DNA of 64,000 bases from Kordiimonas sp. SCSIO 12603 (lineage in GTDB: Bacteria; Pseudomonadota; Alphaproteobacteria; Sphingomonadales; Kordiimonadaceae), in contig NZ_CP073748.1 of NCBI RefSeq assembly GCF_024398035.1, positions 797,501-861,500 of the forward strand, given 5' to 3'. This document shows positions 1 through 64,000 of this stretch, piece by piece; within the stretch, counting starts at the first letter, position 1; every line of letters starts with the position of its first letter. A program made the translations under genes and the position numbers. The notes under the pieces are model-generated. The model did no database searches, was not told where the DNA came from, and saw only the letters and a list, made by a program, of their open reading frames with translations.

Positions 1-1209
1 GAAGTTCAGGAAATGATCGATATCTGTGACTTTGCAGTTGGCCTTAGCCGCCAGCTTTATGGTCTTACAATCGCATCTGAACGCCCAGGCCACAAGATGC
101 GTGAATATTGGCAGCCAATCGGCCCTGTTGGTATCATCAGTGCATTCAACTTCCCTGTAGCCGTTTGGGCATGGAATGCGGCGCTTGCACTTGTGTGTGG
201 TGATAGCACAATCTGGAAACCGTCTGAGAAAACACCGGTAACAGCTATTGCTTGTCAGAAACTGTTTGATGAAGCTGTGAAGCGTTTTGGTGATGATGCG
301 CCGGAAGGTCTTTCTCAGGTTCTTGTTGGTGAGCGAGAAATCGGTGAAGTGCTTGTAAACGATAAGCGCGTACCAGTTATCTCAGCAACAGGTAGCTGTG
401 CGATGGGCCGTATTGTCGGACCTAAAGTGGCTGCACGTTTTGGTCGTAGCATTCTTGAGCTTGGTGGTAACAATGCAATTATCGTGGCACCGTCAGCTGA
501 TCTGAACCTTGCTTATCAAGGTATTCTGTTTGGTGCTGTGGGTACGTGCGGCCAGCGCTGTACATCAACACGCCGTATCTTTGTACACGAAGAAGTATAT
601 GACGAGTTGGTGCCGCGCCTGAAGAAAGGTTATAAAGGCCTGTCTATTGGTAGCCCGCTTGATGATAAAACACTGGTTGGGCCGCTGATTGATGAACAGT
701 CATTTAACGCTTTTGAAGCAGCGCTTGAGCTTGCTCAGAAAAATGGTGGTGAAATCACTGGCGGTGGCCGTGCGCTCGCAAGTGAATACCCGAATGCATA
801 CTATGTAAATCCAGCCATCGTTGAGATGACAGGTGATGTAGATAACGTGCAGGAAGAAACATTTGCACCAATCCTTTATGTGTTCAAATACACTGATCTG
901 GAAGAAGCAATTGTGCGCCAAAATGATGTACCGCAGGGCCTTTCTTCTGCGATCTTCACACGTGATGTACTTGAAGCTGAAATCTTCACATCTGAAAGCG
1001 GTAGTGATTGCGGTATCGCTAACGTAAACATCGGTACATCCGGTGCGGAAATCGGCGGTGCATTCGGCGGTGAAAAAGAAACTGGCGGCGGCCGTGAAAG
1101 TGGTTCCGATGCTTGGAAAGCATACATGCGCCGCATGACAAGCACACTCAATTATTCAAAAGAATTGCCTCTTGCACAGGGCATCACATTCGGTGGTGAT
1201 GACGAATAG
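1..1209 (+). CDS. ALDH7-type aldehyde dehydrogenase, 5' end missing
   Basis: The frame is open from base 1, so the gene starts upstream; about 100 N-terminal residues of a roughly 500-residue family are missing. The ELGGNN motif, followed by a GTCGQRCTSTRR block holding the catalytic Cys, and the FNFPVAVWAWN cofactor-binding segment are typical of the ALDH7 group (alpha-aminoadipic semialdehyde / piperideine-6-carboxylate dehydrogenase, lysine catabolism). The reaction would be NAD-dependent oxidation of the semialdehyde to 2-aminoadipate in the cytoplasm. The substrate is inferred from the family only. A strong terminator follows, so this is the last gene of its transcript. Confidence 0.85.
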   Translation, partial: EVQEMIDICDFAVGLSRQLYGLTIASERPGHKMREYWQPIGPVGIISAFNFPVAVWAWNAALALVCGDSTIWKPSEKTPVTAIACQKLFDEAVKRFGDDAPEGLSQVLVGEREIGEVLVNDKRVPVISATGSCAMGRIVGPKVAARFGRSILELGGNNAIIVAPSADLNLAYQGILFGAVGTCGQRCTSTRRIFVHEEVYDELVPRLKKGYKGLSIGSPLDDKTLVGPLIDEQSFNAFEAALELAQKNGGEITGGGRALASEYPNAYYVNPAIVEMTGDVDNVQEETFAPILYVFKYTDLEEAIVRQNDVPQGLSSAIFTRDVLEAEIFTSESGSDCGIANVNIGTSGAEIGGAFGGEKETGGGRESGSDAWKAYMRRMTSTLNYSKELPLAQGITFGGDDE

Positions 1210-1239
1210 TCGCCACCTGAACTAAAAATTCTGCCACTT

Positions 1240-1283
1240 AAGGCCACTTCCCGATCCACTCTCCGGGAAGTGGCCTTTTTTTG
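1240..1283 (+). terminator. Rho-independent terminator after the ALDH7 gene
   Basis: A 14-bp perfect stem (1240-1253 with 1264-1277) with a 10-nt loop is followed by a run of T. Confidence 0.9.
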
Positions 1284-1346
1284 GTTGATACTCTCAATTA
1301 GTAGGTTTATCGCTTAAAGGTTGAAAATGCACACATGGAGAAAATT

Positions 1347-1565
1347 ATGACTCAGGTTATCACTGAACTGACAACAGAAGAACTTAATTTAGTGGGAGGT
1401 GGGGGTGAAGATCTTGACCCGATCGAGGTTTTTACAACTTTTTTTAACGCTTTTAATCCTTTTTCCGGATTGGGTGGCGTCGGATCTGGAGGTAATTCAG
1501 AAAGAGACTACTTTATAAGAATAGATATTGATGTAGCTGGAATTGAGATTGATGTGGCGCTCTAG
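1347..1565 (+). CDS. Small peptide with double-glycine (bacteriocin-type) leader
   Basis: This is a 72-residue product. The start at 1347 is chosen because a GGAG sits at 1337-1340 with 6-nt spacing; the in-frame ATG at 1335 has no such site. The N-terminus reads ELTTEELNLVGG, matching the LSxxELxxIxGG leader that C39-peptidase ABC exporters cut after the second Gly. The predicted core (about 53 residues) is rich in Gly, Phe and Asp and has no Cys, so it is not a lanthipeptide or disulfide bacteriocin. No C39 exporter or modifying enzyme lies nearby; the next operon is an ABC transporter fused to an aminopeptidase. Function is unknown: a bacteriocin-like or signalling peptide is an inference from the leader alone. 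Confidence 0.6.
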   Translation: MTQVITELTTEELNLVGGGGEDLDPIEVFTTFFNAFNPFSGLGGVGSGGNSERDYFIRIDIDVAGIEIDVAL

Positions 1566-1830
1566 TGTTTTGAGAAGAGTGTATCGTTATACTAGATAAT
1601 TATCTCTAAGGGGCCTGAAGTAACATAGTCATCAGATTTAGTTGTTTGGTGGCTTTTTTTTGTGAATTGACAAATTATTATTGTTTTACGATAAGGTATT
1701 TTAATTGCAACTTTGGTTGTAAGGTTTTTGAAAAACAATAGACTGCTATAGCAGTAGGATGGCCAAGAATAAGTAAAGAGTATGCTGGAAAACCAGCCGC
1801 GGCCCGGGCACAGTACAGAGAGGATACAAA

Positions 1831-2739
1831 ATGTTGTCGATTAAAAATTTGAGCCACACCTATCCAAATGGTGTGAAGGCTCTTAATAACCTGAATCTGG
1901 AAGTTCCTAAGGGAATGTTTGGTCTGTTGGGGCCAAACGGCGCTGGTAAATCAAGCCTAATGCGCACAATTTCCACCCTTCAGCAGCCAACAGAAGGCAG
2001 CATTACATTTGGTGGTGTGGATGTGCTCAAAGAACCTGATGCACTTCGCCGTGTTCTTGGTTATCTGCCGCAAGATTTTGGTGTGTATCCACGTACATCT
2101 GCTTATGACATGCTTGATCATATGGCTGTCCTAAAAGGTATCACGAATAAAAAAGAGCGTAAGGAAGTGGTGGAAGGCCTATTGAACCAGACCAACCTTT
2201 TTGCGGCTCGTAAGAAAAACCTCAGCACTTACTCAGGTGGTATGCGCCAACGCTTTGGTATTGCACAGGCACTGATCGGTGATCCTCAATTGATTATTGT
2301 GGATGAGCCAACAGCAGGCCTTGATCCTGAAGAACGCAACCGTTTCCACAATCTTCTTGCAGAAATTGGTGAAAATGTTGTGGTTATTCTTTCCACACAT
2401 ATTGTGGAAGATGTTGCTGATCTTTGCCCGAATATGGTGATTATCAACAGCGGTACGATTGTAGCGGGCGGTAAGCCAGGTGACTTGATTGCAAGCCTTA
2501 ATGGCAAAATCTGGAAGAAAGCAATCAAGCGCACTGAAGTGGATGCCTTTAAAGAAAGCCATGCAGTTATTTCAAGCCGGCTTGTGGCTGGTGATACGGT
2601 TATCCGCGTACTTTCTGAAGGTGAACCAACTGGTGGGTTTGAGCAGGTTGAGGCCGACCTTGAGGATGTTTACTTCTCCAAGCTTTATGAAAGCCGTATC
2701 GGTAATGCTGGTGCCACACCAGCGTCTGCCGCAGCATAA
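1831..2739 (+). CDS. ABC transporter ATP-binding protein
   Basis: A 302-residue cytoplasmic ATPase of the ABC-2 exporter type. Walker A (GPNGAGKSS, near residues 34-42), the signature motif (YSGGMRQR) and Walker B with the D-loop (IIVDEPTAGLDPEE) are all intact. An RBS-like GAGAGGA precedes the ATG. The next gene, 24 nt downstream, encodes its permease fused to a peptidase, so the two form one transporter operon. The transported substrate cannot be read from the sequence. Confidence 0.9.
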   Translation: MLSIKNLSHTYPNGVKALNNLNLEVPKGMFGLLGPNGAGKSSLMRTISTLQQPTEGSITFGGVDVLKEPDALRRVLGYLPQDFGVYPRTSAYDMLDHMAVLKGITNKKERKEVVEGLLNQTNLFAARKKNLSTYSGGMRQRFGIAQALIGDPQLIIVDEPTAGLDPEERNRFHNLLAEIGENVVVILSTHIVEDVADLCPNMVIINSGTIVAGGKPGDLIASLNGKIWKKAIKRTEVDAFKESHAVISSRLVAGDTVIRVLSEGEPTGGFEQVEADLEDVYFSKLYESRIGNAGATPASAAA

Positions 2740-2763
2740 ATTGAGCATTTAGGGAGAGTTTCC

Positions 2764-5700
2764 ATGTTGTTGCGAATAGCAGCGAATGAATTTCGCTATA
2801 TGTTCAAATCACCTCAGACGATTGTGACCTTCGCAATCTTCTTCCTGTTGCCTTTCATGGCGATGGTATTCAGCGATAATGTTCAGATTGGTGCCGGTGG
2901 CAATGTAAAGGTGAATTCACCTTTCGCTATCGCACAGATCAACTTGATCCTGAACCTGTTTTCAGTGTTTGTAGCACCAGCCTTTATGGCAAATGCTGTA
3001 TTGAAAGACAGTGAAAACAAGATGGACGGCATTTTGTTTTCCACGCCGATTACGAAAGAGGCCTATCTTTTTGGTCGTTTTATCGGTGCGTTTCTTGCGA
3101 TGTTTGTGGCTATGTCTGGTACTCCTATCGGTATGGCGATTGGTAGTGCGTGGCCAACACTTGATCCAGAAACAGTATTACCGTTCAGCTTCGGGAATTA
3201 TGCCTATACGTTTTTTGCGTTAACGGGCCCAACTCTTCTTGTGATGGGATCACTATTTTTCGCTATTGCGGTAATGACGCGTAGTTTGATGGGAACGTAC
3301 CTGATCGCGATGGGGGTGTTGATCCTCTATTTCATTAGCGCAAGATTTTTCCGCGAGCCTGAGATGCGGGAAATTATGGCGATTGTTGACCCGTTCTTGA
3401 TCCGCGGTATGCAAGAGGTAACGCGTTACTGGACAGCGGTTGAGCGTAATACCTTGCTGTTAACATATGAAGGTTTGATCCTTACGAACCGTTTAGTTTG
3501 GTTTGCCGTAAGTGGTGGTCTTGTTGCACTTGCTTATGGCACGTTCAGCTTCCGCAAGCCTGCAAAACTGCCTAAAGAAAAGAAGGCTAAAAAGCAGGAT
3601 CAGCCGAAGGTTGCTACAGCGCCGAGGCTGACACCCACATGGACAAGATCTACCTATTTCTCGCAGTTTATGATGCGGACCAAGTTTGAAGTTGGGTCAG
3701 TGGTAAAAAGCTTACCGTTTATGATCATCATTGGCTTTAGCTTATTTATGATGATATCAGCACTCCTTAACAGAAATCTTGCGTATGGTCTTGATGCGCT
3801 GCCTGTAACACGTTTGATGATTAATGCGGTGCAAGGTGGTTTGGGTGTTGGTTTGATCATTGTATTGATCTTCTACAGCGCAGATATCATCTGGCGTGAA
3901 CGTCATTCTGGTGTGCATGAAATCGTTGATGCATCACCAATTCCGAGCAATATTTTTGTTGCTAGTAAGCTTGTGTCCCTCGCTGTGGTGTTGGCGATTA
4001 TCCTATCAGTTGGGGTTATTCTTGCGATTGGAGTACAGATTCTTTCTGGTTACGGTGAGATTGACCTGGGCCTTTATATGCAGCGTGGTATTTACCGAGC
4101 TCTTCTTGGGTTTGTTTTGATTGCTGTTCTATCATCATTCTTGCAGGTAATCGCGAAAAACCGTTTTGTTGGTATGATGCTGATGATGCTCTATTTCATC
4201 AGTACACTTATCCTGTCCAGCATGGGTTTCGAACATCCACTTTACCTGTTCGGTTCAGGTATAACTGCGCCGATGTCGGATATGAATGGTAATGGTCGCT
4301 TCCTGAGCGGTGATAATTGGATCAATCTGTATTGGTCGTTCTTCTCGGTTATTCTGATCATGCTTAGCTATATGCTTTGGAACCGGGGTACATTGCAGCC
4401 GATCAAACTACGTCTTCGTGCACTTCGTGGTTTCAAGAAACCTGTGCCAGCGGTTGTGGCAATCTTGGCTCTTATAGGTTTTGCGGCATCTGGTCGTTAC
4501 ATCTACTATAATACCAATATTCTGAATGATTATCTGACTGGTGATGATATTGAAGAACTGCGCGCAGAGTATGAAGAGAAGTATCGTCAGTATGAAGATC
4601 TTCCAATGCCGCGTATCGTCGATGTGAAAATTGATGTGGATCTTTACCCATACAAGCGCCGTGTGGAAACACGTGGTAAGCAGGTTCTGAAGAATAAAAC
4701 GGGTGAAGTTATCAACACAGTTCACATGGTGTTCCCAGGTGGTATAGATGAAATCCCGATGGTAGAGCTTGAAGGCGGTTCCATTGAAAGCATCGACGAA
4801 GATTATAGCTATTATATCTTCAAGATGGATGAACCTATCCAGCCGGGTGAAGAGCGTAAGCTTGCTTTCGAAACCATCATCCAGCAGCGTGGATTCCGTC
4901 ATTCAGGTGCGGATGTAACGCTGGTTCGTAATGGTACTTTCATCAACAATGGTAATATCACACCAACAATTGGCTTCAGCCGTGGTTTGATGATTCAAGA
5001 CCGTAACACCCGCCGCAAGCGGGGGCTTGAACCATTACCGCGTACACCTAAGCTTGAGGATGAAAGCCAGTATAGCACTAACTATATCTCCAGCGATTCT
5101 GATTTTGTGACGTTTGAAACAACTGTTTCAACGGTTGCTGACCAGATCGCTGTGGCACCTGGTTACCTTCAAAAGGAGTGGGCAGAAGGTGATCGCCGTT
5201 ATTTCCACTATACGATGGATGCGCCGATTCTGAATTTCTACAGCTATCTCTCAGCTGATTATACAGTTGTAAGGGATGAAGTAGACGGTGTTGATATCGA
5301 AGTGTATCACCATGCACCTCACACCTATAATGTGAACCGCATGATTGAAAGTGTGAAAGATAGCATTCGCTATTTCAGTAAAGCTTTCAGCCCGTATCAG
5401 CATAAGCAGCTTCGTATTCTGGAATTCCCGGCATACCGTTCATTTGCTCAGGCATTCCCGAATACAGTACCGTATTCAGAAGGTATCGGCTTTATTGCTG
5501 ACCTGTCTGATCCGAATGCGATTGATCTTGCGTATTATGTGACAGCACACGAAGTGGCACACCAGTGGTGGGCGCATCAGGTGATGTCTGCCAATACACA
5601 GGGTGGTACGGTGCTTGTGGAAACACTGGCGCAGTACGGTGCAATGCTGGTGATGGAACAGAAATATGGTCCGCACCAGATGCGTAAATTCCTGAAGTAT

Positions 5701-6357
5701 GAGCTTGATCGTTATCTTCGTGGTCGTTCCAGCGATCCTGAAGGTGAATTGCCGCTATACCGTGTTGAGAACCAGCAATATATCCATTACCGCAAAGGTT
5801 CAGTGGTTATGTATGCGCTTAAGGATTATCTCGGTGAAGAGGTGGTTAACCGTGCATTATCACGTTTGATCGAAGAACGTGGTTTCAGCGGTGAGCCTTA
5901 TGCAACAACGCTTGATCTGCTTCGCATTCTCAAGGAAGAAGCAGGGCCAGAACATGAGCAGCTGATTGAAGATCTGTTTGAGAGAATTACTCTCTTTGAT
6001 TTGAAGGCTGATGGTGTGACGGTTACGCCAATGGAGGACGGTAAGTATAAGGTTGTTATGACCATTGATGCAGCGAAATTTGAAGCTGATAATGTAGGTA
6101 ATGAAACAGACCTTACACTGAACGATCTTGTGGATATTGGTGTCTTCACTGCACGCCCTGATGATGCAGGTTTTGGTGCTGAAAATGTGCTTTATCTTCA
6201 GAAGCAGCGTATTACCGCAGACACCAAGACCATTGAAATTATCGTGGACGGTAAACCAGCATTTGTGGGGATTGACCCATATAATAAACTGGTGGACCGT
6301 AACTCCAACGATAACATCAAAGAAGTTGTGGAAGAGCAGTTGGTGGATGCAGGTTAG
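2764..6357 (+). CDS. ABC-2 permease fused to M1-family aminopeptidase
   Basis: A 1197-residue membrane protein. Roughly the first 570 residues are hydrophobic and carry two ABC-2-like sets of membrane segments separated by a Lys-rich linker near residues 270-285. The remainder is a soluble, probably periplasmic M1 peptidase domain with the zinc motif HEVAHQWW (His929, Glu930, His933). Glu953 is the candidate third ligand; 19 residues separate it from His933, one more than the classical 18, so that assignment is tentative. The permease-peptidase fusion is a known architecture of unknown substrate. It pairs with the ATPase directly upstream, and the operon ends at a hairpin terminator. Confidence 0.85.
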   Translation: MLLRIAANEFRYMFKSPQTIVTFAIFFLLPFMAMVFSDNVQIGAGGNVKVNSPFAIAQINLILNLFSVFVAPAFMANAVLKDSENKMDGILFSTPITKEAYLFGRFIGAFLAMFVAMSGTPIGMAIGSAWPTLDPETVLPFSFGNYAYTFFALTGPTLLVMGSLFFAIAVMTRSLMGTYLIAMGVLILYFISARFFREPEMREIMAIVDPFLIRGMQEVTRYWTAVERNTLLLTYEGLILTNRLVWFAVSGGLVALAYGTFSFRKPAKLPKEKKAKKQDQPKVATAPRLTPTWTRSTYFSQFMMRTKFEVGSVVKSLPFMIIIGFSLFMMISALLNRNLAYGLDALPVTRLMINAVQGGLGVGLIIVLIFYSADIIWRERHSGVHEIVDASPIPSNIFVASKLVSLAVVLAIILSVGVILAIGVQILSGYGEIDLGLYMQRGIYRALLGFVLIAVLSSFLQVIAKNRFVGMMLMMLYFISTLILSSMGFEHPLYLFGSGITAPMSDMNGNGRFLSGDNWINLYWSFFSVILIMLSYMLWNRGTLQPIKLRLRALRGFKKPVPAVVAILALIGFAASGRYIYYNTNILNDYLTGDDIEELRAEYEEKYRQYEDLPMPRIVDVKIDVDLYPYKRRVETRGKQVLKNKTGEVINTVHMVFPGGIDEIPMVELEGGSIESIDEDYSYYIFKMDEPIQPGEERKLAFETIIQQRGFRHSGADVTLVRNGTFINNGNITPTIGFSRGLMIQDRNTRRKRGLEPLPRTPKLEDESQYSTNYISSDSDFVTFETTVSTVADQIAVAPGYLQKEWAEGDRRYFHYTMDAPILNFYSYLSADYTVVRDEVDGVDIEVYHHAPHTYNVNRMIESVKDSIRYFSKAFSPYQHKQLRILEFPAYRSFAQAFPNTVPYSEGIGFIADLSDPNAIDLAYYVTAHEVAHQWWAHQVMSANTQGGTVLVETLAQYGAMLVMEQKYGPHQMRKFLKYELDRYLRGRSSDPEGELPLYRVENQQYIHYRKGSVVMYALKDYLGEEVVNRALSRLIEERGFSGEPYATTLDLLRILKEEAGPEHEQLIEDLFERITLFDLKADGVTVTPMEDGKYKVVMTIDAAKFEADNVGNETDLTLNDLVDIGVFTARPDDAGFGAENVLYLQKQRITADTKTIEIIVDGKPAFVGIDPYNKLVDRNSNDNIKEVVEEQLVDAG

Positions 6358-6382
6358 TATCCTTTCTACATGCTAGAAAAAG

Positions 6383-6413
6383 AACCCTCGGCCAAAAATG
6401 GCCGGGGGTTTTG
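6383..6413 (+). terminator. Terminator of the ABC/M1 operon
   Basis: An inverted repeat (CCCTCGGCCA, loop, TGGCCGGGGG) is followed by TTTTG. It lies 30 nt after the stop codon. Confidence 0.75.
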
Positions 6414-6459
6414 TATTTTATGGCCATGCTACAGTCATTTTGAACTTGCATAAATTAAC

Positions 6460-6479
6460 ATATCCAATATTCTGGATAT
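6460..6479 (+). promoter_or_regulatory. Probable ArsR operator abutting the arsR start codon
   Basis: A perfect 7-bp inverted repeat, ATATCCA-N6-TGGATAT, ends at the base before the arsR ATG. Its place and symmetry suit a winged-helix dimer repressing its own operon. Binding is inferred. Confidence 0.5.
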
Positions 6480-6812
6480 ATGGATAAAAATGATTCTTTA
6501 AAAGCGTTAAATGCTCTGTCTAACGAGACACGGCTTGATGTATTCCGCCTTCTGGTAAAGGCGGGTGAAGCTGGTATGCCAGCTGGTGCAATTTCGGAAG
6601 AGCTAGGTATTGTGCAAAACACAATGTCTTCCGGTCTTTCTATTCTCGCCGCAGCAGGGCTTATCCGTGGTGATCGGGAAGGGCGGTCTATCCGTTATTA
6701 CGCGGAGATGGATGGCATGCGCGGCTTACTGGCGTTTTTGATGGAAGACTGTTGTGGCGGCAATCCAGAAACCTGTGCGCCGCTTCTTAGTGAATTAACC
6801 CCCAAGTGTTGA
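6480..6812 (+). CDS. arsR: ArsR-type arsenite-responsive repressor
   Basis: A 110-residue winged-helix protein of the ArsR/SmtB family. The recognition region reads ISEELGIVQNTMSSGLSIL. The C-terminus has Cys91, Cys92 and Cys99 (motif CCGGNPETC), resembling the C-terminal As(III) site of the Acidithiobacillus-type ArsR rather than the helix-3 CVC site of plasmid ArsR. It is the first gene of arsR-acr3-arsH and would release the operator when arsenite binds. There is no clear Shine-Dalgarno in front of the ATG because the operator-like palindrome fills that space. Confidence 0.85.
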   Translation: MDKNDSLKALNALSNETRLDVFRLLVKAGEAGMPAGAISEELGIVQNTMSSGLSILAAAGLIRGDREGRSIRYYAEMDGMRGLLAFLMEDCCGGNPETCAPLLSELTPKC

Positions 6813-6824
6813 TCGGATTTACTC

Positions 6825-7895
6825 ATGGCAACTGATACTGTTATGCCAACTGAAGCGCCTGCTGGCGGCATTGGTTTCTTTGAAAAGTGGCTTTCTCTGT
6901 GGGTGGCGATTTGTATTGCTGCGGGCATTGGGTTGGGTAGCTTTTTCCCAAGCGTTTTTGAAACGCTTGCAAGCCTTGAATATGCGTCCGTGAACCTGGT
7001 GGTGGCCGTACTTATTTGGGCAATGGTTTATCCGATGATGGTGAATGTGGATTTCGCCAGTCTTCGGTATATTGGGGATCGTCCTAAAGGCCTTGTGGTT
7101 ACTATTCTTGTAAACTGGCTAGTGAAGCCCTTCAGCATGGCAGCCCTTGGTGTGTTGTTCTTTGAAGGCGTGTTCGCGGATATGATCAGCCCTTCAGATG
7201 CGCAGGAATATATCGCTGGTTTGATCCTTTTGGGTGCTGCGCCTTGTACGGCAATGGTGTTTGTCTGGAGCCAGATGACAAAAGGGGATGCGACATACAC
7301 CTTGGTGCAGGTTTCCGTAAATGATGTGATTATGATCTTCGCCTTCGCCCCGATCGTGGCATTCTTGCTTGGCGTGACAGATATCACTGTGCCGTGGGAT
7401 ACGCTTCTGATCTCTGTGGGGCTTTATGTGATTATTCCGCTTGCCGCGGGTGCTCTCACCCGGAAGGTGTTGATTAAAAACGATGGTAATACCTCAGCCG
7501 TTGATAAGTTCACGGGTTCTGTGAAGCCTTTCTCAATCATTGGCTTATTAGGTACCGTCGTATTGCTCTTTGGTTTTCAGGGGCAGATTATTTTAGAAAG
7601 GCCCGTTCTGATAGCCATTATTGCGGTTCCGCTTCTCATACAGTCCTACGGCATTTTTATTATTGCATACGGTGCAGCGTGGTTGTGGCGCATTCCGTTT
7701 AATGTGGCGGCACCTTGTGCACTTATCGGTACATCCAACTTTTTTGAACTTGCTGTTGCTGTGGCGATCAGTCTCTTTGGACTTCATTCTGGTGCGGCGT
7801 TGGCAACAGTGGTTGGTGTGCTTGTAGAAGTACCGGTAATGCTGTCGCTTGTAGCACTTGCAAACGCAACACGTGGTTATTTTGCAGCTGAGTAA
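6825..7895 (+). CDS. acr3: ACR3-family arsenite efflux permease
   Basis: A 356-residue, strongly hydrophobic protein with about ten membrane segments, matching the ACR3 family length. The segment [13 protein letters not shown] carries the conserved Cys141 needed for As(III) export in characterised ACR3 proteins. It starts 12 nt after arsR and is followed by arsH. It would export arsenite across the inner membrane using the proton-motive force. No ATPase subunit or arsenate reductase is present in this cassette. Confidence 0.92.
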
Positions 7896-7921
7896 TAAGG
7901 GTTTTGGTTAGGAGTTTGATC

Positions 7922-8641
7922 ATGTCTGAATTTGATATGCAGAATATTCACGAAGATAGTTGGAAGACCATTGATGAAACGGCATTGTTTGCTCCTGATC
8001 AGGTAGGGCATAAGCCTAGAATTCTGCTGCTTTATGGATCGCTTAGAAAGCGTTCGTTTAGCCGGTTGGTTACAGAGGAAGCAGCTCGCATTCTAGAGCG
8101 CTTCGGGGCTGAGGTAAAAACCTTCAATCCAAGCGGGCTTCCACTTCCTGATGATGATGTAGATGAAAGCCACGAAAAGGTTCAAGAACTGCGTGATATG
8201 GTGCAGTGGAGTGAAGGCATGGTGTGGTGTTCACCAGAGCGCCACGGCAGCATGACAGGGATTATGAAGTCTCAAATTGATTGGATACCGCTTTCTCTTG
8301 GTGCTGTAAGACCAACACAGGGTAAAACATTAGCTGTTATGCAGGTGTGCGGTGGTTCACAGTCCTTCAATGCTGTGAACCAGCTCCGCATCCTTGGGCG
8401 CTGGATGCGCATGATTACTATTCCGAACCAATCTTCTGTAGCGAAAGCTTTTCTTGAGTTTGATGATAACGATCGCATGAAGCCTTCTGGTTATTACGAC
8501 CGTATTGTGGATGTGATGGAAGAACTGGTTAAATTCACGCTGTTGACACGTGGTCGTTCTGATTATCTGGTGGATAGATACAGTGAGCGTAAAGAAAGCG
8601 CTGAAGAGCTAATGGCTAGAGTGAATCAGCGTAAATTGTAG
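7922..8641 (+). CDS. arsH: ArsH, NADPH-dependent FMN reductase / organoarsenical oxidase
   Basis: 239 residues. The ATG at 7922 is preferred over a TTG 18 nt upstream because AGGAG lies at 7910-7914 with 7-nt spacing. The flavodoxin-like nucleotide-binding start ([14 protein letters not shown]) and the [18 protein letters not shown] block are characteristic of ArsH. In the family it oxidises trivalent organoarsenicals or reduces quinones and metals with FMN and NADPH. It closes the arsenic cassette. Confidence 0.92.
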
Positions 8642-8734
8642 GCATTTTGCAATCTAAACCATGTAAACGATCCTTGCATTTCAAGTGTGATTTAGACAGT
8701 ATCACGCGGTTGTTCAGTGGTCAGGGATCGTTTC

Positions 8735-9481
8735 ATGTTGAAGGCTTTTCAGCTTTTCTTTTCTATGATGTCTTTGCTTGTGCTGGAGTACACAGCACAT
8801 GCAGATGATAAAATTACTATCGCTATTGATGGCGGTATCCCTCCTTATGTTTACCCTGATAGTAAAGAGGGTATCGACGTTGATATCATAAGGAAAGCTG
8901 CGGAACTTGGCGGGCTTTCAATTGATTTTCTCGTTTCTCCTTATAACCGAGTTGAGCGCCTTTTAATTGATAAGAAGGTTCAGGCTGCAGTTAGTTATAC
9001 TCCGAATTCAGCCTACGGTGCGGTTTCCATGCCTATTCGGTATTGGCATGATGGGCTTATCATTCGGCGCGGTGTGGATTTCTCCAGAGAGAACTGGGGA
9101 AACCTGAAATGGGGAACTTTCCCCGCCGTAGAAGCTTCTTTGGGTGAAGAAATCAGAGAGTTGTTGCCTTACCTAAAAGCAGCAGAAATCATTGATAATA
9201 CTCCTCAAGCCACCCGAATGATGCATGCAGGCCGGATGGATGCATATGTGGGAGATTTGGTTGCGTTCAAACATTATTTTGAAGGCCTGCGATCTGAAGA
9301 GGGTGGCGAGGATTTTGAAGTTATCCAGATTTACAAGCCTGTTCCTTATTATTTGATGTTTGTGAAACCTGCTAACAGAGACGCCTTTAACCGTGGTTTA
9401 AAAACTCTAAAAGAGAGCGGCCAGTATGATTGGATATGGGCGAAGCATATCTTGTTTGGCATTCAATCGGCGCAATTTTAA
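8735..9481 (+). CDS. Periplasmic substrate-binding protein, family 3-like
   Basis: 248 residues starting at the ATG with AGGGA 7 nt upstream. The N-terminus is a signal peptide ending near the AHAD residues. The mature part resembles bacterial extracellular solute-binding family 3 (polar amino-acid binders): an initial beta strand with ITIAIDGGIPPYVY, then DVDIIRKAAELG, and a C-terminal lobe with MDAYVGDLVAFKHY. No transporter genes flank it, so it may be a stand-alone sensor or orphan binding protein. The ligand is unknown. Confidence 0.7.
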   Translation: MLKAFQLFFSMMSLLVLEYTAHADDKITIAIDGGIPPYVYPDSKEGIDVDIIRKAAELGGLSIDFLVSPYNRVERLLIDKKVQAAVSYTPNSAYGAVSMPIRYWHDGLIIRRGVDFSRENWGNLKWGTFPAVEASLGEEIRELLPYLKAAEIIDNTPQATRMMHAGRMDAYVGDLVAFKHYFEGLRSEEGGEDFEVIQIYKPVPYYLMFVKPANRDAFNRGLKTLKESGQYDWIWAKHILFGIQSAQF

Positions 9482-9779
9482 GCTCTTTTTTCTCGTAAAA
9501 ATAGCATTATCTATTGGTTTAAATCCTATAGGTTATAGCCTTAGTGTGATCATATAACCTTGGATTGTGTACTTTGTTGCGCAATTGTCACAAAATGTGA
9601 AACATATGTAAAAAACAAAGACATATATTCTCATATTATGTCGTAATTTATTGGCGCTACTGTCTTTTCCCTCGCATAGTTTTTTCCGTGATGCACCGCT
9701 TGGTGGGGAGTGGCCGAATGGCGTGTATCTGTGTGCATAAAAATGAAAAACTAAAAACAAACTAAGAAGGTAGGATCCT
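9482..9779. promoter_or_regulatory. AT-rich upstream region of the TonB receptor gene
   Basis: This 298-nt stretch has no plausible gene. It contains a small dyad TCACA-AAA-TGTGA at 9588-9600, a possible operator. A GAAGG ribosome-binding site lies just before the downstream ATG. Confidence 0.35.
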
Positions 9780-12182
9780 ATGAAAAAGCATACAGCTGTC
9801 TGCATGAAAAGTGTTTCAGCGATTGCGTTGATGGCAACTGGTTTAATAGCCCCCTCTGTTGCCGCTCAGGATGAATATTCGCTCGAAGAAATCGTTGTAA
9901 CTGCAACAAAACGCGCGTCCAGTATTCAAGACGTTCCATTCTCTATTAATGCCCAGTCACAGGCCGATATTCAGCGTTCCGGTGCGAAAAATATTGAGGA
10001 CCTTTCAAGGAATATTGCTGGTCTTACGATCCAGAATTTAGGCCCAGGCCAAAGTCAGGTTTCCATCCGCGGTGTATCTGCGGGCCAGATTGTGCGTGAC
10101 CAGCCGGGTGTTAAAGAGCAGGTTGGTGTGTACTTGGACGAATCTGTGATCTCGCTCTCACTCTTTACGCCAGATCTGGATTTTTATGATCTGAACCGTG
10201 TTGAAACACTTCGTGGCCCTCAAGGGACTTTATTCGGTTCTGGCTCTATTGGTGGTACGATCCGTTACATCACAAACCAGCCAAATGTTGAAGAATTTGA
10301 AGGTAGCGCTGAAATTGACCTGAACCAGATTGATGGTGGTGGTTTTGGTGGTTCCGCTAAAGGTATGATTAACGTGCCATTCGGTGATGGTTTAGGTGCG
10401 TTCCGCGCGGTTGCTTACCATACCGAATATGGTGGTTATATCGATGCAATCCGTGAAGGTGGTACGATTGATGAAAATGTAAACAGCGGTAACCGCACGG
10501 GTGGTCGTCTGGCATTTACATTCAAACCTTCAGATACGGTGACTATTACCCCTCGCATTATTTACCAAGAGATTGATACAGATGGCTTTAACCGTCAGGA
10601 AGTATTTAATCTCTATGCAAATCCATTCACAGATGCATCTGCTGAAGGTGGCCGCGCACCGGTAACTTTTGAAGAACGCCAGCAGTTCCTTCTGCTTGAT
10701 GAAGGCTTTAAAGATGAAACATTGATTGCAGACCTGAATATTGAAGTTGGATTTGATGGCTTTGATGTAACAGCAATTTCTAGCTATACAGACCGTGATA
10801 TTCTTGTAAGCCGTGATGCAAGCGCGCTTACGGGTAGTGTATCTGTAGATCTTGGTTTCCCTGATGAAGCTGTTCTGCTCCCATCCAATCTTCGGGATTC
10901 TACAAAAGTAGAGCAGTTCACGCAGGAACTTCGTTTCTCGTCAAATGGTGATGGCCCATTCCAGTGGATTATTGGTGGTTTCTATTCAAACACTGATCGT
11001 TTCTATCAGCAGTTCCTTCCAACACCAGGCTATGATGCATTCACAGATCAAGTATTAGGTGCTGGTACAGCTGAGGCAACACGTGCTGGCGTTGGGCCTG
11101 CGGATTCTCCGTTCTTCTCTGAGCTACCGTACACGCTTGAACAAATCGCTGTATTTGGTGAGGTAAGTTACGATGTAACCGACCGCTTAAACATTACTGT
11201 GGGTGGTCGTTACTATGATTATGATGAAGAACGTGAAATTGATCAGGTTGGCCTATTCGGTTCTGGTACAGTTGATCAGGTAGATTCTACGTCCTCAAAC
11301 GGTTTCACACCTCGTTTCCTTTTGAGCTATGACCTGACTGAAGAAGTAACTTTGAATGCACAGGCATCTAAAGGCTTCCGTCTTGGTGGTGTAAATGATC
11401 CACTGAACACCCCGCTATGTAACCCGGAAGATTTGGATACATTCGGTAGTTTCCAGAACTATGATGATGAAACGCTTTGGAACTATGAAGTAGGTGTGAA
11501 AGTTAACACTGGTAATATCTCCTTCAATGCTGCTGCATTCTATAACGATATCTCCAATCTTCAGGTAACACTTGATGCGGGCTCATGTTCTTCTCGTATT
11601 ACCTTTAACGTTGAAGAGGCTCACACACTTGGTGTGGAGGCTGAATTCAAGGCACGTCTGTTTGATGGTTTTGATGTATCTTTCGCGGGTAGTGTTCTAG
11701 AGGCAGAGTTTGACTCTACTGTAACAAGTGCTGGCGCTGTTCTTGGTGGCGTGCGTGAAGGTAACCGCCTGGCGTCAACACCAGAATATAACTTCGGTAC
11801 AACAGCAAGCTATACATTCCCGTTCGAGATTGCGGGTGACGGTGTTGAAGCATATGTAGCGGGTACATTCTCTGTACGCGGTAGTATCTTTACACAGCCA
11901 TCTGATCAGGAAGCGTCTGGTGATTTCGTGTCGAACCTAGCGTTTGGTGGCGCTTCTGGCACGGATGTGACATCCGTAGACCTTGAGCTGGATTCATATA
12001 AAACTGCGAACCTGAGCTTCGGTATCTTCAAAGATGAATGGGAATTTGTTCTCTATGTGAATAACATCTTTGATGAAAACGCGAATCTCTCGTTTGATCG
12101 TGAGCGTGGTGGCCGTGCCCGTCTTGGCTTCCGTACGAACCAACCACGTACATTTGGTGCAGTTTACCGCATCAACTTCTAA
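9780..12182 (+). CDS. TonB-dependent receptor
   Basis: 800 residues. A signal peptide is followed by a TonB box (EEIVVTA, near residue 40). A plug domain with the IRGV and LRGPQGTLFGSGSIGGTIRYIT motifs and a C-terminal beta barrel ending in Phe complete the family pattern. It is an outer-membrane active-transport gate. The ligand cannot be assigned; the look is of the large iron-complex/OMR group common in marine alphaproteobacteria. It is monocistronic, with a terminator immediately after. Confidence 0.9.
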   Translation: MKKHTAVCMKSVSAIALMATGLIAPSVAAQDEYSLEEIVVTATKRASSIQDVPFSINAQSQADIQRSGAKNIEDLSRNIAGLTIQNLGPGQSQVSIRGVSAGQIVRDQPGVKEQVGVYLDESVISLSLFTPDLDFYDLNRVETLRGPQGTLFGSGSIGGTIRYITNQPNVEEFEGSAEIDLNQIDGGGFGGSAKGMINVPFGDGLGAFRAVAYHTEYGGYIDAIREGGTIDENVNSGNRTGGRLAFTFKPSDTVTITPRIIYQEIDTDGFNRQEVFNLYANPFTDASAEGGRAPVTFEERQQFLLLDEGFKDETLIADLNIEVGFDGFDVTAISSYTDRDILVSRDASALTGSVSVDLGFPDEAVLLPSNLRDSTKVEQFTQELRFSSNGDGPFQWIIGGFYSNTDRFYQQFLPTPGYDAFTDQVLGAGTAEATRAGVGPADSPFFSELPYTLEQIAVFGEVSYDVTDRLNITVGGRYYDYDEEREIDQVGLFGSGTVDQVDSTSSNGFTPRFLLSYDLTEEVTLNAQASKGFRLGGVNDPLNTPLCNPEDLDTFGSFQNYDDETLWNYEVGVKVNTGNISFNAAAFYNDISNLQVTLDAGSCSSRITFNVEEAHTLGVEAEFKARLFDGFDVSFAGSVLEAEFDSTVTSAGAVLGGVREGNRLASTPEYNFGTTASYTFPFEIAGDGVEAYVAGTFSVRGSIFTQPSDQEASGDFVSNLAFGGASGTDVTSVDLELDSYKTANLSFGIFKDEWEFVLYVNNIFDENANLSFDRERGGRARLGFRTNQPRTFGAVYRINF

Positions 12183-12206
12183 ATAGGTCGAATAGAAAAA
12201 TAAGAG

Positions 12207-12235
12207 GGCGGTGCCAATTGGTGCCGCCTTTTTCT
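12207..12235 (+). terminator. Terminator after the TonB receptor
   Basis: A stem GGCGGTGCC / GGTGCCGCC (two G-U pairs) with an AATT loop is followed by TTTTTC. Confidence 0.75.
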
Positions 12236-12303
12236 TTTGCCTGTTTCACGCGCGTGTAATAGTTGCTTGTATCAATTCAGGAAATATAGATGCGGGAAAT
12301 ACT

Positions 12304-13224
12304 ATGCCAAAAAATCCATATATTGCCGTTATCAGTAATCCTGCCGCTGGACAGCGGAGTGGGCCTTTTCTGTGGGGGGTTATTAATCGCCTTAAGAAGA
12401 AAGGCGCTAAAGTTGATCTTATTGTAACTGAGGCACCAGGCCATGCCGTGAAACTGGCAGCTGATTTGAGTACCGAGGGCAGCGTAGATTTAATAGTGGC
12501 TGCAGGTGGCGATGGTACGCTTAGAGAAGTGGCTGAAGGGTTAAACGGTAGCGATGTACCGCTTGGTATTATTCCGGCTGGTACAGCTAATGTGATGGCG
12601 CGGGAACTCGGCTATATGAAAAAAGGCGTAAAATCCGTTAAGCGCGTTTCTAAAATCCTTCTGAAAAATCGAAAACGTCCTGTTTATCCATTTCAACTTG
12701 CTCATGAAGGTAAAAGCACCATCGGCCTTTGTTGGCTGGGAGCCGGGTTTGATGCTGCAGTTCTGCAGTATGTAAACCCGTGGATGAAATCGAAGATTGG
12801 CAGGGCTGCGTTTGCACCTGCTATGATCAAAACTATGATTAAAGAGCCTCGCAAGCCTTCGGTACCGTGGCAATCGGGTGATACAACAGGGGTGGCAGGT
12901 TGGATCATCCTTGCAAATATTGCGAAATATGCTGGGCCTTTTGTGCTTACTGAGAAAACGGCCGTAGATCAGCGGGGATTAGCTTGGTTGCGGTTTAAAA
13001 AGGTCGGGGCGATCGCGCGTCTTGTTGATCAAATACTATTACCTTTCAAGCCTCTTGATGTTCGAGGTGAAACACAAGAACTGTTGTCAGGGGAGGTAAT
13101 AATTGGTGATGGTAATACACCTATTCAATTGGATGGTGATTTGATCGGGTTTGGCCCGGTATCGGTTCAGTCGCAGGAAAAGCCGATTATGTTCAAGGCA
13201 GGAGAAGTTAATTCACGCTCTTGA
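12304..13224 (+). CDS. Diacylglycerol/lipid kinase family protein (YegS/BmrU-like)
   Basis: 306 residues from the ATG at 12304, preceded by GGGA. The open frame extends upstream but through the preceding terminator. The catalytic nucleotide-binding motifs are clear: ISNPAAGQ near the start, AAGGDGTLREVAEGL, and IPAGTANVMAREL. The family phosphorylates diacylglycerol or related lipids with ATP at the inner membrane. The 3' end overlaps the convergent DUF2794 gene by 17 bp. Confidence 0.85.
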   Translation: MPKNPYIAVISNPAAGQRSGPFLWGVINRLKKKGAKVDLIVTEAPGHAVKLAADLSTEGSVDLIVAAGGDGTLREVAEGLNGSDVPLGIIPAGTANVMARELGYMKKGVKSVKRVSKILLKNRKRPVYPFQLAHEGKSTIGLCWLGAGFDAAVLQYVNPWMKSKIGRAAFAPAMIKTMIKEPRKPSVPWQSGDTTGVAGWIILANIAKYAGPFVLTEKTAVDQRGLAWLRFKKVGAIARLVDQILLPFKPLDVRGETQELLSGEVIIGDGNTPIQLDGDLIGFGPVSVQSQEKPIMFKAGEVNSRS

Positions 13225-13576
13225 ACAGTCGCCGATCAAAATATTTGAGCATTGTCTTTAAATCTCTACCACGTTTTAAAATCTGGTTGTTCATCCCTAG
13301 GATACGCCACATACCTTGTTTTCCGGCAAGTGCTGGTTCTTTGATAATACGATAAAGCGGCATTTCACTGGCTCTGCGGTGGATTGAGAAAATTGCCATG
13401 TCGTCTAGGTGATCAATTGCATAATCATGCCATTCACAGGCAGCAACCATTTTGCCATATACATTCAGGATTTGATTAAGTTCTTGCCGCATAAAATACA
13501 CGGTTTTTGAAGGCTTTTTTATCGAGCTATGAGATTGCTCAAAGGCAGGGTGAAATGATGCGCTAGTTTCGTCCAT
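13208..13576 (-). CDS. DUF2794 family protein
   Basis: 122 residues, cytoplasmic. The core RQELNQILNVYGKMVAACEW and the following DYAIDHLDDMAIFSIHRRA segment match DUF2794, a family I know almost only from alphaproteobacteria and with no established function. It converges on and overlaps the lipid kinase gene. Confidence 0.8.
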   Translation of the reverse strand: MDETSASFHPAFEQSHSSIKKPSKTVYFMRQELNQILNVYGKMVAACEWHDYAIDHLDDMAIFSIHRRASEMPLYRIIKEPALAGKQGMWRILGMNNQILKRGRDLKTMLKYFDRRLFKSVN

Positions 13577-13744
13577 GGATGCTCCTTTGTATTAAATTTG
13601 CTCTAAAATGCGATAATACGCAAGAAAACTGCGATAAGTGGGGTTTAAATCAGGTTGACCCATCCCTATCTCAATGGGATAAATAAGAAGGCCGATAAAA
13701 AAAGTAACAGTACGGCTTAAACACATATTGCGAGGATTTGACCC

Positions 13745-14425
13745 ATGAAGAATAGCGTATTCTTACGTCGTAGCTTGTTTGGTATGGCTGCCGCTGGTGT
13801 GGTAGCTGCGTCATTCATTTCAACAGGCGGCAATGCGACATATGCCGACATGGTTTCTGAAACCAGAGATCTTGAAGCATTCACAAAAATCACCATCCTT
13901 GGTGCTGCCGAACTAGACGTTACTGCAGGCAAAAGCCAGGAAGTAACTGTGCGCACAGAGGATGATTTCCTTGAGGAAGTTGAGACATATGTAAAGAACG
14001 GTACGCTTTACATTGATATGCGTGAGAAAGACCGCCGTCGCCGCTTCTGGGATAATGTTGACGTAGAAGTTAAAATCAATGTTGAAAACCTTGAGGCTAT
14101 TGAAGTGCTTGGCGCGATTGATGGTGACTTCAATGATATTGATGCTGAAAACTTTGATATTGAAATCAAAGGTGCAGCTGATCTGGATATTGAAGGCACA
14201 TGCGGCACGCTTAACCTTGATGTAAAAGGTGCTGGTGACATTGATGCAAAGAACTTTGAGTGTTCAAGTGTTGAAGTGCAGGTAAAAGGCGCTGGTTCTG
14301 CAAGCGTTTTTGCAAAAGAAGATATTGATGCCGACGTAAGTGGTGTTGGTTCGATTTCTATTTATGGCGAGCCGGCAAAGGTGCGTAAGCATGTTGGCGG
14401 TATCGGTTCAATCAGCATTAAATAA
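13745..14425 (+). CDS. DUF2807 (GIN-domain) secreted beta-helix-like protein 1
   Basis: 226 residues with an N-terminal signal sequence rich in Ala and Val. After VSETRDLEAFTKI comes a ladder of short repeats with GAAD/GAGD turns, the signature of DUF2807 (putative auto-transporter adhesin head, GIN domain), predicted to form a right-handed beta-helix in the periplasm or at the cell surface. It is 24 nt upstream of a paralogue, so the two are probably co-transcribed. Function unknown. Confidence 0.8.
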   Translation: MKNSVFLRRSLFGMAAAGVVAASFISTGGNATYADMVSETRDLEAFTKITILGAAELDVTAGKSQEVTVRTEDDFLEEVETYVKNGTLYIDMREKDRRRRFWDNVDVEVKINVENLEAIEVLGAIDGDFNDIDAENFDIEIKGAADLDIEGTCGTLNLDVKGAGDIDAKNFECSSVEVQVKGAGSASVFAKEDIDADVSGVGSISIYGEPAKVRKHVGGIGSISIK

Positions 14426-14449
14426 CCAGCGACATTGAGGGGAAATACA

Positions 14450-15145
14450 ATGAAATTCATCAAATCAGCAGCAGTAGTTGCAGCACTATCAGCCGTTTCT
14501 TTGACAGCAATGGCAAGAGACGTAGCAGAACAATCACGAAATGTAGGTTCTTTCACTGAGGTAACTCTTAAAGGGTCTATGGATGCAGAGATTACGGTTG
14601 GTAAAGAGCGCTCAGTACGTGTGATTGCCGATGGTGATATTATTGACCGAGTTATCACTGAAGTACGAGGTGACACACTTTACCTTGAAATGGAAAAGGG
14701 TTCCTACCGTAATATCAAAAAACTGGAAGTGATCATTACTGTACCAAAGCTTGAAGCTGCGGGTATCTATGGTTCAGGTGATATGAGCATTGAAAACGCA
14801 AAAGCTGATAGCTTTGAACTTGATCTTAAAGGGTCTGGTGATGCTGTGCTTTCTGGTGCTGAATTCGGAGATTTCACAATCGATCTAGCTGGTTCTGGCG
14901 ACATTAATGTTGAAGGTTCATGTAGTGATCTGAAACTTGATCTCCGTGGTTCTGGCGATGTATCAGCCCGCCGTATGGAGTGTGAAAGCGCTGATGTTGA
15001 TCTGCGTGGTTCTGGTGATATTAGCTTTTATGCATCGAAGCAGGCTGGTGTATCTGTACGTGGTTCCGGCGATGTTGATGTTTACGGTCAGCCAAGTAAT
15101 GTACGTTCAAACGTACGCGGTTCTGGCGACGTAAATATTCGCTAA
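14450..15145 (+). CDS. DUF2807 (GIN-domain) secreted beta-helix-like protein 2
   Basis: 231 residues. The ATG at 14450 has AGGGGA 6 nt upstream and is preferred to a TTG 15 nt earlier. A signal peptide ends near AMAR. The body carries seven GSGD turns at regular spacing, more regular than the upstream paralogue, which uses GAAD/GAGD. It is predicted to be exported and to form a beta-helix. It is the second gene of a tandem pair ending at a terminator. Confidence 0.8.
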   Translation: MKFIKSAAVVAALSAVSLTAMARDVAEQSRNVGSFTEVTLKGSMDAEITVGKERSVRVIADGDIIDRVITEVRGDTLYLEMEKGSYRNIKKLEVIITVPKLEAAGIYGSGDMSIENAKADSFELDLKGSGDAVLSGAEFGDFTIDLAGSGDINVEGSCSDLKLDLRGSGDVSARRMECESADVDLRGSGDISFYASKQAGVSVRGSGDVDVYGQPSNVRSNVRGSGDVNIR

Positions 15146-15170
15146 ACGATATATAAATATTAAAGAAAAA

Positions 15171-15199
15171 GCCTCTGCCAGTTCGGTAGGGGCTTTTTT
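15171..15199 (+). terminator. Terminator of the DUF2807 pair
   Basis: A hairpin GCCTCTGCC / GGTAGGGGC (with wobble pairs) is followed by TTTTTTAT. Confidence 0.7.
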
Positions 15200-15302
15200 A
15201 TTGCACTGTTATAAACTAACGAAATAGAGCTATCTTTAAATGGCCTTAATTGGGCCTCGCTCAGGCCTTATTGGGGCTTCTATATATAGCTGTTGGCCTC
15301 GA

Positions 15303-15368
15303 CTGGCCCAGCTAGCGGTTTCATGAACCTATGCCCCCTTATGACCGTACAAAACACAGCTGGGCCAG
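15303..15368. repeat. Inverted repeat CTGGCCCAGCT / AGCTGGGCCAG
   Basis: Two 11-bp perfect inverted arms (15303-15313, 15358-15368) are separated by 44 nt in the 314-nt gene-free gap 15146-15459. The same gap holds several TGGCC/GGGCC blocks (15240-15310). I see no gene there. It could be a regulatory element for the downstream GST or a remnant. Confidence 0.45.
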
Positions 15369-15459
15369 CTTTTCTCACCTATTCACTAAAGCGTTAATTC
15401 TTCTTGGTTTTGTATAGCTCTATTGTGTTGGCTTATTTGTGGTAAGCTGGAGAGAATCC

Positions 15460-16149
15460 ATGAAATTATATGAATTATGTGGTGAGAACAGGCAGGTGTG
15501 TTTTGGGCCATATGTATGGCGCACTAAATATTTTCTCGCACATAAAGGCCTTTCTTATGAAACTGTGCCGTTGCGTTTTGTTGAAAAATCACAAATCGAC
15601 GGTGAGGGTGCTCAGCGTTTTCCAACACTTGAAGATGGCGGCAAGCTAGTTGGTGATAGCTTTGAAATTGCACAGTATCTGGATGAAGCATATCCAGAAA
15701 ATAAGATTTTTGGTTCAGAAGCAGAACTTGCTCAGGCCCATTCGCTTCAGGCATCCATCAACAGCATTGTGCTGTTCGGGATTTTTACTTGCGTTGCAGT
15801 AGATGTATGGAAACAGCTTGATGAGGCTTCTCAGACCTATTTCCGGGAAACAAGAGAAAAGGCAGTTGGACAAAGCCTGGAGGATTTCGTATCGGGCCGT
15901 GAAACACGCGTTGAGGATTTCCGTAAGCAGCTTGATTTCCTACGGGCTCCTCTGACGTCTTTCCCATACCTTAGTGGTAATCAGCCGGGTTGGCTTGATT
16001 ATACGCTGATGGGTACTTTCATGTGGGCGCATACGGTTTCAGATTTCCAGCTTCTTGAAGAAAGTGATCCACTATATCAGTGGCGAGAGCGGATGCTTGA
16101 TCTATGGGATGATAAATTCCGCAATGTGCCAAGGGCTGTGGCGCAATAA
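15460..16149 (+). CDS. Glutathione S-transferase family protein
   Basis: 229 residues from an ATG with GGAG 7 nt upstream. The N-terminal thioredoxin-like half includes the FPTLEDGGKLVGDSFEIAQYLDE stretch, with the cis-Pro and the Ser/Glu pair that bind the glutathione gamma-glutamyl group. The C-terminal half is helical. The likely role is cytoplasmic glutathione conjugation or thiol transfer. The sub-class is not clear. It is not obviously co-transcribed with the ABC cluster that follows. Confidence 0.8.
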   Translation: MKLYELCGENRQVCFGPYVWRTKYFLAHKGLSYETVPLRFVEKSQIDGEGAQRFPTLEDGGKLVGDSFEIAQYLDEAYPENKIFGSEAELAQAHSLQASINSIVLFGIFTCVAVDVWKQLDEASQTYFRETREKAVGQSLEDFVSGRETRVEDFRKQLDFLRAPLTSFPYLSGNQPGWLDYTLMGTFMWAHTVSDFQLLEESDPLYQWRERMLDLWDDKFRNVPRAVAQ

Positions 16150-16230
16150 CTTGCATGTTGGTGGGAATAGCTCTATCAAGAATCTCAATATTGATAATTA
16201 GTTTCATAGTGAAGAGCTGAGGATTTGCTG

Positions 16231-17175
16231 ATGGATGTTTTGTTGGAAGCAAAACAACTGACAAAGCAATTTGGTGGGCTGGTTGCCGTCGACGGAATAG
16301 ACCTTTCTGTAAAGAAGGGTGAAGTGCTGGGTTTTCTGGGGCCTAATGGTGCTGGTAAAACCACCACTATGAAAATGCTCACAGGCTTTCTCGCGCCAAC
16401 AAGCGGGGAAGCCTCTGTATGTGGGGAAACCGTTACTACAGGTAACGTAAAAGCTCGGGCTAAAATTGGCTACCTACCTGAAGGCGCGCCTCTATACGGT
16501 GATATGACACCTCGTGGTTTCCTGAGTTTTATGGCTGAAGCCAGACATATCCCAAAAGCTGAAATAGCGGATGTAGTGGAAAGTGCGGCTGGTGCAGTAC
16601 ATCTTCACAGTGTTATGGAGCAGCGTATTGAAACCCTTTCCAAGGGTTATAAACGCAGGGTAGGGCTTGCTGGCGCAATTCTTCATGCGCCAGATGTCCT
16701 TATTCTTGATGAACCAACAGATGGTCTTGATCCAAACCAGAAGCACGAAGTGCGCCGATTGATCGAAGCAATGTCTGTTGACCGTTCGATTATTATCTCC
16801 ACGCATATTCTGGAGGAAGTCGAAGCTATTTGCCACCGGGCTGTAGTGATTAATAAGGGCCGCATTGTTGCGGATGGCACACCGACTGATCTCAAGAACC
16901 AGTCAGAATATAAAAACGCTGTTGTTATGCTGGTGCCAAAGGAACAGGCAGAAAGGGCTGCCGCTGCTCTTAAGGGACTAAGATTCATTGAACGAATTGA
17001 GGCTGCAAAGCAGGGTGATAACGTTCGTATGACTATTCTTGGCAAAGGGCGCGGAGATATAGCGGAATCTATTTCTGATATCGCAGCCGTCAGCAACTGG
17101 CAGATTACTGAATTTTCTGTTGATCCGGGCCGGCTTGATGATGTGTTCCGCAGACTAACAGAGGGGGAAGTATAA
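16231..17175 (+). CDS. ABC transporter ATP-binding protein (GldA-like)
   Basis: 314 residues. The ATG has GAGGA 7 nt upstream. Walker A (GPNGAGKTT), a signature region with LSKGYKRRVGLA, and Walker B (LILDEPTDGLDPNQ) are intact. It heads a four-gene cluster (ATPase, permease, GldG-like, DUF4340) whose spacing of 2, 1 and 22 nt shows one operon. Relatives are named after Bacteroidota gliding genes, but in proteobacteria the role is unknown. Confidence 0.85.
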   Translation: MDVLLEAKQLTKQFGGLVAVDGIDLSVKKGEVLGFLGPNGAGKTTTMKMLTGFLAPTSGEASVCGETVTTGNVKARAKIGYLPEGAPLYGDMTPRGFLSFMAEARHIPKAEIADVVESAAGAVHLHSVMEQRIETLSKGYKRRVGLAGAILHAPDVLILDEPTDGLDPNQKHEVRRLIEAMSVDRSIIISTHILEEVEAICHRAVVINKGRIVADGTPTDLKNQSEYKNAVVMLVPKEQAERAAAALKGLRFIERIEAAKQGDNVRMTILGKGRGDIAESISDIAAVSNWQITEFSVDPGRLDDVFRRLTEGEV

Positions 17176-17177
17176 CC

Positions 17178-17912
17178 ATGCATATTTCCACCATCATAAA
17201 ACGTGAGTTTGCCAGCTATTTTGCAACACCAGTTGCCTATGTGTTTTTGGTTATCTTCCTTGTTTTACAGGGTATGTTTACTTTTTACATGGGTGCTTTT
17301 TATGAGCGTGAGCAGGCAGATTTAGTTTCATTTTTCACCTATCAACCTTGGCTGTTTCTGTTTTTGATACCTGCCATTGGCATGCGATTATGGGCGGAAG
17401 AGAGGAAAAGCGGCACTTTTGAACTGCTACTCACACTGCCAGTGCCTTTGAGCGCTATTGTGATTGGTAAGTATCTGGCGGCCTTTTTGTTTGCAGCTTT
17501 TGCTCTTTTGCTGACGTTCCCTATCTGGGTGACAGTGAATTGGTTGGGCGATCCAGATAACGGCGTAATTATTACCGGTTATCTCGGGTCTTTGCTTGTA
17601 GCTGGAAGTTTCCTTGCGATTGGCGCAGCAATGTCGGCTACAACAAAAAACCAAGTGGTAGCTTTCATCTTATCTGTATGTGCTTGTTTCTTTTTTATGG
17701 TTTCAGGCTTACCTATGGTGCTCGATGCATTCAGTAGCTGGGCACCTGAACCAATTGTACTTGCGATTTCCAATCTAAGTCTTCTTACTCATTTTGATAA
17801 CCTGCAAAAGGGTGTGATTGTAGCCAGTGATTTGGTTTATTTTGGAGCGCTGATTTTTGGATGGCTCTGGGTGAACCGTGTAGTGATCGAAAGTAAGAGA
17901 GAGGCGGGTTAA
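17178..17912 (+). CDS. ABC-2 type permease (GldF-like)
   Basis: 244 residues with six predicted membrane segments, starting 2 nt after the ATPase stop. The MRLWAEERKSGTFELLLTLP segment is typical of the GldF/NosY-like ABC-2 permeases. It forms the membrane channel of the cluster. Substrate unknown. Confidence 0.85.
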   Translation: MHISTIIKREFASYFATPVAYVFLVIFLVLQGMFTFYMGAFYEREQADLVSFFTYQPWLFLFLIPAIGMRLWAEERKSGTFELLLTLPVPLSAIVIGKYLAAFLFAAFALLLTFPIWVTVNWLGDPDNGVIITGYLGSLLVAGSFLAIGAAMSATTKNQVVAFILSVCACFFFMVSGLPMVLDAFSSWAPEPIVLAISNLSLLTHFDNLQKGVIVASDLVYFGALIFGWLWVNRVVIESKREAG

Positions 17913-17913
17913 C

Positions 17914-19737
17914 ATGTCCAAGTTGTTGAGCCGTACATCTATTCAGTTCCTGTTAGCAGTTCTGATGTTTCTGTCTGTGACTGTGCTTGCGGACCGCTAC
18001 TTACGAGCGTTCCGTGTCGATCTTACGGAGGGTGGTCTATATACCTTAACAGAAGGTACAGAAACCCTGTTGGCGGAAACTCAGGATTCCGTGTCTATGG
18101 AGTTTTATTTCTCCCGCACCCTGGCTACACCGTATCCTCAACTTTTGAATTACGGGAAACGCGTCGAAGATATGCTCAGGGCTTTTTCCGTGGCGAGCAG
18201 TGGTCAGATCACTCTTTCTATTATTGACCCAAAACCCTTTTCTGAAGAAGAAGATGATGCAGTTGCCGCTGGACTTAAGGGCATTCCAATGGGGGATGGT
18301 TCAGTCTTTTACCTTGGGTTGAAGGTGGCAAATGATCTGGATGGTGAAGCCATTATTCCTTTCTTTACGGAAGAGCGGGAAAACTTCCTTGAATATGATT
18401 TGGTGAAATTGCTTGCCTCCCTTGGAAATGAAGATAAGAAAACGCTCGCGCTTCTCACCAGCTTACCGATGCAGTTTGGTGCAGGAGGCGCACAAGCAGC
18501 GCTTTCTGGGCAAGGGCAACCCTATGTTATCTATCAGCAGCTTCAGGAATTTTTCGATGTTTCGATGTTAGCTGCAGATTTCACAGCACTTCCAGATAGT
18601 ACCGATGTGTTGTTGGTGGTGCATCCACCAGTTCTTACTGATGATCAGTTGTTTGCAATTGATCAGTTTGTACTGTCTGGTGGTCGTGCTCTTGTGTTCC
18701 TTGATCCACATTCGGAAGCGATGGACCCGCGTGCCGTAACGCCACAAGTATCAAATCTTGGCCCACTCCTTAAAGCGTGGGGTGCTGAGATGCCAGAAGG
18801 TATGGTGGTTGGCGATGCGTCCTTAGCTCAACGTGTTCAGGTAGGAGGGTATGGACCGGATTCTATTAAAGACTATCTCTTCTGGCTCGGCATAAAGAAA
18901 GATTTCTTGTCGGCGGACGATATTGTTGCAGGTTCTGTAGATAACCTGAATCTTGCAAGCAGCGGTGTGTTACTGCCAGTTGAAGGGGCTTCTACACGGT
19001 TTGACCCTCTTGTTAGTACAAGCGCTGTGGCGATGCTCTATGATGCGCAGCGTGCAACAGGGCAGCCGGACCCAGACGCTTTGCTGGGTGATTTTGTGGC
19101 AGACGGTAACAGTTATGCTCTGGTAGCCCGTTTGACAGGCGCTGCAAAAACAGCATTTCCCGAAAAAGCGGAAGCTGGCATTTCAGATGGCACGATTAAT
19201 ATCGTGGTTGGTGCCGATGTTGATCTGTTTGAAGATCGTTTCTGGGTGCAACTTCAGGAGTTGTTGGGGCAGAGGATTGTGGTGCCGCTTGCAGGTAATG
19301 GCAGTTTTATCCTTAACCTTGCTGATCATATTTCAGGCAGTGATTCTTTGCTCGAGCTGCGTGGACGAGGTGTGATGAAGCGTCCGTTTGGTGTTGTCGA
19401 TAGGCTCCGGAAAAATGCAGAGGCAAAATACCTGGCGGAAGAGCGTATACTTCAGGAACGCCTGCAGGTAGCAGAGCAACGTATTGCGGAACTTGAGGCA
19501 CAACAGCCTGAAGGCTCTACAGTTTTCTCGAGTGAGCAGGAAGCGGAAATCGACTCCTTCAGGGATCAACTTCTTGAAACACGTAAGGAATTGCGGACAG
19601 TGAACCGTAATCTGCACGAAGAGATTGACGGCCTTGGAAAGTTGCTTGCCTTCATAAATATTGCTTTCGTGCCGATTATTATTGTCCTTTTCGTGCTTCT
19701 AAGGCTATTCATACGCCGCCGTAGGGCTGTTGTATAG
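17914..19737 (+). CDS. GldG-like auxiliary component of ABC exporter
   Basis: 607 residues. One N-terminal membrane segment is followed by a large periplasmic region with the GldG pattern (YTLTEGTETLLAETQDSV; later GRALVFLDPHSEAM). A coiled-coil stretch of Glu/Gln/Arg lies near residues 500-570, and a C-terminal membrane helix ends in RRRR. The fold resembles an ABC-type uncharacterised transport domain. It starts 1 nt after the permease stop, so translation is coupled. Confidence 0.8.
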   Translation: MSKLLSRTSIQFLLAVLMFLSVTVLADRYLRAFRVDLTEGGLYTLTEGTETLLAETQDSVSMEFYFSRTLATPYPQLLNYGKRVEDMLRAFSVASSGQITLSIIDPKPFSEEEDDAVAAGLKGIPMGDGSVFYLGLKVANDLDGEAIIPFFTEERENFLEYDLVKLLASLGNEDKKTLALLTSLPMQFGAGGAQAALSGQGQPYVIYQQLQEFFDVSMLAADFTALPDSTDVLLVVHPPVLTDDQLFAIDQFVLSGGRALVFLDPHSEAMDPRAVTPQVSNLGPLLKAWGAEMPEGMVVGDASLAQRVQVGGYGPDSIKDYLFWLGIKKDFLSADDIVAGSVDNLNLASSGVLLPVEGASTRFDPLVSTSAVAMLYDAQRATGQPDPDALLGDFVADGNSYALVARLTGAAKTAFPEKAEAGISDGTINIVVGADVDLFEDRFWVQLQELLGQRIVVPLAGNGSFILNLADHISGSDSLLELRGRGVMKRPFGVVDRLRKNAEAKYLAEERILQERLQVAEQRIAELEAQQPEGSTVFSSEQEAEIDSFRDQLLETRKELRTVNRNLHEEIDGLGKLLAFINIAFVPIIIVLFVLLRLFIRRRRAVV

Positions 19738-19759
19738 AATTCAAAACGGACAAGGGCCA

Positions 19760-20779
19760 ATGTCTGAAAGACTGACGAATATTTTAGGGTATCTCACGCT
19801 CTTCGCAATTTTGGGTGCGATTTGGGTGTTGTTTGGAGAAGACCCTTCAAAAGAGCAGGGCGCTCGCAACGAACCAACTTTCTCAAATGTTGATCAACAA
19901 ATTAATGATGTTGAGGAAATTAACATCCTTTCTGAGAAAGGGCAGGTTTCATTAGCCCGCACTAATGATGGTTGGGTTGTTAAAAGCAGAGATGCATATC
20001 AGGCTGATGATGAAAAAGTTCGTGCTTTTTTGAGGGGGATTGCAAAATCTGAGCGCAGAGAGCCAAAGACCTCGAACCAAAGCCGCTTTGACGTTCTTGG
20101 TTTAGGTACAAAGGCAAAGACTATTTCTCTTAAGGCAGCAGGCGGTGCAACAGTTCTTGAGTTTGCAATGGGGAAGCGTAAGGCAAATGCAACAAGTGGC
20201 CGTTCGTTAACCTACATCTATCAAGATACAGATACGCGTAGTTGGTTGGTCTCTGAGCTGGCAGAAGCTCAGGTCGACTCTGCCTGGTGGCTTGATCATT
20301 CTCTTTTCCGATTTGATGATGCACGAGTGAGCGACGTAACGGTAAATGGTGTGTGGTTAACGCGTAAGTTTGGCGATCAGGACTTTAAGCTTCAGGGTGT
20401 AAAAGCTAATGAGCAAGCACTGCCGAATTGGCAGTTACATTCACCAGCTCGTGCTATCGCGGATTTCACTTTTACTGATGCTAAAAAGCTTGGAAACCCG
20501 CTTGCTGAACCGTTTGCGAAAGCTGTGCTGAATACATATGACGGTATGGTAGTAACTGTGGATATTTACCAGATGGATGAAGGTCGTTGGGCCAAAATAT
20601 CAGCAGCATATGATGATACCCTGCGCTTAGATCAGGAAGGGCTGAAAGCGGCTGCGGAAGTACAAGCCGAAATTGCCTCTATTATGGCTGCAACACGCGA
20701 ATGGGTGTTTAAGCTATCTGAGATTGACGCTGGTACTTTATCTTCCGTTCGGGCTGATTTTGTCAGTAATAAGCAATAA
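19760..20779 (+). CDS. DUF4340 domain protein
   Basis: 339 residues from the ATG at 19760; an upstream TTG at 19730 would overlap the previous gene and lacks a clear ribosome-binding site. A single N-terminal membrane helix precedes a periplasmic body with two similar halves (VSLARTNDGWVVKSRDAY ... DVTVNGVWLTRKFGDQDFKL), as in DUF4340. This family is regularly the last gene of GldA/F/G-like clusters. Function unknown. Confidence 0.8.
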   Translation: MSERLTNILGYLTLFAILGAIWVLFGEDPSKEQGARNEPTFSNVDQQINDVEEINILSEKGQVSLARTNDGWVVKSRDAYQADDEKVRAFLRGIAKSERREPKTSNQSRFDVLGLGTKAKTISLKAAGGATVLEFAMGKRKANATSGRSLTYIYQDTDTRSWLVSELAEAQVDSAWWLDHSLFRFDDARVSDVTVNGVWLTRKFGDQDFKLQGVKANEQALPNWQLHSPARAIADFTFTDAKKLGNPLAEPFAKAVLNTYDGMVVTVDIYQMDEGRWAKISAAYDDTLRLDQEGLKAAAEVQAEIASIMAATREWVFKLSEIDAGTLSSVRADFVSNKQ

Positions 20780-20802
20780 GCAGCATTATTTCATTCTAAT
20801 GT

Positions 20803-20828
20803 GGGGGCTTGACGGCCCCTTATTTTTT
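20803..20828 (+). terminator. Terminator of the Gld-like cluster
   Basis: A short stem GGGGC / GCCCC with a 6-nt loop is followed by TTATTTTTT. Confidence 0.55.
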
Positions 20829-20900
20829 CTTAAATGAAGAGCAGAAATTTGCGTCATACAAAGGCGTCACAAGTTAAATAATAAAGGTTCAAAATAAGCA

Positions 20901-22793
20901 ATGTCTGAAACGGTGAATAAGAAAACCGAAAAAATGGGTTTTGAGGCAGAGGTTTCCCGCCTTCTGCATATGATGGTTCACTCTGTTTATTCTGATAGAG
21001 AAATCTTCCTCCGTGAGCTGGTATCAAATGCGTCTGACGCGTGCGACAAACTGCGTTACGGCGTCCTTACAGATGCTTCTTTGAAAACAGATGGGAATGA
21101 TTTTGGTATCGCCATCGTTGCGGATGCTGAAGCAAAAACCATTACTGTTTCAGATAATGGTATTGGTATGAACCGTGATGATTTGATTGCGAACCTCGGT
21201 ACCATCGCGCGTTCAGGCACAGCTAATTTTGTTGACCAGTTAACAGGTGACAGCAAAAAAGATGTGCAGCTTATTGGTCAGTTTGGTGTTGGCTTCTACA
21301 GCGTATTTATGGTGGCAGGTGATGTTTCGGTAACGACGCGGAAAGCCGGTGAAGACACTGCTTGGCGCTGGATCAGCAAGGGTGAAGGTTCTTACGAAAT
21401 TGAAGAAGCTTCCAAGGAACATCAGGGAACAGAGATTGTTCTGCACATCAAAGATGATGCCGCAGAATTCCTTGAGCAGCACCGCCTGAGCAATATTGTC
21501 ACTACATACAGTGATCATATTGAGGTGCCGATCACGCTTGCCATCAAAGGCAAAGAAGAAGCTGACGCAGAAGCGAAGATTGTTAACGAAGGTTCCGCGA
21601 TTTGGGCGCGCCCGAAATCAGATATCACTGACGAGCAGTATACAGAGTTTTACCGTCACGTAGGCCACGCCTTTGATGAGCCTGCACACCGTCTTCACTA
21701 TAAAGTGGAAGGTATGCAGGAATATACTGTGCTTCTCTATGTACCGACACAGAAGCCGATGGACTTGTTTGATCCAGCGCGTAAAAATCGTGTGAAGCTT
21801 TATGTGAAGAAAGTGTTCATCTCTGACGATTCTGCCGACATCCTGCCAGGATGGCTCCGTTTTATGCGCGGTGTTGTGGATAGCCAGGATTTGCCGCTTA
21901 ATGTGAGCCGCGAGATGCTGCAGAACAACCCTGTTGTCAGCCGTATGTCGAAAGCCATTACCAAGAAGGTTCTTGGTGAATTTGAGAAAATGGCTGAGAA
22001 AGATGCCGCGAAATTTGAAAACATCTGGGCTGAATTTGGTGGTGTGATCAAAGAAGGCATCTATGAAGATTTCGAACGCCGTGATCAAATTCTAAAGCTG
22101 TCACGTTTTAAATCTACTTCGGCTGAAGGCTGGACAACACTTGCGGATTATGTATCCCGCATGAAAGACAAGCAGGATAAGATTTATTATATCACCGGCA
22201 CGGATGAAGCAGCGTTGAAGCGCAGCCCGCAGCTTGAAGGTTTCAAGGCACGCGGTATTGAAGTGCTGCTCCTCGCTGATGCTGTGGATGATTTCTGGCT
22301 GCAGATGGTCCCTGACTTTGAAGGCAAAGGCTTTGCTTCTATCACGCGCGGAACGAGCGATCTCGATGATATCGCAGGTGTGGAAAAGAAAGCTGAAGAG
22401 CAAGCGCCAGAGGGTGAGCTTACAACACTTATCACTCTGATGAAGGAAGTTCTCGGCGACAAGGTATCTGATGTTCGGGCGTCTAACCGCCTTACTGATA
22501 CGTCTTCCTGCCTAGTGGCAAGTGATACAGGTATGGATATGGCGATGGAGCGTATGCTTAAAGCCCATAACCAGCTTGATGCAGTAACAGCAAAAGTGCT
22601 TGAGATTAATCCAAGCCACGGCCTGATCAGAAAGCTTGCGAAGAAAGCAGGTGAAAAAGGCGCGATGGATACACTCGCTGATCCTGTTTGGCTTGTGCTT
22701 GATCAGGCTAAAATCCTGGAAGGTGATGCGCTTGATGATGCCGCGGCCTTCGCTCGCCGATTGTCTGCGGCAATGGAAGCAGGTCTCGCGTAA
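20901..22793 (+). CDS. htpG: HtpG, Hsp90-family chaperone
   Basis: 630 residues, the usual length. The GHKL ATP-binding motifs are present: ELVSNASDACDKLRY, DNGIGM, and GQFGVGFYSVFMV. The middle and C-terminal dimerisation regions are complete. It is an ATP-dependent cytoplasmic chaperone. It is followed at once by a strong terminator and has its own upstream gap, so it is likely monocistronic. Confidence 0.96.
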   Translation: MSETVNKKTEKMGFEAEVSRLLHMMVHSVYSDREIFLRELVSNASDACDKLRYGVLTDASLKTDGNDFGIAIVADAEAKTITVSDNGIGMNRDDLIANLGTIARSGTANFVDQLTGDSKKDVQLIGQFGVGFYSVFMVAGDVSVTTRKAGEDTAWRWISKGEGSYEIEEASKEHQGTEIVLHIKDDAAEFLEQHRLSNIVTTYSDHIEVPITLAIKGKEEADAEAKIVNEGSAIWARPKSDITDEQYTEFYRHVGHAFDEPAHRLHYKVEGMQEYTVLLYVPTQKPMDLFDPARKNRVKLYVKKVFISDDSADILPGWLRFMRGVVDSQDLPLNVSREMLQNNPVVSRMSKAITKKVLGEFEKMAEKDAAKFENIWAEFGGVIKEGIYEDFERRDQILKLSRFKSTSAEGWTTLADYVSRMKDKQDKIYYITGTDEAALKRSPQLEGFKARGIEVLLLADAVDDFWLQMVPDFEGKGFASITRGTSDLDDIAGVEKKAEEQAPEGELTTLITLMKEVLGDKVSDVRASNRLTDTSSCLVASDTGMDMAMERMLKAHNQLDAVTAKVLEINPSHGLIRKLAKKAGEKGAMDTLADPVWLVLDQAKILEGDALDDAAAFARRLSAAMEAGLA

Positions 22794-22818
22794 TAGGCCT
22801 ATTCAATTAGAGATTTTG

Positions 22819-22848
22819 AAGCCTCGGTTTTCCGAGGCTTTTCTTTTG
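22819..22848 (+). terminator. Terminator of htpG
   Basis: A perfect stem GCCTCGG / CCGAGGC with a TTTT loop is followed by TTTTCTTTT. Confidence 0.9.
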
Positions 22849-22925
22849 TTTTAATTAATACTAATTTAGTAATAAATGTAGTAAAATTCATCAAATACAA
22901 ACGCTTAGTAATTGTGAGGCAACTC

Positions 22926-23348
22926 ATGGGTGAAGCTTGTAAAGGGTTACATAAATTACTGTATGTGAGTGAACGCGATTTGTCGGTTCCATGTGATCTG
23001 GAACGCATTCTGAAAAATGCTCGGCAGGTTAATAGAGAAAACGGCATAACAGGTGCTCTCTGGTATGACGGCAAGCAGTTTGTTCAGTGGTTGGAAGGCC
23101 CTAAAATAGCTGTTGAGAACATCTATGCCCACATTTTCGAAGCACGACAGCATAAAAATGTACGAACAGTTTACTTTGAGCCAACTTTGAAGCGTATCTA
23201 CGCCGAGTGGTATATGGGGTATTATGGCGATTTCCGGGAAGACCCAGAAATTATGAATGTGCTCTCCAGAGATACCGGGGCAACTCTTTCAACGGATCTG
23301 ATGGTAAATCCAGCTTTGTGGCAAACTGAAGAAAGGCTGCCTGATTAG
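22926..23348 (+). CDS. BLUF-domain blue-light receptor, stand-alone
   Basis: 140 residues; the start with GAGG 6 nt upstream is preferred over a GTG 12 nt earlier. The photochemical residues of BLUF proteins are present: Tyr13 in KLLYVS, Asn36, Gln54 in FVQWLEGP, and the Trp/Met pair in AEWYMG. FAD is the expected chromophore. No effector domain is attached, so it must signal to a partner by contact. It converges on the CorC-type gene, leaving 3 nt between stops. Confidence 0.9.
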   Translation: MGEACKGLHKLLYVSERDLSVPCDLERILKNARQVNRENGITGALWYDGKQFVQWLEGPKIAVENIYAHIFEARQHKNVRTVYFEPTLKRIYAEWYMGYYGDFREDPEIMNVLSRDTGATLSTDLMVNPALWQTEERLPD

Positions 23349-23351
23349 TAA

Positions 23352-24638
23352 CTACCGGGTTTTCTTGATGCGTACGCCGGTTATCTGGTTTCGAGACCGA
23401 GCGGTAATTTCAAATTGAAATCCATCAAACTTATACTGCTTTCCTACAATCGGAATTGCTTCTGCATAGTGGATCACAAGCCCAGCGATCGTTGTGGCGT
23501 CTTCGTCGGACAGATCCCAATCAAACATACGGTTCAGGTCACGGATGGAAACCGTACCTTCACTTTGAACGGTACCGTCCGCCAACGTGCGAACACCAGC
23601 TACTTCGAAATCATGCTCATCAGCAATATCGCCAACAATTTCCTCAAGGATATCTTCAAGGGTCACCAGCCCTTGAATGTCGCCGTATTCGTCAACAACC
23701 AGTGCAAAATGTGCCTTACGTTCAAGGAAGGCATTCAACTGTTCCTTAAGCGTGGTGGTTTCCGGCACAAACCAAGGCTTGGTCATGATGCGTTTGGCAT
23801 TGAAACGGTGCATTTGCCCGTTTGAGCGGCGAATAGCGCGCAATACATCTTTAGCATGCAGGACACCAACGATATTTTCAACACTGCCTTCATAAACCGG
23901 CAGGCGGGTGTATGGGCTGCGAACAACAGCGGAGATAATATCCTGTGATTTTTCGGCCAGATCGATGGTTTGCATACTGGAGCGGTGCACCATCACGTCT
24001 TCAATCGTGACATCTTCCAGATCTAGGATGGAGCCAAGCATGTGTTTGTCTTCTTTTACCAAACCACCTTCCTGACCGTGAAGATCGATAGCACCGCGTA
24101 GCTCGTCCTGTGCGGAAAGTGCGTGGCCCATCTCGGAAATATCAGCACCAAAAAGCTTTAATGTAAGGCGCACGATTTGGCGTACCATAGCAACAATAGG
24201 GGAGAATACGGTTACGATAATATTGATAAACCAGGCCACGCTCAGAGCCATCTTATCGGGGTTCGCGATTGCGTATGACTTTGGAAGAACTTCGGCGAAG
24301 ATAAGAACGAGAAGTGTCATCACCAGTGTGGCATACACAACCCCTTCTTCGCCTGCGATTTTGATAAGAAGGCTGGTCGCTAAGGCGGAAGCTAGAATGT
24401 TCACCAGGTTGTTGCCAAGCAGGATCGCGCCAATCAGTTTTTCCTTATCATCGATAAGTTTGGCAACTCGAGTTGCGCGTTTGTCCCCGCCGCGCATAAG
24501 CTGGTGAATACGAGCTTTAGAGGCAGCGGTTAGTGCGGTTTCTGAACCTGAGAAAAAACCCGAAAGCAACAGAAGCACAAAAATAATGCCTGCAGTTATC
24601 CAGAAGACTGTATCAAACACCGTTGCCGCATCTTCCAT
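23352..24638 (-). CDS. CNNM/CorC (HlyC) family membrane protein with CBS pair
   Basis: 428 residues. An N-terminal DUF21/CNNM membrane domain with about four helices (SGSETALTAASKARIHQL), a CBS-domain pair in the middle, and a C-terminal CorC_HlyC domain are in the standard order. The family is linked to magnesium/cobalt efflux. It lies 29 nt downstream of aroB on the same strand, so it may be transcribed with aroK-aroB. Confidence 0.88.
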   Translation of the reverse strand: MEDAATVFDTVFWITAGIIFVLLLLSGFFSGSETALTAASKARIHQLMRGGDKRATRVAKLIDDKEKLIGAILLGNNLVNILASALATSLLIKIAGEEGVVYATLVMTLLVLIFAEVLPKSYAIANPDKMALSVAWFINIIVTVFSPIVAMVRQIVRLTLKLFGADISEMGHALSAQDELRGAIDLHGQEGGLVKEDKHMLGSILDLEDVTIEDVMVHRSSMQTIDLAEKSQDIISAVVRSPYTRLPVYEGSVENIVGVLHAKDVLRAIRRSNGQMHRFNAKRIMTKPWFVPETTTLKEQLNAFLERKAHFALVVDEYGDIQGLVTLEDILEEIVGDIADEHDFEVAGVRTLADGTVQSEGTVSIRDLNRMFDWDLSDEDATTIAGLVIHYAEAIPIVGKQYKFDGFQFEITARSRNQITGVRIKKTR

Positions 24639-24667
24639 GAAGCATGCTCCTGCTTTTCTTAAATAGA

Positions 24668-25807
24668 TTATTTGCCGTTGATGGAGTTTTGCAGAACCGC
24701 TTCTACAAGATCAAGGTCTATCCCGCGACGCATCTCAGCTTTACCAATGCCGCCGACGATAAAGCCAATATCACCTGCTTCAGCTTTTTTATCCTTGGTC
24801 ATGTGCGCCATCAGGGTTTTAGCATTAAGCTCAACACCAATTTCGGAAGCAAAGGCTTTCATCCCAACGGATTTAAGATGTTTTATGAGCCGGTTTTTCT
24901 CGCTTGTTTCAGCGAGGCCAAGTTTGGCGGATAGATCAAGCGCCATCACCATGCCAATACCAACACCTTCACCGTGAAGGAGGGTGCCATCATATCCGCA
25001 TTCCGCTTCAAGGGCATGGCCGAAGGTATGGCCTAAATTGAGAAGGGCGCGTTTGCCGCTTTCCCGTTCGTCTTCTACAACAATACGCGCTTTGGCCTTG
25101 CAGCTTTCTTCAATAGCGTAAATCTGTGCAGCCAGTTGTTGGTTGCTGTTTTCACCGCTTATTAGCGCATGGCCATTTTCTTCAAGCCACTCAAAGAAAG
25201 CAGGGTCATCAATAAGGCCGTATTTCACCACTTCTGCATAACCAGCCTGTACTTCACGTTTTGGGAGCGTGTTTAGTACATATGGATCAATCACCACGGC
25301 TTTTGGCTGGTGGAATGCGCCCACTAAATTTTTGCCGTACGGAGTGTTGATGCCGGTTTTTCCGCCTACGCTGCTATCAACCTGTGAAAGTAGTGTTGTT
25401 GGTACCTGAATGAAATTAATGCCGCGTAGAACTGAAGCTGCAGTGAAGCCTGCTAGGTCGCCGATAACACCGCCACCAAGCGCCAGAATAATATCTTTGC
25501 GTTCGATCCCTGCGCCAAGCATGTCATTGAGTAGTTTTTCAAAAACACTGAAATTCTTGGTGCCTTCACCGGGTGTAAGAGTGAACCATTTCTGGCTGAT
25601 ATCTTCCCGATCCAGCGCTGCCGTTACTTGTTCTTTATAAAACCCCGCAACTGTTTCTTCGGTTACAACAAATACACGTTTGTTTTTCAGATGAGGAGCA
25701 ACATAGCTGCCCAGTTCAGAGAGAGCGCCACCTTTGATGACAATATCATATGACCGATCACCGAGAGGCAGATGAATGATCGCTTGCTGGTCGGTATCGT
25801 GTGTCAT
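24668..25807 (-). CDS. aroB: AroB, 3-dehydroquinate synthase
   Basis: 379 residues. The NAD-binding GGGVIGDLAGFTAA motif, the KTGINTPYGKNLVGAFHQP block and the metal-ligand region NLGHTFGHALE identify AroB, which converts DAHP to 3-dehydroquinate in the shikimate pathway. Its ATG follows the aroK stop codon without any intervening base, indicating coupled translation. Confidence 0.96.
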   Translation of the reverse strand: MTHDTDQQAIIHLPLGDRSYDIVIKGGALSELGSYVAPHLKNKRVFVVTEETVAGFYKEQVTAALDREDISQKWFTLTPGEGTKNFSVFEKLLNDMLGAGIERKDIILALGGGVIGDLAGFTAASVLRGINFIQVPTTLLSQVDSSVGGKTGINTPYGKNLVGAFHQPKAVVIDPYVLNTLPKREVQAGYAEVVKYGLIDDPAFFEWLEENGHALISGENSNQQLAAQIYAIEESCKAKARIVVEDERESGKRALLNLGHTFGHALEAECGYDGTLLHGEGVGIGMVMALDLSAKLGLAETSEKNRLIKHLKSVGMKAFASEIGVELNAKTLMAHMTKDKKAEAGDIGFIVGGIGKAEMRRGIDLDLVEAVLQNSINGK

Positions 25808-26386
25808 TTAGCGGGCTTCCCTGTCTTTGAGCGCTTGCAGGATATTATCAACGACTGTTTCATGTGGCCCGGCGCCGGACATCACTTTCAAATCAGCTTT
25901 GCCGTAAAGCGGGGAACGCTCGTTGGCGAGCTTGGTCAAAATCTCTTTTGGATCACCTTGTTTGAGAAGCGGGCGTGTATCTCTGCGGCCAGTTCGTTCC
26001 ACTAGCGTATCGATATCTGCGTCCAGCCAGATGCTCAGGCCTTTATCCTTGATCATGCGGCGAGTTTCCTGATTGATAAACGCACCGCCGCCAGTGGCAA
26101 TAACCTGTGGGTTGCCATCAAGAAGGCGGGAAATTACACGGCGTTCACCAGCGCGGAAATCCTCTTCTCCATATTCTTCAAAAATCTCGGAAATCGTCAT
26201 GTCGGCAGCTTTTTCAATTTCATGGTCTGAATCCACAAAATCCATACCAAGTTTTTTTGCTAAGCGTCTGCCAACAGTGGTTTTACCAACACCCATCAGG
26301 CCCACAAGCACGATCGTGCGGTCCACTCCAAGGGCACTTGGGTTGATAACACTTGTTTGTCTGAAATTTTTGCGTCGTCTAGGCAT
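25808..26386 (-). CDS. aroK: AroK, shikimate kinase
   Basis: 192 residues. The P-loop GLMGVGKTTVGRRLAKKL, the substrate-binding Asp in DSDHEIE, and the GGGAF motif identify shikimate kinase (ATP-dependent 3-phosphorylation of shikimate). It is the first gene of aroK-aroB; this order is common in alphaproteobacteria. The short N-terminal basic extension (RRRKNFRQ) is also seen in other members. Confidence 0.95.
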   Translation of the reverse strand: MPRRRKNFRQTSVINPSALGVDRTIVLVGLMGVGKTTVGRRLAKKLGMDFVDSDHEIEKAADMTISEIFEEYGEEDFRAGERRVISRLLDGNPQVIATGGGAFINQETRRMIKDKGLSIWLDADIDTLVERTGRRDTRPLLKQGDPKEILTKLANERSPLYGKADLKVMSGAGPHETVVDNILQALKDREAR

Positions 26387-26535
26387 ACTTGCCTTTTATA
26401 AGCCCGCCTCGGTTTGACCAAGTGTTTTTTTTGAAACCATTTTTAAAAATTGATGAGTATTCCGGTGGTTATTTGCTTTTTGAGAAATTGAATCTAATTC
26501 AAGTAACAAATGAAAAGTGATGTGAGGGGGAGATA

Positions 26536-27744
26536 ATGGTCAAAGAGTTTTCGCTGCAAAAACCGCTTGCTGGTGTGAAGGTGATAGAATTGTCCACAAT
26601 GATCACAGCCTCACTTGCCACTATGATGCTTGCCGATCAGGGCGCAGAAGTCATTAAGGTTGAAGCCATTACAGGTGATCCACTCCGGCTCCTCGGGACC
26701 AGTAGCAATGGTATATCTGCCATGTTTACTAACTGTAACCGGGGTAAAAAATCTGTTGCGGTTGATCTGAAGGATAATGCTGCTCAAGCAGCTGTCCGCG
26801 CACTTATTCAAGATGCAGATGTTGTGATCCATAATTTTCGGCCCGGTGTGATGGACCGCTTGGGGCTTGGTAGTGAACAACTTCGCACTGATAATCCGGC
26901 ACTCATCTTTGTTGAGATTAATGGTTTTGGAAAAGATGGCCCTCTCGCGAATGCACCAGCTTATGATAGTGTTATTCAGGCACTTAGCGGTTTAACGGCC
27001 GTACAATCAGATGGTGGCCGTCCTGGGTTTATGAAAACACTGCTTTGCGACAAGGTAACGGCCTATACTGCATGGCAGGCGATCACTGCAGCTTTATATG
27101 TTCGAGAACGTTCAGAAGATCAGCAAGGCCAGCATATAGATATCTCCATGCTTCACGCCATGTTAGCTTTCATGTGGCCTGACTGTATGGCAAATGAAAC
27201 CTTCCTTGATGATGGTATTCCTAAGTCTCCTAATATTGCAGACGTGTTCTGGGTAACAACCGTTCAGGACGGCCATATATCTATTATGGCTGCTACAGAT
27301 GATCAGTGGGCGGGGGTGTTCCGTATCCTTGGGAAACCTGAACTGATAGATGATCCACGCTATGCAGACCTCTATGGTCGGGTGAAGCATATTGGTGAAC
27401 TAAGGGAAATAATGAACGCAGGTTTTGCTAAATTTACACTGAAAGAGCTGTTGGCACGGCTAAAAGATGAAGATGTGCCTGGGACAGAATGTCTGGATAG
27501 GGAAAAGGCTATAACCCACCCACAAGTAACCGCGCTTGAACTTGTAGAAGAGCATGCTTGTAGTGTTATGGGGAATCTTCGAGCTGTTGCGCCGCCAATT
27601 TCTTTTGAAGGTAAGCGAGGGGTGTCTGGATTACCTGCGCCAAAATTGGGCCTTCATACGAGAGAGTGTCTGATGACTGCAGGGTTATCTGAAGATCAAA
27701 TCAAAGCCTTTGAAGCAGAGAAATGCATCTTTGTAGCTAGTTGA
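26536..27744 (+). CDS. CaiB/BaiF family CoA-transferase (class III)
   Basis: 402 residues with a strong GAGGGGGAGA site before the ATG. Characteristic segments are VIELSTMITASLATMMLADQGA, VEAITGDPLR, and the catalytic Asp144 in APAYDSVIQALSG. The family moves CoA between acyl donors and acids. Substrate unknown. The gene is divergent from aroK. A small dyad TTGAAT-CTA-ATTCAA at 26488-26502 lies in the shared upstream region and might be an operator. Confidence 0.88.
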   Translation: MVKEFSLQKPLAGVKVIELSTMITASLATMMLADQGAEVIKVEAITGDPLRLLGTSSNGISAMFTNCNRGKKSVAVDLKDNAAQAAVRALIQDADVVIHNFRPGVMDRLGLGSEQLRTDNPALIFVEINGFGKDGPLANAPAYDSVIQALSGLTAVQSDGGRPGFMKTLLCDKVTAYTAWQAITAALYVRERSEDQQGQHIDISMLHAMLAFMWPDCMANETFLDDGIPKSPNIADVFWVTTVQDGHISIMAATDDQWAGVFRILGKPELIDDPRYADLYGRVKHIGELREIMNAGFAKFTLKELLARLKDEDVPGTECLDREKAITHPQVTALELVEEHACSVMGNLRAVAPPISFEGKRGVSGLPAPKLGLHTRECLMTAGLSEDQIKAFEAEKCIFVAS

Positions 27745-27905
27745 GGATTTTAAAATTCCTTAATTCAGCCATAGTGATGTTTTAACCTCTAAACTATCGG
27801 AGGTGTGATCGTTCTTTTTAAAGCCTTAGCCTAGACTCGCGGTCATGCATCCTTTAAGAGGTTGAATAAGCTATTTTATAAGGTTCGGCATTTAAGGTTT
27901 TATTG

Positions 27906-28046
27906 ATGTCCAGATTGACACAAATTTTGTTGGTGGCAGGAGCTGTACTGTTGGTTGGTGGTGCCGTGTTTTTAATGACATGGGATATCCCAGCACCGTC
28001 TGAAAAGGTGACGAAAACATTAAATAATGATCGCTTCCCTTCTTAA
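27906..28046 (+). CDS. 46-residue membrane protein with WDIPAP motif
   Basis: This gene is short and easily missed. One hydrophobic helix (about residues 5-24) is followed by TWDIPAPSEKV and the C-terminal NDRFPS. I recall short alphaproteobacterial proteins with a helix plus a WDIPAP...NDRFP tail in this type of context, so selection on the peptide is likely. Its last 20 bases overlap the start of the next gene, whose ATG lies inside the AATGAT codons. Function unknown; it probably sits in the inner membrane with a periplasmic tail. Confidence 0.65.
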   Translation: MSRLTQILLVAGAVLLVGGAVFLMTWDIPAPSEKVTKTLNNDRFPS

Positions 28047-30045
28047 TAAAACTTCTCGTATCGCAATCGCGTTTAGTGTTGTCGGTATGATGGCAGCAAG
28101 CAGCGTGCTTGCGCAAGATGAAGCAGAAGAGAAAAAGCCACAGGAAACACCTGCGGTGGAAACCGCTGAGCCTAAAACTCAGAACAGGTTTTTTCTTGGT
28201 GGCCGTCCAGCACTGAAACGGCAGGTAGGTCCCTCTATCGGGAAACCAAAATCAATACTGCCTCAGCCATTCGTACCCAAAGGTAGTGTTAAAGTGCCGC
28301 CGGCTCCTGCTTTATCACCTGATATAGCGGAAGGCGAAAAGCTTGCTCTAGTAAATGCTGAGCAACAGGAAACCCAGCAGGGTGAATTGCCACAGGTACA
28401 GGATCTTCAAGACGCATCATTACCTGCTGATGACTTTTCTGAAGCATCGCTGGCGCTTTTTGATCCGTCTGGTATGGATGCTTCCGGCGGGGTTGGTAAC
28501 GGTTTTTCTGCCGATTTCTGGCAAGGTTATGACCGCGCATCTTATAAAGAGCGATTAAAAGATTTTGAAAACGCTGCAGGTTCTCCTGCGCTTGTGTCTA
28601 TTGCTAACAAGCTTGTTCTTTCCGCAGTGCCAGTTGACCCGGTTGAGGATGAAGCTGCGATTGTTGAATTTATTTCAGCACGGCTGGATCTTTTGCAGAA
28701 GCTTGGAAACGCCGAAGGATATAGCGCGCTTCTAGCAGCATTACCTGCCGGCCGTGATTGGACGGCGCTTGCAAGATATTTTACCAATGCTTACCTGGTA
28801 AAAGGCAATGTGGCAGATGCATGCGTGCTGGCAAGCCAGCAGCGTGAAACTGATAACGACGCTTACTGGCTTCGGATGACCGCTTTTTGTAAAGCGATTG
28901 AAGGCAACCGTACTGCGGTGGACTTTGAGCTAGGAATTCTTGAGGAAGTATCTCAGGTTCAGCCAACCTTTTATCAATTGATTGATAAAATTCTGGTGGA
29001 AGCTGAATTGCAGTCATCAGGTGGAGTGTCTACAAAAGTCGACTTAACTGCACCGCTGCAGGTTGATCTTCTTGAGGCTAGTATGGCCCGCCTTGCCGGT
29101 GTTGGTGTGCCTGAATTAGCACTAGAGAATGTAAATCCACTTGCGGTTGCTGCCATTCTTTCCAATCCTAATGTTGCAGGAGCTGTGAAAGCTGACCTGA
29201 TGGGGCTTGCTGTTCGCGAAGGCTGGGCGACAGGAGATGTGTATGCGCAGTTTGCGCGTGCTTATCAGCTAACACCTGATGAAGTTGAAGCAGCAAACCA
29301 GCTAGCAGTGGATGATCCTCGGTTTTCTATTGATGCGGTTCTTGGTAATCAGGCCGGAAATATAAAGAACCCTGAGGAACGGGCGAATGCACTGAAGCTC
29401 GCGTGGGAACGTTCTGTTCGCCAAAAATATGCATCGGTAGCGGGTGGTGGCCTTGTAGCTCTTTCTGCGGATACTGCGCCAAACGCGGGCAATATTGAGA
29501 TGGTGGGTATTTTGGCACGTGCGGCTCTTGTATCGGGTGATCTAGATGCTGCAAACGGTTGGTATCGTGCCGTAAGAGCGCAGTCGGCAGGTGCAAATGA
29601 GGCTGCAGATATGCTGCTTGTTGAGTTGGCACCTTTGGTGGCGTTGCTGACAAGCGATGATTTCAATGCAGGCTTTCTGGAAGGTTGGTGGCAAGCACTA
29701 GAAGCTGACGAGAAGCGTTTTGAAAAAGCAAATTTGATGTTCACGCTTGTTGAAGCCCTTGGGCATACTGTCCCTGAGAATATGTGGACTAGCCTTGAAG
29801 AAGGGCCAGCCGTTTATGGCGGGCAAACCCCTTCTCCTGCGCTGTGGCGTAAATTTCTGATTACGGCAAATGGCGGTGATAAACCGAAGACGCTTGCGCT
29901 TGCTTACCGCTTACTCTCTGAAGGTGGTCCAGCTGGCGTACCTGCTGCGCTTGCTGGTTCTTTGATTGGTAACCTAGTAGCGCTTGGCTTGAATGACGAA
30001 GCAAGGCTTATCGCGACAGAAATGCTGATTTCTCAAGGTATCTAA
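28027..30045 (+). CDS. Secreted helical-repeat-like protein, function unknown
   Basis: 672 residues. A signal peptide (VVGMMAASSVLAQ) is followed by a low-complexity Pro/Glu/Lys linker and a long Ala/Leu/Glu-rich region that looks like stacked helical (TPR-type) repeats, without a catalytic motif. It overlaps the WDIPAP gene by 20 bp and lies 5 nt before xerD, so the three are co-transcribed. A proline-rich segment (LPQPFVPKGSVKVPPAP) near residues 78-95 may span the envelope. No named family is claimed. Confidence 0.7.
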   Translation: MIASLLNKTSRIAIAFSVVGMMAASSVLAQDEAEEKKPQETPAVETAEPKTQNRFFLGGRPALKRQVGPSIGKPKSILPQPFVPKGSVKVPPAPALSPDIAEGEKLALVNAEQQETQQGELPQVQDLQDASLPADDFSEASLALFDPSGMDASGGVGNGFSADFWQGYDRASYKERLKDFENAAGSPALVSIANKLVLSAVPVDPVEDEAAIVEFISARLDLLQKLGNAEGYSALLAALPAGRDWTALARYFTNAYLVKGNVADACVLASQQRETDNDAYWLRMTAFCKAIEGNRTAVDFELGILEEVSQVQPTFYQLIDKILVEAELQSSGGVSTKVDLTAPLQVDLLEASMARLAGVGVPELALENVNPLAVAAILSNPNVAGAVKADLMGLAVREGWATGDVYAQFARAYQLTPDEVEAANQLAVDDPRFSIDAVLGNQAGNIKNPEERANALKLAWERSVRQKYASVAGGGLVALSADTAPNAGNIEMVGILARAALVSGDLDAANGWYRAVRAQSAGANEAADMLLVELAPLVALLTSDDFNAGFLEGWWQALEADEKRFEKANLMFTLVEALGHTVPENMWTSLEEGPAVYGGQTPSPALWRKFLITANGGDKPKTLALAYRLLSEGGPAGVPAALAGSLIGNLVALGLNDEARLIATEMLISQGI

Positions 30046-30050
30046 GCCAT

Positions 30051-30950
30051 ATGAGTGATCGGGAAATTCTGGCGCAATTTCTGGAAATGTTAGCGGCAGA
30101 AAAGGGTAGAGCGCAGAATAGCCTGAAAGCCTATGAGCGTGATCTGAGCCATTTTCTTGAAAACTCCAATACTGGTTTTATGAATGCGTCTGCAGAAAAT
30201 ATCAGAGAGTATCTGGCATTCCTGCATGCAGAAGGCATGAAAGCTGGAACTGTTGCACGCAGGCTTTCGGCCCTTCGGCAGCTATATCTCTTTATGTACC
30301 GTGATGGGCTTCGCGCTGATAACCCGGCAACGAATATTGAGAGCCCCAGGCTTGATCAACCTCTCCCTAAAGTGCTGTCAGAAACTGATGTAGATAGATT
30401 GTTGGATACAGCCGAGCAAAAGGCTCAATCTGGCAAAATGGAAGATCAAAGGCTTCATGCGTTGATGGAAACACTTTATGCGACAGGCCTGAGGGTGAGC
30501 GAGCTTGTCACGCTGCCTAGACGTGCGGTGGGACCAGATACCACCATGATTATGGTGCGTGGTAAAGGAGGGCGGGAGCGGATGGTCCCGCTTGGTAACA
30601 AGGCTCGGCTTGCACTGCTTTCATATCTGAAATCGTTGAATGAGGCTAAAAAAGAAGAAAGTGGATACCTGTTTCCGTCACGCGGGAAAGAAGGGCATCT
30701 TACTCGCCGCAGGCTCGGGCAGCTTATCAAAGATTTGGCAGTGGTGGCAGGTATTATGCCGTCAAGTGTGAGCCCACATAAACTTCGCCACGCATTCGCG
30801 ACGCACTTGCTTGCACATGGTGCGGATCTACGCGCTGTACAGCAAATGTTGGGTCATGCAGATATTTCAACGACGCAAATATACACTCATGTGCTTGAAG
30901 AAAGGTTGAAAAATCTGGTTTTAACCAAACATCCATTAAGTGATGGATAA
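30051..30950 (+). CDS. xerD: XerD-like tyrosine recombinase
   Basis: 299 residues, the Xer length. A SAM-like N-terminal core-binding domain is followed by the catalytic domain: Arg in TGLRVSELV, Lys in RGKGGRERMVPL, HKLRHAFATHLL (His and Arg), and LGHADISTTQIYTHV (His and Tyr). It resolves chromosome dimers at dif with XerC. The start is 5 nt after the upstream gene. It is judged housekeeping, not a phage integrase, because length, motifs and neighbours are typical. Confidence 0.9.
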   Translation: MSDREILAQFLEMLAAEKGRAQNSLKAYERDLSHFLENSNTGFMNASAENIREYLAFLHAEGMKAGTVARRLSALRQLYLFMYRDGLRADNPATNIESPRLDQPLPKVLSETDVDRLLDTAEQKAQSGKMEDQRLHALMETLYATGLRVSELVTLPRRAVGPDTTMIMVRGKGGRERMVPLGNKARLALLSYLKSLNEAKKEESGYLFPSRGKEGHLTRRRLGQLIKDLAVVAGIMPSSVSPHKLRHAFATHLLAHGADLRAVQQMLGHADISTTQIYTHVLEERLKNLVLTKHPLSDG

Positions 30951-31005
30951 ATGGTTTTCTATTATGTCGCTACGGAATAGTGGCATCGCCTTGAAATGCA
31001 TTGAC

Positions 31006-31017
31006 GTTTACGTAAAC
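31006..31017. promoter_or_regulatory. Palindrome GTTTACGTAAAC upstream of accA
   Basis: A perfect 12-bp palindrome lies 89 nt before the accA start. It resembles the TTTACGTAAA-type operators described for MerR-family acyl-CoA catabolism regulators (LiuR-like), but this is a look-alike only. Confidence 0.35.
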
Positions 31018-31106
31018 ATTTGAAGGCTTGACATGGAGCGCTGCATCAAGGATTTTGCGCGCAAATTGAAAACGTGCTTTACTGTTCTAAACAACAGGGG
31101 CGCAAA

Positions 31107-32084
31107 ATGAGTAAGGATACGGGCGATATGATGACGTTTCTCGAGTTTGAAAAACCGATCGCTGAACTTGAAGGTAAAATCCGCGAGCTAAGAAGCTTCG
31201 CTGGTGGTGCTGGTCAGGTTGATATTTCTTCAGAGGTTGGGCAGCTTGAAACAAAGCTGAGTAAACTTCTTAAAGAAACATACGCGGGTTTGTCGCCAAG
31301 CCAGAAAATTCAAGTGGCACGCCACCCTGAACGTCCGCATTTTCAGGATATTGTCGGGCATCTTTTTGAAGATTTCACACCGCTTGCTGGTGACCGTGCT
31401 TTTGGTGAGGATGAGGCGCTTCTTGGTGGCCTTGCGCGTTTCCGCGGTCAGGCATGTGTTGTGATGGGCCATGAAAAAGGGTCTGATACCGAAAGTCGTA
31501 TTCGCCATAACTTTGGTATGGCACGCCCTGAAGGCTACCGTAAAGCTATTCGCCTTATGGATATGGCTGAGCGTTTTAATCTGCCTGTACTAACACTGGT
31601 TGATACATCCGGCGCATACCCGGGTGTGGGTGCTGAGGAACGCGGCCAGGCAGAAGCGATTGCTCGCTCGACAGATAAGTGCCTACAGGTTGGTACGCCG
31701 CTTGTGACATGTATCGTTGGTGAAGGCGGTTCTGGTGGTGCTGTGGCAATTGCAGCGGCCAACAAAGTATTGATGATGGAGCATGCGGTATACAGTGTGA
31801 TCTCTCCAGAAGGCTGTGCGTCTATTCTGTGGCGTACAAACGAAAAAGCTGCTGATGCAGCTAACGCTCTCAAGATAACGGCTCAGGACCTCTTAAAACT
31901 CGGCGTAATTGATGGTGTAGTGGCAGAGCCCCTTGGTGGTGCGCACCGCGACCCGGCGCGTGCAATGAACATGCTGGGTGACACCCTTGAAGATGCTCTC
32001 AGGGACATGGCGGGTGTATCTGGTGACCGTTTACGCGAACTTCGCAGAGAGAAATTCCTCGCGATGGGGAACGCGGGCTTATAA
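31107..32084 (+). CDS. accA: AccA, acetyl-CoA carboxylase carboxyltransferase alpha subunit
   Basis: 325 residues from the ATG with AGGGG 6 nt upstream. [16 protein letters not shown] at the N-terminus, [21 protein letters not shown] and [12 protein letters not shown] in the crotonase-fold core are diagnostic. It catalyses transfer of the carboxyl from biotin to acetyl-CoA, giving malonyl-CoA for fatty acid synthesis, together with AccD, which is not in this window. It is followed by a strong terminator. Confidence 0.96.
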
Positions 32085-32120
32085 AGCTGACGAATCGGCG
32101 GAATCAAACAGGTTTCGAGA

Positions 32121-32155
32121 AGGCCGGGCACTAGATTTAGTGCCCGGCCTTTTTT
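32121..32155 (+). terminator. Terminator of accA
   Basis: A perfect 13-bp stem (32121-32133 with 32138-32150) with a 4-nt loop is followed by TTTTT. Confidence 0.92.
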
Positions 32156-32170
32156 CGTGTTACCAAAAAA

Positions 32171-32241
32171 TTACAAGATATTGTGGGCCTTCAGAAGTTT
32201 TTACACTTTATCTTGACGGCGAGAATCTCCCACCGTATTCT
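32171..32241 (+). promoter_or_regulatory. nrdA promoter with two NrdR-like boxes
   Basis: TTGACG (32213-32218) and TATTCT (32236-32241) are 17 bp apart, a good sigma-70 promoter. Two 16-bp boxes resembling the NrdR consensus ACACWATATATWGTGT start at 32171 (13 of 16 matches by eye) and at 32203 (about 11 of 16), 32 bp apart; the second overlaps the -35. A leader of about 190 nt, including a TTTGGA/TCCAAA hairpin at 32280-32295, separates this promoter from nrdA. The rest of the gap 32242-32438 shows nothing else. Confidence 0.6.
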
Positions 32242-32438
32242 GTGTGCGTTACGAGGTTGGAGCGACTCGAAGGGGCTAATTTGGAGTCTTCCAAACCAGT
32301 AGTTTAGTGAAAATTATATAATAAAGTCAGTCTGTTCGACTTTTGTTCTTGCATCAGTTACAATGAAACCATTGTTTCTGTGAACGGTTGAGGATTGTCT
32401 TATATCGGGCGAATGTGTCCTAGGGAGATACGGGCAAA

Positions 32439-34271
32439 ATGTTTGAGGTTACCCATTTCGAACACGGTGGTGCGGTTACTGTTGATCGCAGTCGAGATGA
32501 CCTTCTTACAGAATTTGGTAAGGAGACGCTGAAGGACAGATATCTGATGCCGGGGGAAAGTTATCAGGATTTGTTCGCGCGTGTTGCTTCTTTCTATGGC
32601 GACGATGCTGCTCATTCGCAGCGCCTGTATGATTATATCTCCAAATTGTGGTTCATGCCTGCAACCCCTGTTCTATCGAACGGCGGTACAACACGTGGCC
32701 TTCCTATCAGTTGTTTCCTTAATGAAGCACAGGATAAGCTTGGCTCGATCGTTGATCTGTGGACAGAAAACGTGTGGCTTGCTTCCCGTGGTGGCGGTAT
32801 CGGTTCCTATTGGGGTAACCTACGCTCTATTGGCGAAACTGTAGGCGGTGTTGGTAAAACAAGCGGTATTGTACCTTTCGTACGCGTGATGGATAGCCTG
32901 ACACTGGCGATTTCTCAAGGTTCACTGCGCCGTGGTTCTGCTGCGATTTATCTGCCTGTAAGCCACCCTGAAATTGAAGAGTTTACTGAGCTTCGCCGCC
33001 CAACAGGTGGTGACCCGAACCGTAAGACACCAAACCTGCACCATGGTGTGTTGTTAACTGATGCATTTATGCGTGCGGTTGAAGCTGACGAAGAATGGGC
33101 GCTGACAAGCCCGAAAGACGGCCACGTTGTACGTACAGTGAACGCACGAGCGCTTTGGATCCGTATCCTTACAGCACGTGTGGAAACGGGCGAGCCGTAT
33201 ATTATTTATTCCGATACAGTGAATAACCAGATGCCTGAGCACCATAAGCTCGCTGGTCTTACAGTAAAAACATCAAACCTGTGTGCCGAAATCACGCTAC
33301 CAACTGGTGTTGATCATCTTGGTAACGAGCGTACAGCGGTTTGTTGTCTATCAAGCCTGAATCTTGAGCACTATAAAGAATGGAAAGAGGACAAGAACTT
33401 CGTTCCAGACGTGATGCGGTTCCTTGATAACGTTCTGCAGGACTTTATTGACCGTGCACCAAGTGAAATGGCGAAAGCACGCTATAGCGCTATGCGTGAA
33501 CGTTCTGTTGGTCTTGGTGTGATGGGTTTCCATAGCTTCCTTCAGAATAATATGATCCCATTTGAAAGCTCTATGGCGAAGTCTTGGAACTTTAATATCT
33601 TTAAGCATATTCAGGCTGAAGCTAACCGTGCTTCTGAGATGCTCGCGTTTGAGCGCGGCCCGTGCCCTGATGCAGCTGATTATGGTATTATGGAGCGTTT
33701 CTCCAACAAAACAGCAATTGCGCCAACGGCTTCCATTTCCACAATTTGTGGCGGCGCGAGCCCAGGCATTGAGCCGATTGCGGCCAATAGTTATAACCAG
33801 AAAACACTTTCTGGAAACTTCATCGTGCATAACCAGGCCCTGACTACTCTTCTGGAAGAAAAAGGTCAGAACACCGAAGAGGTTTGGACAAGTATCACAG
33901 TGAATGAAGGTTCTGTTCAGCACCTTACATTCCTGACCGATGATGAAAAGGCTGTGTTTAAGACAGCCTTTGAGCTTGATCAGCGCTGGGTCGTAGAACT
34001 TGCGGCTGACCGGGCAGAGTATATCTCTCAGGCTCAGTCTGTGAATATCTTCTTACCGGCTGATGTTCATAAGCGTGATTTGCACCAGATTCATTTCCAG
34101 GCATGGAAGAAAGGTTTGAAGAGCCTTTATTACTGTCGTTCTAAATCAATTCAACGAGCTGAGGTTGTTGCCACCGGTTCAACTGAAAAGAAGCTTACTG
34201 AAGAGCAGTTACAATTAGCTGCAGCAGCGAATTCTTCGACAGATTATGAAGAATGTCTCGCCTGTCAGTAA
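32439..34271 (+). CDS. nrdA: NrdA, ribonucleotide reductase large subunit (class Ia, short form)
   Basis: 610 residues, shorter than the E. coli type because the N-terminal ATP-cone is absent; this form is usual in alphaproteobacteria. Visible are the redox Cys in LPISCFLNEA, NLCAEITLP with the thiyl-radical Cys and its Asn/Glu partners, VCCLSSLNLEHY with the second redox Cys, SLYYCRSKS with the radical-transfer Tyr pair, and the C-terminal CLAC reductant cysteines. Absence of the cone suggests dATP overall-activity inhibition is missing or different. The partner nrdB lies 2.8 kb downstream. Confidence 0.95.
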   Translation: MFEVTHFEHGGAVTVDRSRDDLLTEFGKETLKDRYLMPGESYQDLFARVASFYGDDAAHSQRLYDYISKLWFMPATPVLSNGGTTRGLPISCFLNEAQDKLGSIVDLWTENVWLASRGGGIGSYWGNLRSIGETVGGVGKTSGIVPFVRVMDSLTLAISQGSLRRGSAAIYLPVSHPEIEEFTELRRPTGGDPNRKTPNLHHGVLLTDAFMRAVEADEEWALTSPKDGHVVRTVNARALWIRILTARVETGEPYIIYSDTVNNQMPEHHKLAGLTVKTSNLCAEITLPTGVDHLGNERTAVCCLSSLNLEHYKEWKEDKNFVPDVMRFLDNVLQDFIDRAPSEMAKARYSAMRERSVGLGVMGFHSFLQNNMIPFESSMAKSWNFNIFKHIQAEANRASEMLAFERGPCPDAADYGIMERFSNKTAIAPTASISTICGGASPGIEPIAANSYNQKTLSGNFIVHNQALTTLLEEKGQNTEEVWTSITVNEGSVQHLTFLTDDEKAVFKTAFELDQRWVVELAADRAEYISQAQSVNIFLPADVHKRDLHQIHFQAWKKGLKSLYYCRSKSIQRAEVVATGSTEKKLTEEQLQLAAAANSSTDYEECLACQ

Positions 34272-34295
34272 AGCCTTAAAACATATTTAAAAACA

Positions 34296-34326
34296 AAGCC
34301 TTCCGATTTTCGGAAGGCTTTTTTTA
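34296..34326 (+). terminator. Terminator of nrdA
   Basis: A perfect stem AAGCCTTCCG / CGGAAGGCTT with a 5-nt loop is followed by TTTTTT. The next 290 nt are AT-rich with only a small GACTC/GAGTC dyad at 34395-34412. Confidence 0.92.
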
Positions 34327-34619
34327 TGTGCGTGTCACCTTCTTCCTACCTATTAGAAATGTGAAACCCATATTTTGTCATATTGGTACAAAATGACTCT
34401 TTTTATTGAGTCTCATTTATAATTAATGTTATGGTGGTAAATAATCTGATTATATACACTAATTAGTTTATATTTTGATAAACTATAGTTTGTTTTTCTG
34501 TTGAACTATTTTGGTCACAAAAGGCCACAAAAAAGTGAATCAGACTTTAAATGCTGTATGGGGAATATAGCGGCATATTGGGGGCGTCAATATCCCGGAG
34601 GGAGGAAGGGAGCGTTGCC

Positions 34620-35237
34620 TTGAAGGTGTTGATTATAGATAAGGCTGATATTTACCGTATAGGCTTAGTTAGCCTTTTGCGTGATATGAATTGTTTCTCT
34701 GATGTCATTGAGCTCGAAGATGAAATTGAGCTTATTGATTTGGTTAATCAACTCGATGAAATTTCTCTTGTAATTTTGAATCCAGAGTTTTCTGAATATC
34801 CTGCAATTAGTAGCGTGAGTTATGTTTGCCGTTTGATGCCTAAAGCAAAGGTTATGTTGATCTCTGATGAGGAAGATTTGACCTGTGATGGTGTGGAGGT
34901 GATTGACCGCAAACAACCAGCCTTTGCCTTAAAATCACTTATCAATGGCGAATTAAAAAAACGGCGTAGTACACTAGAAAAAATAGATGTATTCGGCGTG
35001 GATCAATCTATCCGGGATGCGCGCCATAGTATTTTCTCAGGTTTATCTCAGCGGCGTTTGCAGGTGTTGAAGTTAATTGCGGATGGTCATAGTAACAGAG
35101 AAATATCGGCAATGCTCGGCCTGAAGGAGGGGACGGTGAGAGCCCATGCTCATGCGGTGCTTAAACGCCTAGGGGTAGAGAGCCGCACACAGGCAGCTCT
35201 CATGTACCGTAATGTAAGCGGTATTGCAGCCCCTTAA
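34620..35237 (+). CDS. LuxR/NarL-type regulator with degenerate receiver
   Basis: 205 residues from a TTG that has a long purine-rich ribosome-binding stretch 8 nt upstream; an ATG at 34551 would add 23 residues before the receiver. The receiver-like domain begins KVLIIDKAD, but the phospho-acceptor position is Asn54 (LVILNPEF) and one acid-pair residue is Lys8, so it probably does not take phosphate. The C-terminal GerE-type helix-turn-helix (LSQRRLQVLKLIADGHSNREISAMLGL) is intact. No partner kinase is adjacent. It overlaps the convergent lipase gene by 4 bp. Confidence 0.8.
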   Translation: MKVLIIDKADIYRIGLVSLLRDMNCFSDVIELEDEIELIDLVNQLDEISLVILNPEFSEYPAISSVSYVCRLMPKAKVMLISDEEDLTCDGVEVIDRKQPAFALKSLINGELKKRRSTLEKIDVFGVDQSIRDARHSIFSGLSQRRLQVLKLIADGHSNREISAMLGLKEGTVRAHAHAVLKRLGVESRTQAALMYRNVSGIAAP

Positions 35238-36703
35238 GGCTTTAATGGATACCCGAGTGGCGTACCTGAAGGTCTTGGTTCTACAAGTAACCAATATAGC
35301 ATGTTGTTGATGAACACCTTTGATTGGGTCAATCCGATATGGTCGTATGGCAGGATCATCACATTGTCAAAGGCAATAGGTGATCTGAGCTTTGGGGTCC
35401 AAATACTTAAGTTTCCATCTTCTCGCTCATCCATTAAGGCAGAATAACGCACAACGGTGCCGTCGCCGGGCATCTCAGAAAGCGTTATGAATTTTCGTTT
35501 TTCAGCATCAAACGCAACGGTGCGCATGGTTGGATCAACATCACCCAGTACCAGATCAAAAAGAAGACGTTCTGGAGGTGCAGCTGGAATATCGATAGCT
35601 TCGGTGAAGCGTCTTGCTTCTTCCAAGTGTGTTTTGAGTGTGTGGTGAGCGATCTTACGCCGTTCTTCTGCGCTTTCAATTTCAGGGAATAACCGGGCAA
35701 AAGTTTTATCCATTTTAGGATCCAGCAGGCCCCACTGGTATCTCTCCCATGTTTTAATATCATAAAGCGAGCCTAGAGGCCTGTTTTCCATATCAACCAC
35801 TGCATTGTGCCTGTCACGGGGCAGTAGTTGGTAAAGAGAGGCGAATGAACCTAAAACACCCTGATTGTAGAACGGTAGAAAAGGCCAGCCGAAGTTTTTA
35901 CCATTTACAAGCTCGGTAAGAGCGTGAACCGAACCTGCGTTCGGTGTGCCAATAAGAATAACCCGTTCTACACCTAATGAACCCGACCAATCCAGAATGG
36001 GGGCGGAGCCATCTTCAGGCAAGCCTTGTTCACCGTACCTCAGCATAAAGCGGGTGAGGAGGCCCCCCATAGAATGGGCAACGATATCAACCTTTACATC
36101 GGCATCTTCAATCCCGTAACGAGTCTCATAAATACGGGCGGTATGTTCCCTTACAGACTGGATAAACCGAAAGAGGCGTTTGGAATTTTCCGCATTCGAA
36201 AGGCGCCAGTCATAATCAAACTGAAAGGCTGTATAGTGGGTATCATCGTAAATTTCATCGTTGGCATCCCCAATTTGCTTTTCACGGTATCCACCAATAC
36301 TAAGGGCTTCGATAATCTGAGCATATGCTTTGATTTTTAGAGGAATGCCTAAAAGCTGTAGTTTGATTTCCTCAAGTGCGCCGTTTGGTTCCACATGGCT
36401 CCAGTTGGTTAATGAGCCGTCTGGATAAATATACGGCGCGGTAATACGTTTCAGACCTTCGTCTTTTTGCGGATCCGCGGCGCCTGAAACAAAAGCTCCC
36501 CAAACGACTTGATCATCCCGAATATCTTTTAACTTGGAACCAAGAATACCTGGAATAACAATAACCGGATTCCGATATGGAGTTTGTTGGGCTGCTTTTT
36601 GATTGTAAGTAAGTTCCAGTGCTGGCTCTTTGATTGAAGAGGAACATGCTGACAGCACAGCTAATAAAGCGATAAGTGCAAATGGCTGTATAAACTTAAA
36701 CAT
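35234..36703 (-). CDS. LCAT-like lipoprotein (lecithin:cholesterol acyltransferase/lipase family)
   Basis: 489 residues. A lipoprotein signal ends in LSAC with the lipidated Cys20. The alpha/beta-hydrolase fold is shown by VIVIPGILGSKLKD near the start and the nucleophile elbow VDIVAHSMGGLL; a late Asp and His (MPGDGTVVRYSA, LPYDHIGL) fit the triad. It is likely an envelope-anchored acyltransferase or phospholipase. It lies between nrdA and nrdB without an evident functional link. Confidence 0.82.
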   Translation of the reverse strand: MFKFIQPFALIALLAVLSACSSSIKEPALELTYNQKAAQQTPYRNPVIVIPGILGSKLKDIRDDQVVWGAFVSGAADPQKDEGLKRITAPYIYPDGSLTNWSHVEPNGALEEIKLQLLGIPLKIKAYAQIIEALSIGGYREKQIGDANDEIYDDTHYTAFQFDYDWRLSNAENSKRLFRFIQSVREHTARIYETRYGIEDADVKVDIVAHSMGGLLTRFMLRYGEQGLPEDGSAPILDWSGSLGVERVILIGTPNAGSVHALTELVNGKNFGWPFLPFYNQGVLGSFASLYQLLPRDRHNAVVDMENRPLGSLYDIKTWERYQWGLLDPKMDKTFARLFPEIESAEERRKIAHHTLKTHLEEARRFTEAIDIPAAPPERLLFDLVLGDVDPTMRTVAFDAEKRKFITLSEMPGDGTVVRYSALMDEREDGNLSIWTPKLRSPIAFDNVMILPYDHIGLTQSKVFINNMLYWLLVEPRPSGTPLGYPLKP

Positions 36704-36915
36704 GGATTTTTCCTGTGAATTGGCCCCACTGGTTACTATCCCCCAGAGTTTTAAAACTAGCGCTGAAAGTCAATTAATAATTCTCCTGCTGAATGAACTG
36801 TTTCTATGCGAAAAACGTATAGTTCTATGAAACTGAGTCGCTTTTATAGGGCGTTGAATGCTCTGTTTTTTGCCCTTTGATATAGAAAAATGATGCCACC
36901 GTAAAAATGGCGTCA

Positions 36916-36968
36916 AGAGCAAATATTGTGTTTCTTCGTTTCACATACACTAATTGAGGGGTTATAGT
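36916..36968 (+). promoter_or_regulatory. nrdB promoter with two NrdR-like boxes
   Basis: TTCACA (36940-36945) and TATAGT (36963-36968) are 17 bp apart. A right-half-strong NrdR-like box lies at 36916-36931 (AAATATTGTGT) and a left-half-strong one at 36947-36962 (ACACTAATT), 31 bp apart, the second inside the promoter spacer. The arrangement mirrors the nrdA promoter. The rest of the 36704-37028 gap shows no gene. Confidence 0.55.
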
Positions 36969-37028
36969 GACCCTTAAATCGGTTTGTTTGCGCCTTGGGG
37001 CTAAGGCGCTATTAGGGGAATTAGCTAA

Positions 37029-38015
37029 ATGGCTGACGGTGGTACTTTTGAAAGAACAGGGCTTCTCGAAGAACGGCATGTTTATAAACCGTTCCGGTAT
37101 CCTTGGGCGTATGAAGCATGGTTGAAGCAGCAACAGGTTCACTGGTTGCCTGAAGAAGTGCCGCTTGCTGAGGATGTGCGTGATTGGGCACAAAAGCTGT
37201 CAGAGCCAGAGAAGAACCTGCTCACGCAGATTTTCCGCTTTTTCACCCAAAGCGATATCGAAGTGAACAACTGTTACATGAAGCACTATACAAAGGTGTT
37301 TATGCCGACAGAGGTTCAGATGATGCTGTCTGCTTTCTCAAATATGGAAACAATCCATATTGCTGCATACAGCCACCTTCTTGATACCATTGGCATGCCA
37401 GAAAGTGAATATTCTGCATTCCTTAAATATAAGGAAATGAAGGATAAATATGATTACATGCAGCAGTTTAACAGTGATGATCTTCGCTCAACTGCCATAA
37501 CGCTTGCTGTGTTTGGTGCCTTCACAGAAGGCCTGCAACTGTTCGCAAGTTTTGCAATGCTGCTTAACTTCCCACGTTTCAATAAAATGAAGGGTATGGG
37601 CCAGATCGTAACCTGGTCAGTACGGGATGAAAGCCTGCACTGCGAGAGTATTATCAAGCTCTTTAAAACCTTGATGGAAGAACAGCCGCATCTTTGGGAT
37701 GATCAGATGCGTAATGATTTGCGTACGGCCTGTAAAACCATTGTAGAGCACGAGGATGCTTTCATTGACCTGTCATTTGGACTTGGTCCGGTTGAAGGTC
37801 TAGAGGCACAAGAAGTGAAAGATTATATTCGCTATATTGCTGACCGCCGCCTACAGCAGCTTGGATTAGAGGCTGAATATCATATTGAAGCGAACCCGTT
37901 GCCGTGGCTGGATAGTATGCTGAATGCGGTTGAGCACACAAACTTCTTTGAAAACCGCGCGACTGAATATTCTAAAGCAGCAACCCAAGGCACATGGGAA
38001 GACGCTTTCGAATGA
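37029..38015 (+). CDS. nrdB: NrdB, ribonucleotide reductase small subunit
   Basis: 328 residues. The di-iron and tyrosyl-radical residues follow the E. coli spacing: an Asp in FTQSDIEVNN, Glu107 and His110 in METIHIAAY with the radical Tyr114, a Glu in FTEGLQLF, and Glu/His in DESLHCES. It makes the stable radical that NrdA uses to reduce ribonucleoside diphosphates. It is separate from nrdA but shares NrdR-like promoter elements. Confidence 0.95.
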   Translation: MADGGTFERTGLLEERHVYKPFRYPWAYEAWLKQQQVHWLPEEVPLAEDVRDWAQKLSEPEKNLLTQIFRFFTQSDIEVNNCYMKHYTKVFMPTEVQMMLSAFSNMETIHIAAYSHLLDTIGMPESEYSAFLKYKEMKDKYDYMQQFNSDDLRSTAITLAVFGAFTEGLQLFASFAMLLNFPRFNKMKGMGQIVTWSVRDESLHCESIIKLFKTLMEEQPHLWDDQMRNDLRTACKTIVEHEDAFIDLSFGLGPVEGLEAQEVKDYIRYIADRRLQQLGLEAEYHIEANPLPWLDSMLNAVEHTNFFENRATEYSKAATQGTWEDAFE

Positions 38016-38037
38016 TAGGCAATAATGTTCACTAATC

Positions 38038-38076
38038 AAAAGAGCTACATAAGATTTTACTTGTGTAGCTCTTTTT
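38038..38076 (+). terminator. Terminator of nrdB
   Basis: A 12-bp stem AAAAGAGCTACA / TGTAGCTCTTTT is followed by T residues; its symmetry could also stop transcription from the opposite strand. Confidence 0.85.
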
Positions 38077-38186
38077 ATGTTAGTGTTATGTGAAGTCAGG
38101 AGTGATTTCTCCTATATAAAACACTCCTATCCAGATTATTTTCCAATTCATTTTTTGATATGAAATACAATATGCTGGGTAAAATT

Positions 38187-39497
38187 TCAGTTTAACTTAG
38201 GCAATACCAACCGTGCTTCAAAACCTTTGGAGTGGTTTTCTAATTCCAATTTCCCTTGATGTGCAGTCGCAATTGCTTTTGCCAGAGATAACCCTAATCC
38301 GAACCCTTCTTCTGAACGCGCATCATCCGATCGAATAAAGCGGTCAGAGGCTTTGTTGAGCATGTTTTCTGCTATGCCCGGACCGTCATCCTGAACAGTT
38401 AACCAAAGAGTGGTTCCCGAGGTGTGGGCGGATAGCCGAATGGCACTACCGTTTGGTGAGAACTTAATTGCGTTTTCAAAGAGATTTGCAAGAGCCTGAA
38501 ATATCAAATCTCTGTCTAATTGAGCTTGATCTATCTCTGTAGAACAGGAGATTTGTTGTTGTTTTTGCTCTGCTAGCGGGACGTATAAGTCAATAACGTC
38601 ATCAAGAAGGCTGGAAAGGTTGGTGTTTTGCAGAGCTATTTTTGCAGTGCCTGCTTCCAGGTGGCTGATACGGAGCAAGGCGTCAAAGGATGTGATAATC
38701 TGATCAACCTGTCCTATCGCTGAGTTTCGAATGTTATTTTCCGCGGGTAGTTGGTCCAACTGGACTTTAAGCCGAGTGAGAGGTGTGCGTAAATCATGAG
38801 CAATGTTGTTGGACATATGGCGCATATCCTCAACATGCGCCTGAATTTTTGAAAGCATAAGATTGAGATTACGTGTGAGCCTGTCGAATTCAGATTTGCC
38901 ATTTGATTGAGGGATACGCTCTGCCAAATCCTGACGCGTTATAATGCTGCTTGCGGTTTGGTTTATGGTTTTCATTTTCCAGTGGATGCGCCATGCAATC
39001 AGGCTTGTCATTCCAAACCCTATTAAGACAATGATTGCACCCCACAATCTGATGCGGTCTGATAGCGCATAGAGGTTTTGTCTTACCATTACAGGGTTTT
39101 CTACTGAGATGAGTGTGGGTTCAGCAGAGACCATTTTGTAATATTCCACTGTAAGCGTGTATTCAGTATCGAGAGCTGTTTGTTCAAGATAGGTGGCTGC
39201 ATTTGATACCAATGCTTCGTTGGGAAGGTCGCCTTTTTCTGGAACACCATTTTTATCTAAACGGTATCGAAGCCCGGTGGTTTGTGCATAAGTGTTCAAT
39301 TCTTTCAGTAAAGGGCTGAGGCCTTGCTCTTGATAGATAGCTTCGAAAGGGCATAGTTCGCAGGCATAAATGTCTGCCGTGGTTTCTTCGATTTGGCGAT
39401 CAAACCACCTATCTAGATACAGGCTCAACGTAGCAATAGCCATGAAAGCTGCGATACCGTATATGGCAACCATACGACCAATATAACTATTCAACAT
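38187..39497 (-). CDS. Sensor histidine kinase (EnvZ/PhoQ-type layout)
   Basis: 436 residues. Two membrane helices flank a periplasmic sensor domain containing a CELCPF Cys pair (near residues 46-49) that could bind metal or sense redox. A HAMP region, a HisKA motif (NNIAHDLRTPLTRLK) and an HATPase domain with N, G1 (DDGPGI) and G2 (GFGLGLSLAKAI) boxes follow. It overlaps its response regulator by 11 bp. The likely signal is in the periplasm; the target may include the DJ-1 fusion gene upstream in the same operon. Confidence 0.9.
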   Translation of the reverse strand: MLNSYIGRMVAIYGIAAFMAIATLSLYLDRWFDRQIEETTADIYACELCPFEAIYQEQGLSPLLKELNTYAQTTGLRYRLDKNGVPEKGDLPNEALVSNAATYLEQTALDTEYTLTVEYYKMVSAEPTLISVENPVMVRQNLYALSDRIRLWGAIIVLIGFGMTSLIAWRIHWKMKTINQTASSIITRQDLAERIPQSNGKSEFDRLTRNLNLMLSKIQAHVEDMRHMSNNIAHDLRTPLTRLKVQLDQLPAENNIRNSAIGQVDQIITSFDALLRISHLEAGTAKIALQNTNLSSLLDDVIDLYVPLAEQKQQQISCSTEIDQAQLDRDLIFQALANLFENAIKFSPNGSAIRLSAHTSGTTLWLTVQDDGPGIAENMLNKASDRFIRSDDARSEEGFGLGLSLAKAIATAHQGKLELENHSKGFEARLVLPKLN

Positions 39498-40176
39498 TGT
39501 TTGATACCTTGTACCCTATGCCCCGAACCGTATGTAGGAGGGGGTGGCCAAAGCCGTGATCGATCTTTTTTCTCAGATTGCTCATATGAACATCGATAAC
39601 ATTGGTGTTGGTGGTAAAGTTATAGCCCCACACATTTTCTAGCAGCATAGTTCGTGTCTGAACTCGATCAGGGTTTTTTAGCAATTGTTCGAGAAGTGTG
39701 AATTCTCTGGTTTTTAAATCGATTTTCCTGCCAGCTCGCGTTACCTCTCTAGTGAGGAGATTCATTTCTAAATCACCGATGGTTAGCCTTGAGTTTTCCA
39801 GGTTTGAAGAAAGTGGTTCAGAGCGGCGCATGAGCACCTCAAGCCGAGCCGTTAGCTCACTAAAAGCAAAAGGTTTTACAAGATAATCATCACCACCGCT
39901 TTTAAGGCCTTTCACGCGTTCATCAACATCCGCAAGGGCGGACAGGATTAAGATAGGAACTTTGTTATCCACGGCGCGGAGCGCTTTGATAATAGAGAGG
40001 CCATCCAGTTCGGGAAGCATTCTATCGACAATTAGAATATCGTATTTTTGATCCATTGCTAGAGTGAGGCCATCGCGCCCGTTACTGACGTGATCAATGC
40101 TATGCCCTAATTCTCGGAGCCCTTTAATCAGATATTCTGCAACGCTTGGGTCGTCTTCAATGAGCAAAAGATGCAT
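39487..40176 (-). CDS. OmpR-family response regulator
   Basis: 229 residues. The receiver has the acid pair in LLIEDDPSVAEYL, the phospho-acceptor Asp in DILIVDRMLPELDG and Lys in LVKPFAFSEL. A C-terminal winged helix (TREFTLLEQLLKNPDRVQTRTMLLENVW; VIDVHMSNLRKKI) binds DNA. It starts 45 nt after the DJ-1 fusion gene and overlaps the kinase gene, forming one minus-strand operon. Confidence 0.92.
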   Translation of the reverse strand: MHLLLIEDDPSVAEYLIKGLRELGHSIDHVSNGRDGLTLAMDQKYDILIVDRMLPELDGLSIIKALRAVDNKVPILILSALADVDERVKGLKSGGDDYLVKPFAFSELTARLEVLMRRSEPLSSNLENSRLTIGDLEMNLLTREVTRAGRKIDLKTREFTLLEQLLKNPDRVQTRTMLLENVWGYNFTTNTNVIDVHMSNLRKKIDHGFGHPLLHTVRGIGYKVSNNVE

Positions 40177-40221
40177 CTTATCTACCTGTTGTTCCCGAAC
40201 TGAAAGTCTTCTTGTGCAAGG

Positions 40222-41400
40222 CTAGTCTTCTATAGTTTCTTTATATTGACCAGTGTCTTCTGGCTGCCAGTCATATTCCATATTTCTGGCCGCCATTTTT
40301 GCAACCTTCAATCCTTTTAATCTGGCTACCAGATGAAGGGCCCCGTCGATGCCTGAGGAAACACCGGCAGTGGTTAAAATTTTCCCATTGTCAACGAAAC
40401 GTGGACCTCTAATAGCTTCAAACCCTTGTTCTGCAGCCATGGCTGTGAGCCATTCCATCCAGGCTCCGTGGGTGGTGGTTTGCAAACCATCCAACATAGA
40501 AGAACCACCTAGAATGAGTACGCCATTGCAAACAGACATGGTGATAGCGCTTTTGGCTGAGGTTTCTTTGATCCAATCTATGGTCTCTTGTTGGTGGAGG
40601 ATAGAGGCAACGGACCCACCTGGAATTATAAGAATATCTGCATCGGGCATATTAGCGAAACTATATTCTGGGATAATTCTATGACCCATGCCTTCATAAG
40701 CTTTATTTAAAGGGGCAACCGTATATGCATTGAAGACGTGAGCGTTCGCAAAAACTTCCATGGGGCCTGCCCAATCAAGAACATCAACGCCATCGAACAC
40801 CAATATGGCAACATTCATTGTGTCAGTTGTCATCCTATGATGGTCATCGATTTTGGCCTCAGCGGGGATATCCTTCTTTTTGAAGCGCATTAGTTGCTTG
40901 CGTCCTAACCAATCGAGTGTGCCTTCTATTTCTCCCGCGGTAATCAGTGTTCCTTGGAACTGAATACCCGCGTCAGCAAGAAGGAAACGGATGTTCTTGA
41001 CGTCTGCTGCAAAGTGGATATCAGTGCTTTGCTTATTTTCCATCGCTCTCGTATCCATGCCCATATAAGTAAAGGTTGCTTCCAGGCCTTGCCGTTTCTC
41101 AGTAACTTCGAAACTGATGGGATGTGTATGAGAAACCATTGGCATCTCTCCGTGCCAGTATCCCACGAGAGGAGATGGCGCCTTCTTGAGAACCATCTGG
41201 TCCTTTGTATGATTTGATTTATATCGCTGTGTTACTCGGGTTTCACGTCGGCTGACATGGTCTGATGTTTTGTTTTCGGATTTAACATACACTTCTTGCG
41301 CGTGTGCTTTAGCGGATTGTTGTATTTCGGCGAAGAGGCCGAGACAGGCTGTTGTTAACACCAATCCAATCGTGGTGTGCTTTAAGGAGAATGCCATCAC
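40222..41400 (-). CDS. Secreted DJ-1/PfpI domain protein with extra N-terminal domain
   Basis: 392 residues. A signal sequence (about 1-35) is followed by a beta-rich domain of roughly 120 residues (starting GYWHGEMPMVSHTH) that I cannot assign to a family. From about residue 210 there is a full DJ-1/PfpI glutamine-amidotransferase-like domain (NVAILVFDGVDVLDWAGPMEVF; nucleophile Cys in MSVCNGVLILGG). Export of a DJ-1-type domain with this partner is unusual. It is the first gene of an operon with a two-component system, so it may be their target or their sensor partner. Confidence 0.75.
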   Translation of the reverse strand: MMAFSLKHTTIGLVLTTACLGLFAEIQQSAKAHAQEVYVKSENKTSDHVSRRETRVTQRYKSNHTKDQMVLKKAPSPLVGYWHGEMPMVSHTHPISFEVTEKRQGLEATFTYMGMDTRAMENKQSTDIHFAADVKNIRFLLADAGIQFQGTLITAGEIEGTLDWLGRKQLMRFKKKDIPAEAKIDDHHRMTTDTMNVAILVFDGVDVLDWAGPMEVFANAHVFNAYTVAPLNKAYEGMGHRIIPEYSFANMPDADILIIPGGSVASILHQQETIDWIKETSAKSAITMSVCNGVLILGGSSMLDGLQTTTHGAWMEWLTAMAAEQGFEAIRGPRFVDNGKILTTAGVSSGIDGALHLVARLKGLKVAKMAARNMEYDWQPEDTGQYKETIED

Positions 41401-41480
41401 TATCGTTTCCTTTATTTGATGAGTGACGGCACGCTACTGTTTGCTCATTAAAAGAATCTTCGACTTAGATTAAAAGTTTT

Positions 41481-42548
41481 TCATGTTGCTCCTAGATTGA
41501 TCAACCAACTGATGGTCAGTACTTGTGGCAAAGTGATAACAGGAAGGAAAAGGGCAAATTTCCAAGATTTTGCTGTGTCTTTTAAAATCATGATTTCTGT
41601 ATAATCTGTGGACACACCGGTCATTAAAAAAGCGAAACTGTTTCCAGGTGCATTTGCTCGAGTGAGGAGGTCAGCTGCGATTGGTGTACTACCCTCTGAA
41701 CATACTTCTATAATGGTTGCTACCAGTACAGTCAGACCAAGCCCGGCAAGAGTAGGTCCAAAGTATGTTTGAAAGCTTGCTGTATCAACAAACGCGCGAA
41801 TTAAGGCAGCTAGTACCACACCGAATAAAATCCAACGAATAACCATTCGACTATCTTTTATACCCGTGATGAGCAAATCCTTGAAGTATGTGGAATCAAA
41901 CCTTGTCGCCTTGATACCTGCAATAGCTGCGGGCCAAAATTTGAACTCTTCAGGTAAATCTAGAGTGTTGGGGTTTTGGGGAAGCTTTCCTTCCTTAACC
42001 AACCAATCGAACAATAGCCCAGATATAATTGCGATCACCAATGAAAGGCCAATAAACGCTAAAGCCCAATTGAGACCAATTAGCGCAATGAGCACTATCG
42101 TCAAAGAAAAGCTATTCCAGGGACTTGCAACAAGAAAAGCAATAACTTGTCCTGCTGTGGCGCCTCGCTCATATAATTTGGCAGCAACCATTAAGATACC
42201 ATGACTACATAGATCAAGTAGAACCCCTCCTAAAGTAGCTCTGACAATCCCGCCAAATCCACCATGGCGTCCAAAGATAGAAATAACAAACTCTCTTGGT
42301 ATCTTAGCAAGGACTGCTACCATGAAAATCCCAATGGTAATGCCCCACCAAATGGTATTGATAAGTTCATAGACCGTAGTACTTAGTGTTTTAAGCCAAG
42401 CGATTTGCGTCTGAATATCAGGTTGCACCAAATACGTTAAATACAGTGCAGCTACCATAGTTAATGATCCCCGCAGGAGCCAGTCAGGTTTACCTTGTTT
42501 ACCATGGCATTTGGAGTTGGCTTGTTGGGAATGGCAACTATCCGTCAT
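41481..42548 (-). CDS. DUF318/ArsP_1-type permease, probable metal efflux
   Basis: 355 residues from the ATG embedded in the merR1 stop region (GAGGAG 7 nt upstream; 11-bp overlap). About eight to ten membrane segments, with the LLDLCSHGILMVAAKLYERGA and IEVCSEGSTPIAADLL motifs, match the PF03773 permease family, close to the SO_0444-type Cu/Zn efflux proteins. The N-terminus carries a CHSQQANSKCHGK Cys/His cluster that could bind metal. Pairing with a ZntR-like regulator supports metal export. Confidence 0.75.
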   Translation of the reverse strand: MTDSCHSQQANSKCHGKQGKPDWLLRGSLTMVAALYLTYLVQPDIQTQIAWLKTLSTTVYELINTIWWGITIGIFMVAVLAKIPREFVISIFGRHGGFGGIVRATLGGVLLDLCSHGILMVAAKLYERGATAGQVIAFLVASPWNSFSLTIVLIALIGLNWALAFIGLSLVIAIISGLLFDWLVKEGKLPQNPNTLDLPEEFKFWPAAIAGIKATRFDSTYFKDLLITGIKDSRMVIRWILFGVVLAALIRAFVDTASFQTYFGPTLAGLGLTVLVATIIEVCSEGSTPIAADLLTRANAPGNSFAFLMTGVSTDYTEIMILKDTAKSWKFALFLPVITLPQVLTISWLINLGAT

Positions 42549-42960
42549 GAGTGATCTCCTCACCATAGAGATGACTTATAATACTGCACTCGCTGAGTGG
42601 CTGTTCATCCGCGGGACAGTATTTGGCTAGCCGTTCTAAGCTAGCTTGCATAAGCTGTAAGCGCTGAATTTTTTCCTCAATTTCTTGCAACTTTGTTTGA
42701 GCGTGGTCGTTTACCTGCGCACAGTCTGCTTCAGGATTGTCTGTTAAAGCCAACAATTCGCTAATTTCAGATAACGAAAACCCAAGGGTTTGAGCTTCTC
42801 GGATAAAACGTACCTTGTTTACGGTATCATCATCATAAACCCGATATCCAGATGAAAGCCTGTCTGGAGCAGGAAGAAAACCACTACGCTCGTAATAACG
42901 AATTGTTTCAACACCAACTCCTGTGTGTGCGGCCAATTTACCGATAGTAAAATGCTTCAT
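42538..42960 (-). CDS. MerR-family metal regulator 1
   Basis: 140 residues. The N-terminal MerR helix-turn-helix and wing (FTIGKLAAHTGVGVETIRYYERSGFLP) are followed by a dimerisation coiled coil. Cys80, Cys115 and Cys125 have the same spacing as the Cys79/114/124 metal site of ZntR. It is the first gene of an operon with the permease downstream, behind a MerR-type promoter. It likely activates the operon on binding Zn, Cd, Pb or similar; metal identity is not decided by the sequence. Confidence 0.85.
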   Translation of the reverse strand: MKHFTIGKLAAHTGVGVETIRYYERSGFLPAPDRLSSGYRVYDDDTVNKVRFIREAQTLGFSLSEISELLALTDNPEADCAQVNDHAQTKLQEIEEKIQRLQLMQASLERLAKYCPADEQPLSECSIISHLYGEEITHDG

Positions 42961-43012
42961 GTTCGTCTCCTACACCCTGATTTTCTATGCGGGTGTCAAA
43001 TTGATTCGTCGA

Positions 43013-43044
43013 ACCCTACACCTTGAACTCTACTACAAGGTCAA
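43013..43044 (-). promoter_or_regulatory. MerR-type promoter for merR1-permease
   Basis: On the minus strand TTGACC (43039-43044) and TAGGGT (43013-43018) are 20 bp apart, the over-long spacer needed for MerR-type activation, with a CTTGA/TCAAG dyad. The layout is close to the E. coli zntA promoter. Confidence 0.7.
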
Positions 43045-43095
43045 GGGTTAATTCGCTGAGCTGGAACGCTGGAAGAATATTGGTTAATTTAATGA

Positions 43096-43126
43096 TTGAC
43101 CTTGGAGCATGGTCCAAGGCTATCCC
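43096..43126 (+). promoter_or_regulatory. MerR-type promoter for the small Cys-rich protein region
   Basis: TTGACC (43096-43101), a 19-bp spacer and TATCCC (43121-43126). The spacer carries a perfect 7-bp dyad CCTTGGA-GCATGG-TCCAAGG. It faces away from merR1. Confidence 0.75.
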
Positions 43127-43132
43127 TTTACT

Positions 43133-43298
43133 GATTGACTGCGGACCTTCTTTGAAGGGCTGTATTTCCCCTATGCATGTTCAATTGAGGCCCTGACACT
43201 ATTTCCTCAATTGATACGGTTACGTTCCTCATGTGGCCAATCCTCGCATCGTATGTATAGGGTTACTTCCGGGAGGCGGTTATGCCTCCCGGCTTTTT
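43133..43298 (+). ncRNA. Candidate short structured RNA or attenuated leader
   Basis: The RNA expected from the MerR-type promoter would start near 43133 and meet a strong terminator at 43269-43297 before any good reading frame. It contains a perfect 10-bp stem (TCAATTGAGG 43181-43190 with 43205-43214) and a small CCTTC/GAAGG hairpin. It could be a metal-induced small RNA or a leader with an attenuator for the downstream gene. No known RNA family is recognised. Confidence 0.35.
43269..43297 (+). terminator. Terminator-like hairpin ahead of the small Cys-rich gene
   Basis: A perfect 9-bp stem CCGGGAGGC / GCCTCCCGG with a 6-nt loop is followed by CTTTTT. It lies between a promoter and the gene it would serve. 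Confidence 0.8.
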
Positions 43299-43360
43299 AT
43301 GCAAATAATGAAACATTTTTTCTTGACCCTGTAGGTAGGTCAAAAGTTATCAAGAGTTGT

Positions 43361-43708
43361 ATGAAGGCGTTAAAGAACATCCTATCAATATTTTTTATAA
43401 TCTCACTGTGTATAGGGGGAAGCGACGGGGTAGCGCTTGCGAGCATAGAATCAAACTTATCATGCCCCAAAATGCATCATGAAGCAGCTATGGCAATAGT
43501 ACCTCATTCACTTGAGGGCAGTGAATGTACCAAGGCTGAGCAAGGCTTATGTAATGTATATTGCGGAACTGGCCTTCAGTATCAGGCGTGTGATGTTGAA
43601 GAGCCTTTCAGGCAGTATGTCTCGGGGAAAATAGTGTTCGACAGGATATCCAAGACATATATTGGATTTGTAGAGGACCAGCTAATTCCCCCTCCCGAAT
43701 TGGTATAG
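43361..43708 (+). CDS. Small secreted Cys-rich protein 1 (metal island)
   Basis: 115 residues from the ATG at 43361; the open frame upstream runs through the terminator and is not used. The signal peptide ends near GVALA. The mature part has Cys/His/Met patterns (NLSCPKMHHEAAM, SECTKAEQGLCNVYCG) and a C-terminus rich in Pro (IPPPELV). Size, export, Cys content and the Pro-rich tail recall the CzcI/DUF2946 type of small proteins at metal-efflux loci, but I see no firm homology. Two similar-looking proteins lie at 50393 and 53922. The ribosome-binding site is weak. Confidence 0.55.
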   Translation: MKALKNILSIFFIISLCIGGSDGVALASIESNLSCPKMHHEAAMAIVPHSLEGSECTKAEQGLCNVYCGTGLQYQACDVEEPFRQYVSGKIVFDRISKTYIGFVEDQLIPPPELV

Positions 43709-44078
43709 AAAGCCGGAATTTGTGAGAGTTTGTGGTTCAATCCTACTCCCAAGAACTACACCCTTCCCAAGAAAGCGAGCAAAGTATCATTCCCTTTCAA
43801 CTTTGCTCCTGCATAAATTCCAGCTTTCCACGTTGGCCCAACGGTAGCAGTGCGGGTCAACCTGCCCTGAGAGGGGAGATACCGTACCAACCGCAAAAGC
43901 TCTCTTCTCAGGGCTTAGTTTGATGGGCGTGTAGCTTGTAAATCAGCGGATATACAGACCCTGAGTTCTGTACAGATGTTGTCATGAGGCCACCATTTCT
44001 CTTGATGACTTGGCATTGAGCCATTTGTGCAGAGTTCGTAACTTCCGGCAGGTCACCACTCGGCCTGCCGGCTTTTTA
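43709..44078 (+). other. Gene-free, strongly self-complementary stretch
   Basis: No convincing gene lies in the 463-nt gap to 44171. There are several stems in a row: AAAGCCGGAATTT (43709-43721) pairs with 43815-43827; CGTTGGCCCAACG at 43831-43843; a 15-bp stem 43864-43878 with 43900-43914; TACAGA/TCTGTA near 43952-43972; and a terminator at 44045-44071. The density of pairing suggests a functional or mobile-element-derived RNA. Confidence 0.4.
44045..44077 (+). terminator. Terminator closing the structured stretch
   Basis: A perfect stem CCGGCAGG / CCTGCCGG with an 11-nt loop is followed by CTTTTTA. Confidence 0.8.
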
Positions 44079-44171
44079 CTAAGATGTTTCATGCATTAAA
44101 CTTGGCCATTTATTCAAGCACGCACTCTTCTCTATAGATACGGTTATCTCCTTTTTAACAGGAGACGTATT

Positions 44172-45038
44172 ATGAAGATATTGCGGGTGTGCTTGGCCAT
44201 TTCTTATGTCCCATTCACATTGATAGGTTTCAATTACATTGCCATTCAGATTGTCGTATCTGGGTATGATTACTATTTTTTAGTAATGTTGTTGGCCTTG
44301 GCGATCATGCTTTCATTTTTTGTGGAATACCTGATTCCTTACCAGAAAAACTGGAATACTGCACATAATGACAGTGTGAGAGACCTCCTTCATGCTTGTG
44401 TAAATGAGGCCGCCAACAGTATGTCGGTAATACTCTTGCCTATAATTGCGGCTTTTGTTCCCCATCTAAATTTTTGGCCAGATGAATGGCCAATATGGGG
44501 ACAATTGTTACTAGCAGTTTTTATATCAGATTTAGGAATCACACTTGTCCATTATGCAAGCCATAAAAACATGTTCCTATGGCGATTTCATGCTGTCCAT
44601 CATTCGGTCAAACGTATGTATGGTTTCAACGGTTTAATGAAACATCCTATACATCAAGCTTTTGAAACCATTGGAGGTACTTTCCCGTTAGTAGCTCTCG
44701 GAATACCAGTTGAGATCGCTGCTTTGCTAGCATTTGCAATAGCCGTTCAACTGTTGTTACAGCATAGTAATGTAGATATGAAAATTGGCCCTTTGAGATA
44801 TTTTCTTGCTCTTGCTCCCTTACATCGATTTCACCATATCAAGCGACCAATTGAGGGCGATGTAAATTTCGGCCTGTTCACGACTATATGGGATCGAATG
44901 CTTGGTACGGCTGTTTATGATGCTGATCGCATCTTTACATCCGAAGATTTAGGGATAGAGAAAGAGCCTGATTATCCCATTAAATATGTAGCTCAGATGC
45001 TTAAGCCCTTTTCTCGAGCGAATGATCGGGTGCAATAG
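44172..45038 (+). CDS. Fatty acid hydroxylase / sterol desaturase family protein
   Basis: 288 residues with four or more membrane segments. The di-iron histidine clusters are in family order: HYASH, HAVHHS, HPIH, and HRFHH. An AGGAG lies just upstream of the ATG. The family inserts oxygen into or desaturates membrane lipids. Its presence inside a metal island is unexplained; it may modify lipids under metal stress, or it may be a passenger. The 3' end overlaps the convergent AraC gene by 38 bp. Confidence 0.85.
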   Translation: MKILRVCLAISYVPFTLIGFNYIAIQIVVSGYDYYFLVMLLALAIMLSFFVEYLIPYQKNWNTAHNDSVRDLLHACVNEAANSMSVILLPIIAAFVPHLNFWPDEWPIWGQLLLAVFISDLGITLVHYASHKNMFLWRFHAVHHSVKRMYGFNGLMKHPIHQAFETIGGTFPLVALGIPVEIAALLAFAIAVQLLLQHSNVDMKIGPLRYFLALAPLHRFHHIKRPIEGDVNFGLFTTIWDRMLGTAVYDADRIFTSEDLGIEKEPDYPIKYVAQMLKPFSRANDRVQ

Positions 45039-45774
45039 TTATATTGATATTCAGAACTCCTTGAGAAGGGGAAACACCAAATGTTTGTTTCATAGTTCGA
45101 GAGAAATGTGCAGAATCTGAAAAGCCAGCTTCATGGGCGGCCTGTGTCAATGAATTACCTTTTCCAGTTAAATGAACTGCTTTGCAAAGACGACGCCAAA
45201 GAACATATCGCCTCAAAGGAAGCCCTGTAGCATTGCGGAATTTATTACTAAAAGAACTTTTAGACATGCCTGCTTGTAGCGCGGTGTTTTCTAACGTGAT
45301 GTTACTGATCAATTGCTCTTCAATAAGAGTAAGAGCACGCTCAATTTTTCCATTAGAGACAATACGGGATGCCTTGCTTAGGTAAGTACACCATTTCTTG
45401 ACATTGCACTTCTGCAATAGTTGAGGTGGAACAAGGGTGGGTTCAGCGTACACAATATCTACGTCATGGTGCGTAGGCCTCAACTGATGGAATGTATTAG
45501 AAGGGATTACAGTGAAATCATTTGTGGTTTTTTCAGAACCGTCAACATTCATTGCAAGTGGAACGTCAGCAGAAAATATGGCTTGTAAAGGATAATGCCT
45601 ATGAGGGTGGGTGTCGCCAACCGGGCCTCTATAGTGTGCCCAGCCTAACCCCAGATTTAGTTTACCTACCCATTTTTTTTCAGTGCGATGATAAGGCATA
45701 AGAATGGGATGAAGCCTACTTGGGTTTGATATCTCACGAATGGTTTTCTGTATTGCCGTAAAGGTGATTAACAA
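45001..45774 (-). CDS. AraC-family transcriptional regulator
   Basis: 257 residues with a TTG start that overlaps merR2 by 41 bp; an ATG at 45699 (232 residues) is an alternative and neither has a clear ribosome-binding site. The N-terminal half has a cupin-like segment (DTHPHRHYPLQAIFSADVP). The C-terminal half has both AraC helix-turn-helix units (NTALQAGMSKSSFSNKFRNATG; LTQAAHEAGFSDSAHFSRTMKQTFGVSP). It may regulate the convergent hydroxylase gene or the TonB operon upstream. Confidence 0.8.
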   Translation of the reverse strand: MLITFTAIQKTIREISNPSRLHPILMPYHRTEKKWVGKLNLGLGWAHYRGPVGDTHPHRHYPLQAIFSADVPLAMNVDGSEKTTNDFTVIPSNTFHQLRPTHHDVDIVYAEPTLVPPQLLQKCNVKKWCTYLSKASRIVSNGKIERALTLIEEQLISNITLENTALQAGMSKSSFSNKFRNATGLPLRRYVLWRRLCKAVHLTGKGNSLTQAAHEAGFSDSAHFSRTMKQTFGVSPSQGVLNINITIAPDHSLEKRA

Positions 45775-46153
45775 TGCTACACTCGCTGAGGGGGCGGTTA
45801 TCAGCTGGGCAATATTTAGCCAAAGTTTTCAAACTTGCCTGCATTTTTTCAAGTTGAGAGATTTTGGCTTGTACTTCCTTTAACTTAGACTCTGCCTTCC
45901 TGTTAATCGTTGCACAATCTGTATGAGGGTTGTCGGTTAATTGAAAAAGCTCGGATATTTCTTTCAATGTAAAACCAAGCTTTTTTGCTTCCATAATAAA
46001 TCGCATTTTTCCAACAGTATCGTGATCGTATACTCGATATCCTGATGGGAGCCTTTCTGCTTTGGGAAGAAAGCCTTTACGTTCGTAATAACGGATCGTA
46101 GCGACATCCACACCTGCCTGTTCCGCTAGTTTGCCGATAGTAAAAACTGCCAT
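45734..46153 (-). CDS. MerR-family metal regulator 2
   Basis: 139 residues; the start at 46153 has AAAGGG about 5 nt upstream, whereas the longer frame adds a non-family N-terminus. The DNA-binding start is FTIGKLAEQAGVDVATIRYYERKGFLP. Cys80, Cys115 and Cys125 are placed exactly as in the other two MerR proteins here, and the C-terminus again ends CSIxNHLYG. It follows the PepSY gene on the same strand after 136 nt. Confidence 0.85.
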   Translation of the reverse strand: MAVFTIGKLAEQAGVDVATIRYYERKGFLPKAERLPSGYRVYDHDTVGKMRFIMEAKKLGFTLKEISELFQLTDNPHTDCATINRKAESKLKEVQAKISQLEKMQASLKTLAKYCPADNRPLSECSIVNHLYGNTENHS

Positions 46154-46233
46154 CAAAACCCTTTCTATGCGCCTGGCACTTTTAGGAAAACTAGGCAACA
46201 TCATACGTTAAATGTAGCGATTTGAGAAGGTAG

Positions 46234-46267
46234 TTGAACCCCGTCATGATTGTGAGAGGAGGTTCAA
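46234..46267. repeat. Inverted repeat TTGAACC-N20-GGTTCAA
   Basis: Perfect 7-bp arms lie between the PepSY gene and merR2. They use the same TTGAACC/GGTTCAA sequence as the MerR-type dyads elsewhere in the island, but with a wider gap and no matching -10. It may be an operator or a processing hairpin. Confidence 0.4.
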
Positions 46268-46289
46268 TGTTCTTCTGTAAGTATGGTAG

Positions 46290-47024
46290 TTAAATCCTCT
46301 TTTTTTTCCCAAGGAGGAAATTAAAATCTCTTCGGTAGAAGCGAAAAAAGAGTAACCCTATACCACTGATCGAAAAGAGAACTGCAAACAACGATGTAAT
46401 AATAACGAGCCAATTGTTTGTGTCATGCCGTTCGTTGTAATCCATAATGTGGAGCATCCAGAAGAAGTCGTAAAACCTCCATATAGATGAGCGTCGTGCG
46501 ACAACTTTGCCCTCTACAGTGGAGACATAAATTGCAGAGTTCTCTTTATCATCAAACGTAACCTGCCACACAGGTAAAGGGCCGCGATAGTCCACACTCT
46601 TTTCACTTATCTCCACAACACCTTTGATTTTGGCATTGAGAGCGAAATCAGCCAGAGCTACCTGTTGAGCTAGATCTGCTCCAATAGGAGAAATCAGGTT
46701 ACCAGTTTCAGCATCTCTCAACTGCCTTTGGCCATTGTTGAGTTCAAGGTAGATAACTGGGTTCCCTAAAAAGTTACGGAATTCAATTTGTTTTGCAGAG
46801 TTCCCTGCTTTTTTCAGCAAGGCCGATATGGATATGAAATTTTGTTTGTTGGAAAAAATAAATTCCGTCTGAGGTGCAACTTTGTGTTGGCCCCTTACGG
46901 TATCAATTGGAATCCAAGTCATTACGAGACCACCAACGGTCCAAAAGACAAGTTGTACTCCCAATATTAATCCAATCCATTTATGAGTTTTGGCAAACAA
47001 AGTATGCCACTGCCTTTTTTTCAT
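46290..47024 (-). CDS. PepSY-domain membrane protein
   Basis: 244 residues. An N-terminal helix with HKWIGLILGVQLVFWTVGGLVMTW, a periplasmic PepSY-like region, and a second C-terminal helix followed by a basic tail match PepSY-associated membrane proteins, often encoded beside TonB receptors and involved in metal or siderophore reduction. It is the last of four genes behind the MerR-type promoter at 50883-50913. Confidence 0.8.
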   Translation of the reverse strand: MKKRQWHTLFAKTHKWIGLILGVQLVFWTVGGLVMTWIPIDTVRGQHKVAPQTEFIFSNKQNFISISALLKKAGNSAKQIEFRNFLGNPVIYLELNNGQRQLRDAETGNLISPIGADLAQQVALADFALNAKIKGVVEISEKSVDYRGPLPVWQVTFDDKENSAIYVSTVEGKVVARRSSIWRFYDFFWMLHIMDYNERHDTNNWLVIITSLFAVLFSISGIGLLFFRFYRRDFNFLLGKKKRI

Positions 47025-47071
47025 GACATTTTCCCAATAAACCCTGCTGAAAATTCAGCAGGGTGATTTAA

Positions 47072-48127
47072 TTACTTATCGGCCCATTGAATCAAAGTGA
47101 TGTACCAATTCCCCTGAACTTTCTGGAGCACCAGAAATTCTCGTGAGGTACGATCTATCTCTTTTCCTTTGTAAGATCCCGTAAGTCGGGAAAAGGTTGT
47201 TACCCAGGCTATATTTTCCATTATGCCTGTTTCGCGGGAGAGAATTTCGTGTTTGAGGTTTGGAAGAAATGCCATGTCAGACTTCATATGGCCATTCATA
47301 TAACTAGCTTTACTTAGCTGAGCATGTTCGCCCTCTATAATAACTACATCATCAGCCAGTACTCTGGAAACGGTACTCACATCACCTGCTTGTAGGGCAT
47401 TAAAGAACAGGCTTGCGATTTCTGCAGGCCCAGCCTTTCCAGGCAAAGAAGTAGTAGCTGGTTGGTTCCCATGATCATGTTCAGCACCTGAGGCCTCAGG
47501 TCCGTGATCGTGAGTTGGCTTACTGTTTTCATGGTCTGTACCGCAATCAGATCCCTTTTCTTCATGATTTCCATGATCGTGTTTTTTGGGGGCGGCACTG
47601 GTATTTCCGTGGTCATGTTGCGGCTGACTTGAAACTGTATCTCCATGATCGTGGCTTGCACCGTCTGCATGAGCATGGCCTTCTCCAGAAGTATCAGGTA
47701 GACGCATAACACCGACGCCATGTCGATACACAAGTTCCGCACCCAGGTATCCAGTTACGCCGACTAGACCGCTAACAACCACACTTAGTACAATAGTAAG
47801 GTTGGAAATAGTTTTTGCCTTATATACCCAGAAGGCCAATAGAAGGATGCTTGCAGCTGTAACTAATGCCCATAAACGGTGCACTTTCATAACCTTGTGG
47901 GCGATATCATCGTGAGCAACTGAGCTATAAGCATCAAAACCCGCCCAAAGTGTAAATGCTGTGATAATTGCACCTAACCATAGTGTCCATTTACCTGCTG
48001 CTTCTGCATAAGATTGCCAATCAGGCTTAAGCTTTGAAGCAAGCATAAAAAATGTAGACGACAGTATGAGGCCCACAGTGAAATGCACTAAAAAGGGGTG
48101 CCAGTTTGGAATGATTAAATTGTCCAT
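47072..48127 (-). CDS. DUF2231-like membrane protein fused to His-rich linker and NTF2-like domain
   Basis: 351 residues from the ATG at 48127 (GGGA 5 nt upstream); a GTG at 48151 would add 8. Four membrane segments of DUF2231 type (WHPFLVHFTVGLIL) are followed by a His-rich linker with five HDHG repeats (about residues 151-222), then an NTF2/SnoaL-like domain (SLFFNALQAGDVSTVSRVLADDVVIIEGEHA). The linker should bind metal. The C-terminal domain is clearly related to that of the 60333-61187 protein in the Cus operon. It is co-transcribed with the TonB receptor. Confidence 0.75.
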   Translation of the reverse strand: MDNLIIPNWHPFLVHFTVGLILSSTFFMLASKLKPDWQSYAEAAGKWTLWLGAIITAFTLWAGFDAYSSVAHDDIAHKVMKVHRLWALVTAASILLLAFWVYKAKTISNLTIVLSVVVSGLVGVTGYLGAELVYRHGVGVMRLPDTSGEGHAHADGASHDHGDTVSSQPQHDHGNTSAAPKKHDHGNHEEKGSDCGTDHENSKPTHDHGPEASGAEHDHGNQPATTSLPGKAGPAEIASLFFNALQAGDVSTVSRVLADDVVIIEGEHAQLSKASYMNGHMKSDMAFLPNLKHEILSRETGIMENIAWVTTFSRLTGSYKGKEIDRTSREFLVLQKVQGNWYITLIQWADK

Positions 48128-48190
48128 TTTATTCCCATTTGTATTAGCCACTCCTTTAATGTGGGCGGCGGTTATAGATTACAATCACTC

Positions 48191-48212
48191 GCGGCAGGCC
48201 GAAGCCTGCCGG
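48191..48212. repeat. CGGCAGGC-cgaa-GCCTGCCG hairpin
   Basis: A perfect 8-bp stem (48192-48199 with 48204-48211). On the minus strand the loop is TTCG, a very stable tetraloop, but no T-run follows. It sits between the TonB receptor and the His-rich gene, so it may limit read-through or protect the upstream mRNA. The same CCGGCAGG arm is used in the terminator at 44045. Confidence 0.5.
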
Positions 48213-48225
48213 TTTACTAACTTGT

Positions 48226-50331
48226 TTAAAAGGTTCTTTTGAGTTGAATGCCGTATTGGCGTGGTTCGCCAAAGACCGATACAGGAAGAGAGGCATCTGC
48301 TTCTCCCAAAACATTCCTGCCTGAGGTAATGTAAGTTACATACCTATTGTTGGTTAGGTTTTGGCCATAAAGCGAAACCTCCCAATTGCCGTCCTCTGAT
48401 AGATATGAAATGCGAGCATTCAGAAGTGCATATGTATCAGCACGGAATTGAGGCTGGTTGTTGCGCTTAAAGTCTACATTGTCGCGCCAAGCATAGTCAG
48501 TCCTGAAAGTCAGTTCACCAAAATCAGGCACTGAATATCGATACTGTGCTCCAAATGAATACGCCCACTTCGGAGAGTTCGCGAGCCTATTACCGGAGAA
48601 ATCTACACCATCTTCAAAGAAGTTTGTGTATGTCGCATCAAGATAAGCAACTGTAGCATTCAGGTCAAAACCATCAGACACCCGTGCAACGAATTCACCT
48701 TCAAGGCCGTTAATTGTCGCTTTACCAGCGTTGGAAGTTGTCGCGACACCTCCAACATATTCAACAACCTGCAAATTGGTGTAATCGTACCTGAACGCGC
48801 CGATATTGGCTCGTAGACGGCGATCAAACAATGTGGACTTAAGACCTGCTTCATAGCTCCATAGATATTCTGGGTCGAAGGAACCAGCATCACCCAACTG
48901 GAAGCCACCAGATTTGAAGCCGCGTGTTGCTGAAGCATATAGCAACACATCATCGCTAATATCATAGTCAAGAGCGAAACGAGGCGTCCAGGCTTTCCAG
49001 CTATCTTCTGGTGACCCACCATCGACTTCGGTACCGTTAACGATGGTCGCGAAATCATAGCTTTTCTTCTCATAGCTATAGCGAAGACCAAAAGTCGCTC
49101 TGAAACGGTCTGTAATAGAGTAAGTTCCTTGACCGAAAAGCGCATAAGCGTTGGTTACATTTCTTTCAGGAATTTCAATGGTGGGGTCTTGGAAGATCAG
49201 ATCAATTCCGCCTGTACCATCTTCGTTCAGGAAAAAGGCACCAACAATCCATTCGAGCTTTTCTGGTTCATTGTTGGAAAACTGGATTTCCTGCGTGAAG
49301 GAACGTGATTGTTCTCTGAAATTGATATCAAACAGCGAAAGGTCTGTAGCATCCGCATCGATAACTTGGGCGATATCGCTTTCTCTATATGAAGTGATAG
49401 ATTTGAAAGTAATATCTTCACCGCTCCATGTAGCTGTTGAAGAAACACCCCAAACTTCAAGATTGCTAACAGGTGTAGTGTCGAAAGCTACTTCCCGGTC
49501 GCCTGTGGGAATTGTCGCCCCAGCATCAGCAAAGCTTTGTGGATAGAAGGTACGTACTGCTGGGAAACCAGTTTCCCGTTCGTTGGTAAAGTCACCTCTC
49601 AGAACCACTTCAAATTCATCAGAAACATCGATAGCAATAGTTGCGCGTGCGCCGAAATTATCCTGATCTTGATAGGTGTCATCAGAAAGAATATCGGTGT
49701 AAATACCATCCCGATCATTCTTAAGAACTGTTGCCCTTGCTCTGACTTTATCGCTTAGTGGTCCAGATAGCGTGCCGCTGAATGTACGCTTGTTGAAGTT
49801 TCCTAATGTTACGCCTAGTGCGCCTTCCCATTCATCAGTTGGAGCTTTGGAAATAATATTCAGCGTACCACCTGTTGAGTTTCGACCAAATAATACCCCT
49901 TGTGGACCACGGAGCAGTTCAACACGTTCAATGTCAAACATATCCTGATAACCGGTAGTTGGGCGAGGCTGGTAAACGCCGTCAATCTGAACAGTTGAAC
50001 TCGGATCAGTCGCAACACCAAAAGCGGATGTACCAACACCGCGGATATTCACAATTGCCATGGAGTCATTTGTAACGGTGATGCCAGGAACAAAAAATGT
50101 AAAATCTTCAATGTTTCTGATGCCGATAGCAGCCATTACATCACCAGACAAAGCACTGATGCTTACAGGTGTATCCTGCAGGCTGGATTCGCGCTTCTGT
50201 GCTGTAACGATTACTTCTTCAAGCAAGCCGTCTTGATTGCTTTTCTCGGTTGCAAATGCCGTGCTTGAAAGGGTTAAAAGCGCACAACTTGATAGTAGTT
50301 TGATAGATTTTGAATGACTATATTTGATCAT
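48226..50331 (-). CDS. TonB-dependent receptor in metal island
   Basis: 701 residues from the ATG with GGAGG about 5 nt upstream. A signal peptide is followed by a TonB box (EEVIVTAQKR), a plug with NIRGVGTSAFGV and LRGPQGVLFGRNSTGGTLNIIS, and a barrel ending in Phe. It is the second gene behind a MerR-type promoter, following a small Cys-rich protein. A receptor under a metal-responsive activator could import a metal-chelate or, less usually, take part in metal balance at the outer membrane. Ligand unknown. Confidence 0.88.
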   Translation of the reverse strand: MIKYSHSKSIKLLSSCALLTLSSTAFATEKSNQDGLLEEVIVTAQKRESSLQDTPVSISALSGDVMAAIGIRNIEDFTFFVPGITVTNDSMAIVNIRGVGTSAFGVATDPSSTVQIDGVYQPRPTTGYQDMFDIERVELLRGPQGVLFGRNSTGGTLNIISKAPTDEWEGALGVTLGNFNKRTFSGTLSGPLSDKVRARATVLKNDRDGIYTDILSDDTYQDQDNFGARATIAIDVSDEFEVVLRGDFTNERETGFPAVRTFYPQSFADAGATIPTGDREVAFDTTPVSNLEVWGVSSTATWSGEDITFKSITSYRESDIAQVIDADATDLSLFDINFREQSRSFTQEIQFSNNEPEKLEWIVGAFFLNEDGTGGIDLIFQDPTIEIPERNVTNAYALFGQGTYSITDRFRATFGLRYSYEKKSYDFATIVNGTEVDGGSPEDSWKAWTPRFALDYDISDDVLLYASATRGFKSGGFQLGDAGSFDPEYLWSYEAGLKSTLFDRRLRANIGAFRYDYTNLQVVEYVGGVATTSNAGKATINGLEGEFVARVSDGFDLNATVAYLDATYTNFFEDGVDFSGNRLANSPKWAYSFGAQYRYSVPDFGELTFRTDYAWRDNVDFKRNNQPQFRADTYALLNARISYLSEDGNWEVSLYGQNLTNNRYVTYITSGRNVLGEADASLPVSVFGEPRQYGIQLKRTF

Positions 50332-50392
50332 AGTTTCCTCCATATGGGCTAAGCCCAAATCTTCCTATTCCACGCAATAGACGCGGAATTCC

Positions 50393-50821
50393 TTATGAAT
50401 GAATGAGTAAGGAAACGGGTTTTGGAGGGTGAACTAATGATGAGGGTATTGCGCTCACACAAGAGGTAGTATCCCAATCTACATAGTTGCGATTGGTATT
50501 CAGGTTGATTGACAATGCGATCAATTCCAACCCTGAATCACAAAGAACTCCTCCGGCATCGCAACAACTATCTGTATATGCATGAGGGTGAGTTTCTTCG
50601 GTATCAATGGATAAATTAAGATGCAAAGCGGCAAGGCTTCTAAATTCTAATTCATTTATTTCTACAATTGGATGCCTATTGGGAGCGTCGAACGAAGAAG
50701 GCGAATAATGTGATGTTGTTTCATCGTGAACAGAATATAGGTCTCCATTTTGCAATGTGATTGTTGGTGAAACAATCCATATTACAATTTGCAAAACATA
50801 TATAAATGGAGAGGGTTTCAT
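50393..50821 (-). CDS. Small secreted Cys-rich protein 2 (metal island)
   Basis: 142 residues. A hydrophobic N-terminus looks like a signal peptide. The body holds HPHAYTDSCCDAGGVLCDSGLELIA, and a Pro-containing C-terminus (HPPKPVSLL) follows a TTSC. The CC-then-C pattern and Pro-rich end recall the proteins at 43361 and 53922. It is the first gene of the TonB-receptor operon, 55 nt after the predicted transcription start. The function may be metal capture in the periplasm; this is inference. Confidence 0.5.
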   Translation of the reverse strand: MKPSPFIYVLQIVIWIVSPTITLQNGDLYSVHDETTSHYSPSSFDAPNRHPIVEINELEFRSLAALHLNLSIDTEETHPHAYTDSCCDAGGVLCDSGLELIALSINLNTNRNYVDWDTTSCVSAIPSSLVHPPKPVSLLIHS

Positions 50822-50882
50822 AATGTCAAACCGCTACCTTGAAGCCTTCTGATATAACTACAAATAGTACTGATGATTGAGG

Positions 50883-50913
50883 AGCCTAACGTTTGACCAT
50901 GGTTCAGGGTCAA
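50883..50913 (-). promoter_or_regulatory. MerR-type promoter for the TonB-receptor operon
   Basis: On the minus strand TTGACC (50908-50913), a 19-bp spacer and TAGGCT (50883-50888). The first 17 bases, through CCATGG, are identical to those of the promoter at 53883, so one regulator likely serves both. Confidence 0.7.
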
Positions 50914-50943
50914 GCGTTTTATTGAGCTTGGTAAAAAGCCTGT

Positions 50944-51351
50944 TCAGGAATTTCCGTATAAATGATTGATGATGGAGCAATCCGAAATCGGTTGGGAATT
51001 CGCAGGACAATATTGAGCAATAGCATCAAGATCTTGTCGCATGTTCTGTAATATCGTTATTTTTTCTTCTATTTGCAGTATTTTCTCCTTGGCCAAATCG
51101 TTAATCTGCTCACAATTTGAAGTTGGGTCTGTTGACAGTGACAATAGATCGGAGATTTCCCCTAGTGTAAAACCTAGAGCTTGAGCTTTACGAAGGAAAA
51201 GCAACTGTTTAATGTTTTCTTCCGTATATACTCGGTAACCAGAGGGTAATCTGTCTGGTTTAGATAGAATACCGCTCCTTTCATAATAACGGATAGTTTC
51301 CACGCCAACGCCCGTTTTTTTCGCAACTTTCCCAATAGTAAGATAAGCCAT
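50944..51351 (-). CDS. MerR-family metal regulator 3
   Basis: 135 residues. The start LTIGKVAKKTGVGVETIRYYERSGILS is canonical MerR. Cys80, Cys115 and Cys125 again follow the ZntR spacing. It begins 10 nt after the P-type ATPase gene, so the two form an operon. The TonB-operon promoter lies just after its stop codon. It is the most likely regulator of the twin promoters at 50883 and 53883 by position. Confidence 0.87.
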   Translation of the reverse strand: MAYLTIGKVAKKTGVGVETIRYYERSGILSKPDRLPSGYRVYTEENIKQLLFLRKAQALGFTLGEISDLLSLSTDPTSNCEQINDLAKEKILQIEEKITILQNMRQDLDAIAQYCPANSQPISDCSIINHLYGNS

Positions 51352-51361
51352 GGCTACACCT

Positions 51362-53698
51362 CTATAGCTCTATATTTCGTAGTCTTAGCGAATTGCTAAT
51401 GACCGAAATAGAACTCAAACTCATGGCTGCTGCGGCAAATATGGGGGAAATCAATATACCTAAGGAAGGATATAGAACTCCAGCTGCTACGGGAACTCCT
51501 GCGGCGTTGTATGCTAAAGCAAAAAATAGGTTCTGTTTGATATTACTCATTGTAGCTTTTGCCAATCTACTGGCACGGACGACACCAGTAAGATCTCCTT
51601 TAACCAGCGTGAAACCGGCGCTTTCTATGGCAACATCAGCGCCAGTTCCCATGGCTATTCCGACATCAGCTTGAGCCAAAGCAGGTGCGTCATTCACACC
51701 ATCACCAGCCATAGCAACTATGTGTCCTTTGCCCTGCAATTCTCTGATAATTTTTGCTTTATCTTCAGGTAAAATATCTGCCTGAACGTTGTCTATTCCA
51801 AGCTTGTAAGCTACGGCCTTTGCAGTTTTGAAATTGTCACCTGTGGCCATGATAATCTGAAAGCCTTCGCTCTGCAGAAGACGTAAAGCTACTTCGGCGG
51901 ATTTCTTAATAGGGTCCGCAACAGCTATCAAGCCGGCTAAGTTATTTTCAACGACGATGAACATGACCGTCTGCCCTAAATTTCTCCGACCATCTGCTAA
52001 GTTTGAAAGATGAACTGTTTCTAACCCCAGGTCGGCAGCCATTTTAGTATTGCCTAAGGCAACCTTCTTACCTTGAATTTTACCAATAACCCCCTTGCCT
52101 GTGATGGCTTCAAATTCTTCAATGTCCTGGAGGGCAATATGTTGATCGATTGCTCCTGTAACAATCGCCTCAGCAAGAGGATGTTCAGAACCTTTCTCCA
52201 GGCTTGCAGCAAGTGATAGAAGCTCCGTATCCGAAAAACCCTCTTCGGGAATAACATCAACTAATTTCGGCTTTCCTTCAGTTAGTGTTCCAGTTTTATC
52301 TACAATTAAAGTGTCCACTTTTGCGAAGCGTTCTAGAGCTTCGGCATTTTTGATCAGAATACCAACTTGAGCGCCTTTACCCGTGGCCGTCATAATTGAC
52401 ATTGGTGTCGCTAAACCCAGAGCACATGGACATGCGATGATAAGAACTGCCACAGCAGCAACAAGACCATAGGATAATGCCGGTGCGGGTCCCCACAAGG
52501 CCCATGATAAAAAGGACAAAACAGCGATCAAAATCACTATGGGAACAAACTGGCCCGCAACTGCGTCAGCTAGTTTTTGAATAGGCGCTCGAGATCTTTG
52601 TGCATTTGCCACCATCTCGATGATTTGACTCAACGTAGTATCTGTACCTACTCGCTTAGCTACAATAATCAGGCTACCTGTACCGTTGATTGTCGCTCCT
52701 GTAACATTATCTCCAATAGTTTTTTCAACGGGTACTGGCTCGCCAGAAATCATGGACTCGTCTACAGAAGAACGACCTTCTAAGACCGTGCCATCCACAG
52801 GTATTTTATCTCCTGGACGAATTCTGATTTTCATACCAGGCTCAACTTCTTCCAGAGGAACTTCTGTTTCAGAACCATCTTCAGCAATAATTCGAGCTGT
52901 TTTTGCAGCTAAATCCAGCAATGCTTTTATTGCCGACCCCGTTTTCTCTCGAGCTCCTAGTTCCATTAGCTGGCCAAGAAGCACTAAAACAATGATTACT
53001 GCTCCTGCTTCAAAATAGACACCAACATTACCATCGGCATCTCTGAATCCATCTGGGAACGTTTCAGGAAAAATAACTGCTGAAATACTAAATAAATACG
53101 CGGCTCCCACACCCATTGCGATGAGAGTGAACATATTAAGGCTTTTGAGTTGAATGGATTGGATCCCGCGCTGAAAAAAAGGTGCTCCGGACCATAGTAT
53201 CACTGGAGTGCCTAAGACTAGCTCGGTCCAAAGTGTTAAACGTTCTCCCAAAAGATCTCTTATGAATCCTAATCCAACAAACGGTCCCATAGAGAGTATC
53301 AAAAGCGGAATAGTTAAAAGTGCGCCAATCCAGAACCTTTTTTTGAAATCAATGAACTCAGGGTTAGTATCCATGTTTGTTGCAGGTATACCTTTGGGTT
53401 CCAGTGCCATGCCGCATTTAGGGCATGTGCCGGGGCCAATCTGCAAGATTTCTGGGTGCATGGGACATGTATATTCAGTTCCGTCAGGAAAGGTATCTGG
53501 AAGCGCTTCTGGATTAGTGTATTGATTGGGGTGTGCAACAAACTTTTCTCTACATTTTTTTGAGCAAAAGTAATGTTGAATCCCGGCATGAATTTCGAAG
53601 AATTCGGCAGATGGTTTGTCTACTGCCATGCCGCAAACAGGATCTCTGACAATTTCGATGTCATGACATAGGTCTAGGTTATCTTGCTTTAAATTCAT
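51362..53698 (-). CDS. copA: Cu(+)-type P1B ATPase with YHS and HMBD N-terminus
   Basis: 778 residues from the ATG at 53698 (AAGGA and GGAG upstream); a GTG 24 nt earlier is less likely. In order: a YHS domain ([11 protein letters not shown] ... [12 protein letters not shown]), a heavy-metal-binding domain (YTCPMHPEI ... [10 protein letters not shown]), membrane helices, the CPC motif near residue 423, [11 protein letters not shown] near 467, HPLAEAI and [10 protein letters not shown]. The C-terminal [15 protein letters not shown] and [14 protein letters not shown] fit the P1B-1 Cu(I)/Ag(I) group. There is no ferredoxin-like HMA domain. It exports Cu(I) from the cytoplasm. Confidence 0.9.
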
Positions 53699-53743
53699 CG
53701 GCTCCAATCCTTCACCCTTCACAGTTCATTTAAGGATGGAGCG

Positions 53744-53774
53744 AGTCTAAAACTTCCAGTAACTGGAAGAGCAA
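53744..53774 (-). promoter_or_regulatory. CueR-like promoter for copA-merR3
   Basis: On the minus strand TTGCTC (53769-53774), a 19-bp spacer and TAGACT (53744-53749), with the dyad CTTCCAG-TTA-CTGGAAG. This resembles the E. coli copA promoter and differs from the TTGA/TCAA dyads of the other island promoters. Confidence 0.65.
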
Positions 53775-53882
53775 GATGTATTGACTTTAGAGCTTAGCTT
53801 AGACTTACAAACAGTTTCAGATAGAATTACATCTATATTTTCTGCCTAAACGCGGGATTTCGAGGAAAGATATTTTATACCC

Positions 53883-53913
53883 TTGACCCTGAACCATGGT
53901 TCAAGGCTATAAA
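53883..53913 (+). promoter_or_regulatory. MerR-type promoter for the Cus operon
   Basis: TTGACC (53883-53888), a 19-bp spacer and TATAAA (53908-53913). The spacer holds the palindrome GAACCATGGTTC. The predicted transcript start is near 53920, only 2 nt before the ATG of the first gene. Confidence 0.78.
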
Positions 53914-53921
53914 TTTGAACC

Positions 53922-54311
53922 ATGCGATTCTACGAGTTCATAAAAGGCATCATATCATTCATGATGCTGACAATCGTAATTACTTCCACTGCGCTAGCTA
54001 GTACAGTGGACCATTCGTGTTGTCCTGAGCTTGAAGAAATAATTTCTATGGATAGCGTCGCTGTGCATTTGGAGCATATCCAATACATGGAACCTATAAA
54101 TGGTTCAGATGGCACTCGACATGATAATTACCTTCAAACGCCTTGTGAGATTTCTTGCTGCATCAATTTAAGTGCTCTTGGTATTATGCCGTATAATAAG
54201 ATCGACTTATGCTCAGAGTTTAATCTGCGAGATTCCTCACTCCCCTCCACTGATTTTGCCCGTTCAGCAGCTAACAGTCTGAATACACCGCCTCCACGTT
54301 TCCTGTCCTAG
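53922..54311 (+). CDS. Small secreted Cys-rich protein 3 (first gene of Cus operon)
   Basis: 129 residues. The signal peptide ends near STALA. The mature part carries DHSCCPELEE, TPCEISCCINL and DLCSEF, and ends TPPPRFLS. The paired cysteines and Pro-rich tail are like the proteins at 43361 and 50393. With the promoter's -10 at 53908-53913, the ATG would sit at about +3, so the message is probably leaderless. Role unknown; periplasmic Cu(I) binding is an inference from composition and context. Confidence 0.55.
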   Translation: MRFYEFIKGIISFMMLTIVITSTALASTVDHSCCPELEEIISMDSVAVHLEHIQYMEPINGSDGTRHDNYLQTPCEISCCINLSALGIMPYNKIDLCSEFNLRDSSLPSTDFARSAANSLNTPPPRFLS

Positions 54312-54397
54312 TCAGTTTTCCGAGTTGGATAACCGATTGCTGAAACGCATCTCGTTTGCGTCAGTCGTATATACCCAATATACCCAAGGACATAGTA

Positions 54398-55693
54398 ATG
54401 ATAAAACCGTCGTCGGCTTCGTTAGCCGTCTTATTAGCGACCCTGCCAAGCGTCGTTACATCGGATGTTTTCGCATATGAAGAAGCGCAACATCAGATAC
54501 AAAATGAAATCAATATTGTACTCACGATCGATGAGGCTGTTAGGCTGGCCCTGACTTCTGATGACCCTTACCTCCGGCAACCGGAAGAAATGGCTTCTTC
54601 ATACGAACAGGCTGGTATCGCAGATAGCCAGTTAGCGGACCCTAAAGTGCGGCTAAACTTTGCAAACTGGCCTTTGGATAGTTTTAGCTATTCTCAGGAG
54701 CCTATGACCCAAATTCAAGTTGGGGTAAGTCAGTCCTTTCCAAAAGGGAATACTCTCAAATTTCGTCGTGAAAAACGCAATGCTCAGGCAAAAGGTGAAA
54801 GGCATAAGCAAGCACTTCGTGAACGTGAAGTAGTCCTGGATACTCGTATGATTTGGCTAGAACTGAGTTATCTCAGTGGAGCAAAATCAAAGATTCAGGA
54901 AAGCCGTACCGCAGTAAAAGAACTACTAACTGTAATACAATCGGTATTCTCTTCCGGCAGGCAAACTTCTCAAGATATCCTTAGAGCTGAACTGGAGATC
55001 AGCATTCTAGACGACCGTCTTGTCAACATTGAACGACAGACCGCTATGTTGCGCGCTAAGTTGGCCCGTAGAATTGGAAACAAAGCATTCAGTGCGCAAA
55101 TCCCATCGTCCCCTCCTGGGTTGAGGCATCCAAGCAACCCGACTGCTGTCCTTGAAACATTAATTAGCCATCCTGCTGCAAAACTGCGAAGCGCGATGAT
55201 TGAAGCGGCAGACAAGGATGTTTCGATCGCAGGGGAATCATACAAGCCAGGTTGGACCATCAATGCTGGATATGGGGCCCGAGGAGGCGATAGAACGGAT
55301 TTTGCCTCTGTCGGAGTTACTATGGATCTCCCTTTATTCACTGAAAAAAGACAAGATAAAAGAGTTCAAGCCGCTAAAAAAGCCCGTCAAGCCAATCGTC
55401 TTTCAAAAGATACGGTGCTTTTGGAGTTGCGTAAGCAATTGCAGGTGGCCCGCGCAGACTGGGAACAATTGGACGAAAGGATAAAACTCTATCAGTCTGT
55501 GGTCCTTGTACGTGCCAAAGATACACGAGAAGCAAGCCTAAATTCCTATCAAAGTGGTGTGACAGACTTTCCTGAACTTGTTCGTTCGAGATTGGCAGAA
55601 CTAGACACCGAACTCAAAATAATTCGCCTTAAGGCTGATCGATTTAAAGCTCAGGCACAACTCCTGTTTTTAGAAGGTGAAAATGATGCGTAA
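54398..55693 (+). CDS. cusC: TolC-family outer membrane efflux protein (CusC-like)
   Basis: 431 residues from the ATG with AAGGA 7 nt upstream. Signal peptide, then a repeated long coiled-coil pattern with LRQPEEMASSYEQAGIADSQLADPKVRL, typical of the CzcC/CusC outer-membrane channel. It overlaps cusB by 11 bp. It forms the exit duct of the tripartite efflux pump. Confidence 0.87.
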   Translation: MIKPSSASLAVLLATLPSVVTSDVFAYEEAQHQIQNEINIVLTIDEAVRLALTSDDPYLRQPEEMASSYEQAGIADSQLADPKVRLNFANWPLDSFSYSQEPMTQIQVGVSQSFPKGNTLKFRREKRNAQAKGERHKQALREREVVLDTRMIWLELSYLSGAKSKIQESRTAVKELLTVIQSVFSSGRQTSQDILRAELEISILDDRLVNIERQTAMLRAKLARRIGNKAFSAQIPSSPPGLRHPSNPTAVLETLISHPAAKLRSAMIEAADKDVSIAGESYKPGWTINAGYGARGGDRTDFASVGVTMDLPLFTEKRQDKRVQAAKKARQANRLSKDTVLLELRKQLQVARADWEQLDERIKLYQSVVLVRAKDTREASLNSYQSGVTDFPELVRSRLAELDTELKIIRLKADRFKAQAQLLFLEGENDA

Positions 55694-57161
55694 AATTCTT
55701 CTGACATCTACAATTGCACTTAGTGTAGGGCTAGGCCTTGGTTTTATTGGGCGCGATATGTTTGGCGACACTGAGCAGTCTGGTCCTTCGAATTCGAAGG
55801 AAAAGGAAATTTTATATTGGGTGGCACCCATGGATAAAAATTTCCGCAGTGACAATCCTGGTAAATCCCCAATGGGTATGGATCTCATACCTGTATATGA
55901 GGGTGAGGAAGCTGGGGCAGATGACCCAAATGCACTCAAGATTAGTGCTGCTGTAATCAACAACATCGGTGTTCGTACTGAAAAAATCGGCCTAGAAGAT
56001 TTAGCCCGAGAAGTTGATACCGTTGGCTATATTACACCAAATGAAGATTTAAGTTCACATGTCCATGTACGTTCAGCGGGCTGGGTTGAAAAATTGTACC
56101 GCAAGGCCGTAGGCGAATGGGTACAAAAGGATGAACTAATTTTCGAGTTGTATTCTCCAGAATTAGTTAATGCTCAAACTGAGTTTGTTCAGGCGATTAA
56201 GCTAAAGCAAAGTGCGTTAAAGGTTGCGGCGAAAGAACGTTTGAGAGCACTGGGGATGGAAGAAGGTCAAATTTCCCAGTTGGAACAGACAGGTAAAGTC
56301 AAGCAGCTGATAGAAGTCAGAGCACCACAGGACGGCGTCATACTAGCTCTTAATATCGGAGAAGGTATGCATGTTACACCAGGTAAAACGGTGTTTTCGC
56401 TTTCAGACTTGTCCAGTGTTTGGGTGAAAGTCGATGTCTTTGAAGGACAATCAGATTGGATTAAGGAAGGCCAAGATGTCCAGATGATATTGCCATTCCT
56501 TCCTGGAGAAAACTGGCAGGGGGCAGTTGACTATGTTTACCCCTTGGTAGACCCCAAAAGCCGAACAGTTCAGGTGAGACTTGCATTTGAAAATTCTGCA
56601 GGTCGATTGAAACCTAACATGTATGGTGAAATCCGAATAGAAGCCGAACCACTTGAGAATGTCTTAACTATTCCTCGTGAAGCTTTGATCAGAACAGGTA
56701 AAAATGACAGAGTGATTATCGCTGTCGAAGACAATAAATTTCGTCCGGCTGAAGTTTTAGTTGGTCGAGAATCTGGCGATAGACTGGAGATTAAAGCTGG
56801 TCTGCAAAGTGGCGAAACTGTCGTTACCTCGGGTCAGTTCCTTATTGACTCCGAAGCGAGTATTAATAGCTCATTCCTCCGCCTTCTAGATGCTGGGACA
56901 GAATCTGAGGATAATTTAGCCCATGAGATGGAAATGGAAACCCATCACGGCATGGGTACAGTAAATTCTATTACCGGCAAACATACCGTTAACCTTACAC
57001 ATCAACCAATTACCTCTTTGGGGTGGCCAGAAATGACCATGGACTTCACGGTTTCCAATTCTGTGGATCTCTCCCAATTCAGCGTTGGTGACATGATGCA
57101 CTTTGAACTTCGAAAGAATTCAGAAGGCATGTTTGAAATCACTAGCGCATCGAAAATGTAG
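55683..57161 (+). CDS. cusB: RND periplasmic adaptor with HMBD and CusF-like domains (CusB)
   Basis: 492 residues; the ATG at 55683 has GAAGG 5 nt upstream (55686 is also possible). After a membrane signal there is a degenerate heavy-metal-binding domain (YWVAPMDKNFRSDNPGKSPMGMDLIP; Met/Asp replace the Cys), then the lipoyl/beta-barrel adaptor core. From about residue 420 a CusF-like domain follows (LGWPEMTMDFTV, the Trp-Met-Met copper site). It docks CusA to CusC and can bind Cu(I)/Ag(I). Confidence 0.9.
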   Translation: MMRKILLTSTIALSVGLGLGFIGRDMFGDTEQSGPSNSKEKEILYWVAPMDKNFRSDNPGKSPMGMDLIPVYEGEEAGADDPNALKISAAVINNIGVRTEKIGLEDLAREVDTVGYITPNEDLSSHVHVRSAGWVEKLYRKAVGEWVQKDELIFELYSPELVNAQTEFVQAIKLKQSALKVAAKERLRALGMEEGQISQLEQTGKVKQLIEVRAPQDGVILALNIGEGMHVTPGKTVFSLSDLSSVWVKVDVFEGQSDWIKEGQDVQMILPFLPGENWQGAVDYVYPLVDPKSRTVQVRLAFENSAGRLKPNMYGEIRIEAEPLENVLTIPREALIRTGKNDRVIIAVEDNKFRPAEVLVGRESGDRLEIKAGLQSGETVVTSGQFLIDSEASINSSFLRLLDAGTESEDNLAHEMEMETHHGMGTVNSITGKHTVNLTHQPITSLGWPEMTMDFTVSNSVDLSQFSVGDMMHFELRKNSEGMFEITSASKM

Positions 57162-57176
57162 GAAACGGAGACGGAA

Positions 57177-60100
57177 ATGATTGCTAATATTATTAAATGG
57201 TCAATTTCCAACCGTTTTCTGGTTGTGATATTGACCCTATTGTTTACTGGGTGGGGGGCTTATTCGCTTTCCAAGACCCCTTTGGATGCAATACCTGATC
57301 TGTCGGATGTACAGGTAATTATTAAGACAACGTACCCTGGGCAAGCTCCGCAAGTTGTAGAAGATCAAGTAACTTATCCTTTAACCACGGCAATGCTCTC
57401 TGTACCTGGGGCGATGACGGTTCGGGGGTATTCGTTCTTCAATGACTCGTATGTATATATCATCTTTGAAGACGGTACAGATCTATACTGGGCAAGATCG
57501 CGGGTACTGGAGTATCTAAGCCAAGTAGCGCCAACTCTCCCAGCTGGAGCACGATCAGCACTGGGACCTGACGCAACAGGGGTTGGTTGGGTCTATCAAT
57601 ATGCTCTTATCGACAGGAGTGGCAAGCATGATCTAGCCCAGTTGCGTAGTATTCAGGATTGGTTTCTGAAGTATGAGCTACAAACGGTAGAGGGTGTCTC
57701 CGAAGTTGCTACGATTGGAGGCATGGTTAAGCAGTATCAGGTTGTGGTGAACCCTGCGAGACTACGTGCCTACGACATTCCCCTCAATAAGGTAAAAATG
57801 GCGATCAAGATGGGCAATCAGGAAACTGGTGGTCGTGTTATTGAGATGGCCGAAGCAGAATATATGGTTAGAGCTTCAGGCTACATTGATGAAATTGCTG
57901 ATCTTGAAGCAATCCCTATCAGTTTGTCACCCAATGGTACCCCCGTCCTATTAAAAGATATTGCTGAAATTCGTATGGGGCCAGAGCTTCGCAGAGGTAT
58001 TGGAGAACTCAATGGTGAAGGCGAAGCCGTCGGTGGTGTGATCATCATGCGTTGGGGTGAAAATGCGCTCTCAACAATTGATTTGGTGAAAGAAAAGTTA
58101 GAAACTTTAAAGAAGAGTCTACCAGAGGGTGTTGAAATCGTTGAAACCTATGACCGTTCTTCACTTATAAATCGCGCTGTTGAAACGCTGAATGAAAAGC
58201 TGATCGAAGAGTTTCTTGTTGTTGCTTTAGTATGTGCAGTTTTCCTTTTCCACTTAAGGTCATCTCTTGTTGTGGTGTTAAGCCTGCCAGTAGGTATTTT
58301 GGCCGCAATTATTGTTATGAATAGTCAAGGTGTTAATGCCAACATTATGTCTCTTGGCGGTATAGCTATTGCTATCGGGGCAATGGTAGATGCAACAATT
58401 GTTATGATTGAAAACTTCCATAAACATATGGAAGAAGAGGAGATAACATCTGAAAATAGATGGGAGGTTGTCTCAAAGGCTGCTGTAGAAGTAGGGCCGC
58501 CACTATTTTTCTCTCTACTGATTATTACGCTAAGTTTTGTGCCGATTTTTGCATTGGAAGCGCAGGAAGGAAGGTTATTCCATCCTCTAGCATTCACCAA
58601 AACATATGCAATGGCGGCAGCTTCAGCTCTCTCTATTACTATTGTTCCCGTTTTAATGGGGTATTTTATCCGGGGTAAAATCGTTCCAGAGCACAAAAAC
58701 CCTATCAACCAAGGGTTAATGGCAATCTATAAGCCGTTCATTGGCGCTGTGCTGAAATACCCTAAAATGATGGTCGTGATTACGTTGTTGATCATGGCAA
58801 GTGCATATTATCCTCTCAGCAAGATTGGTGGCGAGTTTATGCCGGATCTAGATGAGGGCGATTTGCTGTATATGCCGAGTGCCTATCCCGCTATCTCTGC
58901 TGGTAAAGCGGCGCAGATTGTCCAACAAACCAATAAACTGATTAAGACTATTCCTGAAGTGGAGGTTGTCTACGGAAAAGCAGGCAGAGCTGAAAGTGCT
59001 ACAGACCCTGCTCCTCTCACGATGATTGAGACGACAATTAAGCTTAAGCCGCGCAGCGAGTGGCGTAAAGGAATGACCACAGAGAAATTGAAGGCTGAGC
59101 TCAACCAATTGGTCAGTGTTCCTAGCTTAACCAACGTTTGGATCATGCCAATCAAAAACCGCATTGATATGCTAGCAACTGGAATTAAAACACCAGTTGG
59201 CATCAAGGTAGCCGGTCCTGATCTAGAAGTTATCAGTCAAATCGGTCAGGACATTGAAGCTGTTATGAAAGATGTACCTGGCACTGCTTCGGTTTATGCA
59301 GAGCGGGTAACTGGCGGGCGCTATATCAATACCGATATTGATAGAGTGAAAGCCGCACGATATGGGCTGAATATAGCAGATGTTCAAGATGTCATTCGCA
59401 CAGCAATTGGCGGTATGTCAGTTACTGAAAGCGTTGAAGGTCTTGAGCGCTACCCCGTCAATTTGCGCTATCCTCGCGATTACAGAGATTCTCTTGATCG
59501 TTTAAGGTCTCTCCCTATTGTCACACCAATGGGGGGACATATTCCGCTTGGCCAAGTTGCAGATATTACCGTTAGTGGTGGCCCAGGTGTTATTCGTAGC
59601 GAGAATGCTCGTTTGAACGGTTGGATTTATGTAGATATTTCCGGCGTTGACATCGGCAGTTATGTAAAAAAAGCGAAAGAAGTTGTTGAAAATAACATTG
59701 AACTTCCCGCTGGTTATTCAATCGCATGGTCCGGCCAATATGAATATATGGAAAGGGCAAAAGAAAAGCTGAGTGTAGTGGTTCCTGTTACACTGATTAT
59801 CATCTTACTTTTGTTGTTTATCAACTTCAAAAATCTGACATCTGTTCTCATCATTATGGGTACATTACCTCTATCGCTCGTAGGCGGTATCTGGCTCTTA
59901 TATTGGCTTGATTACAATCTATCAGTTGCTGTTGGCGTAGGCTTTATCGCATTGGCCGGTGTTGCCGTTGAAATTGGTGTGCTGATGATCGTCTATCTCA
60001 ATCAGGCCTGGGAGCGCGTTCAAAAAACAGTTGAAAAAGAAGGTCGAGAGCTAACCAGATCTGATCTGGCTAAGGCTGTTGTTGATGGTGCACTTCTCAG

Positions 60101-60323
60101 AGTTAGGCCAATCATGATGACGGTTGCTGTTATCATCGCAGGTTTGCTGCCAATTATGTTGGGTACAGGCACTGGCTCCGAGGTGATGCGGCGGATTGCG
60201 GCACCAATGGTTGGTGGCATGATTAGCGCTACAATACTAACGCTGCTGGTTATTCCTGCTGCCTATTTATTGTGGAAGTCTCGGGAAACTGTTGTCGAAA
60301 CTCAAGCAATAAATCAGAAATAG
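57177..60323 (+). CDS. cusA: CusA, Cu(I)/Ag(I) RND efflux pump
   Basis: 1048 residues with twelve membrane segments. The sequence follows CusA throughout (DAIPDLSDVQVIIKT; GPDATGVGWVYQYAL). The three Met of the periplasmic metal site are conserved as Met566 (LLYMPS), Met616 (PLTMIET) and Met665 (IDMLATG), matching E. coli 573/623/672. This triad argues for Cu(I)/Ag(I) rather than Zn/Co/Cd. It uses the proton gradient to drive export. Confidence 0.95.
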   Translation: MIANIIKWSISNRFLVVILTLLFTGWGAYSLSKTPLDAIPDLSDVQVIIKTTYPGQAPQVVEDQVTYPLTTAMLSVPGAMTVRGYSFFNDSYVYIIFEDGTDLYWARSRVLEYLSQVAPTLPAGARSALGPDATGVGWVYQYALIDRSGKHDLAQLRSIQDWFLKYELQTVEGVSEVATIGGMVKQYQVVVNPARLRAYDIPLNKVKMAIKMGNQETGGRVIEMAEAEYMVRASGYIDEIADLEAIPISLSPNGTPVLLKDIAEIRMGPELRRGIGELNGEGEAVGGVIIMRWGENALSTIDLVKEKLETLKKSLPEGVEIVETYDRSSLINRAVETLNEKLIEEFLVVALVCAVFLFHLRSSLVVVLSLPVGILAAIIVMNSQGVNANIMSLGGIAIAIGAMVDATIVMIENFHKHMEEEEITSENRWEVVSKAAVEVGPPLFFSLLIITLSFVPIFALEAQEGRLFHPLAFTKTYAMAAASALSITIVPVLMGYFIRGKIVPEHKNPINQGLMAIYKPFIGAVLKYPKMMVVITLLIMASAYYPLSKIGGEFMPDLDEGDLLYMPSAYPAISAGKAAQIVQQTNKLIKTIPEVEVVYGKAGRAESATDPAPLTMIETTIKLKPRSEWRKGMTTEKLKAELNQLVSVPSLTNVWIMPIKNRIDMLATGIKTPVGIKVAGPDLEVISQIGQDIEAVMKDVPGTASVYAERVTGGRYINTDIDRVKAARYGLNIADVQDVIRTAIGGMSVTESVEGLERYPVNLRYPRDYRDSLDRLRSLPIVTPMGGHIPLGQVADITVSGGPGVIRSENARLNGWIYVDISGVDIGSYVKKAKEVVENNIELPAGYSIAWSGQYEYMERAKEKLSVVVPVTLIIILLLLFINFKNLTSVLIIMGTLPLSLVGGIWLLYWLDYNLSVAVGVGFIALAGVAVEIGVLMIVYLNQAWERVQKTVEKEGRELTRSDLAKAVVDGALLRVRPIMMTVAVIIAGLLPIMLGTGTGSEVMRRIAAPMVGGMISATILTLLVIPAAYLLWKSRETVVETQAINQK

Positions 60324-60332
60324 GGGGCAGCA

Positions 60333-61187
60333 ATGACTAATCTGTTGTTTTGGAAGTTACATGCTCTTTTAGCGCATATTGCGGCTATCCTTATCATTAC
60401 ATCTACTGTGTTTTTTATGGTTGATTACCTTAGGAAAAAACACAGCGAACAAATGGGTGGTGTCGCAAAATGGCTTCTCTGGGCAGGTGTTTTGGCTGGT
60501 ATATCAGGAGCATGTTTTTGGCTTATAGGCCCAAGTGAACTGCAAGACGTGAGTAATACCCACGCACAAATTTCCTCGTATATTGGAACAGCAACATTTG
60601 CACTTGTTGCAGCTGTTGTCTTTGCATTCTTATTTCCTCACGGAAAAAAAGTGAGTGTGCAACAAGCAGCCAGTTCTTTCTTCGTTGGTGCTTTGGTCAT
60701 CGTCGCCAGTATCGAAGGGTTTGGATTGTTCTATGGAGGAACACCGTTCTTTCCGTCTAACAATGAAACTTTAAAAGATACATCTTCAGGGATGAATAGC
60801 ACGAGTAGCTCAGATTCAGTGAAAGAGTTTGTTGTTCAGTTTCAAACGGCACTACACAGTGATCGTTTTCTGGAAGTTTCAAATGCCTTTGATAGACAAG
60901 CCATCATCTTTGAAAATGGCGCAAAAGAACCTTCACTTGATGTTTATTTAAATGACCATCTTAAACCAGAAATGGCAATGCTTAAAGCAGCCAGACGCAC
61001 TGTTCTTTCTCAGGAAATTACTGAGCATGGGGCGATCGCATCCGTTGCAACCCGTTCCTTGTTGAGCTTCTCAGTTAAAGGTGAACAGAAGCAATTTGAT
61101 AGCACTGAGACGTTAGTGCTCTTCAGGTCTGATAGCAGTTGGAAAATCGTGCATGCCCATTGGTCATCACGGCCACACAGAAACTAA
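60333..61187 (+). CDS. Four-helix membrane protein fused to NTF2-like domain
   Basis: 284 residues, 9 nt after cusA. About four membrane helices (with His in WKLHALLAHIAAI) are followed by an NTF2/SnoaL-like domain (VKEFVVQFQTALHSDRFLEVSNAFDRQAIIFENG) that ends in WKIVHAHWSSR. The C-terminal domain is related to that of the 47072-48127 protein, but the His-rich linker is replaced by a Ser/Thr stretch. Conserved location in two metal operons suggests a role in metal handling at the membrane; no function is known. Confidence 0.7.
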   Translation: MTNLLFWKLHALLAHIAAILIITSTVFFMVDYLRKKHSEQMGGVAKWLLWAGVLAGISGACFWLIGPSELQDVSNTHAQISSYIGTATFALVAAVVFAFLFPHGKKVSVQQAASSFFVGALVIVASIEGFGLFYGGTPFFPSNNETLKDTSSGMNSTSSSDSVKEFVVQFQTALHSDRFLEVSNAFDRQAIIFENGAKEPSLDVYLNDHLKPEMAMLKAARRTVLSQEITEHGAIASVATRSLLSFSVKGEQKQFDSTETLVLFRSDSSWKIVHAHWSSRPHRN

Positions 61188-61214
61188 CTCTAGGTTTTAT
61201 GAAAGGATTTACTT

Positions 61215-61547
61215 ATGAAGTTTTTAAAATTGATCCTTATGGCAACGGTTATTGGTGTCTATTCGCCGGTGGTTTATGCTGACGGTGGGCACTCGCATTC
61301 CAAGAAAAATCAACAAAAACAATCTGCTATGGTTCACGCTAAGGTCAATAAAATTAAGAGATCGGAGAGAAAAATTAATGTCTCTCACGGCCCAATTAAA
61401 CAGTTGGGTTGGCCTGCTATGACGATGGATTTCAGGGTGGCAAAAGAAGTTAAACTTGATTTGATCAAAGAAGGTCAGGAGTTGATGATCTCAATTGAGC
61501 CTGGCCCAGATGGATTATACATCATTAAAAAAGTCATGATGCACTAA
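61215..61547 (+). CDS. cusF: CusF-like periplasmic copper chaperone
   Basis: 110 residues with a signal peptide and AAAGGA before the ATG. The OB-fold motif QLGWPAMTMDFRV holds the Trp and two Met of the Cu(I)/Ag(I) site, with His in NVSHGP as the fourth ligand. A His-rich GGHSHSKK segment follows the signal. It delivers metal to CusB. It is the last gene of the operon, before a terminator. Confidence 0.88.
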   Translation: MKFLKLILMATVIGVYSPVVYADGGHSHSKKNQQKQSAMVHAKVNKIKRSERKINVSHGPIKQLGWPAMTMDFRVAKEVKLDLIKEGQELMISIEPGPDGLYIIKKVMMH

Positions 61548-61567
61548 ATCTAACACATAGTTTTTTG

Positions 61568-61595
61568 GTTAGGGCCTACTGGCCCTAACTTTACT
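61568..61595 (+). terminator. Terminator of the Cus operon
   Basis: A perfect 9-bp stem GTTAGGGCC / GGCCCTAAC with a TACT loop is followed by TTTACT. Confidence 0.75.
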
Positions 61596-61616
61596 GATAT
61601 AGAAACAGCTTCAGTT

Positions 61617-62444
61617 TTGAGAATCGTATATTTTGGTACAGATTTATTATCGTCCTGTGTGAACGTGTTTATTCAATGCGGGCACACGATTGATGCGATA
61701 TATACGGGAATGGAAAATGATTTTTCTGAACAAATTAAACGTTTGGCCCAGAAATTTAATATTCCCATACACTTTAAACATCCGTCTACAGAAGAGCTGA
61801 TGGCCTATGTAAACGAAGGCGTGGAAATGTTTTTTGTTGCGGAATATCCGTTCAAGATTCCGTCTATTGATATGTTGAAGTATGGTGTAAACTTACATAC
61901 CAGCCTTCTGCCTGAAGGAAGAGGGCCGACACCTCTTCCGTATCTTATAAAAGATATACCCCATGCGGCAGGTCTTACTCTTCATAAGCTCTCTAGTATG
62001 TTTGATAGCGGTGATATTATTCTGCAACAGCCTATCATTCTATCATCATCAGAAACGTTAAATAGTTTGTCGATTAAAATGTATTTAGCTGCATCGATTC
62101 TCGTCGAGTAATTGTTAGGTGATTTGTCAACTTACTATGAACGTGCCGTTCCGCAAATACCTCAGCAAGGGTTAGCTGTGCCAGATCTAACGGAACGATT
62201 GATAGAATGGACCAGCAGCGGAAGAAATATCGAGGCTAAAATAAAGGCATTTGGTCATTTTGGTGTGATCGTTTTTTTTGCTGGAAAATACTGGCGTGTC
62301 ACACATGCTGAAGTTGTTGAATGTGAAAATGGTGAACCACCGGGTACACTTATTTATAAATCCAACGATTTAGTTGCTATCACAATTGTGGATGGCTTTA
62401 TTGTTATTCCGGTATCTGCTTTTTTCTCAATAGAATTAAACTGA
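61617..62444 (+). pseudogene. Formyltransferase-family gene with in-frame stop
   Basis: Two halves in the same frame are separated only by TAA at 62109-62111. The first (164 residues from a TTG without a clear ribosome-binding site) is a formyl-transferase N-domain: GVNLHTSLLPEGRGPTPLPY holds the catalytic His-Ser-Leu-Leu-Pro motif and FDSGDIIL the Asp. The second (110 residues) continues the C-terminal part. It resembles methionyl-tRNA or sugar-amine formyltransferases. The stop and the poor start suggest decay; a recoded or two-part protein is a less likely reading. Confidence 0.7.
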
Positions 62445-62464
62445 GAGTACCTTTAGAACAGGTA

Positions 62465-62486
62465 GGCAAGAGCCGTAGCTCTTGCC
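62465..62486. terminator. Hairpin between convergent genes
   Basis: A perfect 9-bp stem GGCAAGAGC / GCTCTTGCC with a CGTA loop lies between the formyltransferase remnant and the minus-strand cytochrome gene. No adjoining T-run, so terminator function is uncertain. Confidence 0.4.
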
Positions 62487-62494
62487 AGATGAGG

Positions 62495-62842
62495 TTACTT
62501 TTTGAGAAATGTTTTTCTCATATATCCTATAATGTCTTTTACATCCTTTTCAGTGAGCTCTGGATTGCCGCCAAGCGGAGGCATCGCTAAGTCAGCATCC
62601 GGACGCTCAAGCCCTTCTGTTATGTTTTGAAACAGAATAGCGTCAGTTTTTTTCAAAGGGCTTTTCTTGGAAGTGAAATCTGGAATGCCTGGCATCGTTG
62701 GCTTTCCTTTTTCACCATGACACGCAATACAAGTTTCCTCATATCGTTCTTGACCATTAGTAAGATCAAGAGGCTTCTCTATATTGATTGCCGTATTTGA
62801 GGCGAGCAATAACATGGAAGTGGTAATCATCGATAATGACAT
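62495..62842 (-). CDS. Small c-type cytochrome A
   Basis: 115 residues with an N-terminal signal (ITTSMLLLASN). One haem-binding CIACH and a likely Met ligand in AMPPLGGNPE, then a final helix IIGYMRKTF. GGGAG lies 6 nt before the ATG. Monohaem class I, periplasmic electron carrier. It follows a second cytochrome gene by 10 nt. Confidence 0.85.
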   Translation of the reverse strand: MSLSMITTSMLLLASNTAINIEKPLDLTNGQERYEETCIACHGEKGKPTMPGIPDFTSKKSPLKKTDAILFQNITEGLERPDADLAMPPLGGNPELTEKDVKDIIGYMRKTFLKK

Positions 62843-62852
62843 AATCTGCTCC

Positions 62853-63155
62853 CTACTTATTGCTGGCTCTGAGAAATGCTTCTATATCTCTAGCGACGTT
62901 GCCCGGGATATTTGCTCTAACCCGCATGTGTGTTACGTCTACATGCCATTCCTCGTCGGAGTTATCTTTTACGCTCCGCATATTGTGGCAACGAGCACAC
63001 GTTTTTGCCCAGGCCTTTGCACCTCTTGCGATTTGCTGAGGGTCCGGCTTTTTGGGCTTGGCCTTTGTTTGTGCTGCCCCAGCACTGCCCAGGCCTACAA
63101 GTGTAACCAGAGCGACTGCTGTCAGATAAGATATTGTTTGCCCATATTTACGCAT
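62853..63155 (-). CDS. Small c-type cytochrome B
   Basis: 100 residues. A signal peptide ends near GAAQ; the haem motif is CARCH, with His/Met residues in VTHMRVRANIPG as possible distal ligands. An AGGAG site precedes the ATG. Gene order porin-cytochrome B-cytochrome A on the minus strand, with 20- and 10-nt gaps, indicates one transcript. The electron partners are not in the window. Confidence 0.82.
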   Translation of the reverse strand: MRKYGQTISYLTAVALVTLVGLGSAGAAQTKAKPKKPDPQQIARGAKAWAKTCARCHNMRSVKDNSDEEWHVDVTHMRVRANIPGNVARDIEAFLRASNK

Positions 63156-63175
63156 AATGTTTCTCCTTTATACAC

Positions 63176-64000
63176 TTAAAAGCCATAAGACATGAGTAAC
63201 TGTAGACGAGTGTCATCTTCACGATGCTCTGCAAGATAACTTCGGAATTCCAAGCCAGTTTTGACGACCACTGAAGGCGTTGCCCAATAGTTCAGTCCCA
63301 GATTGAATCTCTTCTCGCTAAGCTCATCTTCCATTTCATGATCGCCTTCTGCAGTGAAGCGACCATAACGAACCACTGGTTCCAGTTTGTCGATAAATGT
63401 TGAATTGGTGAGGCCAGAAAGTCGGTAAGCAGCTTGTGCGTACCATGCTTCCCATTTGAGATCATTGATTGGTTCCGAACACTAGCGTTGTTTGGTCCAT
63501 CTCGTTCTAACTTAGCGTTGAGGTATTCACCGCGAATATCCCAGTTACCACGGGTATATGCAAAGTCGGCGCCCCAGAGGTTGTAGGGACGTGATGTTGA
63601 ATTCGTTGGATCTTCACTTCCACCTTCTATCGATGCAGCAATTAAGCTTTCGCCATCGGCGTCTTCTTCAAGTACTTTGGCGGTAAGAAATGAAGCACCA
63701 ATTTCAAATTCATCAACTGGGAAGAAGGCAAAGCGACCGCTAAGTCCCTTATTTGAGTTATCGTCTCGGCCAAATCCTTCAAGCTCTACCCCATCATGTC
63801 CGGTTCTTGGGCCATTGCCAATTGCGACGGAATAGGTGAAGAGTTTGTTACCTATAGGGACCCCGCCTCTAAGCATTAATCCAACCTCGCTAAGTGGTTG
63901 GATACCACCATGGCCGAAACCTGCAGGTGCATTGACAGCTCTGTTGATCCAGCTGGGGTGTAAACGTTCTTGAAATTGACCTACTGGACTAAGAAATTTA
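63176..64000 (-). pseudogene. OprO/OprP-like porin, frameshifted and cut by window end
   Basis: The minus frame is open from 64000 (KFLSPVGQFQERLHPSWIN...) down to about 63470, giving porin-like beta-strand text (RGNWDIRGEYLNAKLERD). Near 63455-63480 the homology jumps to another frame (DLKWEAWYAQAAYRLSG, then LEPVVRYGRFTAEGDH) and ends at 63178 with LLMSYGF, a typical porin terminus. One base gained or lost in this interval would explain it. The 5' part lies outside the window. It matches the phosphate-selective porin O/P type. Confidence 0.75.

What the first reader, a model, noticed from the sequence alone, without database searches (positions are those of the whole stretch)
1347..1565. 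Double-glycine leader peptide of unknown type
The 72-residue product starts with a leader matching the GG consensus (ELTTEELNLVGG) and has a good ribosome-binding site. The core lacks Cys and is Gly/Phe/Asp-rich. Neighbours do not include a C39 exporter; the adjacent operon is an ABC exporter fused to an M1 aminopeptidase, which would be an unusual processing partner. The link between the two is speculation.
Basis: partly seen in the sequence, partly recalled or inferred. Interest (0 to 1): 0.55.

Follow-up and report, generated by a model that had tools for sequence, protein, structure and literature searches.

The report
Orphan secreted peptide, exporter elsewhere
A marine bacterium carries a lone gene for a small peptide with an export tag that fits an export machine encoded elsewhere in its chromosome, and its closest sequenced relative lacks that gene; this is most likely one more secreted bacteriocin-like peptide, with no link to the neighbouring transporter genes.

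Summary
The ORF is real (1347-1565, 72 aa) and its double-glycine leader is far better than chance. The genome (a Kordiimonas close to K. laminariae) does have C39 exporters, two of them, about 650-670 kb away. One sits with a HlyD protein and peptides whose leaders (LNQTELDLVNGA, LNLIELDLVNGA) nearly match this one, and it is the probable exporter in trans. The second serves a basic-leader radical-SAM precursor and fits worse. The suggested link to the ABC/M1-aminopeptidase operon fails. The sister species has the same aldehyde dehydrogenase and ABC genes but lacks exactly the 379-bp peptide unit, which lies between two 14-bp terminator U-tract repeats. None of the 8 other genus genomes with the ATPase orthologue has a GG peptide there. 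The ABC operon has its own conserved upstream element downstream of the peptide. No relative of the core was found anywhere searched. Best reading: an orphan, lineage-variable, unmodified bacteriocin- or microcin-like cargo. Export in trans is well supported by inference. The antagonistic function is a guess, since no immunity gene is adjacent.

The parts
1347..1565 (+). Precursor peptide gene, 72 aa, MTQVITELTTEELNLVGGG|GEDLDPIEVF...IEIDVAL
   Evidence: translation; coding score; leader matrix
1347..1403 (+). Leader, 19 aa; L at -12, E at -8, L at -7, V at -4, G at -2 and -1 (cut after the third Gly inferred)
   Evidence: 17.0 bits in this register, -4.0 one residue earlier
1404..1562 (+). 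Core, 53 aa, acidic (10 D/E, 2 R), no Cys, ends in alternating FIRIDIDVAGIEIDVAL
   Evidence: composition; no relatives
1337..1340 (+). Shine-Dalgarno GGAG, 6 nt before ATG
   Evidence: sequence
1627..1661 (+). Terminator-like hairpin with U-tract that ends the peptide unit
1284..1662 (+). 379-bp unit absent from Kordiimonas laminariae (G003); equivalently 1270-1648
   Evidence: alignment with the sister locus L016, junction read again
1270..1283 (+). Left copy of the 14-bp imperfect direct repeat GTGGCCTTTTTTTG, part of the aldehyde dehydrogenase terminator
1649..1662 (+). Right copy GTGGCTTTTTTTTG, part of the peptide terminator
1667..1694 (+). Probable own promoter/operator of the ABC operon: TTGACA ... 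TTTTACGATAA; the 11-mer is exact upstream of 6 of 9 orthologues
1831..2739 (+). ABC ATPase (neighbour, not part of the peptide system)
   Evidence: PF00005
2764..6357 (+). ABC-2 permease fused to a Peptidase_M1 domain (neighbour, not part of the peptide system)
   Evidence: PF12679 and PF01433

Best explanation
The gene encodes an unmodified secreted peptide precursor that is an orphan cargo of the C39 peptidase-containing ABC transporter (PCAT1) at C1:126922-129108, with the HlyD-type adaptor beside it and a TolC-like channel from elsewhere. PCAT1's C39 domain recognises the acidic leader in trans and cuts after the third glycine, and the 53-aa acidic core leaves the cell. The core most likely acts outward, as a bacteriocin- or microcin-like weapon in a fast-changing cargo repertoire. 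Shown here: the ORF, the leader, the two exporters, the leader match, the absence from the sister species. Inferred: export by PCAT1, cut site. Guess: antagonistic function (about 0.4 on its own).
For: Leader matrix: best of 577 window ORFs. The pattern E-L-[DN]-L-V-x-G-[GA] occurs 3 times in the 3.85-Mb genome against 0 for the reversed control: two peptides beside PCAT1 and this one. A looser pattern gives 15 matches (4 in the control), and of these 15 only the same three are near the start of a short ORF with a core. PCAT1 has C39, ABC_membrane and ABC_tran domains, with a HlyD protein next to it; OEP-family channels are present. The second exporter's likely precursor has a basic leader, LMKSHLKAVAGG, unlike this one. 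K. laminariae also has an orphan GG peptide away from its PCAT, next to an Rce1-like/CAAX membrane protein, so orphan cargo occurs in both sisters. Cargo at the PCAT1 locus also differs between the sisters.
Against: No expression data. No immunity-type gene in the 379-bp unit. No relative of the core, so no test of selection on it. The core is acidic and has no glycine zipper of three repeats, unlike Cdz proteins. The leader-to-PCAT1 match is by similarity only, and the training leaders vary widely (leave-one-out scores 2.2 to 25.3).
Confidence: 0.65

Rival explanations
1. Same export route, but the peptide is a structural or signalling factor (biofilm matrix, surface amyloid, cell-cell signal) and not a weapon.
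For: Synechococcus EbfG1-4 are GG-motif peptides needed for biofilm and secreted with the C39 protein PteB (PMC4997328, passages). No immunity gene is adjacent here. The C-terminus FIRIDIDVAGIEIDVAL alternates hydrophobic and charged residues like a strand pair (sequence).
Against: Presence in only one of two sister species and no relatives suits a variable weapon better than a housekeeping matrix protein. The single-sequence fold is uninformative (mean pLDDT 45).
Confidence: 0.25
2. The adjacent ABC/M1-aminopeptidase operon processes or exports the peptide.
For: Adjacency and same strand only.
Against: The operon is present without the peptide in K. laminariae. 0 of 8 other genus genomes with an ATPase orthologue at E<=1e-80 have a GG peptide in the 1.5 kb upstream. 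A terminator lies between. The ABC operon has its own conserved upstream element after the insert. It has no C39 domain.
Confidence: 0.02
3. A relic: a cargo gene that still has its leader but is no longer expressed or useful, on its way out, as already lost in K. laminariae.
For: Lost or never gained in the sister. The 14-bp repeat would favour deletion by slippage. No immunity gene. No clear promoter: two 9-of-12 matches in the scanned region, 1.7 expected.
Against: Intact ORF, Shine-Dalgarno, coding signal and own terminator.
Confidence: 0.15
4. The ORF is a chance open frame and the leader match a coincidence.
For: No homologue.
Against: Leader score 6.4 bits above the next of 577 ORFs; coding score above 2000 of 2000 shuffles; 0 control hits for the strict pattern in this genome.
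Confidence: 0.03

Closest known systems
Class II microcins (e.g. microcin V with CvaB)
   Same: Short precursor with GG leader, C39 ABC exporter, HlyD-type adaptor and an OEP/TolC-type channel in the genome
   Different: Not next to the exporter; no adjacent immunity gene; acidic core; no match to families in Pfam, NCBIfam or PHROGs above cut-off
Cdz-like glycine-zipper bacteriocins of alphaproteobacteria
   Same: Alphaproteobacterial small peptide with a type I secretion system in the genome, patchy among close relatives
   Different: No GxxxGxxxG zipper in the core; no immunity gene beside it
EbfG1-4 / PteB of Synechococcus elongatus
   Same: GG- or GA-leader peptides of 6-7 kDa after maturation, cores without homologues, C39 exporter
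   Different: ebfG1-4 lie in one cotranscribed cluster whose last gene is numbered next to the exporter gene; this gene is alone
CTB family bacteriocin (NF038167)
   Same: Weak profile match over residues 1-51, E 0.0012
   Different: 19 bits against a curated cut-off of 32

Membership tests
Double-glycine leader peptides exported by PCATs | Leader with hydrophobic/acidic pattern ending GG, GA or GS near the N-terminus of a short ORF | tested here: met
   17.0 bits, best of 577 window ORFs
Double-glycine leader peptides exported by PCATs | A C39 peptidase ABC exporter in the genome | tested here: met
   two complete ones and one fragment
Double-glycine leader peptides exported by PCATs | Cleavage after the double glycine and export | not testable with these tools
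   needs mass spectrometry and exporter mutants
Class II microcins | Membrane fusion protein and TolC-type channel | tested here: met
   HlyD-family protein at L006:4622-5869; 9 OEP matches in the genome; that they work with PCAT1 is inferred
Class II microcins | Cognate immunity protein gene nearby | tested here: not met
   I see no second gene in the 379-bp unit; the flanks are shared with a sister that lacks the peptide
Class II microcins | Antibacterial activity | not testable with these tools
   no assay
Cdz-like glycine-zipper bacteriocins | Extended GxxxGxxxG zipper in the core | tested here: not met
   read directly in the sequence
CTB family bacteriocin NF038167 | Score at or above the curated cut-off | tested here: not met
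   19 against 32 bits
Integron gene cassette | attC-type core sites (GTTRRRY / RYYYAAC, recalled) at the insert ends | tested here: not met
   neither motif in 1261-1660; each is the other's reverse complement, so both strands are covered

The most novel reading that the evidence does not exclude
GG-peptide cargo genes move in and out of the chromosome as single terminator-bounded units that land at, or are lost between, the U-tracts of host terminators. A fixed PCAT exports whatever scattered cargo is present, so that even sister species differ in their orphan cargo: this peptide here, an unrelated GG peptide with a CAAX-type membrane protein in K. laminariae.
Probability: 0.2. Interest if true: 0.5.

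Novelty: new member of a known kind. Interest (0 to 1): 0.3.

Why it matters
Searches for such peptides often look next to the exporter. This case shows cargo about 670 kb from a fitting C39 exporter, tied to it by scoring the leader against the exporter's own neighbours. It also gives a clean pair of sister species that differ by exactly one peptide unit at this site, a natural setting to test whether such a peptide is a weapon against close relatives.

Tried and rejected
Homologues of the core: none in 19 genus genomes (7 of 19 had matches at E<=1; apart from the gene itself all had E>=0.03 and lay in frames of 283-930 aa), GTDB contigs, 396 genomes of the order (4 of 396 at E<=0.01: itself and three matches of E 0.005-0.006 in frames of 285-1400 aa), plasmids, phages, viral contigs, PHROGs, Pfam, PDB sequences (one match at E<=1, E 0.094, a DnaJ-like protein).

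Among 123 GG-type ORFs called in 58 of 80 named PCAT loci, the best match to the whole peptide was a Shewanella schlegeliana peptide (E 3e-4 in that small set, 31% over 55 aa, carried mainly by the leader). The core alone gave nothing better than E 0.12. Some of those 123 are plainly not GG peptides (antisense or inside other genes); I did not curate them.

Family-wide strict leader pattern: 7 matches in 29 genomes against 2 in the control. Of the 7, five are in short ORFs with a leader (three here, one in K. laminariae, one glycine-rich peptide in G019); two look like chance (G001 in a 268-aa frame, G016 antisense to a membrane protein by my reading).

Looser pattern over 19 genus genomes: the list was cut by the tool (from G015 on nearly all rows are missing). 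I read the context of the 29 loci L087-L115 from that call, and of 10 further places that I picked by eye (an eleventh fetched stretch repeats one of the 29). Only one new short-ORF leader appeared, in K. laminariae, plus one leader-like start on a 470-aa frame. So the count of orphans in the genus is a lower bound.

Insertion or deletion: not decidable. Of the 9 genomes with the ATPase, I saw the aldehyde dehydrogenase beside the ABC operon only in two. The 14-bp repeat fits loss by slippage; absence from the rest of the genus fits gain. The 379-bp unit has no second copy in the genome. Integron origin rejected. Single-sequence fold prediction was useless, so I ran no fold search.

Full report
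WHAT IS THERE. Window 1347-1565 encodes MTQVITELTTEELNLVGGGGEDLDPIEVFTTFFNAFNPFSGLGGVGSGGNSERDYFIRIDIDVAGIEIDVAL, with GGAG 6 nt before the ATG. Codon usage supports translation: 0.035 bits per codon against -0.90 +/- 0.25 in shuffles, 0 of 2000 reaching it, and -0.7 to -1.5 in the other five frames. A hairpin with a T-run ends the unit at 1627-1661. No convincing promoter was found; the consensus matches are what chance gives.

THE LEADER. I built a matrix from 17 leaders of peptides next to C39 exporters in the genus, leaving this one out. LTTEELNLVGGG scores 17.0 bits and ranks first of 577 short ORFs in the window (second 10.6). The best of 1031 short ORFs in loci without an exporter is 8.7. 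Leave-one-out scores of the training leaders run from 2.2 to 25.3. The register matters: cleavage after the third Gly puts L, E, L, V, G, G at -12, -8, -7, -4, -2, -1; one residue earlier the score is -4.0. The core would be 53 aa, about 5.67 kDa, pI 4.05.

THE EXPORTERS. The window lies at C1:797501-861500 of a 3.85-Mb, one-contig genome. Peptidase_C39 occurs at C1:126958 and C1:149169, with a fragment at C1:126226; 8 of 19 genus genomes have the domain. PCAT1 (L006:6923-9109) has C39, ABC_membrane and ABC_tran domains, and a HlyD-type adaptor lies at L006:4622-5869. Around it are four GG or GA precursors: L006:5959-6189, 6420-6602, 6703-6897 and 9699-9950. Two have leaders LNQTELDLVNGA and LNLIELDLVNGA. 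The strict DNA pattern for E-L-[DN]-L-V-x-G-[GA] hits this genome three times, control zero: these two and the window peptide. The second C39 exporter sits with a radical SAM protein closest to XyeB (below its cut-off: 270.5 of 450 bits) and an aKG-HExxH-type protein (60.2 bits, cut-off 40). Its likely precursor, MSSKTEKKKELTKLMKSHLKAVAGGAGHSSWNRTGRG (L007, minus strand from 12510), has a basic leader. PCAT1 is therefore the better candidate. OEP-family channels are present, none listed beside PCAT1.

NO LINK TO THE ABC/M1 OPERON. The ATPase has orthologues at E<=1e-80 in 9 of 19 genus genomes, this one included. In G003 the same aldehyde dehydrogenase precedes it, and the alignment shows a clean absence of 379 bp that holds exactly the peptide unit. 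The flanks differ at 54 of 900 and 28 of 900 positions, and the 176-bp stretch up to the ABC start at 1. In the other seven loci I saw no GG-like ORF in 1.5 kb upstream. The 11-mer TTTTACGATAA lies upstream of 6 of 9 orthologues, including this genome and K. laminariae; it lies after the insert, so the ABC operon probably has its own control region.

THE UNIT AND ITS ENDS. The 379-bp difference is bounded by GTGGCCTTTTTTTG (1270-1283) and GTGGCTTTTTTTTG (1649-1662), parts of two terminators; K. laminariae keeps one copy. This fits deletion by slippage in K. laminariae as well as gain here. No integron core sites were found, and there is no other copy in the genome.

SISTER SPECIES. K. laminariae has another orphan, MSGQIQELTFDEIDSVTGARGKLCSVAYSALEG..., on a contig other than its PCAT contig. 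It is followed by an Rce1-like/CAAX membrane protein (PF02517); that such proteins serve as bacteriocin immunity proteins is recalled. In the window's genome the corresponding place holds other DNA, with a 1099-aa repeat-rich frame. The PCAT1-side cargo also differs between the sisters; only the LNLIELDLVNGA peptide is clearly shared (92% identity).

FUNCTION. Class II microcins need precursor, immunity protein, PCAT, membrane fusion protein and TolC (PMC9746304, passages); [quoted passage not shown] Here the precursor, PCAT, fusion protein and channels are in the genome, and an immunity gene is not beside it. Cdz proteins of Caulobacter are secreted by a type I system, carry glycine zippers, and such systems are sometimes missing from closely related species (PMC5380434, passages); this core has no such zipper. 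EbfG1-4 of Synechococcus show that GG peptides with cores lacking homologues can serve biofilms (PMC4997328, passages). I put the orphan-cargo-of-PCAT1 reading at about 0.65, a weapon at about 0.4 and a matrix or signal role at about 0.25.

LITERATURE SEARCHED. Six searches. No listed paper treats a Kordiimonas bacteriocin (6 papers hold both words, five listed, each naming Kordiimonas once). Apart from the three papers above I read listings only. The early genome-wide survey of GG peptides in Gram-negative bacteria is known to me by recall and through its mention in PMC9746304.

VERDICT. A real, lineage-variable orphan double-glycine peptide of a known kind. The missing exporter exists in the genome; the neighbouring ABC/M1 operon is a bystander.

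Noticed in passing
L007 (C1:140000-156000): 7451-12510, minus strand: Second C39 exporter with a XyeB-like radical SAM protein, an aKG-HExxH-type protein, HlyD- and MacB-like proteins (the last two by reading) and a 37-aa GG precursor ending AGHSSWNRTGRG: looks like a cyclophane-type RiPP cluster.
   Followed up: partly
L006:6190-6900: A C39 fragment and two similar peptide genes with nearly identical upstream sequence lie before the intact PCAT1: looks like a duplication that added a cargo gene here but not in K. laminariae.
   Followed up: partly
L210:2502-3272 (K. laminariae, G003:C24): Orphan GG peptide followed by an Rce1-like/CAAX membrane protein, absent from the matching place of the window's genome.
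   Followed up: partly
window 1667-1694: TTGACA ... TTTTACGATAA upstream of the ABC/M1 operon; the 11-mer is exact in 6 of 9 genus orthologues, and the leader region differs at 1 of 176 positions from K. laminariae while the coding flanks differ at 3-6%.
   Followed up: partly
L209 about 2560, minus strand (G008:C30): A GG-like leader (LDDDELEGITGG) at the start of a 470-aa open frame, so possibly a large protein with such a leader.
   Followed up: no
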